Origin: Actinomycetes bacterium
Lineage (GTDB): Bacteria > Actinomycetota > Acidimicrobiia > Acidimicrobiales > Ilumatobacteraceae
DNA: 39,643 bases
Direction: 5' to 3'
Assembly: GCA_025359865.1 (NCBI GenBank)
Contig: JANYDH010000072.1
Coordinates: 1-39,643, forward strand
Shown here: positions 1 to 39,643 of the stretch, one piece after another
Numbering within the stretch: position 1 is the stretch's first letter
Layout: every line of letters begins with the position of its first letter
Made by a program: the position numbers and the translations under genes
Notes under the pieces: generated by a model
Database searches by the model: none
Told to the model about the DNA's origin: nothing
What the model saw: the letters and a program-made list of their open reading frames with translations, nothing else

Positions 1-35
1 GTCGATCTATCGTCGCCCTGCGACGATAGATCGAC
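1..35. repeat. Perfect 15-bp inverted repeat at window edge
   Basis: Positions 1-15 and 21-35 are exact reverse complements around a 5-nt loop (CCCTG). It lies downstream of the minus-strand recG stop codon (97-99), so a transcription end or an intergenic repeat are both possible. No T-tract follows on either visible side. The left arm may continue outside the window. Confidence 0.75.
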
Positions 36-96
36 GCGATCTCCCGCGCCGCCTGACATTTCTCGAGAAGAGCCGCACCAGATCGATGCTGCTGCG

Positions 97-2241
97 TCAG
101 TTCTTGAACAAGAACGCTTCGTCGTCTGCGCTGAACAGTAAGCGGACCTCGTCCAGTAGGACGGTGTTGCGTTCGAGCAGTGGATCGGCATCGACCAGTT
201 CGAAGGCGACCTCACGGGCTTGGGCCACCAACTCACGATCACGGCGGAGCGAGGCGATCTTCAAGTCACTCCGTCCCTTTTGTGCGGTGTTCATGATCGT
301 GCCTTCACCACGCAGCTCGAGGTCGATTTCGGCAAGTTCAAAGCCGTCGGTCGATGCGACCAGCGCCTGCAATCGTGGGCTGGGGTCGACCTTGCCGGTG
401 ACTGGGTCGGGCTCGGTTTGGGTGACAAGCCAACACCGCGAGGGTTTGCTTCCGCGGCCTACTCGGCCACGTAATTGGTGTAGCTGAGCAATACCGAACC
501 GATCGGCATCGAGCACCACCATCACCGTGGCATTGGCAACGTCGACACCCACCTCGATGACGGTCGTTGCCACCAATACATCGAGCTCCTGCCGACGGAA
601 GCGGTCCATGACGGCCTCCTTGTCGTTCGACGACATCCGGCCGTGCAGCAGCGCCACCCGCAACTCACGTAACTCGCCGGCCTGCAACCGATCGAACGTC
701 TCCTGTGCACTGGCAAGTTCGAGCTTCTCACTCTCATCGATCAACGGGCACACGACGTAGCTCTGTCGACCGGCTGCCGCCTCCTCGCACACGTCAGCCC
801 AGACCGCAATCTCGTCGAGGGGGCCGTTGGCCCAGAACGTGGCGATCGGCGTGCGGCCGGGCGGCAACTCGTCGAGAACGCTCACATCGAGATCGCCATA
901 CACGGTCATCGCCGCGGTACGCGGAATCGGAGTGGCGGTCATCACCAACACATCGGGCACCGCGTCGCCAGTCGCCTTATCCCGCAATGCCGCACGTTGT
1001 TCGACCCCGAACCGGTGCTGCTCGTCAACCACCACCACACCCAGGCTGTGAAACTGGACCGCATCTTGGATGAGTGCGTGCGTACCGATCGCGATGTCGA
1101 CAGTGCCGTCGGCCAACCCCGCCAACACGTCGCGACGATCGCCTCCCGTGACACGGTTGGTGAGCAGTTCGACTCGAAGCGGACGATCGCCGAACAAGTT
1201 GGCCGGATCGGGGACCGACACGCCCGACAGGAGACGGCGAACACTTGTGGCATGTTGTTCGGCGAGCACTTCGGTGGGTGCCATCAACGCAGCTTGATGG
1301 CGGCCTTGCACGGCGGTGAGCATTGCGCTCACTGCAACAAGGGTCTTACCAGCGCCCACATCGCCTTGGAGTAGCCGGTGCATCGAATGCGGTCCGGCGA
1401 GATCGTGTTCGATCTCGATGATCGCCCGCTCTTGCGCTGCGGTGAGGGTGTACGGCAACGCTGCCCGTAACCGGCCAATCAGCTCACCGGACGTGTCATG
1501 GCGAATACCGCGTTGCTCGCGTTCGAGCGCACGCTTGCGCATCACCAGCACCATTTGCACGCGCAGCAGTTCGTCGAAAGCAAGCCTGCGACGGGCCCGC
1601 GCCTGATCGGCCATGGTCTCGGGCAGGTGGATCAGCTTGAGCGCTGACGCCCGGTCGACGAGGCCGAGGCGTGCACGAATTGAAGCCGGAACCGGATCGG
1701 CAATTCCCCTTGCCTCGCACCGCTCGAGGGCGTTCTCGACGAACCCGGCGATCTCCCAGGTGTTCAACGAGATCTTCTCGCTCTGCGGATAGATCGGAAC
1801 GATTCGTCCGGTGCGATCGCCGATCATGTCGACCACCGGGTTGGTCATCTGCAGCCCGCCGCGAAATACATCGGGCCTGCCGAACAATGAGATGTTGACG
1901 CCCTCGCGTAGTTGTTTCTCGCGCCAGGGTTGGTTGAAGAACACGATCGTCAACCGACCGCTGCCATCGCCGACTACCGCCGTGACCATCGTCTTGCGGT
2001 TCTTGGTCTGACGCTTGACCACACTGCGGACAGTGACGAGTACCAGGGCCTCTCGACCCGGCTCGAGATCGCTGAGACGCGCCTCGTTGGTACGGTCGAC
2101 CCATCGCCGGGGATAGAACGTGAGGAGATCGAGCACGGTAGAAATGCCGAACTCGGTCAGTGACTTCAGTTTGCGTTCGCCAACCCCACGTAGGCGTTCG
2201 ACACCTATGTCATTCAGTTCTCGCAGCGACAACGGATGCAC
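97..2241 (-). CDS. recG: ATP-dependent DNA helicase RecG
   Basis: Superfamily 2 helicase that remodels stalled replication forks and branch-migrates Holliday junctions. The 714-residue length is normal for RecG. An N-terminal wedge/OB region (about 55-145) is followed by the helicase core, with Walker A GDVGAGKT at 293-300, the DEQH box at 406-409 and MTATPIPRT near 435. The C-terminal part carries QLRGRVGRG, typical of RecG/Mfd. The start is GTG, 12 nt after the stop of the upstream DAK2-domain gene, so the two are probably co-transcribed. The recG/DAK2 pairing next to rpmB is a common actinobacterial arrangement. Confidence 0.96.
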   Translation of the reverse strand: MHPLSLRELNDIGVERLRGVGERKLKSLTEFGISTVLDLLTFYPRRWVDRTNEARLSDLEPGREALVLVTVRSVVKRQTKNRKTMVTAVVGDGSGRLTIVFFNQPWREKQLREGVNISLFGRPDVFRGGLQMTNPVVDMIGDRTGRIVPIYPQSEKISLNTWEIAGFVENALERCEARGIADPVPASIRARLGLVDRASALKLIHLPETMADQARARRRLAFDELLRVQMVLVMRKRALEREQRGIRHDTSGELIGRLRAALPYTLTAAQERAIIEIEHDLAGPHSMHRLLQGDVGAGKTLVAVSAMLTAVQGRHQAALMAPTEVLAEQHATSVRRLLSGVSVPDPANLFGDRPLRVELLTNRVTGGDRRDVLAGLADGTVDIAIGTHALIQDAVQFHSLGVVVVDEQHRFGVEQRAALRDKATGDAVPDVLVMTATPIPRTAAMTVYGDLDVSVLDELPPGRTPIATFWANGPLDEIAVWADVCEEAAAGRQSYVVCPLIDESEKLELASAQETFDRLQAGELRELRVALLHGRMSSNDKEAVMDRFRRQELDVLVATTVIEVGVDVANATVMVVLDADRFGIAQLHQLRGRVGRGSKPSRCWLVTQTEPDPVTGKVDPSPRLQALVASTDGFELAEIDLELRGEGTIMNTAQKGRSDLKIASLRRDRELVAQAREVAFELVDADPLLERNTVLLDEVRLLFSADDEAFLFKN

Positions 2242-2253
2242 GAACGACGCCGC

Positions 2254-3945
2254 TCACTCGACCCCGAAAAGGTACGGATACAGCGGCTGCAGACCCTGGT
2301 GTACCTCGACCTGCACATCACCTCGATGCCCGGCGAGCCAGCCCCGCAACGAGTCGGTCATACCAGCGGTGGCATCGAGACCGGCGATGATGGTGATGAT
2401 CTCACGGTCGGGTGTGATGAGCTGGTCGAGTAGTGTCTCGGCCGCACCGATCAACGAGCCGCACACTGCCACGATGCCGTCGTCGCGCACGAGCCCGATC
2501 CAGTCACCGGCGGAGATCGGCCCGATCGGACTGCTCGTGTCACGGACCGCCTGAGTGATCTCGCCCGTCACAACCGACAGCGCGGCGTCGGTCATCTCGC
2601 CGCAATTAGTCGTCGCGTCGGCTTCTGGGTCATAGAGCACCAGAGCAGCAAGCGCTTCGGGCATGGATCTGGTCGGGACAACCACAACATGCTTTGTTGT
2701 GAGCGCGTCGAGCTGCTGGGCGACCGGGATGATGTTCTTGTTGTTCGGCAACACGATGACCTGTTGCGAGTTGACCGCCTCGACAGCGGCTAGGAGTTCG
2801 GCTGTGGACGGATTCAGAGTCTGGCCACCCGTGACCACACCCTGCACCCCGAGCTGACCGAACAGTTCGACCAGACCCTCGCCGCTGGCCACTGCCACCA
2901 CCGCGCACATCACGTGCGGCATTGCGCTCGAGGGCGCCACGTGCGCGCCGCCGAAGAGCCTCGCCTCGCGGTGAGCGTGCTCCTCGGCCACCTCCTCGAA
3001 CAGATCGGTCACCCTGATCTGGCGCGGGCGACCGCCAAGTTGCAGGGCGGACTCGATTGCGGCACCGATGTCATTGGTGTGTACATGACAGTTCCACAGA
3101 CCCTCACCACCGACGACGACGATCGAGTCGCCGATAGCTGACCAACCCAGTTTGAATGCACCGATCTGGTCATCGGCCAGGTCGAGGAAGTACATCACCT
3201 CGTAGCGCAGCTCAGAGACATCCACTTCGCCCTCGTTGGAATGGCGATGTGCTGCGGCGTCGAGTTGGGCGAGGGACGGGCCGTCGCTTCCATCACCGTT
3301 GTCTGGCTCTGGCAACGGTTCACCATCGACCACGTGCAGTGCGCTGTCCAAAAACAGCAAGAAACCGGCTCCACCTGCGTCGACCACACCGGCATCTTTC
3401 AGTACTGGCAGCAGATCTGGCGTTCGCGCCAGGGCTTCACGGCCTGCCACTCGGGCAGCACGAACGACGGCAGCGAGGGAGGCACCAGAGGCAGCGGCGC
3501 GCTGGGCGCCTTCGGCCGACTCACGCACGACTGTGAGGATCGTGCCTTCGACCGGCTTCATGACTGCCTGATACGCAGCGTTGGACGCATGCGTGAGGGC
3601 TTCGGCAAAGGTGGCCCCGGTCGCCTCGGTCGCATCGGTGGCATCTTGCAGTGTGGATGCCACACCACGCAGGATCTGGCTGAGGATGACGCCGCTGTTA
3701 CCGCGCGCACCCATCAACGAGCCATGACTGATGGCGTGGCACGTTGGCCCGAGTTCCGCCGGCACGTCCTGCAACTCGGCCACCACGGCGTCGAGCGTGC
3801 GCGCCATGTTGGTACCAGTGTCACCATCGGGCACCGGGTACACGTTCAGACGGTTGATGCCGGCGGCATGGGACTTCATCGTGTCGCGGAAGGTGATGAC
3901 GGTGGCGCGCAACGCATGGACGTCGAGCCGAACGAGAGTGGGCAC
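2254..3945 (-). CDS. DAK2 domain protein, FakA/YloV-like (fatty acid kinase-like)
   Basis: Resembles FakA/YloV proteins: an N-terminal DAK2 nucleotide-binding domain with NVYPVPDGDTGTNM (about 35-50), the HGSLMGARGNSGV loop, and a C-terminal FakA-type domain with PNNKNIIPVAQQ and VVVPTRSMPEALAAL. In Firmicutes FakA phosphorylates fatty acids bound to FakB. No FakB (DegV) gene is visible here, so the substrate is inferred. Two GTG starts are possible, at 3954 and 3945. I prefer 3945 because a TACAGT box ends 7 nt before it, the leaderless pattern seen repeatedly in this window. It is probably in one operon with recG. Confidence 0.87.
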   Translation of the reverse strand: MPTLVRLDVHALRATVITFRDTMKSHAAGINRLNVYPVPDGDTGTNMARTLDAVVAELQDVPAELGPTCHAISHGSLMGARGNSGVILSQILRGVASTLQDATDATEATGATFAEALTHASNAAYQAVMKPVEGTILTVVRESAEGAQRAAASGASLAAVVRAARVAGREALARTPDLLPVLKDAGVVDAGGAGFLLFLDSALHVVDGEPLPEPDNGDGSDGPSLAQLDAAAHRHSNEGEVDVSELRYEVMYFLDLADDQIGAFKLGWSAIGDSIVVVGGEGLWNCHVHTNDIGAAIESALQLGGRPRQIRVTDLFEEVAEEHAHREARLFGGAHVAPSSAMPHVMCAVVAVASGEGLVELFGQLGVQGVVTGGQTLNPSTAELLAAVEAVNSQQVIVLPNNKNIIPVAQQLDALTTKHVVVVPTRSMPEALAALVLYDPEADATTNCGEMTDAALSVVTGEITQAVRDTSSPIGPISAGDWIGLVRDDGIVAVCGSLIGAAETLLDQLITPDREIITIIAGLDATAGMTDSLRGWLAGHRGDVQVEVHQGLQPLYPYLFGVE

Positions 3946-3952
3946 GTACGCC

Positions 3953-3958
3953 ACTGTA
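3953..3958 (-). promoter_or_regulatory. Leaderless -10 box of the DAK2 gene
   Basis: TACAGT on the minus strand, 7 nt before the GTG at 3945. It matches the TANNNT -10 pattern and leaves no room for a Shine-Dalgarno site. Confidence 0.5.
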
Positions 3959-3970
3959 GGGGGCGAGTCC

Positions 3971-4001
3971 GGCGATGACCCTGCGTGATGGGGTCATCGC
4001 C
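3971..4001. promoter_or_regulatory. Perfect 11-bp inverted repeat between divergent genes
   Basis: 3971-3981 (GGCGATGACCC) pairs exactly with 3991-4001 (GGGTCATCGCC) over a 9-nt loop. No gene ends here, since the DAK2 gene and rpmB diverge, so this is not an ordinary terminator. It could be an operator or a leader structure. A smaller TCACG-N3-CGTGA dyad follows at about 4010-4022. Confidence 0.5.
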
Positions 4002-4142
4002 GCAAACGATCACGGATCGTGACGAGACTTGGTGAAGCGTGGGAACTCGCTGATATCGTTTGACAGCCCGTTGGGGCCGGTCGGCAGACCGAACAGCTTG
4101 AGGTTTCACCCCAACGTGGGCCCGGTTTCGAAAGAGGATGTC

Positions 4143-4334
4143 ATGGCAGCAGTATGTGAAGTATGCGGCAAAGGCCCATCGTGGGGGATGTCGGTGTCGC
4201 ACTCCCACCGGCGCACCAAGCGTCGCTGGAGCCCGAACATTCAGCGGGTGCGCGCGCTTGTTGGCGGCTCGCCGAAGCGACTCAACGTCTGCACCGGCTG
4301 CATCAAGAGCGGCAAGATCGTCAAGGCCGGCTGA
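4143..4334 (+). CDS. rpmB: 50S ribosomal protein L28
   Basis: A 63-residue L28: [21 protein letters not shown] at the N-terminus, [16 protein letters not shown] in the centre and a C-terminal [14 protein letters not shown]. It keeps Cys pairs (CEVC and CTGC) that suggest the zinc-binding L28 form. The ATG at 4143 has an AAAGAGG site 5 nt upstream, so earlier in-frame starts are unnecessary. The next small ORF begins 11 nt after the stop, suggesting a two-gene transcript ending at the hairpin at 4554-4580. Confidence 0.95.
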
Positions 4335-4345
4335 GGCATCACGTC

Positions 4346-4567
4346 GTGCAAGGCGTGATCAAGTCATACGATCCGTCTACGGGAGACGGCGTGGTGCTCT
4401 GCGACACCAATCTCGGCGAGTACGATCTAGCGGCCAACGCGCTCGTTGGTTCCATCTTCCGTATGCTCCGCCAGGGGCAGCGGGTGGTCTTCGACCTCGA
4501 CCACGATGGGCGGGCATCCGCTCTGCGTCTCGGTAGCGAAGTCGACATGAAAACGCCCGGCCAGTAG
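4346..4567 (+). CDS. Small cold-shock-domain-like protein
   Basis: A 73-residue ORF from GTG. Its pattern (GVIKSYDPSTGDGVVLCDT, then a run ending RQGQRVVFDLDHDGRA) follows the beta-strand layout of cold-shock/OB proteins: G-x-I-K-x-Y then GDGVV in place of the usual GKVKWF and GYGFI. The aromatic RNP1/RNP2 residues are largely missing, so nucleic acid binding may be weak or altered. It lies 11 nt downstream of rpmB with no clear ribosome binding site, so translational coupling is likely. The stop codon TAG lies in the loop and first stem base of the terminator. A second GTG at 4355 is an alternative start. Confidence 0.7.
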   Translation: MQGVIKSYDPSTGDGVVLCDTNLGEYDLAANALVGSIFRMLRQGQRVVFDLDHDGRASALRLGSEVDMKTPGQ

Positions 4568-4580
4568 GCCGGGCGGTTTT
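4554..4580 (+). terminator. Rho-independent terminator after rpmB/CSD-like gene
   Basis: A perfect 9-bp GC-rich stem (4554-4562 with 4567-4575), a 4-nt loop and then GTTTT. An A-run precedes it (4550-4553). The stop codon of the upstream ORF (4565-4567) sits inside the hairpin. Confidence 0.88.
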
Positions 4581-4661
4581 GTATATCCCGTGAACATCAC
4601 CTGACACCTCCATCCTCAACGCTTGCGGCGCAACGAGGCACCGCAGACAAGGAGCACTCCG

Positions 4662-6458
4662 ATGAGTGGCACCACCAGTAACACCCGACTGCTTGCCTGG
4701 GTCGACGAGTGGGAATCGATCCTGCAGCCCGACAGCGTCTACTGGTGCGACGGCACCGCGGACGAGTACGAGCGTTTGTGCCAGACGCTGCTCGACAGCG
4801 GGATCTTCACAAAGCTCGACGACGCCAAGCGTCCGAACAGCTACTGGGCGCACAGCGACCCGGGCGATGTTGCCCGCGTCGAAGACCGCACGTTCATCTG
4901 CAGCGAACGCGCCGAGGACGCAGGCCCGAGCAACAACTGGCGTGACCCAGCAGAGATGCGCGTCGAGATGATCCGGTTGTACACGGGAGCGATGAGGGGC
5001 CGCACGATGTACGTCGTGCCATTCAGCATGGGTCCGCTCGGCTCTCCCATCGCCCACATCGGCGTGCAGCTCACTGATTCCGCCTACGTCGCCACGAACA
5101 TGCGGATCATGACGCGGATGGGCCAACGAGCCCTCGACGTTCTCGGCAACGAGCAATGGGTCCCGTGCCTCCACTCTGTCGGTGCGCCACTAGAACCAGG
5201 ACAGGCCGATTCCAACTGGCCGTGCAACCCAGACAACAAGTACATCGTTCACTTTCCCGAGACCCGTGAGATCATGAGCTTCGGCTCCGGTTACGGCGGT
5301 AATGCTCTACTCGGCAAGAAGTGCTTTGCGTTGCGCATCGCATCGGTGATGGCTCGCGACGACGGTTGGCTGGCTGAGCACATGTTGATCCTCAAGCTCA
5401 CCAACCCACAGGGCGAGCACAAGTACATCGCTGCTGCATTTCCATCAGCGTGCGGCAAGACCAACTTGGCGATGCTGGTACCCACGATCCCAGGCTGGAA
5501 AGCCGAGACTGTCGGCGATGACATCTGCTGGATGAAGTTCGGCACCGACGGCCGCCTCCACGCGATCAACCCGGAGGCTGGGTTCTTCGGAGTCGCACCC
5601 GGCACCGGCTACGACACCAACGCCAACGCGATGGAAACCCTGTGGGGCAACTCGATCTACACCAACACCGCGCTGACCTCAGACGGCGACGTGTGGTGGG
5701 AGGGCATGAGCGATACCCCGCCAGCGAACGCTACTGATTGGCGCGGCAACCCATGGACGCCCGAGAGCGATACCCCGGCCGCCCACCCCAATGCACGTTT
5801 CACGGCTCCAGCTTCTCAGTGCCCGTCGATCGCTCCCGAATGGGAGGACCCGGCAGGCGTTCCAATCTCGGCCATCTTGTTCGGAGGCCGACGCCGCACC
5901 ACGGTGCCGCTCGTCACCCAGGCCAGCAGTTGGGAGCACGGGGTGTTCCTCGGCTCGATCATGGCGAGCGAAACCACCGCTGCCCAGCAAGGCGCTGTTG
6001 GCAACCTGCGCTTTGACCCGATGGCGATGCTCCCCTTCTGCGGCTACAACATGGCCGACTACTTCGGCCACTGGCTGTCGCTCGGTAAGAACACCGACAA
6101 TGCGGACCTGCCACTGATCTTCTTCGTCAACTGGTTCCGGCGCGACGAGGACGGCCGCTTTCTGTGGCCAGGGTACGGCGAGAACAGTCGCGTCTTGAAG
6201 TGGGTCTTCGAGCGGATTTCCGGCCAGGCAGATGCTGTCGACAGCCCGATTGGAATGCTGCCCGCGACCGGCGGCCTCGACACCACCGGCCTCGACGTCT
6301 CCGACGACGACCTCGCCACCTTGATGTCGGTCGATGTCGCTGGCTGGCTGGGCGCGATGCCACAGATTCGGGCGCATTACGCCCAGTTCGGCGACAAGTT
6401 GCCTGCCGCGCTCGGCCTCGCGCTCGAGGATCTCGAAGCGAAACTCACCAACGCCTGA
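4662..6458 (+). CDS. pckG: Phosphoenolpyruvate carboxykinase (GTP)
   Basis: Cytosolic enzyme interconverting oxaloacetate plus GTP with PEP plus CO2, the entry to gluconeogenesis. The 598 residues match the GTP-dependent family rather than the shorter ATP type. The nucleotide-binding loop reads [14 protein letters not shown] (about 257-271), with the catalytic Cys of GTP-PEPCK inside it. [14 protein letters not shown] and [18 protein letters not shown] are further family signatures. The ATG at 4662 has AAGGAG 7 nt upstream, which fixes the start over an in-frame ATG 39 nt earlier. It stands alone, between the rpmB terminator and a convergent gene. Confidence 0.97.
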
Positions 6459-6480
6459 CCCACTGACCCACTTGCCCGGG

Positions 6481-6858
6481 TCAGCTGAGCTTGCCGACGA
6501 GCATCGCACGGATGCCGAGGCCCATGATGAACAGGCCTCCGAACCCGTACAGCAGGTAGATGCGGTGCTTCAGCTGAAATCGGTACGAGTAGATGATTGC
6601 GACCGCGATGATCCCGACGAAGCCGTAGAACGCGTGGAACTTCGGAAACTGCAGTTTGTACTTGTTCACCAAGATGACACCGAAGATCACCTGGATGAAC
6701 ACCGCAACTTGTACGAGCCCGGTGAACCACCACAATGCCCGGGTGCGTAGCGGCTTCAGCCAGTGCGCGCCGAGGGCCCATACGCCGGCGAGACCGTTAC
6801 CGATGATGACGACCCACGCCCAAGAGCGGTGGAGTTCGTAGAACGATTGCGCGTCCAG
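6481..6858 (-). CDS. Small four-helix membrane protein, unknown function
   Basis: An integral membrane protein of about 125 residues with four predicted hydrophobic helices. The C-terminal 84 residues run from a TTG at 6735. The open frame continues upstream with convincing coding sequence (YELHRSWAWVVIIGNGLAG), including a full first helix, so the TTG is probably not the true start. There is no ATG, GTG or TTG between that helix and the preceding gene. The only near candidate is a CTG at 6858, a few nt after the DUF455 stop. The extent is sure at the 3' end and uncertain at the 5' end. I do not recognise a named family. Confidence 0.6.
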   Translation of the reverse strand: MDAQSFYELHRSWAWVVIIGNGLAGVWALGAHWLKPLRTRALWWFTGLVQVAVFIQVIFGVILVNKYKLQFPKFHAFYGFVGIIAVAIIYSYRFQLKHRIYLLYGFGGLFIMGLGIRAMLVGKLS

Positions 6859-6866
6859 GGGCGGCC

Positions 6867-7712
6867 TCAGCGCGCCTGCGCGGCTTCGGCACGGATGTCG
6901 TCGGCGTTCGCCGTTTGCGTGGCAAGCGCTTCGGCGTACGCCTCGGCAGCGATGCCGACGAGTTCTTCGATCTCGTCGTCGCTGAATCCCGCAAGTTGAC
7001 GGAAGTGGCGGGCGAGATGCACTGGGTTCTGTTCTTGCTCGCCACGGAAACCACCGAAGCTGAACAGCTTGTCGACCGCTTTTTGGAACTCGAGCGCATC
7101 CTTCAGTCGTTGCGGATCGTTGACGGTGAGGCGACGCAACCAGTCGCTGCCCATCTTGACGTGGGTGACTTCGTCGGCGAGCATCCAGTCCTCACAGAAG
7201 TCGAGCACCGGATCGTGCAGGATCCGCCCGAAATCGCGCATGGTCTTGAACACGTCGATGGCCAAGCCCTCGAGTGCCCTGTTGACACCGGTGAGTCGCA
7301 ACACCGGGTCTGGGTTGCACGCCGCCTCGTACAGCAACGTCTGCTCCGCGAATTCGCCGACCTCGCCGCCCATGTGGTCACCGAGCTTGCAACTGATCTC
7401 GACATGACGGGCCTCGTCCCAACATTGGCGGGCCATGTCGAGCTTCAACCCGAACGGCGCTTGATCACGTGCCTCGCCGAGGTCGAAATCAAAACACGTG
7501 CGCCCTGCACCTTCGAGCGCCTGGATCTCACCGACGAAAATGCCATGCATGAGGCCCCGCGCATTGTCGCTGGCATTGCGCGACGTTATCGCAAGACCAT
7601 TTTGCTGCGCTGCCGGGTTGGCATTGCGCGGATCGAACAGGGTGTCTTCGACTCGCACTCGTTGGAACCGTGCGTCGCGAGCAAGTTCGGTGACGGGGAG
7701 CATGCGCTTCAT
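6867..7712 (-). CDS. DUF455-type ferritin-like protein
   Basis: A 281-residue ferritin-like protein of the DUF455 type, distantly related to diiron carboxylate proteins such as MiaE. Candidate metal ligands are E62/E67 (GEIQALEGAG), E100 and H103 (WDEARHVE), E148 (RALEGLA) and E181/H184 (ADEVTHVKMGSDW), the expected E-ExxH-E-ExxH order. The substrate is unknown. The ATG at 7712 is supported by a TACAGT box 7 nt upstream; a second ATG lies at 7703. The small membrane gene follows almost directly, so the two may share a transcript. Confidence 0.82.
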   Translation of the reverse strand: MKRMLPVTELARDARFQRVRVEDTLFDPRNANPAAQQNGLAITSRNASDNARGLMHGIFVGEIQALEGAGRTCFDFDLGEARDQAPFGLKLDMARQCWDEARHVEISCKLGDHMGGEVGEFAEQTLLYEAACNPDPVLRLTGVNRALEGLAIDVFKTMRDFGRILHDPVLDFCEDWMLADEVTHVKMGSDWLRRLTVNDPQRLKDALEFQKAVDKLFSFGGFRGEQEQNPVHLARHFRQLAGFSDDEIEELVGIAAEAYAEALATQTANADDIRAEAAQAR

Positions 7713-7719
7713 CCCTGCG

Positions 7720-7725
7720 ACTGTA
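7720..7725 (-). promoter_or_regulatory. Leaderless -10 box of the DUF455 gene
   Basis: TACAGT on the minus strand ending 7 nt before the ATG at 7712, the same hexamer and spacing as for the DAK2 and bPH2 genes. Confidence 0.5.
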
Positions 7726-7752
7726 CCGGACGGCGACGCGTGAAACGGGCGG

Positions 7753-8580
7753 TCACTCGCCGCAGCCGATTCCCCCGGTGATCGACACAATGGTGTCGGC
7801 GTCGGTGGGCCCGGTGAGAAAGCCGGTGAAGTTGTCGTCGATGTAGAAGTTGGAGGCAAAGATCTCGTCTCCCGGATTGACCACCACCAGCGGGAAGACG
7901 CTGCGGAGTTCGGCCACGGTCGACCCGACGGTGAGGCCATCGGTGGTCGCCAACCCCGCCGGGTCGATGCCCGCCGAAAACGCCGGCCCATAGTTGTAGG
8001 TGAAGAAGTGACGACGACCGGTGGCCACCACACTTTCATCGCTGAACAGCAGGGTGAGATCGCCCCAGGTGACCCCGCGAACCTCAGTGCCAGGGCACAC
8101 CCCGAACGACGAGAATGGATCCGCCCATCCGCTGTCGGCCGTCGGCGTCCCGAGGATCGACCTGATGTATGCGACCACCTCGTCGTCATCGGCGCCGAAC
8201 ACCGCGTCGCCAACACCGTTACTACGTAGCACCAAGGCAGCGCCCGCCGGGATGGTGGTGGGTGCAACGGTCGCGGGCACCGCTGTGGTGGTTGCTGCGG
8301 CGGATGCCGGCGCAGTGGAACTGTCGGCCGGCACGGTCGTGGCGGGAACGGTCGTGGCAGGAACCGTCGTTGCGGGAGAGGCGGGTGCCGGTCCGACCGT
8401 GACCGGAGCATTTGTCGCCAGCGGTGCGACGGTGGCCGCAACGGTGCTGGTGGTGACGATCGGTCGCAACGTGCTGGCCGTAGACGATGAGTCCTCGCCG
8501 CACGAGGCAACGACGAGCATGCCGACTGCGCTCACAACGCCAAGCGTGTATACGGCGGTTCGACCTACAGGTGCCCTCAT
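7753..8580 (-). CDS. Thr/Ala/Pro-rich lipoprotein, unknown function
   Basis: A 275-residue predicted secreted lipoprotein. The hydrophobic signal ends in LVVASC (lipidated Cys27). A low-complexity Thr/Ala/Pro/Val linker follows (about 30-120) with repeated ATTVP units, probably spanning the cell wall. The C-terminal globular part (about 120-275) has GVTWGDLTLLF and ends GGIGCGE. I do not recognise the domain. The ATG at 8580 is chosen because it gives a complete signal peptide. It lies 20 nt after the histidine phosphatase gene, so it is likely the last gene of that operon. Confidence 0.75.
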   Translation of the reverse strand: MRAPVGRTAVYTLGVVSAVGMLVVASCGEDSSSTASTLRPIVTTSTVAATVAPLATNAPVTVGPAPASPATTVPATTVPATTVPADSSTAPASAAATTTAVPATVAPTTIPAGAALVLRSNGVGDAVFGADDDEVVAYIRSILGTPTADSGWADPFSSFGVCPGTEVRGVTWGDLTLLFSDESVVATGRRHFFTYNYGPAFSAGIDPAGLATTDGLTVGSTVAELRSVFPLVVVNPGDEIFASNFYIDDNFTGFLTGPTDADTIVSITGGIGCGE

Positions 8581-8600
8581 CCAGGCAGTCTGCCACGAGT

Positions 8601-9152
8601 TCACCGAATCAGCGTGTCGGCTTCGTGCCCACCCTCGACGAGGTGGAGGTGGCCGTCGCTCACGTCGACGACCGTGACGGAGCAATTGTCGAGGCTACGG
8701 ATCACCAGGCGGTCGTCACCCGTCGCTGCGCCGATCACCGCATTGATTGCGACGAAGTGACTGAACACGATCGTATTGGTCGGCATGCCGACGAGCGCGG
8801 CCACGACCCCGTCACGAAATGCCATGTACCGGGGACCGAGGTCTGACCACGTTCCCAACATCGAATCACGCAGCCACTGGACACGACCACTCATCGGTAC
8901 CCCGTCGGGCGAGGGGATCTCTGCAACGCGCAGCTCGATCACCGGCATGATGCCCCACAGTTCCGCCAACGGTGCCGCTGTCTCCCGGCAGCGCCGAAGC
9001 GGGCTCGATGCAACTGCGCACCCGGTGAGCCGGCCCAACTGGTGGACTACCTCCGCCGCCTGGCTCTGACCAATCTGGTCGAGTCCTGGGTCGAGGTCGG
9101 TGTCCCATCCGGCAGCGGCACGACCGTGGCGAACGAGCCACAGGCGGGTCAC
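8601..9152 (-). CDS. Histidine phosphatase family protein (phosphoglycerate mutase-like)
   Basis: A 183-residue histidine phosphatase. The catalytic LVRHG motif is at residues 6-10 (His9), SSPLRRCRETA follows, and the second catalytic His is in VFSHFVAINAVIG. The substrate cannot be told. Starting at the GTG at 9152 makes the start overlap the stop of the PIG-L gene (GTGA), which puts RHG at the usual distance from the N-terminus. Longer in-frame starts would add unrelated residues inside the upstream gene. This is the third gene of the CaiB/PIG-L/phosphatase/lipoprotein set. Confidence 0.85.
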   Translation of the reverse strand: MTRLWLVRHGRAAAGWDTDLDPGLDQIGQSQAAEVVHQLGRLTGCAVASSPLRRCRETAAPLAELWGIMPVIELRVAEIPSPDGVPMSGRVQWLRDSMLGTWSDLGPRYMAFRDGVVAALVGMPTNTIVFSHFVAINAVIGAATGDDRLVIRSLDNCSVTVVDVSDGHLHLVEGGHEADTLIR

Positions 9153-9979
9153 TCGAACAACCACCCATTTTGCAGGCCCGGCGTTTGGCCACGCTTGATG
9201 AACCACTCGGTGCCGAAGGCGGCCTGAAACGCCGGCTCGGGTAGCTGCAGGAAAAAGCTGGAGTCACTGACCTGACTGCGATGGCACAGGATCGATGACC
9301 GCTTGAGCTGGATGTAGTCGCTGACATCGACGGCGTGAGTAAGTTCGCTCTCAGCCATGCCGAACGGGTTGCCGTCATCGGCGGGGCCCATCGGGTCAAA
9401 CTCTGGGGCTGGTTCAGCCGATTCGTCGGCATCGGTAGATGGCCCGAGCGCAGCGCCGAACTCGCGCACGACAGCCATCGCGCGCACGATGTGGTCTCGG
9501 TTCATCGTTGCCTCGAACACGTCAGTTGTGCCGGCAAGCTGTGCAGCTCGATGCCCCACCTGATGCACCTTGATGTGATCGGGGTGCCCGTAGTTGCCAT
9601 GCCAGTCGTACGTGGTGAGCACGTCGGCTTGTTCGTCGCGCAGCACCACGGCGAGCCGATCAGCCGCCTCGTCGAGCGGTGCAAGGTGGAACGATTCGGA
9701 ATCGCCGTTCTGTACCCAGCCGGTCATCCCGCTGTCTTTGTAGCCGAGCCATACCACACGGTGCACACCGAGAACCTCGGCCGAACTCGTCAGTTCGGCA
9801 CGCCGGCGGTCGGCAAGCGTCTCGCCGACGGCGAGGTCGTCGGGCACCTCGCCGTACTCGCCGTTGGTTGCAACAACGAGCACCACGCGGTGACCCTCAG
9901 CAGCCGCTCTGGCGATGGAGCCACCAGTGCTGATGGCCTCGTCATCAGGATGCGCATGAAGGCAGACGAGGGTACCCAT
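9149..9979 (-). CDS. PIG-L family N-deacetylase (LmbE-like)
   Basis: A zinc-dependent amide or N-acetyl-sugar hydrolase of the PIG-L/LmbE superfamily, 276 residues. The zinc-binding AHPDDE is at 9-14 and the second motif HPDH at 132-135. The superfamily includes MshB and Mca of mycothiol metabolism. This protein has an insertion (about 165-200) rich in Asp/Glu/Pro and does not clearly match either, so the substrate is left open. Its ATG overlaps the stop of the CoA transferase gene (TGATG), and its own stop overlaps the next GTG, showing tight translational coupling. Confidence 0.87.
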   Translation of the reverse strand: MGTLVCLHAHPDDEAISTGGSIARAAAEGHRVVLVVATNGEYGEVPDDLAVGETLADRRRAELTSSAEVLGVHRVVWLGYKDSGMTGWVQNGDSESFHLAPLDEAADRLAVVLRDEQADVLTTYDWHGNYGHPDHIKVHQVGHRAAQLAGTTDVFEATMNRDHIVRAMAVVREFGAALGPSTDADESAEPAPEFDPMGPADDGNPFGMAESELTHAVDVSDYIQLKRSSILCHRSQVSDSSFFLQLPEPAFQAAFGTEWFIKRGQTPGLQNGWLFE

Positions 9980-11136
9980 CAGGCGTCTGCCACAGCTCGG
10001 TCGGCTACCAGTTGCTCGATGCGATCGGCTGGTATGCCCCAGTCGGCAAGGATCTCACGTGTGTGCTGGCCAGGGTGCGCTGGTGCGCCGGCCACCTCTG
10101 GCACCGTTCGCGAGAACCGTGGCGCGGGTGCTGGCTGCTTCATTCCGGCGACGTCGATGAACGTGCCACGCTCCACGTTGTGCGGGTGCTCGGCCGCTTC
10201 ACTCATCGTGAGCACCGGAGCAAAGCACACGTCGGTGTGTTCCATGATGGCGCACCACTCGTCGCGGGTTTTTGTGCCGAACACCTGTGTGAGCCGGTCC
10301 TTCAGGTGTGGCCAGTACTCCTTGTCCATTTGCCGGGCGAACTCGGCATCGCCGTCGAGCCCGGTGAGGCGCATCAGTTCAGCGTAGAACTGCGACTCGA
10401 TCGAACCGAGTGAGATGTAGTGACCATCCGCGCAGCGGTACACGTCGTAGAAGTGCGCTCCGGTGTCGAGAAGATTGGTACCGCGGGCGTTCTCGTCGAA
10501 TGCGCCGATCTCCTTGAACGACCAGAACATGCTCATCAGCACCGCCGCCCCATCGACCATTGCCGTGTCAACGACCTGGCCGACGCCGCTGCGTTGAGCT
10601 TCGAGCAGCGCGCAGACGACCCCGTAGGCCAAGAACATACCTCCACCACCGAAGTCGCCGACCATGTTGAGCGGCGGAACAGGAGCCTCGCCGGCCCGTC
10701 CAAAATGGGCAAGGGCACCCGCTAGCGAGATGTAGTTGATGTCGTGGCCCGCCGCCTGCGAATAGGGGCCGGTCTGGCCCCACCCCGTCATTCGCCCGAA
10801 GACCAGCTTCGGGTTGCGCCCAAGACATTGATCTGGGCCGATTCCGAGGCGTTCCATGACCCCGGGCCGGAACCCTTCGATGAGGGCGTCGGCATGCTCG
10901 ACGAGGTCGAGCAATGTGGCGGCGCCGTCAGGATGCTTGAGATCGACGGCGATGTTGCGACGACCGCGCAGCATCACGTCGTAGTATGGCGTGTCGGGGG
11001 CCGGGCCACGCACTGACTGTGCCCGCTCGACACGGATCACTTCGGCACCCATGTCGGCCAACAGCATTGCTGCGAACGGGCCCGGCCCGATACCGGCGAT
11101 CTCGATGATTCGGTAACCAGAGAGTGGTCCTGCCAT
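9979..11136 (-). CDS. CaiB/BaiF CoA transferase, alpha-methylacyl-CoA racemase-like
   Basis: A 385-residue class III CoA-transferase-fold protein. The N-terminus reads LSGYRIIEIAGIGPGPFAAM with LADMGAEVIRVE, followed by RNIAVDLKHPDG and IEGFRPGVMERLG, which resembles 2-methylacyl-CoA racemase more than oxalate or carnitine CoA transferases. It probably acts on branched or 2-methyl acyl-CoA in fatty acid or sterol breakdown (inference). The ATG at 11136 is preferred over a GTG at 11142. A TAGACA hexamer ends 6 nt before the ATG, a weak leaderless box. First gene of a coupled operon. Confidence 0.88.
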   Translation of the reverse strand: MAGPLSGYRIIEIAGIGPGPFAAMLLADMGAEVIRVERAQSVRGPAPDTPYYDVMLRGRRNIAVDLKHPDGAATLLDLVEHADALIEGFRPGVMERLGIGPDQCLGRNPKLVFGRMTGWGQTGPYSQAAGHDINYISLAGALAHFGRAGEAPVPPLNMVGDFGGGGMFLAYGVVCALLEAQRSGVGQVVDTAMVDGAAVLMSMFWSFKEIGAFDENARGTNLLDTGAHFYDVYRCADGHYISLGSIESQFYAELMRLTGLDGDAEFARQMDKEYWPHLKDRLTQVFGTKTRDEWCAIMEHTDVCFAPVLTMSEAAEHPHNVERGTFIDVAGMKQPAPAPRFSRTVPEVAGAPAHPGQHTREILADWGIPADRIEQLVADRAVADA

Positions 11137-11223
11137 CAGCACTGTCTAGCCGGATTCGGCGCGCATCGGACAATGGAGCGACGAATGGGCTGTACAACCG
11201 AAGCGGGCAGTACACCCATCTAC

Positions 11224-12102
11224 TCAGGCGGGACGGGTGTGCGCGGCGACGGCGTCGGCCACGACGGGCCACAACTGCATCGGAATGTCGTGGCCCATGT
11301 CGGCCAGAAGCAGAAGATGGGCACCCGGAATCAGTTCGGCTGTGCGCATGCCCCCGCTCGGAGTGATGAGGGTGTCATCTCGTCCGTGGATGACCAACGT
11401 GGGAACATCGAGCTTGGACAGACCGTCCGTCCGCCGCCCGCTCGCGTAGATCGCAGCCAGTTGGCGGTTGCCGCCCTCCGGGTAGAACGAACGGTCGTAG
11501 TCGATTGCTGCCTTCTGCTTCGTCTTGTCTTCGTCGCGGTACTTCTTCGATTGCCAGACCATCCACTTCGGTGAATCAGCGATGTATCCGGCGCGGTCCA
11601 TCGCGGGTGGCGACAACAGTACCGAAGCGACTTCTGGCGACGCCTGGCCGAACTCAGGCTCGCCGGTCATGCTCATCACCGAGATCAGGCTGCGCACTCG
11701 GTGCGGATGCTCGATCGCGATCGTCTGGGCGATCATCCCACCCATCGAGGCACCCATAATATGGGCGCGGGCGATGCCCAGGTGATCGAGCAGTCCGACT
11801 GCATCGGCCGCCATGTCGCTCAGTGTGTACGGCACTTCGGGCACCACTTGATCGGTGAGCGCGGCGGTGAGCACGGCACCGATGTCGACCGACTGACCAT
11901 CGAGCTTGGTGGACAGGCCGCAATCACGGTTGTCGAACCGGATCACGAAGCGACCGGCGCTGGCCAACAACTTGCAGAAGTCGTCGTCCCATGCGGTGAG
12001 TTGGGCCGTGAATCCCATCACGAGGAGCAACGCATCGTCGGATGGTGAACCGATGGTGTCGTATTCGAGTTCGATACCGGTCTGGACGAGGGCGCGGGGC
12101 AT
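11224..12102 (-). CDS. Alpha/beta hydrolase
   Basis: A 292-residue alpha/beta-hydrolase-fold enzyme. The nucleophile elbow GASMGG places Ser119. The oxyanion region is LLLVMGFTAQLTAWDD, the acid lies in HGRDDTLI and the catalytic His in DMGHDIP. The RFDNRDCGLS motif is typical of methylesterase/aclacinomycin-type relatives. Substrate unknown. Its ATG is 24 nt from the divergent oxidoreductase start, and a TAGCCT box ends 6 nt before it. It may share a regulatory point with the neighbouring LLM oxidoreductase. Confidence 0.87.
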   Translation of the reverse strand: MPRALVQTGIELEYDTIGSPSDDALLLVMGFTAQLTAWDDDFCKLLASAGRFVIRFDNRDCGLSTKLDGQSVDIGAVLTAALTDQVVPEVPYTLSDMAADAVGLLDHLGIARAHIMGASMGGMIAQTIAIEHPHRVRSLISVMSMTGEPEFGQASPEVASVLLSPPAMDRAGYIADSPKWMVWQSKKYRDEDKTKQKAAIDYDRSFYPEGGNRQLAAIYASGRRTDGLSKLDVPTLVIHGRDDTLITPSGGMRTAELIPGAHLLLLADMGHDIPMQLWPVVADAVAAHTRPA

Positions 12103-12108
12103 TGTCGA

Positions 12109-12114
12109 AGGCTA
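12109..12114 (-). promoter_or_regulatory. Leaderless -10 box of the alpha/beta hydrolase
   Basis: TAGCCT on the minus strand, 6 nt before the ATG at 12102. It shares its TA dinucleotide (12113-12114) with the opposing box on the plus strand. Confidence 0.45.
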
Positions 12115-12118
12115 CCGT
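12113..12118 (+). promoter_or_regulatory. Leaderless -10 box of the LLM oxidoreductase
   Basis: TACCGT, 8 nt before the ATG at 12127. It overlaps the opposing minus-strand box by two bases. Confidence 0.45.
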
Positions 12119-12126
12119 TGCCGACC

Positions 12127-13041
12127 ATGACCTCTTCTCTCCCGACGGTGTTCGGTGTACACACCGGGTTGCAGCACACCACGACCGACACGCTCCAGTC
12201 GTTGTGGCAGCGGATCGAGGAGTTCGGCTTCGGCTGGATCTCGATCTGGGACCACTTCTACGGTGCGACTGGCAAGCCAGACGACGCAGAATGTTTGGAA
12301 GCGGTCACCATGCATGCCGCACTCGCAATCAGTACCTCCAGGGTGCGGTGCGGATCACTCGTCTATTCCGTCGGCTACCGCCATCCTGCGGTACTGGCGA
12401 AGGCGATCACCACCATCGATCACTTGTCGAACGGGCGCGCCGACATGGGCATCGGCGCCGGTTGGGCGGTCGTCGAATACAACGCCTACGGCATCGAATT
12501 TCCTGAAGTGAAGACCAGGATGGACCAACTCGAAGAAGGTATCCAAGTGCTCCGCGGGCTGCTTCATGACGACGTCACCTCGTTCTCCGGCCAGCACTTC
12601 ACCATGACCGCAGCGCGTAACGAGCCGCGACCCGTCCAGGCCAAGTTGCCGATCTGGATCGGCGGCGGCGGCGAGAAGCGCACACTGAAGATCGCCGCCC
12701 ACTATGCCGACGGCTGGAATGTGCCCTTCATCACGCCCGAAGCCTTCGCTCATAAGAACGCTGTGCTCGACCAACACTGTGCGGTCGCGGGTCGCAACCC
12801 GGCACAGATCCGGCGCGCCATCAATGTCGGTCTCGCCTGGACAGAGGAGAGTCTGGTTGCGCAGTTCGGAGCGCTGGCACCGATGGTGCGCGGCGGCGTG
12901 TTGTCAGGCTCCGACGAGCAGATCATCGACACCATCGGGCGCTATGTCGACGCTGGTGCCGATCAGGTCAACATCGCTCTGCGGGCACCGTTCGATGTCG
13001 ATGCCCTCGAGCGTTTCAGCACAGCGCTGCATTTGATATGA
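12127..13041 (+). CDS. LLM class F420-dependent oxidoreductase
   Basis: A 304-residue luciferase-like TIM-barrel enzyme. Family features are FGWISIWDHFYG, the cofactor-binding GIGAGWAVVEYNAYG, and the GGGGEKRTLKIAAHYADGWN segment typical of the coenzyme-F420 branch. FMN use cannot be excluded by eye. The ATG at 12127 is preferred over a TTG at 12118 because the TACCGT box lies just upstream. Its stop overlaps the galK start (ATGA), so the two are translated together although no metabolic link is obvious. Confidence 0.88.
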   Translation: MTSSLPTVFGVHTGLQHTTTDTLQSLWQRIEEFGFGWISIWDHFYGATGKPDDAECLEAVTMHAALAISTSRVRCGSLVYSVGYRHPAVLAKAITTIDHLSNGRADMGIGAGWAVVEYNAYGIEFPEVKTRMDQLEEGIQVLRGLLHDDVTSFSGQHFTMTAARNEPRPVQAKLPIWIGGGGEKRTLKIAAHYADGWNVPFITPEAFAHKNAVLDQHCAVAGRNPAQIRRAINVGLAWTEESLVAQFGALAPMVRGGVLSGSDEQIIDTIGRYVDAGADQVNIALRAPFDVDALERFSTALHLI

Positions 13042-14051
13042 GCCAGCACGCGATCAGCCCTCGGATCGCTCGCGCTCCGGGACGAGTCAACCTGATCGGT
13101 GACCACACCGACTACACCGGCGGCCTGGTGTTCCCGATGGCCGTCGACCGGTGGACCGATATCCGCTTCACCCCGCATGACCGTGTCGAGCTCACATCAG
13201 CTGACGAGACCGACCCAGTGTCGCTACCGCTGCAGATCGATGATCCCACCGTCGTGTCGCCGACATGGGGCAAATACGTGGCAGGCGTCGTGTCGGAGAT
13301 GAAGCCGCTCCGCGGCATCACTGGAACGATCAGCACCACCATCCCCATCGGTGGAGGCATGTCCAGCAGCCATGCACTCGAGGTTGCTGTCGCACTAGCG
13401 CTCGGGTTCGCCGGTACTGCGGTGGAACTCGCTCAACTCACCCAACGGGCCGAGAACCTCGCCTCGGGTGTACCCACCGGGATCATGGATCAGTTCGTCA
13501 TCGCCGCCGGAGTGGCCGGCCATGCGCTGCTGATGGATTGCGGAGCGCTCACCATCACTCCCGTTCCGCTTCCGGACGGCATTGATGTCGTTGTCCAGTT
13601 CATCGCGCACCGCACGCTCGTCGGCAGCGCCTACGCCGACCGTGTGGCCGAGTGCGCTGCCGCCGAACGCGAGATCGGGCCACTCCGCAACGCTTCGGCC
13701 ACCGATACTGAGGCGATCGTCGATGCCGTCGTGCGGCGCCGCGCCGCGCACGTCGTGGCAGAGAACCAGCGGGTGCTCGACTTTGCCCAGGCCATGCGCG
13801 GGCGAGATCTGAGAGACGCCGGGCGGCTGATGCTGGCGAGCCATGTCAGCCTGCGCGACCTCTACGAGACGTCTACCCCGGCGATGGACTCAGCCGTAGA
13901 ACACCTTGCATCGCTGCCGGGCGTGTATGGCGCACGGATGACCGGAGGTGGCTTCGGCGGCTGTGTCGTTGCCCTCGCCGATGCCGGCACGCTGACCGAC
14001 GGTTGGGTAGTCCACGCTGTCGACGGCGCCCACATCATCGAACCCGATTGA
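13038..14051 (+). CDS. galK: Galactokinase
   Basis: GHMP kinase that phosphorylates galactose at C1 in the Leloir pathway. The galactokinase signature APGRVNLIGDHTDYTGG is at about 13-29. The GHMP ATP loop reads GGGMSSSHA (105-113), TGIMDQF carries the catalytic Asp, and the C-terminal motif is TGGGFGGCVVAL. Length 337 is slightly short for GalK (about 380). Small departures from consensus are GDH for GEH and a His in the second motif, so a related sugar 1-kinase is possible. No galT or galE is in the window. The start is fixed by the ATGA overlap with the LLM gene. Confidence 0.85.
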   Translation: MSQHAISPRIARAPGRVNLIGDHTDYTGGLVFPMAVDRWTDIRFTPHDRVELTSADETDPVSLPLQIDDPTVVSPTWGKYVAGVVSEMKPLRGITGTISTTIPIGGGMSSSHALEVAVALALGFAGTAVELAQLTQRAENLASGVPTGIMDQFVIAAGVAGHALLMDCGALTITPVPLPDGIDVVVQFIAHRTLVGSAYADRVAECAAAEREIGPLRNASATDTEAIVDAVVRRRAAHVVAENQRVLDFAQAMRGRDLRDAGRLMLASHVSLRDLYETSTPAMDSAVEHLASLPGVYGARMTGGGFGGCVVALADAGTLTDGWVVHAVDGAHIIEPD

Positions 14052-14064
14052 AGTTGGGCGATGC

Positions 14065-14775
14065 TCACTGATCAGGCGACGTTGCGAAAACTACATCTCT
14101 GAGTCGGCCGATCGCCGCTGGGGTACGGATGCCCCACCAGAACAGATCTTGGCCATCGACATCCACGACTACCGCTGCGGGCAGTCTGGCCACCAACTCG
14201 CCTGCGTGACGCCGCGAGAACCGGTACGGCTCGGATGGCAGCAACACCATGCCGGGCTGTCGCGCGACGACTTCGTCGAGGTCGATCACCGGGTAGTTGT
14301 CGGGGTGGTCTGAGAACACGTTGACGACGCCGAGATGGGCCAGCACAGACGAGCCGTAGGTGGCACCATTGATGGTCATCCATGGTCGACGCCAGATCGG
14401 CACGAACGCGGTGATCTGTGGGAACTGTGCAGTCGCATCCAACTCGGGCAAAAACTGTGGAACCACGATGCCTACGGCCTCGGCGAGTTCCGCAGCCATG
14501 GGCACCACGTCGGCCAACGAGCGAACATGTGTGACGTGAATCCGTAGTCCGGCGGCGACGAGCGCGTCGGCATCGTCACGGCGATTCTCCTCACGATCGA
14601 CCACCACCACATCTGGCCGCAGCGCAATGACCGCAGCGAGGTCGGGGTCCTTCGTGCCGCCGACATGCGCCAGTTGCGGCTGTTCACAGAATCGCGTACA
14701 GGCGACCACATCGACACCCCAGCTGAGCAAGGTCTCCGTGGTCGACGGCACCAGGCTCACCACGCGTAGACCCAT
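14065..14775 (-). CDS. Helical-backbone metal receptor-like (BtuF-type) protein without signal peptide
   Basis: A 236-residue protein of the TroA/BtuF periplasmic-binding fold. It opens directly with RVVSLVPSTTETLLSWG, then VVACTRFCEQP, RPDVVVVDREEN and GATYGSSVLAHLGVVNVF, the order seen in cobalamin/ferrichrome receptors. There is no signal peptide or lipobox, so it should stay in the cytoplasm, and no ABC permease or ATPase is adjacent. Ligand unknown. It starts 14 nt after the bPH2-SHOCT gene and is probably co-transcribed with it. Its 3' end converges on galK 13 nt away. Confidence 0.82.
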   Translation of the reverse strand: MGLRVVSLVPSTTETLLSWGVDVVACTRFCEQPQLAHVGGTKDPDLAAVIALRPDVVVVDREENRRDDADALVAAGLRIHVTHVRSLADVVPMAAELAEAVGIVVPQFLPELDATAQFPQITAFVPIWRRPWMTINGATYGSSVLAHLGVVNVFSDHPDNYPVIDLDEVVARQPGMVLLPSEPYRFSRRHAGELVARLPAAVVVDVDGQDLFWWGIRTPAAIGRLRDVVFATSPDQ

Positions 14776-14789
14776 CGACGTTGGCCCGT

Positions 14790-15422
14790 TCAGCCGCCGA
14801 GCAGTTTGCGCTTTTGTAACGCGAACTCTTCCTGGGTGAGAGAGCCGCGAGTCAGCATGCCTTCGAGGCGCTCGAGCTGATCGGCGACATCGACGCCCTC
14901 GGCGCTGGCATGAGCAGGCCCATAGCCAGCACGTCGTTGCACCTGCTCTTCCATCTGAGCATGGATCAAGCGCTGCACCCGGTCGGGGTGACGCACGTCG
15001 GTGTACCTGCTCTGCCCATCCTCGCCACCGGATTCAATCAAGAGATCGCCAGCACCCAGAATTCGCTCGAAAACGCTCTGGTTGAAGTTGACGTTGTTGA
15101 CTCGCTCGAGAGGAATCTCGATACCACTCTTGGCAATGACACCCGTACGAAAAATCACCCGTTGAGACGTGATCACGAACGACGTGGTGACCCACTGAAG
15201 GTATCGACGTACCAGCCACAGCGCGATGAGTACGAGTGCAGCGATGACGACGATCTTCAGCACATCGCCGGTTTTTCCCTCAGGGCCTTCCCACAGGACC
15301 CCGACACCCACCGCTATCACAACGAGCAGGGCCATTGCGGGCTCGGCGAAGTACCACCAATGCGGGTGCAGGTCGAGTGCGACGGTTTCGCCAGGATTGA
15401 GGTTCTTGCTCTTGAACGACAT
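14790..15422 (-). CDS. Bacterial PH-domain (bPH2/YdbS-like) membrane protein with SHOCT tail
   Basis: A 210-residue membrane protein with two transmembrane helices (about 28-45 and 55-71). A bacterial PH domain follows (about 75-150) with TTSFVITSQRVIFRTG and IPLERVNNVNF. A short C-terminal SHOCT domain (about 180-210) reads DQLERLEGMLTRGSLTQEEF. SHOCT is a small oligomerisation module common at protein ends. Biochemical role unknown. The ATG at 15422 is chosen because TACAGT ends 7 nt before it. It is 29 nt from the divergent helicase start. Confidence 0.87.
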   Translation of the reverse strand: MSFKSKNLNPGETVALDLHPHWWYFAEPAMALLVVIAVGVGVLWEGPEGKTGDVLKIVVIAALVLIALWLVRRYLQWVTTSFVITSQRVIFRTGVIAKSGIEIPLERVNNVNFNQSVFERILGAGDLLIESGGEDGQSRYTDVRHPDRVQRLIHAQMEEQVQRRAGYGPAHASAEGVDVADQLERLEGMLTRGSLTQEEFALQKRKLLGG

Positions 15423-15429
15423 GCACGGC

Positions 15430-15435
15430 ACTGTA
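15430..15435 (-). promoter_or_regulatory. Leaderless -10 box of the bPH2 gene
   Basis: TACAGT on the minus strand, 7 nt before the ATG at 15422. Confidence 0.5.
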
Positions 15436-15439
15436 GCCG

Positions 15440-15445
15440 TATCGT
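15440..15445 (+). promoter_or_regulatory. Leaderless -10 box of the UvrD2-like gene
   Basis: TATCGT, 6 nt before the ATG at 15452. It lies back to back with the opposing box at 15430-15435. Confidence 0.5.
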
Positions 15446-15451
15446 GTGGCG

Positions 15452-17344
15452 ATGGAGACGGACCGTGCCGTGCGTGGGCTCGATCCGCAGCAGCGCGCCG
15501 CCGTGCTATCGCCTGCTGCACCGCTGGCCATCGTCGCCTCGGCCGGCTCCGGCAAGACCACGGTGCTCACCCGGCGGATGGCTCGCCGCATCAGCGATGG
15601 ATCAGCGGATGCGCAACATGTTCTCGCGCTCACGTTCACCCGTGAGGCTGCCGGCGAACTTCGCCGACGGTTGCGCCGACTGGAGATTCACGAGCACGTC
15701 GAAACCGGAACCTTCCACGCGGTGGCGTTGCGGCTGCTTTCAGACCGCGCCCTCGCCGCCGGGCGCCCCGCCCCGGTTCTAGCGCCCGATCGCGGTCGAC
15801 TGATGCGCGAAGTGCTCACCGAGACACGCCGCCGTCTCGAGGCACCGGCCGTACTCGCCGATCTGGATTGGGCTCGGGCACGTCTCGTCGAGCCGGCACG
15901 GTTTGCCGACGCGTCACGCAAGGCTCGCCGCCGCAGCGTGCTCGATGCCGATTCGTTCGTCGATCTGTCACAGCGCTACGCGGCGTTGAAGCGCAAACGC
16001 GGCGTCGTCGACTTCGACGACCTGCTCGTCGATCTGCTCGCGTCGCTGCAACGCGATGCCACCTTCGCCGACGTGGTGAGGTGGCGGTTTCGACACCTGT
16101 TCGTCGACGAAGCGCAAGACCTCAACCCACTGCAGTTCGCCGTACTCGAGCAGATCCGCGCTGGCCGCGCTGACATCTGTCTAGTGGGTGATCACCGGCA
16201 GGCGATCTATGGTTGGAACGGAGCCGAGCCTGCCATGCTGCTCGAAGTCGAGCAGCGCATCCCCGGTATCACGGTCCTCGCGCTCACCGGCAACCACCGC
16301 TGCACCCCGCAAATCGTACGTGCAGGGGCAGCAGCACTGGTAGGCGCCGGAATCGTCGACGACACCGAATCAAGGCGCGCTTCCGGTCGAGCGGTTGCGT
16401 TCATCAGCGGCGTCGATGAGGATGACGAAGCCGCCGTTGTAGCCAAGCGGGTGCGCACGCTGACGCGGCGATACGGTGCGCGCCAAGTTGGTGTACTCGC
16501 CCGAACCAACGACCAACTGGTAGCACTCGAGCGCGCCGTACGCGCGTTGGGACTGTCCACCGAAATTGCCACCGGTCGACCCGGCGCGCGATCAGCACTC
16601 GACCGTACGATCGCAGAGGCGGCCCGTATCTCCGACCGCGAGGCACTCGTCGCGTGGGCCGAGGGGGTCTGGACGTCGGACACGACCGACGAGGTGCGAC
16701 GCCGTGTCGCCGAGGCGGTCGACCGATTTGTGTCGTCGGGCAAACTCGGGGGGTTCCGCGGGTGGGTCGAAGCATGCCAGCCGTTCGAAGATCTCGACGA
16801 CGAACCCGAGGACGGGTCCGTCATGTTGGCGACATTTCACGCTGCGAAGGGTCGCGAGTGGAGCGCCGTGGTCGTCACCGGCGTCGAGGCCGGACTGGTG
16901 CCGCATTCATCATCGACGAGCGAAGCGCAACGGGCCGAAGAGGCGCGTCTGTTGTACGTCGCGCTCACCCGGGCGGGAGAGGAACTCGTGATCAGCGCCT
17001 CCACATCTCGACGAGGCTCGCCGACGAAAGAAAGCCCCTGGCTCAGTGCCGTGCGGGCGAGCGCGCTGGCCGACGAACCGGTGGCTGCTCCGCCGCCAGC
17101 AATCGTGCAGCGGGCTCGGGTTCTTGATCCGCTGGCCGACCTCAGGGTGTGGCGAGCGGGAGTCGCCCGAGCAGCGGGCGTTGCCGACCGAGCTGTGTGC
17201 TCCGACCAGATCCTTCAGTCGCTACACCGCGATCCACCGACTGACACAACCCAACTCGCGGCGCGCCTTGGAGTAGGCATCTCTGCCGCCGAGCGATTCG
17301 CACCGAAGGTGTTCAGCCTGCTGGCTGTGCCCTCGCCTGCATGA
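15452..17344 (+). CDS. UvrD/Rep-family ATP-dependent DNA helicase, UvrD2-like
   Basis: A 630-residue superfamily 1A 3'-5' helicase. Motif I is ASAGSGKTT (30-38), followed by TFTREAAGELRRR, motif II VDEAQD (about 218-223), GDHRQAIYGWNGAEP, TFHAAKGREWSAVV and the motif VI region LLYVALTRAGEEL. The last ~50 residues resemble a shortened HRDC domain, as in mycobacterial UvrD2. The ATG at 15452 is preferred over an in-frame GTG at 15446 because TATCGT ends 6 nt before it. The 3' end overlaps the convergent thioesterase gene by 32 bp. Confidence 0.9.
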   Translation: METDRAVRGLDPQQRAAVLSPAAPLAIVASAGSGKTTVLTRRMARRISDGSADAQHVLALTFTREAAGELRRRLRRLEIHEHVETGTFHAVALRLLSDRALAAGRPAPVLAPDRGRLMREVLTETRRRLEAPAVLADLDWARARLVEPARFADASRKARRRSVLDADSFVDLSQRYAALKRKRGVVDFDDLLVDLLASLQRDATFADVVRWRFRHLFVDEAQDLNPLQFAVLEQIRAGRADICLVGDHRQAIYGWNGAEPAMLLEVEQRIPGITVLALTGNHRCTPQIVRAGAAALVGAGIVDDTESRRASGRAVAFISGVDEDDEAAVVAKRVRTLTRRYGARQVGVLARTNDQLVALERAVRALGLSTEIATGRPGARSALDRTIAEAARISDREALVAWAEGVWTSDTTDEVRRRVAEAVDRFVSSGKLGGFRGWVEACQPFEDLDDEPEDGSVMLATFHAAKGREWSAVVVTGVEAGLVPHSSSTSEAQRAEEARLLYVALTRAGEELVISASTSRRGSPTKESPWLSAVRASALADEPVAAPPPAIVQRARVLDPLADLRVWRAGVARAAGVADRAVCSDQILQSLHRDPPTDTTQLAARLGVGISAAERFAPKVFSLLAVPSPA

Positions 17345-17966
17345 GGCGTTGAAACACCGATGCATCGGTGGAAATGAACAAGCCGACCGCTTCGGCGCAC
17401 AGAGTGTCACCGTGGCCAAGCGTGGCCGACGTGAAGATCTTGCGGCCCTCGATCCGGTCGATCCTGCCCTCGTAGCGCAACGGGCGATGCAGCGGTGTGG
17501 GCGAACGGTACGAGACCTCCAACCGGCCGGTCATTCCTGGGCGATTCGCCATCGACTGAGCGAAACCAAGGATGTCGTCGAAACCGGCAGCGATGAATCC
17601 ACCGTGCACACAACCAGGAGGCCCTTCGTAGGCATCGCCGTAGACCACGTTCCCTACGAGCACGTCGCCCTCGATCGTGACGGTGATCGGCGGCGCCAAC
17701 GGGTTGAGCGCCCCGACGAACGGGCTGTAGTCGAACGAATCGGTGATGGCCGACATCGACCCCTCAGCCTGGTCGTACCGGCGTCCATGCTCGCTGGCTG
17801 CCAGGACTGCCGCAGCCTGCTCGACAAGGTCACGTGCTGCTTCGAACGAGTCGCTGCTTGCCGACGACGAGGCAAGCTGGGCAATGATCTGACGAGCCGC
17901 CTCGGTCAGTCGAAAGCGAGCATCGGAGGGATCGTTCTGGCGACCGTCGGGCAAGTGTCGCGGCAC
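17313..17966 (-). CDS. PaaI-type hotdog-fold thioesterase
   Basis: A 217-residue protein with a C-terminal hotdog domain (about 75-205). VYGDAYEGPPGCVHGGFIAAGFDDILGF is the PaaI/4HBT-2 HGG region, followed by RLEVSYRSPTPLHRPL. It probably hydrolyses acyl-CoA. The N-terminal ~75 residues are helical with an Ala/Ser-rich segment. The start is set at the GTG at 17966, 1 nt after the xthA stop; longer frames run inside xthA. The 3' end overlaps the helicase gene on the opposite strand by 32 bp. Confidence 0.82.
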   Translation of the reverse strand: MPRHLPDGRQNDPSDARFRLTEAARQIIAQLASSSASSDSFEAARDLVEQAAAVLAASEHGRRYDQAEGSMSAITDSFDYSPFVGALNPLAPPITVTIEGDVLVGNVVYGDAYEGPPGCVHGGFIAAGFDDILGFAQSMANRPGMTGRLEVSYRSPTPLHRPLRYEGRIDRIEGRKIFTSATLGHGDTLCAEAVGLFISTDASVFQRLMQARAQPAG

Positions 17967-17967
17967 C

Positions 17968-18744
17968 TCAATCCTCCAAGTCGACGAGCACCGGCGCATG
18001 ATCCGATGGCGAGGTTCCCTTACGGGCATTGCGATCAACGATGCTCCAGGTGAGACGGTCAGCGACCGACGCTGTACCGAGCACGAGGTCGATCCTCATG
18101 CCGCGACCCTGGTGAAAGTCGCCAGCCCGGTAGTCCCACCAGCTGTAGAGCTGCGCCTGTTGGTACCGGGTGCGAAACAAATCGATCAGCCCCCACCCGA
18201 GGAGACGCTCAAGCAGGTCGCGTTCTGCGGCGCTCACATGCGTGGCGCCCTCCAGCTTCGATGGGTCGGGCACATCACGATCATCGGGGGCGACGTTGAA
18301 GTCACCGGTCACGACCAGTTGCTCGTCGGGCGAACCGACCGCGTCGAGGTGACGGCGGAGCTGCGCCATCCACGAAAGTTTGTACTGGTAGTGCTCATGG
18401 TCCAGTGAACGTCCATTCGGCACGTACACGCTGGATACCCGCACGCCGCCACAGAGGGCAGTGATGATGCGGGCATCCGGGTCAGGTGGACCGCTCGCTG
18501 GTGCAAAGTTGGGGACCACCTCGTCGATGCCGACTCGGGACAGGATTGCAACACCGTTCCACTGACCCTGGCCGTGATGCACACTTTCGTAGCCGAGGCC
18601 GGCGAACGTGAGCGCAGGGAACGCATCGTCGGCGAGCTTGGTCTCTTGCAGGCACAGCACGTCGGGCTGCACCTCGGCCAACCACGCTTCCACGCGGGGC
18701 AACCGGGCCTTCAGCGAGTTGACGTTCCAGGTAGCGATTCGCAC
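17968..18744 (-). CDS. xthA: Exodeoxyribonuclease III / AP endonuclease
   Basis: A 258-residue EEP-superfamily nuclease for base excision repair, cutting at abasic sites and removing 3' blocking groups. It starts MRIATWNVNSLKARLPRV and carries the metal ligand Glu in CLQETKL, VTGDFNVAP and RIDLVLGT, and the terminal SDHAPVLVDL with the catalytic Asp-His pair. The GTG at 18744 has TACGTT 7 nt upstream. The thioesterase gene follows after 1 nt. Confidence 0.95.
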   Translation of the reverse strand: MRIATWNVNSLKARLPRVEAWLAEVQPDVLCLQETKLADDAFPALTFAGLGYESVHHGQGQWNGVAILSRVGIDEVVPNFAPASGPPDPDARIITALCGGVRVSSVYVPNGRSLDHEHYQYKLSWMAQLRRHLDAVGSPDEQLVVTGDFNVAPDDRDVPDPSKLEGATHVSAAERDLLERLLGWGLIDLFRTRYQQAQLYSWWDYRAGDFHQGRGMRIDLVLGTASVADRLTWSIVDRNARKGTSPSDHAPVLVDLED

Positions 18745-18751
18745 GGCAACG

Positions 18752-18757
18752 AACGTA
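18752..18757 (-). promoter_or_regulatory. Leaderless -10 box of xthA
   Basis: TACGTT on the minus strand, 7 nt before the GTG at 18744. It lies in the 21-nt gap after the NYN-S1 gene, giving xthA its own promoter. Confidence 0.45.
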
Positions 18758-18765
18758 GCGAACTG

Positions 18766-20547
18766 TTAGCTGCTGGAACGACCGCGACGCGACGCCGCAG
18801 GTGCAGCGGCGGTAGCGGTAGCGGCACCCGCAGGGGTCATCACCCTCGGCGGCGCCTTCTTGACCGGACGTCTCACCGGGGCGGACGGCACAGGCAACTC
18901 GGCAACGACCGGCACTGGTTCGGTCTGCTTGGCCGCACGCTTGTTGGCCGCACGCTTGTTGGTCGCACGCGTCGTCGCTATGGCGGCCGCTGGGGTCGGC
19001 TGCACCGACACCGGGATCACCGCCGGTTCGGCCGCGACCCGCTTGCCCGCTGCACGCTTGACGGGTTTCACGTCGGGTGGGGCCACCTTGTCGACCTTCG
19101 GTAGCTTCTTGGCGCTCTTGGACGCGACCTTGGCGACCTTGCCATCGGCCAAGCTGGCGGACTTGGCAGCCCTGCCATCGGCCAAGCTGGCGGACTTGGC
19201 GACCTTGCCATCGGCCAAGCTGGCGGACTTGGCGACCTTGCCATCGGCCGTGCCGGCGGACTTGGCGACCTTGCCATCGGCCGTGCCGGCGGACTTGGCA
19301 GCCCTGCCATCGGCCAAGCTGGCGGACTTGGCGACCTTGCCATCGGCCGTGCCGGCGGACTTGGCGACCTTGCCATCGGCCAAGTTGGCGGACTTGGCGA
19401 CCTTGCCATCGGCCGTGCCGGTCTTGCCGGTCTTGCCGGTCTTGCCGGTCTTGCCAGCCTTGGCATCGGAGAGGGCAACCTTCACATCGACGTTGCTCGC
19501 CTGCGCATCGTTCTGGTGAGCCCTGGCCCTGGACGGCCTCGCCGGCTTCTTCGGGGCGGGCGCCTTGACCGATGCCATCGACACCGTTGCCAGGTCGATG
19601 CTGCGTCGCGCCGGCGCGAAGCTTTCGACAACCAGCGTGACCGCATCACCGATCTTGAGGAACTCGCGAGCGCTTCGTGGCGCGGGGTCGGCCATCATTC
19701 GTAGTGGTACGTATCCGACGACATCGCCCGACAGTCGTACGTACGCTCCGTGCGATGAGTAGTTCTCAACCATCGCATTGACACTCGTACCAACGGGATG
19801 GTGTTCAACAAACGACAGGAACGGCATCAAGTCGTTGACGACCACTGTCTTCGTGGCCGGCGTTGTTGCAGACATAGTTGCGGGCGTAGTAACCGGTGCC
19901 ACCGCTGGTGCAGCCGTCACCGCGCCACCGCGCGCCGCGGTCGGCTGGGGCGTGCGGGGTTTCGATGCCGGTCGCGGTGGGGTGGCTCCGCGAACGGTCG
20001 CGTTGGGCGGTGGCGCCTTGGGCACGGGCATCGGCAGGCTGGCCTCAGCGCTCGCCTGGTGCTTCGGTACTCTGGCGGGCAACCCGTCCTTCTTGCGGCG
20101 GGCGTCTTTCACCGCAGTTCGACTGATTGGCCCCCGCACCGGCACACGAGCGACGAACACCCAGCCGATGTGTGGCACCGGTTTTCCGCCGATCAACCGA
20201 CCCTCGTCGAATAGCCAGGTGTAGACACCATGGAACTCTTGAAACGAGTCGTTGGACAGCACTGTGCCGCCGACCTTGTTGGCGATACTGAGGAGAAACG
20301 CGTCGCCGCGCCCGATTGCACCAGCAGGTGGTGCCACCAATTCGTTGTTGGCGACCGCATCATCGAACTCGGCGACTTCTCTAGGGTCGATTCGGTGTCC
20401 GAACGTTGCGTCGACGACCACGGTGATGAGCGCGTCGGGGTGTTCGCCGATGAATGCCATCACGGCGTCGTGGAGTTGCGCCAGGCTGGGCAGTGCGCGG
20501 CCCTCGGTGGCGAGATTGGATCCGTCGACGACTACATGATGTGGCAT
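18766..20547 (-). CDS. NYN (PIN-like) RNase plus S1 RNA-binding protein with long Lys/Ala repeat tail
   Basis: 593 residues in three parts. Residues 1-140 form a NYN/Zc3h12a-like nuclease domain with acidic residues in the expected places: D8 (VVVDGSN), D46 (VVVDATFG), D82 (GRGDAFLL) and D100 (LSNDSF). After a Pro/Ala linker, an S1-type RNA-binding domain spans about 240-322 (VENYSSHGAYVRL, VGYVPLRMM). The basic tail begins with KTG repeats (365-377), then nine 11-residue units of the ADGKVAKSASL type (379-477), then KRAA-rich sequence. It is probably an RNA-processing endonuclease with a histone-H1-like, nucleic-acid-binding tail (inference). The fusion is not one I know as a named gene. Confidence 0.85.
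   Translation of the reverse strand: MPHHVVVDGSNLATEGRALPSLAQLHDAVMAFIGEHPDALITVVVDATFGHRIDPREVAEFDDAVANNELVAPPAGAIGRGDAFLLSIANKVGGTVLSNDSFQEFHGVYTWLFDEGRLIGGKPVPHIGWVFVARVPVRGPISRTAVKDARRKKDGLPARVPKHQASAEASLPMPVPKAPPPNATVRGATPPRPASKPRTPQPTAARGGAVTAAPAVAPVTTPATMSATTPATKTVVVNDLMPFLSFVEHHPVGTSVNAMVENYSSHGAYVRLSGDVVGYVPLRMMADPAPRSAREFLKIGDAVTLVVESFAPARRSIDLATVSMASVKAPAPKKPARPSRARAHQNDAQASNVDVKVALSDAKAGKTGKTGKTGKTGTADGKVAKSANLADGKVAKSAGTADGKVAKSASLADGRAAKSAGTADGKVAKSAGTADGKVAKSASLADGKVAKSASLADGRAAKSASLADGKVAKVASKSAKKLPKVDKVAPPDVKPVKRAAGKRVAAEPAVIPVSVQPTPAAAIATTRATNKRAANKRAAKQTEPVPVVAELPVPSAPVRRPVKKAPPRVMTPAGAATATAAAPAASRRGRSSS
19117..19413 (-). repeat. Nine tandem 33-bp repeats inside the NYN-S1 gene
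   Basis: The word GCCATCGGCC begins at 19141, 19174, 19207, 19240, 19273, 19306, 19339, 19372 and 19405, an exact 33-bp period. Each unit encodes 11 residues. Two variable spots occur: GKV or GRA, and ASL/ANL or AGT. Unit number can change without a frameshift. Confidence 0.95.
19418..19460 (-). repeat. 9-bp tandem repeats encoding Gly-Lys-Thr
   Basis: Repeated CCGGTCTTG units directly next to the 33-bp array encode the GKTGKTGKTGKTG segment of the same protein. Confidence 0.85.
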
Positions 20548-20621
20548 ATCGTCTGACAGTCAATCACGCCCCGGGTCGATTCGGGGTCAGGCAGGTCAAT
20601 CCCCCACCTTCAACCCAGCTT

Positions 20622-20658
20622 TGGTCGTGAGATGTCGTTGAGCAACATCTCACGACCA
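20622..20658. promoter_or_regulatory. Perfect 14-bp inverted repeat upstream of the HAD gene
   Basis: 20622-20635 pairs exactly with 20645-20658 around a 9-nt loop. It lies between divergent starts (20547 minus, 20682 plus), 11 nt before the candidate -10 box at 20670, so it could be an operator. It has no T-tract. Confidence 0.6.
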
Positions 20659-20669
20659 CGAAACGCAAC

Positions 20670-20675
20670 TAGGGT
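20670..20675 (+). promoter_or_regulatory. Leaderless -10 box of the HAD gene
   Basis: TAGGGT, 6 nt before the ATG at 20682. Confidence 0.45.
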
Positions 20676-20681
20676 TCCCGG

Positions 20682-21335
20682 ATGCTCGAAGCAGTCCTCT
20701 GGGATTTCGGTGGTGTGATTCTGTCCAGTCCATTCGAGGCGTTCAATCACTTCGAGGTCGCTCACGGGCTTCCCGTCGACTTCCTCCGTGCCGTCAACGC
20801 AACGAACCCGCACACGAATGCGTGGGCCCAGCTCGAACGCAGCGACATCAACGCAGCCGAGTTCGATGCGGCCTTCGCTGCCGACTCACAGGCGCTCGGT
20901 CATGAGGTTCGTGGCGCCCAGGTGTTGGCGCTGCTGGCCGGTGAGGTTCGCCCCGAGATGGTCGCTGCGCTCGACGCCGTCAAGGCAGCCGGCTACAAGA
21001 CCGCATGCCTCACCAACAACGTAATCGCGAGCGAAGGCCATGGCCCTGCGATGGCGTCCGTTGAAGCTCAGGACCGTGCCCGACTGATCGCTCAGATCAT
21101 GGGCCGGTTCGATGCGGTCATCGAAAGCAGCAAGGTAGGTGTACGCAAACCCGAACCACGGTTCTATGAGATCGCGTGTCAGACGCTCGGCGTCGCACCC
21201 GATTCCTGTGTGTTTCTCGACGACCTCGGCATCAACCTGAAGCCCGCTGCTGCGATGGGAATGAGGACGATCAAGGTGGTCAGCGTACGCCAAGCCCTCA
21301 CGGAACTGAGCGAGATCATCGACCTGCAGTTCTGA
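20682..21335 (+). CDS. HAD-family hydrolase (subfamily IA, epoxide-hydrolase-N-like)
   Basis: A 217-residue HAD protein. Motif I reads LWDFGGVI with the nucleophile Asp8 but Gly where most phosphatases have the second Asp. Motif II is TACLTNN, motif III ESSKVGVRKPEPRFY and motif IV VFLDDLGINLKPA. This DFGGV type is shared with the N-domain of soluble epoxide hydrolase and HAD domains near acyl-CoA dehydrogenases, so ordinary phosphatase activity is uncertain. The ATG at 20682 has TAGGGT 6 nt upstream. Confidence 0.86.
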   Translation: MLEAVLWDFGGVILSSPFEAFNHFEVAHGLPVDFLRAVNATNPHTNAWAQLERSDINAAEFDAAFAADSQALGHEVRGAQVLALLAGEVRPEMVAALDAVKAAGYKTACLTNNVIASEGHGPAMASVEAQDRARLIAQIMGRFDAVIESSKVGVRKPEPRFYEIACQTLGVAPDSCVFLDDLGINLKPAAAMGMRTIKVVSVRQALTELSEIIDLQF

Positions 21336-21464
21336 CCGACGCCGCTCGGGCCACCCGTGTGGCGGTTGCCCGCGGGAAGGACCATCGACTCTGGCGCCAC
21401 CACCAAACAGCGGAGTACTAGTTGGGTGTCGGACAAATACGACCGTTGTTGTAAGGAGGAACCT

Positions 21465-21995
21465 ATGACCACGTTGCTGGTGGTCTCTGCATCGAAACAC
21501 GGCTCCACATCCGAGATCGCGCAAGCGATCGGAGATGAAGTGGCCATCCACGGAGTCGACGTGACCGTTGCAGATGTCGACAACCCGCCGCTGAACGTCG
21601 AGTTCGACGGATACGTCCTCGGCTCTGCGGTGTACGCGGGCCATTGGGTGGCCGAACTGCGCCGATTCATCGACGATCACCACCATCTGCTTTCGGTGCG
21701 GCCTCTGTGGTTGTTCTCCAGCGGCCCGCTCGGCGACGGACCGACGGTGGCAGAAGAACCGGCCGAAGTAGCAGAGTTCACGAGGTCGCTCGGCGCTCGC
21801 GATCACCGGGTGTTCAAGGGTCGCATGGAACAAGCAGATCTCAACCTGTTCGAACGGGCCGCAGTTCGGTTCGTTCACGCACCGTACGGTGACTTTCGCC
21901 AGTGGGACGAGATTCACGATTGGGCTCGAGGTATCGCTACGACACTGCATGGTGCAACGGCAGCGGCCGTGGCGGCCGTTGGCGACAACGGTTAG
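21465..21995 (+). CDS. Flavodoxin-domain protein (HemG/protoporphyrinogen oxidase-like)
   Basis: A 176-residue flavodoxin-fold protein: the phosphate-binding loop SASKHGSTSEIAQAIG near the N-terminus, VLGSAVYAGHWVAELRRF in the middle and WLFSSGPLGDGP later. This layout matches the flavodoxin_5/HemG-like group, which binds FMN and works in redox reactions. No haem genes are adjacent, so the partner is unknown. The ATG at 21465 has AAGGAGGA 4 nt upstream, one of the strongest ribosome binding sites in the window. Confidence 0.85.
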   Translation: MTTLLVVSASKHGSTSEIAQAIGDEVAIHGVDVTVADVDNPPLNVEFDGYVLGSAVYAGHWVAELRRFIDDHHHLLSVRPLWLFSSGPLGDGPTVAEEPAEVAEFTRSLGARDHRVFKGRMEQADLNLFERAAVRFVHAPYGDFRQWDEIHDWARGIATTLHGATAAAVAAVGDNG

Positions 21996-22046
21996 CCGGC
22001 GGTGGTTCTAGGCTGATCCGAACCTTCTCACGTCCACGGAGCGCAC

Positions 22047-23051
22047 ATGCGAACCTCGCTCACCGAGTTGTTGGCCAAACACGATGTCGTGTTGGCCGAT
22101 GGCGCTACCGGCACCAACTACTTCGCGGCCGGGCTTGGCGCTGGCTATCCGCCCGAGTTGTGGAACTTCGAGCAGTCAGAGCGTGTGGTTGCGCTACATC
22201 AGCAATTCGTCGACGCGGGAGCCGACATCATCCTCACCAACTCATTCGGCGGCACTCGTCAGCGGTTGAAGTTACACAAGGCGGACGACCGCGTCTTCGA
22301 GATCTCCAAGCGCGCCGCTGAATTGGCCCGCAGTGTTGCCGATGCATGCGAGCGCGATGTGGTGGTGGCCGGGTCGGTCGGGCCGACCGGCGAGTTGTTC
22401 GAGCCGCTCGGCGCGCTCACCGAAGACGTCGCTGTCGCCTCGTTCCGCGAGCAGATCGAAGGTCTGATCGCCGGCGGAGCCGATGTCATCTGGATCGAAA
22501 CGATGTCTGCGATCGCAGAGGTCCGCGCCGCCGCCACAGCAGCGATTCAGGTCGGAGCGCCCTACGTAGCGACCTGTTCGTTCGACACAGCCGGCCGTAC
22601 GATGATGGGCCTGATGCCCAACGCCCTTGCAGCTGTGTTCGATGGGCTGCATGCACCGCCCGTCGCATTCGGCGCCAACTGCGGTGTCGGCGCGAGCGAC
22701 ATCCTGGTCACGGTCACCTCGATCTGTTCGGCTGATCACACAGTGGTGGTGGCCAAAGGCAACTGCGGTATCCCGCAGTTCCAAGGCACCGAAATCGTGT
22801 ACTCCGGTACACCCGAACTGATGGCCACCTACGTACAACTCGCAGCAGATGCGGGGGCACGCATCATCGGCGGCTGCTGCGGTACAACACCTGCACATCT
22901 CGCGGCGATGCGTCAGGCCATCGACTCGCGTGTGCCGGGACCGCCGCCCAGCATCGACAACATCGTCAGCCAGATCGGGCCGTTGGCCAACTCTGCTCCC
23001 ACCGAGGGCAGCGGGCCAGATCGCGCCCGACGTCGCAGTCGCGACAACTGA
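22047..23051 (+). CDS. Homocysteine S-methyltransferase family protein (betaine-type)
   Basis: A 334-residue zinc-dependent methyltransferase TIM barrel. It shows VLADGATGTNYF, NSFGGTRQRL, SVGPTGELFEPLG and the zinc ligands C212 (GANCGVG) and C277/C278 (GGCCGT). The methyl acceptor is expected to be homocysteine; the donor (betaine, S-methylmethionine or another methylated compound) cannot be read. It resembles the free-standing BHMT-like form, not MetH, since no cobalamin domain follows. The ATG has GGAG 7 nt upstream. The C-terminal ~35 residues are low complexity and basic. Confidence 0.88.
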   Translation: MRTSLTELLAKHDVVLADGATGTNYFAAGLGAGYPPELWNFEQSERVVALHQQFVDAGADIILTNSFGGTRQRLKLHKADDRVFEISKRAAELARSVADACERDVVVAGSVGPTGELFEPLGALTEDVAVASFREQIEGLIAGGADVIWIETMSAIAEVRAAATAAIQVGAPYVATCSFDTAGRTMMGLMPNALAAVFDGLHAPPVAFGANCGVGASDILVTVTSICSADHTVVVAKGNCGIPQFQGTEIVYSGTPELMATYVQLAADAGARIIGGCCGTTPAHLAAMRQAIDSRVPGPPPSIDNIVSQIGPLANSAPTEGSGPDRARRRSRDN

Positions 23052-23065
23052 ACGCACGGACCAAC

Positions 23066-26000
23066 TCAGTATCCGCTGAACGTTTCATCGAGCAGGTCGG
23101 CGAGTTCTTGGTCGTGAATGGCCTTCGAGCCAGTGGCCGGGCTGCCACTCTCGACGCGTGAGACGTGGCGCAGGTCGTAACCGCGTTCTTTCACTCGCCA
23201 GGTGCGATGCTCGACAAAACTCCATGGACCCATGTTCTCCGGCTCTTCCTGCAGCCAGATCAGGTCCTTCGCATTGGGGTACTGGTCGAGCACCGCGAGC
23301 ATCTGCTCGACAGGAAACGGGTAGAGTTGCTCGACGCGGATGATGGCAACCGGTGCCTGTCGCTTGGCGCGCTCAGCGAATGCGTCCCAGCACACCTTGC
23401 CGGAGCAGAACACGATGCGGCGCACCGCGGCGGCGTCGGTGACGAACGGATCGTCGAGTACTTCGTTAAACGATCCGCTCGTGAACTCGTCGACGTTGCT
23501 CATCACCTCCTTCATCCGCAAGGGCGACTTCGGGGCGATGACAACGAGCGGCTTGCGAACGTCACGACGCACTTGCCTGCGCAGCAGGTGAAAGTACTGG
23601 GCGGTCGTGGTGGGGTTGACCACCTGGATGTTGTCCTCGGCGCACAGAGTGAGGAACCGTTCGATACGGGCCGAGCTGTGCTCGGGGCCTTGGCCCTCGA
23701 ACCCGTGCGGAAGCAGCAGCACCAGACCGTTCTCCTGACCCCACTTGTCTTCGGCGGCGACGAGATATTGGTCGATGATGATCTGGGCGCCGTTGACGAA
23801 GTCGCCGAACTGTGCCTCCCACAGCACCAACGCGTCGCGGTAGGAGTGCGCGTACCCGTATTCGTAGCCGAGCGCGGCGTACTCACTGAGCAGTGAGTCG
23901 TACACCCAGAACTGGGCCTGCGCACCAGGGAGTTGGGCGAGTGGAATGAAGACGTTCTCGTTCTCGAAATCGACGAGCGCTGCATGGCGATGGCTGAAGG
24001 TACCCCGGCGGCTGTCTTCGCCTGCAAGACGGACGGGGTTGCCCTCGAGGACGAGTGAGCCGAACGCGAACGCCTCGGCCGTGGCCCAGTCGACCAAACC
24101 GGTGTCTTCGTACTGCTTGGCACGAGCAGCGAACTGACGGCCTAACTTCGGGTGCACCGTGAACCCGTCGGGGTAGGCGGTCAGATTGGTGAAGATGTGA
24201 TCGAGCACGTCTTTGGCCACACCGGTTTCTGCATGCGGCAGCACCCCCAACGGCGCTGGGGGCCTCGCCACCTTGACCTTTTCGGGGGCGTGAGCGCGGG
24301 TCTCGTCGAGTGCAACTTGCAGCTTGGACTGGAAATCGTTGAGCACCACCTCGGCTTCGTCGAGGGTGATGTCACCACGCTTGACCAGGGTTTCGACGTA
24401 GAGCTTGCGGACGCTGCGCCGTTCGGCGATGGCCTTGTACATGAGCGGCTGGGTGTAGCTCGGATCGTCGCCCTCGTTGTGACCGTGCCGGCGGTAGCAG
24501 ACCATGTCGATCACGACGTCTTTGTGGAACTGCTGGCGGTACTCCCATGCCAGGCGCGCAACGCGGACGCATGATTCCGGGTCATCGCCGTTGACATGGA
24601 AGATCGGTGCTTGCACCGTCTTCGCTACGTCGCTGCAATACGGCGACGACCGCGCGTACTTCGGTGATGTGGTGAACCCGATCTGGTTGTTGACGATGAG
24701 GTGAATGGTGCCGCCGATCCGGTACCCACTGATATCGCTCATCGCGAGGCACTCGGCGACCAGGCCCTGCCCGGCGAACGCTGCGTCTCCATGGAGGAGC
24801 AACGCCAGAACTGGATACGAACCGGGCGGGTCGATCTGGTCTTGCTTCGCCCGAACCATGCCCATCACGATCGGATCGACCGTCTCGAGATGGCTCGGGT
24901 TGGCGGCCAGATCGATGCGGATGTCGGCGCCCGATCGAGACTCGTACTTTCCGGTGGCCCCGAGGTGGTACTTCACGTCGCCTGAGCCCTGAACCGATGA
25001 TGGGTCGACGTGTCCTTCGAACTCCTTGAAGATCTGGTCGTAGCTCTTGCCCATCACGTTGCCGAGCACGCTCAGTCGGCCACGATGGGCCATCCCGATC
25101 ACTGCACTGTCGAGACCGGCATCGGCAGCATTGGACAAGATCTCATCGAGGATCGGGATCGCGCTCTCGGCACCCTCGAGCCCAAACCGCTTGGTACCCA
25201 CGTACTTCGTGGCGAGGAACTTCTCGAACGCCTCGGCTGCGTTGAGCCGCTCGAGAATGCGGTGCTTGTCCGGCTTCGCGACATCGAAGTGGACGCCTTC
25301 CATCTTCGATTGGATCCACCGTTGCTCGACGGGATTCTGGATGTGCATGTACTCGACGCCGATCGTGCGGCAGTACGCATCGCGCAGCACGCCGAGCAGG
25401 TTGCCGAGCGTCATCCGTTCTGATCCTGCGACGCCATCGGTGAGGAACTCCCGGTCGAGATCCCAGATGGTCAGCCCGTATGTGGCGGGGTCGAGTTCTT
25501 GGGGCATCTGCGGCTCACGCCACCGCAGTGGATCGAGATCGGCGATGAGATGACCGCGTACACGGTGCACACGGATGAGCGTCGCGATCTGCATCTGCTT
25601 GTGCATCATCGCTTCTTCGCGACCGACCGGATTGACGTCGATCCGCCACTTGACGGCCTCATACGGAACGCCCAGGCTGTGGAACACATTTTCGTAGAAG
25701 CCGTGCTCACCGAGCAGTAGTTCGTGAACCCGTTTCAGAAATGATCCGCTCTCGGCGCCTTGGATGATTCGGTGGTCGTACGTACTGGTGATCGTGACCA
25801 CCTTGCTGACCCCGATCGAGCCGAGCGTGAGTTCGTCCGCGCCTTGGAACTCGGCCGGGTAGCCGATGCTGCCGACCCCGACGATTACACCCTGGCCGGG
25901 CATGAGGCGCGGCACGCTCTGGACCGTGCCGATGGTGCCTGGGTTGGTGAGCGAGATCGTGGCACCTTGAAAGTCGCTGACGGCCAACTTGTTCGACTTC

Positions 26001-26674
26001 ACCTTGCGGATCAGTTCCTCGTACGCGGCCAAGAAGCCCGCAAAGTCGAATGTGTCGGCATCGCGAAGCACCGGCACGACGAGCGTGCGCGACCCGTCGG
26101 CCTTGCTCACATCGACTGCCAGCCCCATGTTGATGTGCTCCCGGCGAATCAACCGCGGTTTGCCATCGGAGCCAGCCGCATACGCGTTGGTCATGTTCGG
26201 CACCGCGTCGGCAATGGCGCGAACTATGGCAAAACCGATGAGGTGCGTGAAGCTAACCTTGCCCTGTCCGCTACGACTGCGGTAGTTGTTGATCACCTTG
26301 CGGTTCACCTCGAGCAGCTTCGCCGGGATAGTGCGAAAGCTCGTGGCTGTCGGCACGGCGAGGCTGCGTTCCATGTTGGCGACAATGGCCACTCCGGCAC
26401 CACGGATCAGCTCGCCATCGTCGTTGCCAGCACGAACTGGCACCGCTGGCACCGCCGCATGCACGACCGCTGGCAGGACAGCGATCACTGAAGGGACCGG
26501 TGCCGCTGCGGCGGGCGGGCCGAACGTGTCGGGTACCGAGCCTTTGTAGTCGGAGAAGAACTCTCGCCAGGATGCGCTGACCGAACTGGGGTCGGTGACG
26601 AACTGGCCGTACATCTCGTCGACGAGCCAGGAGTTCGTCCCGAAGTCCTGACCGGGCTGATCGATAGCAGTCAC
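23066..26674 (-). CDS. kgd: Multifunctional 2-oxoglutarate metabolism enzyme (fused E2-E1, Kgd/SucA-like)
   Basis: 1202 residues, matching actinobacterial Kgd (about 1230). The N-terminus (NSWLVDEMYGQF, WREFF) is the short E1 lead. A succinyltransferase (E2o) catalytic domain follows, with DHRIIQGAESGSFL near residue 300, and no lipoyl domain, as in the family. The E1 part carries AHRGRLSVLGNVMGK, the thiamine-diphosphate region GDAAFAGQGLVAE (about 625) and VNNQIGFTT. It acts in the TCA cycle as 2-oxoglutarate decarboxylase/dehydrogenase and can make 2-hydroxy-3-oxoadipate. The GTG start has TACCAT 8 nt upstream and no Shine-Dalgarno. Confidence 0.96.
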   Translation of the reverse strand: MTAIDQPGQDFGTNSWLVDEMYGQFVTDPSSVSASWREFFSDYKGSVPDTFGPPAAAAPVPSVIAVLPAVVHAAVPAVPVRAGNDDGELIRGAGVAIVANMERSLAVPTATSFRTIPAKLLEVNRKVINNYRSRSGQGKVSFTHLIGFAIVRAIADAVPNMTNAYAAGSDGKPRLIRREHINMGLAVDVSKADGSRTLVVPVLRDADTFDFAGFLAAYEELIRKVKSNKLAVSDFQGATISLTNPGTIGTVQSVPRLMPGQGVIVGVGSIGYPAEFQGADELTLGSIGVSKVVTITSTYDHRIIQGAESGSFLKRVHELLLGEHGFYENVFHSLGVPYEAVKWRIDVNPVGREEAMMHKQMQIATLIRVHRVRGHLIADLDPLRWREPQMPQELDPATYGLTIWDLDREFLTDGVAGSERMTLGNLLGVLRDAYCRTIGVEYMHIQNPVEQRWIQSKMEGVHFDVAKPDKHRILERLNAAEAFEKFLATKYVGTKRFGLEGAESAIPILDEILSNAADAGLDSAVIGMAHRGRLSVLGNVMGKSYDQIFKEFEGHVDPSSVQGSGDVKYHLGATGKYESRSGADIRIDLAANPSHLETVDPIVMGMVRAKQDQIDPPGSYPVLALLLHGDAAFAGQGLVAECLAMSDISGYRIGGTIHLIVNNQIGFTTSPKYARSSPYCSDVAKTVQAPIFHVNGDDPESCVRVARLAWEYRQQFHKDVVIDMVCYRRHGHNEGDDPSYTQPLMYKAIAERRSVRKLYVETLVKRGDITLDEAEVVLNDFQSKLQVALDETRAHAPEKVKVARPPAPLGVLPHAETGVAKDVLDHIFTNLTAYPDGFTVHPKLGRQFAARAKQYEDTGLVDWATAEAFAFGSLVLEGNPVRLAGEDSRRGTFSHRHAALVDFENENVFIPLAQLPGAQAQFWVYDSLLSEYAALGYEYGYAHSYRDALVLWEAQFGDFVNGAQIIIDQYLVAAEDKWGQENGLVLLLPHGFEGQGPEHSSARIERFLTLCAEDNIQVVNPTTTAQYFHLLRRQVRRDVRKPLVVIAPKSPLRMKEVMSNVDEFTSGSFNEVLDDPFVTDAAAVRRIVFCSGKVCWDAFAERAKRQAPVAIIRVEQLYPFPVEQMLAVLDQYPNAKDLIWLQEEPENMGPWSFVEHRTWRVKERGYDLRHVSRVESGSPATGSKAIHDQELADLLDETFSGY

Positions 26675-26682
26675 GAGGTGAG

Positions 26683-26688
26683 ATGGTA
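26683..26688 (-). promoter_or_regulatory. Leaderless -10 box of kgd
   Basis: TACCAT on the minus strand, 8 nt before the GTG at 26674. Confidence 0.5.
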
Positions 26689-26777
26689 CTGCCGATCGCC
26701 CGCTGCGCCGGGCATGAAGCCTGCCCGGCCGACGGAACTTTGCGTTCGCTTCGATGCATTTCCGAAGCGCGGGCTTA

Positions 26778-26783
26778 TATATT
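26778..26783 (+). promoter_or_regulatory. Leaderless -10 box of the cupredoxin lipoprotein
   Basis: TATATT, the best -10 match in the window, 6 nt before the ATG at 26790. A weak -35 (TGCATT, 26755-26760) lies at 17-bp spacing. Confidence 0.55.
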
Positions 26784-26789
26784 CACGGG

Positions 26790-27188
26790 ATGCGCTCCCG
26801 TCTCTTCGCACCCACATTCCTCAGCGTCATCGGCATCAGCATCAGCATCGGTCTGCTTGCCGGATGCAGTGGCTCAAGTTCTGATGCCGGCACAGTTCCC
26901 GCTGATGCCGATCTGATCGTCACGGCCGAGGAAGGGATCCGACTCGACAGTCCGACGTACAGCACGAAGCCAGGCGATGCAGTCGTTGCGTACGTCAACA
27001 ACTCAAGTCTGCCTCACAACTTGCACTTCGTCACGGCCGACGGCAGCGAACTTCCGTCAATTCTCGAAGTCGCCCAGAAGGGTCAAACCGCAACCAAGAC
27101 GGTCAAGCTCGAGGCTGGCACCTACACGTTGATCTGCACGATTCCGGGGCATTCGAACATGAAGGCCACCCTCACCGTTGCCCCGTGA
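26790..27188 (+). CDS. Plastocyanin-like cupredoxin lipoprotein
   Basis: A 132-residue exported lipoprotein. The signal ends in LLAGC (Cys26). A single cupredoxin domain follows with a complete type-1 copper ligand set: H76 (LPHNLHF), C116, H121 and M124 in CTIPGHSNM. It is probably an outer-face electron carrier or copper protein. The ATG at 26790 is chosen over an in-frame upstream start because it gives a clean signal peptide and lies 6 nt after TATATT. It converges on the Urate_ox_N-like membrane gene. Confidence 0.9.
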   Translation: MRSRLFAPTFLSVIGISISIGLLAGCSGSSSDAGTVPADADLIVTAEEGIRLDSPTYSTKPGDAVVAYVNNSSLPHNLHFVTADGSELPSILEVAQKGQTATKTVKLEAGTYTLICTIPGHSNMKATLTVAP

Positions 27189-27198
27189 GAACACCAAC

Positions 27199-27233
27199 GG
27201 GGACCGAGTCTGCCGCGCCGGCGACTCGACCCC
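27199..27233. terminator. Hairpin between convergent genes, candidate terminator
   Basis: GGGG (27199-27202) and CGAGTC (27205-27210) pair with GACTCG (27223-27228) and CCCC (27230-27233), with a small internal bulge. It sits 10 nt after the cupredoxin stop and before the convergent gene end. No long T-run, so efficiency is uncertain. Confidence 0.45.
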
Positions 27234-27264
27234 CTCTGTGTATCCCCTCTATGTATCCCCTGGA

Positions 27265-28029
27265 TCAGATCTTGAACAGGACCTCGGTGAGAATGAGGAA
27301 GATCGCCCAGAGGCCGAACGCACCGATGAGCGTGTTCTTAGTGCCGCCGTCGTACAACATGTTCAGTCCCTTGTTCGGCTGTGCCTTCCACGGCATCAAC
27401 CCGAGAGCATTCAACTCGAGGACCACGATCAGAACCATCGTGATGGCCCAGAAAGCGCCCATTTTGCCGCTACTGAGCGCGTAGCCGGTGTAGGGGCCGT
27501 GGCTGGTGTACACCATGAAGAACAGCATGCTGACCGAAAAGATGGTGTTCTGACGAGACGCCATCATCGCCTTGCGTCCCGCTGCTGGCGCGTTTGGATC
27601 GGGGGTACCACCTGCAAGCACATTGGCTGCGTTGGCCAACACGACCTTCTGGTTGCGCCAAATGACCCCCCAGACGTTGAGCAACATGATGGTGCCGAGC
27701 AACATGCCGGTACTGATCGAGATACCGCGGGTGCTCTTGCCGAAGCCCTCGGCGAAGTAGTCCTTGGTGATCCCCGTGATCAGAATTCCGGTGATGAAGG
27801 TACTGAGGGCCGACCAGCGAAACCACCACAGCGCCTTGCGGGCCACTTTGTCGATCGCGATGTTTCGCGCCTTGGCCTCGTCGCCAAATGCCGCGAACGC
27901 CGGCACCTGCACAAAGTTGAAGTAGTACAGCAACCCGATCCAGACGATGCCGACCAGAATGTGCAGCCAGCGAAAGCCGAACTGGCCGAGTGCGTTCCTG
28001 CTGAAGAATCCGATGTAGTCCGCGAGCAC
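27265..28029 (-). CDS. Multi-pass membrane protein, Urate_ox_N/CopD-like
   Basis: A 254-residue membrane protein with about seven hydrophobic helices. FRWLHILVGIVWIGLLYYFN and the following VQVPAF match the N-terminal membrane domain of PuuD-type urate hydroxylases (Urate_ox_N); no cytochrome c domain follows. Several helix-borne His (in RWLHI and SHGPYTG) could bind haem. The GTG at 28029 is chosen because AGGAGG lies 9 nt upstream; a longer frame to 28095 only translates the upstream 14-bp repeats. Its convergence with a copper protein suggests a redox setting (inference). Confidence 0.8.
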   Translation of the reverse strand: MLADYIGFFSRNALGQFGFRWLHILVGIVWIGLLYYFNFVQVPAFAAFGDEAKARNIAIDKVARKALWWFRWSALSTFITGILITGITKDYFAEGFGKSTRGISISTGMLLGTIMLLNVWGVIWRNQKVVLANAANVLAGGTPDPNAPAAGRKAMMASRQNTIFSVSMLFFMVYTSHGPYTGYALSSGKMGAFWAITMVLIVVLELNALGLMPWKAQPNKGLNMLYDGGTKNTLIGAFGLWAIFLILTEVLFKI

Positions 28030-28048
28030 GTTCAGTACCCTCCTGTCG

Positions 28049-28104
28049 TCTAGTTCCGGTTGTCCAATTTCGGTTGTCCAATTTCGGTTGTCCAATTCCG
28101 GTAG
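28049..28104. repeat. Four tandem 14-bp repeats upstream of the Urate_ox_N-like gene
   Basis: The unit TCCAATTTCGGTTG is perfect at 28063-28076 and 28077-28090. A degenerate copy lies on each side, 28049-28062 (11/14) and 28091-28104. The array lies between the divergent starts at 28029 and 28185, at operator or promoter distance. Confidence 0.85.
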
Positions 28105-28184
28105 TGGGAACGTAGCACCCCGACGGGACCGTGCACCGAAACCGTCGTGCAGTTAGCCTGCCCACACCTCGATCAAGGACCGCT

Positions 28185-29861
28185 ATGGCGCACGAATACA
28201 TCTACACCTGTTACAAGCTTGCTCGGCACTACCCGCCCGACCGCACCGTGCTCGAGAACATCTCGCTGTCGTTCTACCCTGGCGCCAAGATCGGTGTGCT
28301 CGGCTCGAACGGCGCAGGCAAGTCCAGCCTGCTGCGGATCATGGCCGGCCTCGACGATGGTTTCAGCGGCGAGGCCCGCCTTACACCAGGCTTCAGCGTC
28401 GGCTATCTCGCTCAGGAGCCACAACTCGACCCGACCAAAGATGTCAGGGGAAACGTGATGGACGGCGTCGCGTCCGTTCAAGGAATCATCGACCGCTACA
28501 ACGAGGTCATGGCAATGTGGGCCGACCCGGACGCCGACTACGACAAGATCGGCACGTTGCAAGCCGAACTCGAAGACAAGATCGCCGCTACCGACGCGTG
28601 GAGCCTCGAACGTAACGTCGAGATTGCGATGGATGCGCTTCGCTGCCCTCCCGACGATGCCGATGTCACCACGCTCTCGGGTGGTGAGCGCCGCCGCGTC
28701 GCGCTGTGCCGTCTACTGCTCAGCCGACCCGATCTTCTACTGCTCGATGAGCCGACCAACCATCTCGACGCCGAGAGCGTCGAGTGGTTGGAACGGTTCT
28801 TGCAGGAGTACCCGGGCACCGTTGTCGCCATCACCCACGACCGCTACTTCCTCGACAACGTCGCAAAGTGGATCCTGGAACTCGATCGCGGTCGTGGGTT
28901 CCCATTCGAGGGCAACTACTCGTCATGGCTCGAGCAGAAGGCCGAGCGAATGTTGAAAGAGGAAAAGAGCAACGAAGCCAAGCAACGCACGTTGCAGCGC
29001 GAACTCGAGTGGGTCCGGATGTCGCCGAAGGCCCGTCAGTCCAAGGGCAAGGCGCGCTTGGCCGCCTACGACAAACTGCAGCAGGACGCCGAGGCCGCCG
29101 AGCGCGGCCCGGACAGGTTGGAGATCACCATCCCCGTCGGCAAGCGACTCGGTGACACGGTCATCGAGGTGAACCATCTCAGCAAAGGGTTCGGGGATCG
29201 GCTCCTCATCGAAGACCTCTCGTTCTCACTCCCGAAGGCCGGAATTGTCGGCATCATCGGCCCGAACGGCGCCGGAAAAACTACGCTCTTCAAGATGCTC
29301 ACCGGTCAGGAAACAGTCGATGGCGGTTCGGTTGTCATCGGCGACACCGTGCAGATGGGATACGTCGATCAGTCGCGCGATTCGCTCGATCCGGACGCCA
29401 GCGTCTTCGAAGAGATCACCGGTGGGGTCGAGCACATGAAGGTCGGCGGACGCGAAATCCACGGGCGCGCTTACTGCGCGAGTTTCAACTTCAAAGGCAG
29501 CGATCAACAAAAGCGGGTCGGCGACCTGTCCGGCGGCGAGCGCAACCGCGTCCACCTGGCGAAGCTGTTGAAAGAGGGTGGCAACGTCTTGCTGCTCGAC
29601 GAACCGACCAACGACCTCGATGTCGACACACTCCGTGCTCTGGAAACGTCGCTCGAGAACTTCCCCGGCTGCGCTGTCGTCATCAGCCATGACCGCTGGT
29701 TCCTCGACCGTATTGCCACCCATGTGCTGGCGTTCGAAGGCGACAGCCAGGTGCGGTGGTTCGAAGGCAACTTCAGCGAGTACGAGGCATGGCGTCACAA
29801 GGAACTCGGCAGCAGTGCCGATCAGCCGCACCGCATCAAGTACAAGCCACTCGCCCGCTGA
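28185..29861 (+). CDS. ettA: Energy-dependent translational throttle protein EttA (ABC-F)
   Basis: A 558-residue ABC-F ATPase that binds the ribosomal E site and gates translation according to ATP/ADP. Length and layout are typical. The first ATPase has GSNGAGKSS at 40-48 and [13 protein letters not shown] near 165. A charged linker follows with [19 protein letters not shown], and the second ATPase has GPNGAGKTT near 360 and [13 protein letters not shown] near 449. No transmembrane segment. The ATG at 28185 has AAGGA 5 nt upstream, over an earlier in-frame start. It converges on the HD-domain gene 15 nt away with no visible terminator. Confidence 0.96.
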
Positions 29862-29876
29862 ACGCGTGGTTCGCCA

Positions 29877-30470
29877 TCAGCCCGCGGCGTAGTCGGGCGA
29901 TGCCGCCAGGGCGCCGGGGCTGCGGCCGAACCAGGCCCGGATCATCGGCTCGAAGTGCTCGAGTGGCTCGCTCTTGTAGTCGACAGCAAACGCAACTTGG
30001 TCGTACTTTGCGCAGAACTCCTCGGTGTGGTCGAACCACGGAGACTCACGGAAGGCCTCACGCGCGTTGCGGTCGAGGCCGATGTGCTGCCAGAAGTAGT
30101 AGCCCTGAAAGATGCCGTGATGCTCGACCATCCAGTGGTTGGCCTCGGACACGAATGGTCTCACAATCGCCGCGCCGATGGCCGGATGGTTGTAGGGCGA
30201 CAGCGTGTCGCCGATGTCGTGCAGCAGGGCACACATCACATACTCGACGTCTCGACCGTCGCGCTCGGCGCGGGTTGCCGTCTGGAGCGAATGCTCGAGT
30301 CGGTTGACAGGAAAGCCTCCCTGATCACCGCGAAGGTGACCGAGTTGCTCGATGATGTGATCCGGCACCAGGCTCTGCGTGACGGGCAACTGCGTCATCA
30401 GGTGATCCCAATCGGCCTTGGTGGATTCCTCGAAGCTGGCGAACGACGTGACGGCGGGTGCAACGGTCAT
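29877..30470 (-). CDS. HD-domain protein, possibly a diiron oxygenase (PhnZ/MIOX-like)
   Basis: A 197-residue HD-domain protein. Candidate metal ligands are H60 (NRLEHSLQTA), H84-D85 (LLHDIGD), H95, H117/H118 (MVEHHGIF) and D157 (KYDQVAF). The spread-out His set and the YDQVAF segment resemble HD-type mixed-valent diiron oxygenases such as PhnZ and MIOX more than plain phosphohydrolases, but this is by-eye inference. The ATG at 30470 has AAAGGAGG about 8 nt upstream. A 6-bp dyad (30497-30502/30510-30515) lies in its presumed leader, and TAGGGT near 30525 could be its -10. Confidence 0.8.
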   Translation of the reverse strand: MTVAPAVTSFASFEESTKADWDHLMTQLPVTQSLVPDHIIEQLGHLRGDQGGFPVNRLEHSLQTATRAERDGRDVEYVMCALLHDIGDTLSPYNHPAIGAAIVRPFVSEANHWMVEHHGIFQGYYFWQHIGLDRNAREAFRESPWFDHTEEFCAKYDQVAFAVDYKSEPLEHFEPMIRAWFGRSPGALAASPDYAAG

Positions 30471-30588
30471 GAGTTCAGCCTCCTTTCTGTGCTCTTTGGT
30501 CGCACTGCACGACCATCGCACCCTACTCCCAGAACTCCCACAGGAATACGCGTCGGGAAACGGGTGCTTCGGTCGCGGCTAGGCCAGA

Positions 30589-30906
30589 ATGAATCCGATG
30601 ATGGCACGACGGTGGCTCCCCCGGTTCTGCGCCGCCGTGTTCGTCTGCGGTATCGCCGGGCTGATCGTCAGTTCAGTCGCCGGCAACAACAACGGCGTGG
30701 TGCTGACCATCGGCGGATTCATCGCTGCAGCAGCGCTCGTGCTGCTCACGATCAGTTCGGTCACGCCCATCGACCGGATCGAGGTGTTCGTCGATGCCGA
30801 TGCGGAAGCGCTCGAAGGCCGGGTTGCCGGATTGGTGGCGGCCGGCGCAGACGAGGCCGAGGTACGTGCCCTCGTGCGCGAGGCAATGCGGCTGGAGCGC
30901 GGATGA
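30589..30906 (+). CDS. Small two-helix membrane protein, unknown function
   Basis: 105 residues with two transmembrane helices (about 12-30 and 36-56). The soluble C-terminal tail is predicted helical and Ala/Glu/Val-rich (DADAEALEGRVAGLVAAG, then EVRALVREAM). Not recognised. ATGs at 30589, 30598 and 30601 are all possible starts. Its stop overlaps the ATG of the phosphatase gene (ATGA), indicating coupling. Confidence 0.72.
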   Translation: MNPMMARRWLPRFCAAVFVCGIAGLIVSSVAGNNNGVVLTIGGFIAAAALVLLTISSVTPIDRIEVFVDADAEALEGRVAGLVAAGADEAEVRALVREAMRLERG

Positions 30907-31664
30907 CTTCCACCGAAACCGATGCAGTTCTCGCTGCGCGTCTCGCCACCCAGGCAGGCCACGTGTTGCTGCAGGTACGAGCCGAACTGACCGAACAGGG
31001 TGCGCACTCGTGGCAGGTGATGGACACCGGCGACATGGCCAGCCAGCGATTCCTGGCGCAAGCCCTCCACGAAGCGCGTCCCGACGACGCCGTGTTGTCG
31101 GAAGAAGCGGGGGAGGATCCGCGACGGGCAACCGCCGATCGGGTCTGGATCATCGACCCGCTCGACGGAACGAACGAATTCGGCGAACGCGGGCGCAGCG
31201 ACTGGGCCGTACACATCGCGTTGTGGGAAAACGGGAACCTCGTCGCCGCGGCCGTCAGCCTGCCAGCCCACGACATCACGTTCTCCACCGATCCGGCACC
31301 CGAGCTGCCACCATCCACACGAACACGGCCACGGATGATCACGTCCCGCAACCGGGTACCTCACGCCGCGATACTCGTAGCCAACGGACTCGATTGCGAT
31401 GCGGTACGGCTTGGATCAGCCGGCGCAAAGGCTATGGCGGTAGTCATCGGTGAGGCCGACATCTACGTTCACGACAGCGGCATGTACCAATGGGATTCGG
31501 CCGCACCAGCAGCGGTGGCGATGGCTGCAGGGTTGCACGCCAGCCGCATCGATGGTTCGCCGCTTGTCTACAACGCGCGAGACCCGTGGCTACCCGACTT
31601 CATGATTTGTCGCCGCGAGCTGGCCGATCAAGTACTCGATGCTATTTGGGGTGCTCGGCGCTGA
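30903..31664 (+). CDS. Inositol monophosphatase-family phosphatase, CysQ-like
   Basis: A 253-residue Mg2+-dependent, lithium-sensitive-type phosphatase. Metal ligands are Glu67/Glu68 (LSEEAGEDP), the core motif DPLDGTNEF at 85-93 and a C-terminal WDSAAPAAVAMAAG. It resembles mycobacterial CysQ, which removes the 3'-phosphate of PAP and also acts on inositol phosphate and fructose bisphosphate. No sulfate-assimilation gene is adjacent, so the substrate is inferred. It overlaps its upstream neighbour by ATGA and its downstream neighbour by TGATG. Confidence 0.88.
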   Translation: MTSTETDAVLAARLATQAGHVLLQVRAELTEQGAHSWQVMDTGDMASQRFLAQALHEARPDDAVLSEEAGEDPRRATADRVWIIDPLDGTNEFGERGRSDWAVHIALWENGNLVAAAVSLPAHDITFSTDPAPELPPSTRTRPRMITSRNRVPHAAILVANGLDCDAVRLGSAGAKAMAVVIGEADIYVHDSGMYQWDSAAPAAVAMAAGLHASRIDGSPLVYNARDPWLPDFMICRRELADQVLDAIWGARR

Positions 31665-32482
31665 TGGAGCTCACCGCCACGCGGTTCGAGATCGAGGGTC
31701 GGGTCGCCACCATCTGGCTGCACCGCCCACATCGACACAATGCGTGGACCGGGCGAATGCACAGCGAATACCGGTGGATTCTCGACGAACTCGACCACAC
31801 ACCTGAGGTGCGCGCCGTCGTCGTCACCGGGACGCCTCCGGCGTTCTGCGTCGGGGGCGACAGTGCGGCACTCGCCGGGCATGCAGAGCGCGGTGGTTAC
31901 GACCCAGGTCTGTCCGCCGACATCGCCCGCCCTGGTTACGGCGTGCGTCCCGAGTTCGATGCCGACTTCGCGTTCCAGTATGCAATGCGTTTCCCGATCA
32001 TTGCCGCCGTCAACGGCGCCTGTGCCGGGGTCGGCCTGGCCGTTGCATTGTTCGCCGACCTGCGGTTCGGCGCCGCCGATGCGAAGTGCACTACTGCTGC
32101 TCCGAAGCTCGGGCTACCCGCAGAGTACGCAATGAGCTGGGTGCTCCCTCGCCTGATCGGTATCACCCGCGCCGCGGACCTGCTGTTGTCCGGCCGAGTG
32201 TTCACGCCGGCCGCCACGGCCGAGTGGGGAATCTGGAATGGTGTCGCGGGCAGCGCGGACGAAACGTTGCTCGCAGCACAACAGTACGCACGCCGGCTGG
32301 CGACCGAAGTCGGCCAACATGCGCTGCAAACCACGAAGCACCAGATCTACACCGACGTCCTGCGATCAGATGTGGGCGCCGCCATCATGGATTCGCAACG
32401 GTTGCTCGGCGAGGCGATGACGACAGCCGAGTACCGGGAGGGTGTCGCTGCCCTCCGGGAGAGGCGACCGCCGCAACACTGA
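31664..32482 (+). CDS. Enoyl-CoA hydratase/isomerase family protein
   Basis: A 272-residue crotonase-fold protein. FEIEGRVATIWLHRPHRHNAW opens the fold, the first oxyanion-hole strand reads FCVGGDSAAL, and the second reads AAVNGACAGVGLAVALFADLRF. LGLPAEYAMSWVLPRLIG follows. The usual catalytic Glu near LGLxxE is present as PAEYAMSW. It could act in fatty acid or branched-chain acyl-CoA breakdown. The ATG at 31664 overlaps the stop of the cysQ-like gene. Confidence 0.88.
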   Translation: MELTATRFEIEGRVATIWLHRPHRHNAWTGRMHSEYRWILDELDHTPEVRAVVVTGTPPAFCVGGDSAALAGHAERGGYDPGLSADIARPGYGVRPEFDADFAFQYAMRFPIIAAVNGACAGVGLAVALFADLRFGAADAKCTTAAPKLGLPAEYAMSWVLPRLIGITRAADLLLSGRVFTPAATAEWGIWNGVAGSADETLLAAQQYARRLATEVGQHALQTTKHQIYTDVLRSDVGAAIMDSQRLLGEAMTTAEYREGVAALRERRPPQH

Positions 32483-32529
32483 ACCGGTTGATAATGTGTA
32501 CTGATCAAATCTTGCTGAGGGGGCACATT

Positions 32530-34611
32530 GTGACCATCGCCATCGACATTCCGCAGCGACGGACCCTGTCGGCCGGGGTTCGGCTACCCGGTATTGCTGT
32601 CGCTGCCGTGGCGTCGATCGGTGCGGGAGCGATCCATGCCGCTGCTGCCGGTGTCCATGCCGAACATCCGCAGTTGGCACGGTTGTTCGTCCTCTGCTCG
32701 GTGTTTCAGCTCGGTACGGGGCTCTGGGCACTCGTCCAACCACGGCGTCTTGCAGCGGTCGCGCTTGCTGGGGTCAACGCCATTGCGGTCGGAGGCTGGC
32801 TCATCACCCGAATTGCCGGTGTGTCGTGGATCGATGGGCTACAGGAGCGAGAAGCAGCGCAGTTTGCCGACGCGAGTTGCGCCATCCTTGGTGCGATCGC
32901 CGTCGGCACCGCGCTCGCGGCTGTGCTCGTCGGGTGGCACCCGGGCCGAACCCAGCGCCTGTTTCTTCCCGGGTTCGCGGCAGCTGCCATCGCCATTCCG
33001 GCGATGCTCACCGCCGGAACACACGTTCACTCGCACGACACGTCGAGCGCCGCATCCGGTGACGGGTCAGCCCACGTTCACAGTGCCGATGAGGCTGGCG
33101 CTCCAACAGCGGCAGGTGGGGATTCCGGTGGCTCGGGGGCAGGGGCAGGGGCAGGGGCGACAGAAACCACGGCTCACACGCACGACCATGGCACGCAGAC
33201 CACCACGCCCGCGGGTGGGGCCAACAGTACCGAAACCACCGTGCACGACCATGGCGCAGGTGGCGGTGATGCGATCACCACCGCAGGCGGCGACAGCAGC
33301 GCTACCGAACCCTCGGTACACAACCACGGCGGCGGGTCAGAAGCGCCGGTCGCAGCCAACTGGCCGAGGCCGTGGGACCCCACCAAGCCGATCGACCTGT
33401 CCGGAGTCGCCAATGTTACCGCCGAGGAGCAGGCCCGTGCCACCAAGCTGGTGGAGGACACGCTGCTCGATCTGCCGAAGTGGGCCGATACTGCCGCGGC
33501 CATTGCCGACGGCTACACCTCGATCGGCGATGCCGGTACCGGTAGCGAGCACTACATCAAATTGTCGATCATCCAAGACGACGTGATCCTCGACCCGACC
33601 CAACCCGAATCGCTTGTGTACACCGTCGACGGCGACAAGCGCACTCTTGCCGGCGCGATGTTCATCACCAGCGCTCGTGCCACTGATGATCCCTCACTCA
33701 CCAGTTGGGCTGGACCGCTGATGCAATGGCACAACCACGGCAACCTGTGCTGGGACCGTGATGCCAGCGGCGTCGCGAAGGTGGTCGGCATCGTCGATGC
33801 CGACGGCAAGTGCGCCAGCGGCGTCAACACCGGCGGAGCCAACCCGATGGTCCATGTCTGGATCGTCCCGCATCCCTGCGGCGTGTTCGCTGCGCTCGAA
33901 GGTGTCGGTGCCGGTCAGGCAGCCGTGTCCGACGATCAGCGCGTCGACATGTGCAATCAGCAACACGAACACGGTGCGACTCCCGAGCCGGCCGCTGTTC
34001 CAACGATTGCCTACGACCCGACCAAACCGATCGACCTCGGTGGCGTCGCCGGCGTCACGCCCGAACAACAGGCCGCTGCCGAGAACCTCGTCGCCGTCAC
34101 CGTGGTCCGGCTCCCACAGTGGACTGACTACAAGGTGGCCGAGGCGGCGGGATTCCACTCAATCGGCGATGCGCTCACGGGGCACGAGCACTACATCAAC
34201 TGGGACTGGATCAACGACGATGTCACGCTCGACCCGGATCACCCGGAGAGTCTCGTCTATGTGCCACAACCCGATGGCTCGAAGTTGCTGGTCAGTGTGA
34301 TGTACATGTTGCCCGACACCGTCACACTCGACCAGGTGCCCAACATCGGCGGTGCGCTCATGCAGTGGCACATCCACGACAACCTGTGCTTCACCACCGA
34401 CCCGGTTGCCCCGCGCGTTTCGGGTGTCACCACCTCACAGGGCGGTTGTCCGGTCGGACAGCAGAAGTTCCGGCCGGCACCGATGATCCACGTCTGGATC
34501 ACGCCGAACGCGTGCGGCCCGTTCGCTGCACTCGAAGGCGTCGGCGCCGGGCAGGTCCTCGCCGGTCAGGATCATCTCTGCGACCACGTTCACGGTGACG
34601 GCCTGTTCTAG
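32530..34611 (+). CDS. Membrane protein with His-rich linker and two tandem His/Cys domains, unknown family
   Basis: 693 residues. The N-terminal 165 residues hold about five hydrophobic helices with His36, His43 and His46 in the first helix-loop. Residues 165-270 are a low-complexity Gly/Ser/Thr linker with HVHSHD, HTHDHG, VHDHG and VHNHG clusters. Two homologous domains follow (about 282-463 and 495-675). They share DPTKPIDL, SIGDA-x-TG-x-EHYI, LDP-xx-PESLVY, LMQWH-x-H-x-NLC, HVWI and FAALEGVGAGQ. The repeated EHY, WHxHxNLC and HVW-x5-C residues look like a metal site (inference). GTG at 32530 has AGGGGG upstream; an ATG at 32494 is an alternative. Confidence 0.8.
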   Translation: MTIAIDIPQRRTLSAGVRLPGIAVAAVASIGAGAIHAAAAGVHAEHPQLARLFVLCSVFQLGTGLWALVQPRRLAAVALAGVNAIAVGGWLITRIAGVSWIDGLQEREAAQFADASCAILGAIAVGTALAAVLVGWHPGRTQRLFLPGFAAAAIAIPAMLTAGTHVHSHDTSSAASGDGSAHVHSADEAGAPTAAGGDSGGSGAGAGAGATETTAHTHDHGTQTTTPAGGANSTETTVHDHGAGGGDAITTAGGDSSATEPSVHNHGGGSEAPVAANWPRPWDPTKPIDLSGVANVTAEEQARATKLVEDTLLDLPKWADTAAAIADGYTSIGDAGTGSEHYIKLSIIQDDVILDPTQPESLVYTVDGDKRTLAGAMFITSARATDDPSLTSWAGPLMQWHNHGNLCWDRDASGVAKVVGIVDADGKCASGVNTGGANPMVHVWIVPHPCGVFAALEGVGAGQAAVSDDQRVDMCNQQHEHGATPEPAAVPTIAYDPTKPIDLGGVAGVTPEQQAAAENLVAVTVVRLPQWTDYKVAEAAGFHSIGDALTGHEHYINWDWINDDVTLDPDHPESLVYVPQPDGSKLLVSVMYMLPDTVTLDQVPNIGGALMQWHIHDNLCFTTDPVAPRVSGVTTSQGGCPVGQQKFRPAPMIHVWITPNACGPFAALEGVGAGQVLAGQDHLCDHVHGDGLF

Positions 34612-34848
34612 CCCTTCAAAGCCGACCACGGCCATCCATGCCGAGTTGAACGCCGAGCCCAAACCAGCCGGTCTGTGAGTTTCGGTGCAGGCTGGACCGC
34701 CGCAACCTCACCGACTAAGTGGTCTGTGAGTTTCGGTGCACGCTGAACCGCCGCAACCTAACAACACCCGTGGGCGGAGTTGGAGAGCCGAGGTGAGATG
34801 CTGGAGGATTCTGGTGAACGAGGACAGCAACGATGAAGGACAACGATC
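34612..34848. other. Intergenic stretch, 237 bp, with a direct repeat
   Basis: No credible gene. It contains the 41-bp direct repeat described separately and an AAGGA site about 10 nt before the TauE/SafE ATG. No clear terminator was seen after the preceding gene. Confidence 0.6.
34670..34761. repeat. 41-bp direct repeat, two copies
   Basis: 34670-34710 and 34721-34761 agree at 38 of 41 positions, with a 51-bp period. Both start GGTCTGTGAGTTTCGGTGCA and contain ACCGCCGCAACCT. It could be the remnant of a mobile element end or a regulatory repeat. Confidence 0.85.
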
Positions 34849-35613
34849 ATGGTGTCGGACATCTCCACCCTTGCCCACGCGGCTGCGGCAGCGGCCGCAG
34901 TCGCTGCCGGCGTCATTAACGCGATCGCGGGCGGTGGCACGCTGGTGTCGTTTCCGATCCTCACCGCGCTTGGTGTGCCGGCAATTCGGGCGAACGCAAC
35001 AAACACCGTCGCCTTGTGCCCTGGCTACATCGGCGGCACCTACGCTCAGCGCTCAGACCTTGCCGGGCTCGGTCACGGCCTGAGACCTCAGCTCATCGCT
35101 GCTGCGCTCGGAGGACTGGCTGGCTCTGTCCTACTGATCGTTACCAGCGAGGCTGCGTTCCGCCAGATCGTTCCCTGGCTGATCCTCGGGGCGTGCGGAC
35201 TATTGGGATTTCAAGACCGCATCCGCACGTGGATCAAAGCCCACCACGTCCAAGGAGGAGTGCACCGGACCGTCGAAGTACTGACCATCGGTCTTGCCGC
35301 GATCTACGGTGGCTACTTCGGGGCGGGGCTCGGGATCATGATCGTCGCCGTACTCGGGATGTTCAGCGACCGCCCGTTTCTGCAACTCAACGCGGTGAAG
35401 CAACTGCTGTCATTGGTGATCAACGTGTGTGCCGCCGCGTTCCTCGTCTTCTCCGCCAGGGTGGAATGGAGCCTGATCGCGGTGATGGCGCCGGGGGCCT
35501 TGCTGGGCGGCAACCTCGGCGGACACCTTGCGCGCCGGGTACCGGCCAAGAAGCTGCGCAGTGTGGTGATCGCCTTCGGCGTGTCGGTCGCGTTGGTGTA
35601 CCTCGTGCGCTGA
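34849..35613 (+). CDS. TauE/SafE-family membrane permease
   Basis: A 254-residue membrane protein with about seven helices in the two-half TauE/SafE layout. Half one has AGVINAIAGGGTLVSFPILTA with ANATNTVAL, and half two has YGGYFGAGLGIMIVAVLG with LNAVKQLLS. The family exports sulfite, sulfoacetate or related organic anions; the substrate here is unknown. The ATG at 34849 has AAGGA about 10 nt upstream. It converges on the AI-2E-type permease gene 8 nt away. Confidence 0.92.
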   Translation: MVSDISTLAHAAAAAAAVAAGVINAIAGGGTLVSFPILTALGVPAIRANATNTVALCPGYIGGTYAQRSDLAGLGHGLRPQLIAAALGGLAGSVLLIVTSEAAFRQIVPWLILGACGLLGFQDRIRTWIKAHHVQGGVHRTVEVLTIGLAAIYGGYFGAGLGIMIVAVLGMFSDRPFLQLNAVKQLLSLVINVCAAAFLVFSARVEWSLIAVMAPGALLGGNLGGHLARRVPAKKLRSVVIAFGVSVALVYLVR

Positions 35614-35621
35614 ACCGCTGC

Positions 35622-36740
35622 TCAAGGCTCCGCGACCTCGAGACCGACGATGTTCGATGGGTTCATTTCTCGACGGATCGCCTTGGCCAACACGAGCACA
35701 GCGCCCGACAACGGAACCGCCAGCAGTGCGCCCAACACTCCGAACAATTCGATGCCGAGTAACACGCTGAGCAGTACGACCAGTGGATTGACCTTGACTG
35801 TGCGGGCCATGACGGCGGGGTAGATCACCCCGTTCTCGAGCTGCTGGTAGACGATGAAGAAGATCAGAGTGATCACACCTGCTGTCGTCGATTCGAAGAA
35901 TGCGGCGAGCACCGCGACGGCCGCGCCGATGGTTGCACCGACCAGCGGAATCAGATCGGCGAACGCGACCCACAGCGCCAACACTACGGGGTTGGGAACG
36001 CCCACGGCTGCGAGACAGACAAAGGCCGTCACACCGGCGACAAGGCTGACGATCAGATTGCCGACCATGTAGCCGCTGACAGCCCGCCCCGCGTCGACCG
36101 CGACCCGACGGATCGATTCACGTCGGCGCGCAGGCATGAACGCATACAGTGTCTTGCCCATTGTGGTCGATTGGCTCAGCAGCAAGAAGGTGAGCAGCGT
36201 GACCGTGACGAAGCCGAGCACCACGTCGAACGCGGCCTGGGCGATCTCGAACTGTGAGTCGCCGAGCCTGGTGGCCGCATTGGTGAGTTCACGTTGGTGA
36301 TCACGCACGAATGACACGAGATGGAGGCGTTTGACGAGTTGGCCAACTGCCCCGCGCCCATTGGCCGCGTCTTGGACAGTGCCCGGTAGATCAGTGACGG
36401 TGTCGATGAGTTGCTCACGCACCGGCATCAGGAACAACGTGAACATGCCAATCATCCCGATCAGCGTTCCGATCACCACGAGTCCGGTCGCAAGGCTCCG
36501 TCGGCCACCCAGGCGGGCCTGCAGCCGCCGCACCGCCGGTGCAAGCACAATCGCGAAGAACCCGGAAACGGCGAGCCAACTGACGAACCGCAAGGACGAC
36601 AGGACCAGTTCGACCAGTACCACGGTGATGAGTACCACACCCACCGAGGCGGTGATCGTGCGCCATGGGACGTCGGCCCACGGATTGTGATGGGTCACGG
36701 GTTCGTGATCAGTGGTCGATCGGCGCTCATCCACGAACAC
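35622..36740 (-). CDS. AI-2E family (PerM-type) membrane protein
   Basis: A 372-residue membrane protein with about eight helices. It has the family's long central soluble/amphipathic region (about 110-200) and the C-terminal signature: ALWVAFADLIPLVGATIG, YQQLENGVIYPAVMARTV and NPLVVLLSVLLGIELFGVLGA. Members are proposed exporters of small molecules or Na+/H+ antiporters; the AI-2 role is shown for only a few. The start is GTG at 36740, or GTG at 36734, which has TACAAC 7 nt upstream. Confidence 0.92.
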   Translation of the reverse strand: MFVDERRSTTDHEPVTHHNPWADVPWRTITASVGVVLITVVLVELVLSSLRFVSWLAVSGFFAIVLAPAVRRLQARLGGRRSLATGLVVIGTLIGMIGMFTLFLMPVREQLIDTVTDLPGTVQDAANGRGAVGQLVKRLHLVSFVRDHQRELTNAATRLGDSQFEIAQAAFDVVLGFVTVTLLTFLLLSQSTTMGKTLYAFMPARRRESIRRVAVDAGRAVSGYMVGNLIVSLVAGVTAFVCLAAVGVPNPVVLALWVAFADLIPLVGATIGAAVAVLAAFFESTTAGVITLIFFIVYQQLENGVIYPAVMARTVKVNPLVVLLSVLLGIELFGVLGALLAVPLSGAVLVLAKAIRREMNPSNIVGLEVAEP

Positions 36741-36780
36741 TGTTGTACCCCAGCGGCCCGCGCTGCGGGTGGATCCAGGC

Positions 36781-37911
36781 CTAGAGCGACCGGTAGACAG
36801 CCTCGATGAGCGCCCGGTTGCGTGTGCTCTGCCATCTCGGAATGACGTGATTCATCACGTAGCCGAACCCAACGCCCGCGTCCGGGTCGGCGAACCCGAC
36901 TGCTCCCCCCGTGCCGAAGTGCCCGAAACTCCTGGGGTTCGGACCCAGTGGACGGCGTGCCGTGGTCGGAACGAATCCGAGACCGAACGTCACATCTTCT
37001 CCGAGCACCGGACAGTAACCCTCGGACTGAGGACGCGTCGCCTCGATCAGCAGGTCGCCAGAGAGCAGCCGACCGGGTTCGATGATCGCCGAGTACAACC
37101 GGGCCAACCCTGTCGCTGTGCCATGCCCGTTCGTCGACGGGACCTGCGCGCCTCGCCATTCGGCGGTGTTGACAACGCCAGCCGAGGAGTAGCCGGCGGG
37201 GTTGAAGTAGCCAAGGGCGATCATCACCGCCTCACCGGACAAATTCGCGAAGTCGACCTCGCCGATGGTGGTCGAGGGGGCCCAGATCACGTCGGCGCAC
37301 CGTCGCTGCTCGGCGAGTGGAACTCCGCACCACAGGTCGGCACCCAACGGCCCAGCGACCTGACGAAGCCGGTCACCCGGCATCTGGCCGGTCACCCGTC
37401 GCACGAGCTCACCGACCAAATGCCCGAACGTATTGGTGTGGTACACGTGCCGCGTACCGGGCTCGAACCACGCTTCGGTGGCGGCGACCGCAGCAGTCAT
37501 CCGGTCCCAGTTCCACAGGTCGTCGTTGGTGAGCAACTCTCGGATAGCCGGCACACCCGCTCGATGACACAACGCCTGACGAACCGTGGCAGTCTCCTTT
37601 CCACCGCCACCGAATTCAGGCCATACCGATGCGAGCGTGTCGTCGAGGCCGATCAGGCCGCTGTCGACGATTTGCAACGCGAGAAGCGCCACCACAGCCT
37701 TACCAGCGGAGTAGTAGTCGACGAGTGTGTCGGCCTGCCAGCGGCGCGTCTGCGCCTCGTCTGCCCATCCGCCGACGAGATCGACCACCACGTTGCCGTC
37801 GACGATCACGCACACTGCGGCGCCGACCTCACCACACTCGGCGAAGTTGCCCGCGAACGCCTCGCGCACCTCGGCAAACGCCGCATCGCACTGTCCACTG
37901 ATTGGAACCAT
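36781..37911 (-). CDS. Serine hydrolase, beta-lactamase/EstB-type esterase
   Basis: A 376-residue class C beta-lactamase-fold hydrolase. The catalytic S-x-x-K is S68-A-G-K71 (YYSAGKAVVAL), the second motif Y157-H-T-N160 takes the YxN place, and HFG at 331-333 replaces the KTG motif, as in EstB esterases and carboxylesterases. There is no signal peptide, so it is cytoplasmic and more likely an esterase than a beta-lactamase. The ATG at 37911 overlaps the last codon of the decayed permease (TGATG), so the two were once translationally coupled. Confidence 0.88.
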   Translation of the reverse strand: MVPISGQCDAAFAEVREAFAGNFAECGEVGAAVCVIVDGNVVVDLVGGWADEAQTRRWQADTLVDYYSAGKAVVALLALQIVDSGLIGLDDTLASVWPEFGGGGKETATVRQALCHRAGVPAIRELLTNDDLWNWDRMTAAVAATEAWFEPGTRHVYHTNTFGHLVGELVRRVTGQMPGDRLRQVAGPLGADLWCGVPLAEQRRCADVIWAPSTTIGEVDFANLSGEAVMIALGYFNPAGYSSAGVVNTAEWRGAQVPSTNGHGTATGLARLYSAIIEPGRLLSGDLLIEATRPQSEGYCPVLGEDVTFGLGFVPTTARRPLGPNPRSFGHFGTGGAVGFADPDAGVGFGYVMNHVIPRWQSTRNRALIEAVYRSL

Positions 37912-39509
37912 CACTGCCTCAGTCTCGCAGGCCGGCCGAGATCGTCGACGATTGCACCCCAGGCCAATCGTCCCATCACCACGCCCAACAGAATCCCGAT
38001 GAGCAGGGCGACCGCTGCGATGGACGACGCGTGCCAGGCAACCGCCGCAACCACTTGCCGCCGCGTGAATCCAAGGGTCTTCAGGAACCCGATCTGGCGG
38101 CGACCGCGTCGGACCGACATCACCAAAGCATGAACGAGCGCCGCACCGGCGAGCACGCCAACGATCGTCGCCAGCAGGATCGGCTGGCCCGAAACGAGAC
38201 CCAGGTTGAGGATCTGACGCGGCACCGCGTGCTCGATGAACGTCGTCGGAAACGCTTGCCGGAGCGCACCAAGGGTGGCAGCACGATCGATCCCTGAATC
38301 GAGCCACACCGCGTACGCCTGGCTCAGGGTCCCTTGGACCATTGCGTCGAAAGCTTCGTTAAAGACGAGGGCACCTTGCCGGGCCGGGTAGACAATCCAT
38401 CGTTCACGACCACCTCACCGACCACCTTGAAGGTGAACGAACGTGACGGGTCATTCAGGTCGGCCAGCATCACGCTGTCACCCACTTGCGCATCGAAGCT
38501 ACGCAGCGTGAGCGGAGCCAGCGCCACCTCGGTCGCACGGACCGGTGCCCGGCCGGAGATGATCTCGGCGAAGTCGACGTCGCCGATGAACTGCTCCGCC
38601 GCGACAACCGTCGCGGCGGGCTCTGAGATGATCCCCTTAACGCTCTTCATCCCAACCGCTCGAATCCCGGGAATCGAAGCAAGTGCCGCGCGCGTCTTTG
38701 TCTGCTGCTGTTCGCTTCCGACATTGCCCACCGTTGCATCCCACGTGGCGCCGTACCTGGCAGGCGTAGCGACGAGACTGTCTTAGCTCAGCACCAACGA
38801 CCATGCTGCGATTCCGGCCGCGTAGACCATCGCCACCCCGATGATGGCAGATCCGAGGGTGGAGCCGCCAGCACGTCGTGAACTGGTCATCGCCCAGCCT
38901 GCAACGCCGGTCGGTGGCAGTGCCGGGAGCGTCCGCGGTGACCGTCTCGACGATGTTACTGAACCCGCGCGTCGACGGATGGTGAGCACGGGCACGACAC
39001 CGAAGCACATCTCTGCGAACGCCAAAGCCGAAAGGCCGACCAGGATGACGGGAACGTCGATCGCGTTTCCGGGGCTTGGCTCTGCAGCCCTGCCGATACC
39101 GATCGGACCGAGCGGCGACAGACCAATCGTAACGATCACGGGAACCCTCAGACACCGTCATGAATCCAACAACCCGAATACCGGCAGCGGACAGCATTCC
39201 TGAGCGGGTCATACCCACCGCAGCGAGCACTTCCGTGTCTCGCCACTCACGGCGCACCTGACGTGCAACCGCCTGGCCGGCGAACACCAATCCGGCGATC
39301 GCGATCAACCCTGCAACGAGACGAAGACTGAGCGCCTGCAACCTAATGGCGTCCTGCACAGACGGATTCTGTCCGTCGGTGCCATCGATCGGGCCGACTT
39401 GGGCATCGATCGGCCTGCCGGGCCAGCGGTCGTGCAGCGCCTGGATGACGTCGTCGTTGGTCGTTCCGGGCTCCACCTGGACAACACGGCTCGTGGTGCC
39501 GCGCAGAAG
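37911..39509 (-). pseudogene. Decayed FtsX-type ABC transporter permease
   Basis: One continuous homology in three frames. The 5' part (39509 to about 39150) holds the first helix region and GMTRSGMLSAAGIRVVGF. A frameshift near 39148 moves to the frame with IGLSPLGPIGIGRAAEPSPG. A TAA at 38783-38785 interrupts it, with the same frame resuming as DSLVATPARYGATWD. A second frameshift near 38370 leads to the 3' part (GTLSQAYAVWLDSG and GRRQIGFLKTLGFTRRQV), which ends at 37911. The upstream half of the permease is missing: an in-frame TGA lies at 39510-39512 and unrelated sequence follows. Confidence 0.82.
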
Positions 39510-39524
39510 TCAGTTGAACGTGGG

Positions 39525-39643
39525 TCATGCTGCGAGCTTGGCGTTGTAGACCCATTTGAAGGGTTTGGTGGTGGTGTTGCGGTGCTCGCCGAACCATGTG
39601 TTGGTCACCTTCAACCGGTGCGAACTGCCAGTGTCGAGCACGA
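39525..39643 (-). CDS. Possible transposase C-terminus, runs off the window
   Basis: An open minus-strand frame entering at the right edge and ending at TGA 39525-39527. About 38 residues are visible, ending TWFGEHRNTTTKPFKWVYNAKLAA with the Lys-Pro-Phe-x-Trp pattern often seen at the C-terminus of IS630-type transposases. It lies 12 nt from the point where permease homology stops, fitting an insertion. The assignment is tentative because the catalytic part is outside the window. Confidence 0.4.
   Translation of the reverse strand, partial: VLDTGSSHRLKVTNTWFGEHRNTTTKPFKWVYNAKLAA

Follow-up and report, generated by a model that had tools for sequence, protein, structure and literature searches.

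The window analysed here, a stretch of DNA of 39,643 nucleotides from an uncultured actinobacterium, encodes a 693-aa protein in which a five-helix membrane module is followed by a His-rich linker and two copies of an unnamed domain (Table 1). Our best explanation, offered tentatively from the sequences and their relatives, is that this could be a membrane-anchored, extracytoplasmic metal-handling protein, with copper as its likeliest cargo. The protein probably binds a metal of some kind, and copper is our leading, still provisional, candidate for that metal.

Architecture of the protein

The GTG start is supported by a homologue (L040), whose called start yields MTIAID at the equal place. 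The two domains, each of about 200 residues, are identical at 96 of 202 aligned positions (48%; BLASTP E 4e-57), and with the five predicted helices this agrees with the initial annotation, which had described a membrane protein with a duplicated domain. All five of the common motifs that it had listed (SIGDA-x-TG-x-EHYI, LDP-xx-PESLVY, LMQWH-x-H-x-NLC, HVWI, and FAALEGVGAGQ) are present in both copies, and, as it had also pointed out, His and Cys recur at equal places in domains 1 and 2; we count four of each. Likewise, the HxHDHG-like clusters that it had noticed in the linker were found as THVHSH, HVH, HTHDHG, HDHG, and HNHG, with 12 His in 117 residues. Below, we use the numbering of the domain 2 model, in which H554, H614, H616, and H654 are H61, H121, H123, and H161, and C620, C640, C662, and C684 are C127, C147, C169, and C191.

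Table 1 Features of the gene and its product in the window
Feature	Position	Strand	Residues	Basis and remarks
Whole gene	32530..34611	+		ORF and translation; 693 aa, GTG start
Membrane module, five helices	32593..33018	+	22-163	Alignment A5 of 22 modules and AF2
His-rich linker	33019..33369	+	164-280	His count; 12 His
Domain 1	33370..33972	+	281-481	H341, H401, H403, H442; C407, C428, C450, C475
Domain 2	34009..34599	+	494-690	H554, H614, H616, H654; C620, C640, C662, C684

The domain in sequence and fold searches

The domain had initially been annotated as unrecognised, and the HMM and structure-based searches proposed at that time returned no confident match to a characterised domain. The window protein matched no Pfam family at E ≤ 1 and no NCBIfam family at E ≤ 10, and nothing better than E 0.09 was obtained among PDB sequences. 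Searches of the PDB with profiles gave a best E of 0.33 for A1 and no match at E ≤ 10 for A3, while the single match of profile A4, a repeat protein at 0.01 of which no stretch passes alone, was taken as chance. When 18 relatives were scanned against Pfam, no family exceeded its cut-off on the domain, and the only families above cut-off were the cupredoxins of L088 and L090 described below. Rows below the cut-off on or near the domain (DZF_N in L022, 0.38; GNAT-phage-like in L084, 0.15; FliC_D2 in L089, 0.02) were also taken as chance.

An AlphaFold2 model of one domain, built from a 53-row alignment, reached a pLDDT of 87 and a pTM of 0.84. Foldseek found no PDB entry at E ≤ 0.001 for this model (best 0.23), which does not prove a new fold, and a fold search of BFVD at the same threshold was equally empty. 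With VIA-align, no chain among 989 had Z ≥ 5 (best 3.2), a result that excludes nothing; the same holds for the absence of any named cupredoxin among the best 50 of 153 Foldseek rows and the VIA-align rows listed. TTHB210 (3vg8) was considered as a fold relative and rejected, as its Z was only 2.8 and profiles A3 and A4 did not match it. Nothing on this system was found in the literature among the matches listed.

Conserved histidines and paired cysteines

Conservation was assessed after thinning 97 sequences at 75% identity, which left 66 rows; one row is a fragment of the domain of L088 that was counted beside the whole L088 domain. What defines the superfamily, represented by alignment A3, is the presence of the first and last His and of three motifs, GxH, LDPxxPE, and H(V/A)W. 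All 66 rows retain the first His, and 65 retain the last. The HxH pair is kept in 59 rows and the Trp before it in 53. In alignment A1 (45 of 50 non-redundant domains) and in the superfamily rows, the His are kept at equal places in domains with as little as 23% identity to domain 2. A narrower alignment, A2, comprised domains scoring ≥ 100 (loci L031-L065) and the two domains of the window.

The cysteines behave as pairs. In 56 rows C127 is accompanied by C147, the remaining 10 rows lack the two, and neither ever occurs alone; the L088 fragment accounts for one of these 10 rows as well as for the single missing H161. C169 and C191 occur together in 40 rows, are both missing in 23, and mismatch in 3, so that they are together or absent in 63 of 66 rows; in the three mismatches (L080, L081, and L083) there is a Cys close by that was left unpaired in the alignment. 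Because the members of each pair are present together or absent, C127-C147 and C169-C191 look like disulfides of an exported protein rather than metal ligands. The metal site of His and Cys that had been suggested at first is therefore better read as a possible His site, which conservation favours, accompanied by predicted disulfides, and the initial interpretation is thus supported in part.

The membrane module and the linker

AF2 modelling of residues 6-169 from a 31-row alignment gave five helices with a pLDDT of 89 and a pTM of 0.85. All 22 aligned modules share H36, H43, W90, and E108 without variation, and Q60 and D114 are near-invariant; H36 and H43 lie in the N-terminal helix region, where the initial annotation had noticed further His. 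Six Lys/Arg (3+1+2) fall in the stretches assigned to the inside and two (0+1+1) in those assigned to the outside, the linker included. This tally, which depends on the helix bounds chosen, suggests that the C-terminal part of the protein, with the linker and the domains, lies outside. The module was detected in 44 of 246 genomes, its own included. In each of the 30 proteins counted, the window protein among them, the stretch between the module and the domain contains 2-12 His and one HxH or more. Zinc and nickel proteins, too, often carry linkers rich in His.

For the module, the top 13 VIA-align rows were without exception bundles of Csp copper storage proteins with Z about 10, the best having a Z of 10.3 and an rmsd of 4.1 over 104 aligned residues. 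Csps are described as thiolate-lined bundles that are mostly cytosolic, whereas Cys is absent from the conserved columns of the module. We therefore rejected an assignment of the module to the Cys-lined four-helix bundles of the Csps; the likeness exists at the level of the bundle and is probably that of a common shape.

Fusions and gene neighbourhoods

Two relatives from genomes of the same family (L088 and L090; genomes G016 and G020) have a cupredoxin (Copper-bind, 1.1e-5 and 2.2e-6) fused behind the domain. The ligand region of these cupredoxins carries the run CTLHPDM, which we take to resemble the ligand loop of amicyanin. A possible synteny between the two loci and the window, raised by clustering, was dismissed, as the neighbouring ABC gene has no more than 27-32% identity to that of the window over 167-169 residues and none of the other window genes found a match. 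True synteny with the window was found at L135 and L061; it comprises housekeeping genes and is uninformative on function.

The membrane module is also joined to copper proteins, being fused to a multicopper oxidase in L161 (Cu-oxidase_3, 5e-25; Cu-oxidase_2, 3e-24) and to DUF305 in L158 (1e-50). Of ten proteins with the module that were chosen by eye among its loci and scanned, this multicopper oxidase and this DUF305 protein were two, one had GGDEF, and seven had nothing above the Pfam cut-off, which indicates that the module is not confined to copper. Two proteins of about 2000 aa with the module at their start, L183 and L185, matched multicopper oxidase more weakly, though above the cut-off (2.8e-7 and 3.5e-5, with no single stretch passing alone), and a third large module protein, L178, had no Pfam match. 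Ig-like matches were also seen in L183 (241-6414, -) and L185 (7101-13058, +), and a further module gene lies near each.

We then compared the 140 nearest genes in 20 module loci with 140 random control genes in 17 loci, leaving out genes longer than 1500 aa, genes with X, and genes holding the module itself. Multicopper oxidases made up 4 of the 140 neighbours and none of the controls, an excess that is suggestive and, in a test this small, not significant by itself. DUF305 neighbours were no different from controls (3 vs 2). A ZIP transporter occurred in 2 of the 140 neighbour genes, and E1-E2_ATPase (4 of 140) was discarded as metal evidence since the family is not metal-specific. The Pfam tables of this comparison hold the best 25 of 137 and 25 of 219 families, and families beyond these may have two members; multicopper oxidase and DUF305 were counted directly. 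At L168 (3239-6654, +), a multicopper-oxidase-like gene overlaps the start of a module gene by four bases, as in an operon.

A survey of the neighbours of homologues, also proposed in the initial annotation, was unrewarding for the domain: no functional neighbour recurred among 452 genes, with home-made, rough gene calls that missed genes in several loci. No YHS domain was found in the own genome. Some 5 kb upstream of the duplicated-domain gene, the window holds a small cupredoxin-like protein (26754-27185, +; Copper-bind, 2.2e-7) in which visual inspection suggests a possible lipoprotein signal; the two genes are not adjacent and we claim no link between them.

Distribution and age of the duplication

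The domain is a real, unnamed family. It is present in 27 of the 61 genomes that represent its own order and the levels below it, its own genome included, and this recurrence, with the grouping of N-terminal copies in the tree, makes it more than chance. Across the phylum, a profile search found it in 33 of 396 genomes, again with its own genome counted, and GTDB contigs yielded 35 domain loci, among them those of three Blastococcus and of Desertimonas flava. In the tree of 72 domains, a branch with support 100/100 separates the two kinds of copy: 21 of 21 N-terminal copies, together with 16 'single' rows, lie on one side of it and 21 of 21 C-terminal copies on the other (midpoint root; bootstrap not fully settled). 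This split indicates that the duplication is old. Singles of either kind suggest losses of one copy, although a few of them (L009, L055, and L060) lie on contigs that are cut or broken.

With two far relatives, L094 and L082, as intermediate tblastn queries, small relatives were recovered on replicons of Gemmatirosa, Neorhizobium, Ensifer, Haloarcula, and Halorarius; domain 2 itself as query retrieved no plasmid relatives. All six plasmid relatives match profile A3 at E 1.8e-17 or better (nominal 1000 sequences). Five of them are annotated as "hypothetical protein" (e.g., WP_275027670.1), and the Gemmatirosa record has no annotation. Judged by these profile matches, the family spans Actinomycetota and, via the intermediates, Gemmatimonadota, rhizobia, and haloarchaea.

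The small relatives of rhizobia, haloarchaea, Gemmatirosa, and Actinomycetota have a core of GxH, (L)DxxxPxxLxY, and LHxW in common with the window domain. Unlike the window protein, they are about 120-200 residues long and have one domain, with no membrane module seen. The last His is kept in six of the six plasmid relatives and the first in five, with Pro in its place in Halorarius. Five of the six small Actinomycetota relatives were scored as having no HxH or Cys pair; by individual positions, neither His of the HxH is found in L089, L091, L094, and L095, and one is found in L092 and L093. Thus, a site of four His is not general in the superfamily. The two Haloarcula plasmid relatives (L206, 5836-6381; L208, 5881-6441) have twin-arginine-like signals at their start by eye, which fits export.

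Proposed function and alternatives

According to the mechanism that we propose, the five helices would anchor the protein and leave the linker and the two globular domains outside the cell, where the linker would catch metal arriving at the surface. In each domain, a single metal ion may be bound by H61, H121, H123, and H161, near the Trp of HVW, and the putative disulfides would brace the fold. Metal might then move between the protein and a partner, for which a cupredoxin such as that fused to the domain in two relatives is a candidate, and H36, H43, E108, and D114 of the membrane module could make up a second site or serve for docking.

Copper is favoured by the cupredoxin fusions of the domain and by the multicopper oxidase and DUF305 fusions of the module. 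The cupredoxin and multicopper oxidase fusions speak against zinc (or nickel or cobalt), with which a protein of identical anatomy would be an outside collector or sensor. The HxHDHG linker would be explained equally well by zinc, and the four conserved His and the ZIP transporters near the module would also suit it, whereas no Zur-like box was recognised by eye in the stretches upstream of the gene and its homologues, which is weak evidence; overall, we regard zinc as unlikely. A copper or iron redox enzyme, in which the His site would turn over a small substrate and a fused or free cupredoxin would pass electrons, could draw on the fusions of L088 and L090, on multicopper oxidases with the same module, and on the strong conservation of His and Trp. 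Such an enzyme appears improbable to us, given that no substrate gene cluster recurs and no known oxidase gave a significant fold match.

The His may instead be structural or line a pocket that accepts a wall polymer or some other ligand, in which case the protein would bind no metal and be an adhesin-like surface protein. The small relatives that lose HxH and keep the other motifs, the Halorarius protein without the first His, and the lack of a recurring metal gene beside members of the domain family are in line with this. It is at odds with the fusions to copper proteins and with the conserved His and the HxH found in the linker of every module-bearing protein counted, and it has the slimmest prospects of the explanations considered here.

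Two known copper proteins resemble the proposed one. CopM is an exported DUF305 protein whose His-containing domain is duplicated, as in the window protein, and binds copper (PMC4335983); DUF305 is also what the module is joined to in L158. YcnI (DUF1775) has a membrane-tethered outside copper domain and shares with the window protein the tether and conserved His and Trp, whereas it has a cupredoxin fold with an N-terminal monohistidine brace (PMC8424229). As the window protein had no Pfam family at E ≤ 1, neither DUF305 nor DUF1775, CopC, CopD, or a cupredoxin was accepted as its identity.

If copper is bound, the protein would represent a novel type of copper protein at the cell surface, and several uncharacterised actinobacterial genes would be linked through the module. 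That an undescribed fold binding copper through four His outside the cell, in a superfamily reaching bacteria and haloarchaea, is coupled to an unnamed module common to multicopper oxidases and DUF305 proteins, and so forms a new actinobacterial surface copper system, is a more doubtful proposal. The window protein has no Pfam or NCBIfam name and sequence searches gave no solved relative, yet the superfamily reaches from Acidimicrobiia to haloarchaea. Copper or not, the two modules are sharply delimited candidates for structural work and metal measurements, and we see in them a promising target, not yet a system that has been solved.

Upstream regions

A simple palindrome scan, complemented by eye, revealed no shared operator upstream of the gene and its homologues. 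An imperfect inverted repeat, TTGATAA-N7-TGATCAA, lies shortly before the gene at 32488-32508 and was not seen ahead of homologues. TACACT-like boxes occur close before the start codons of homologues (e.g., L032, 2074; L033, 2574; L035, 1463; L037, 124; L135, 5944), placed as if their transcripts were leaderless.
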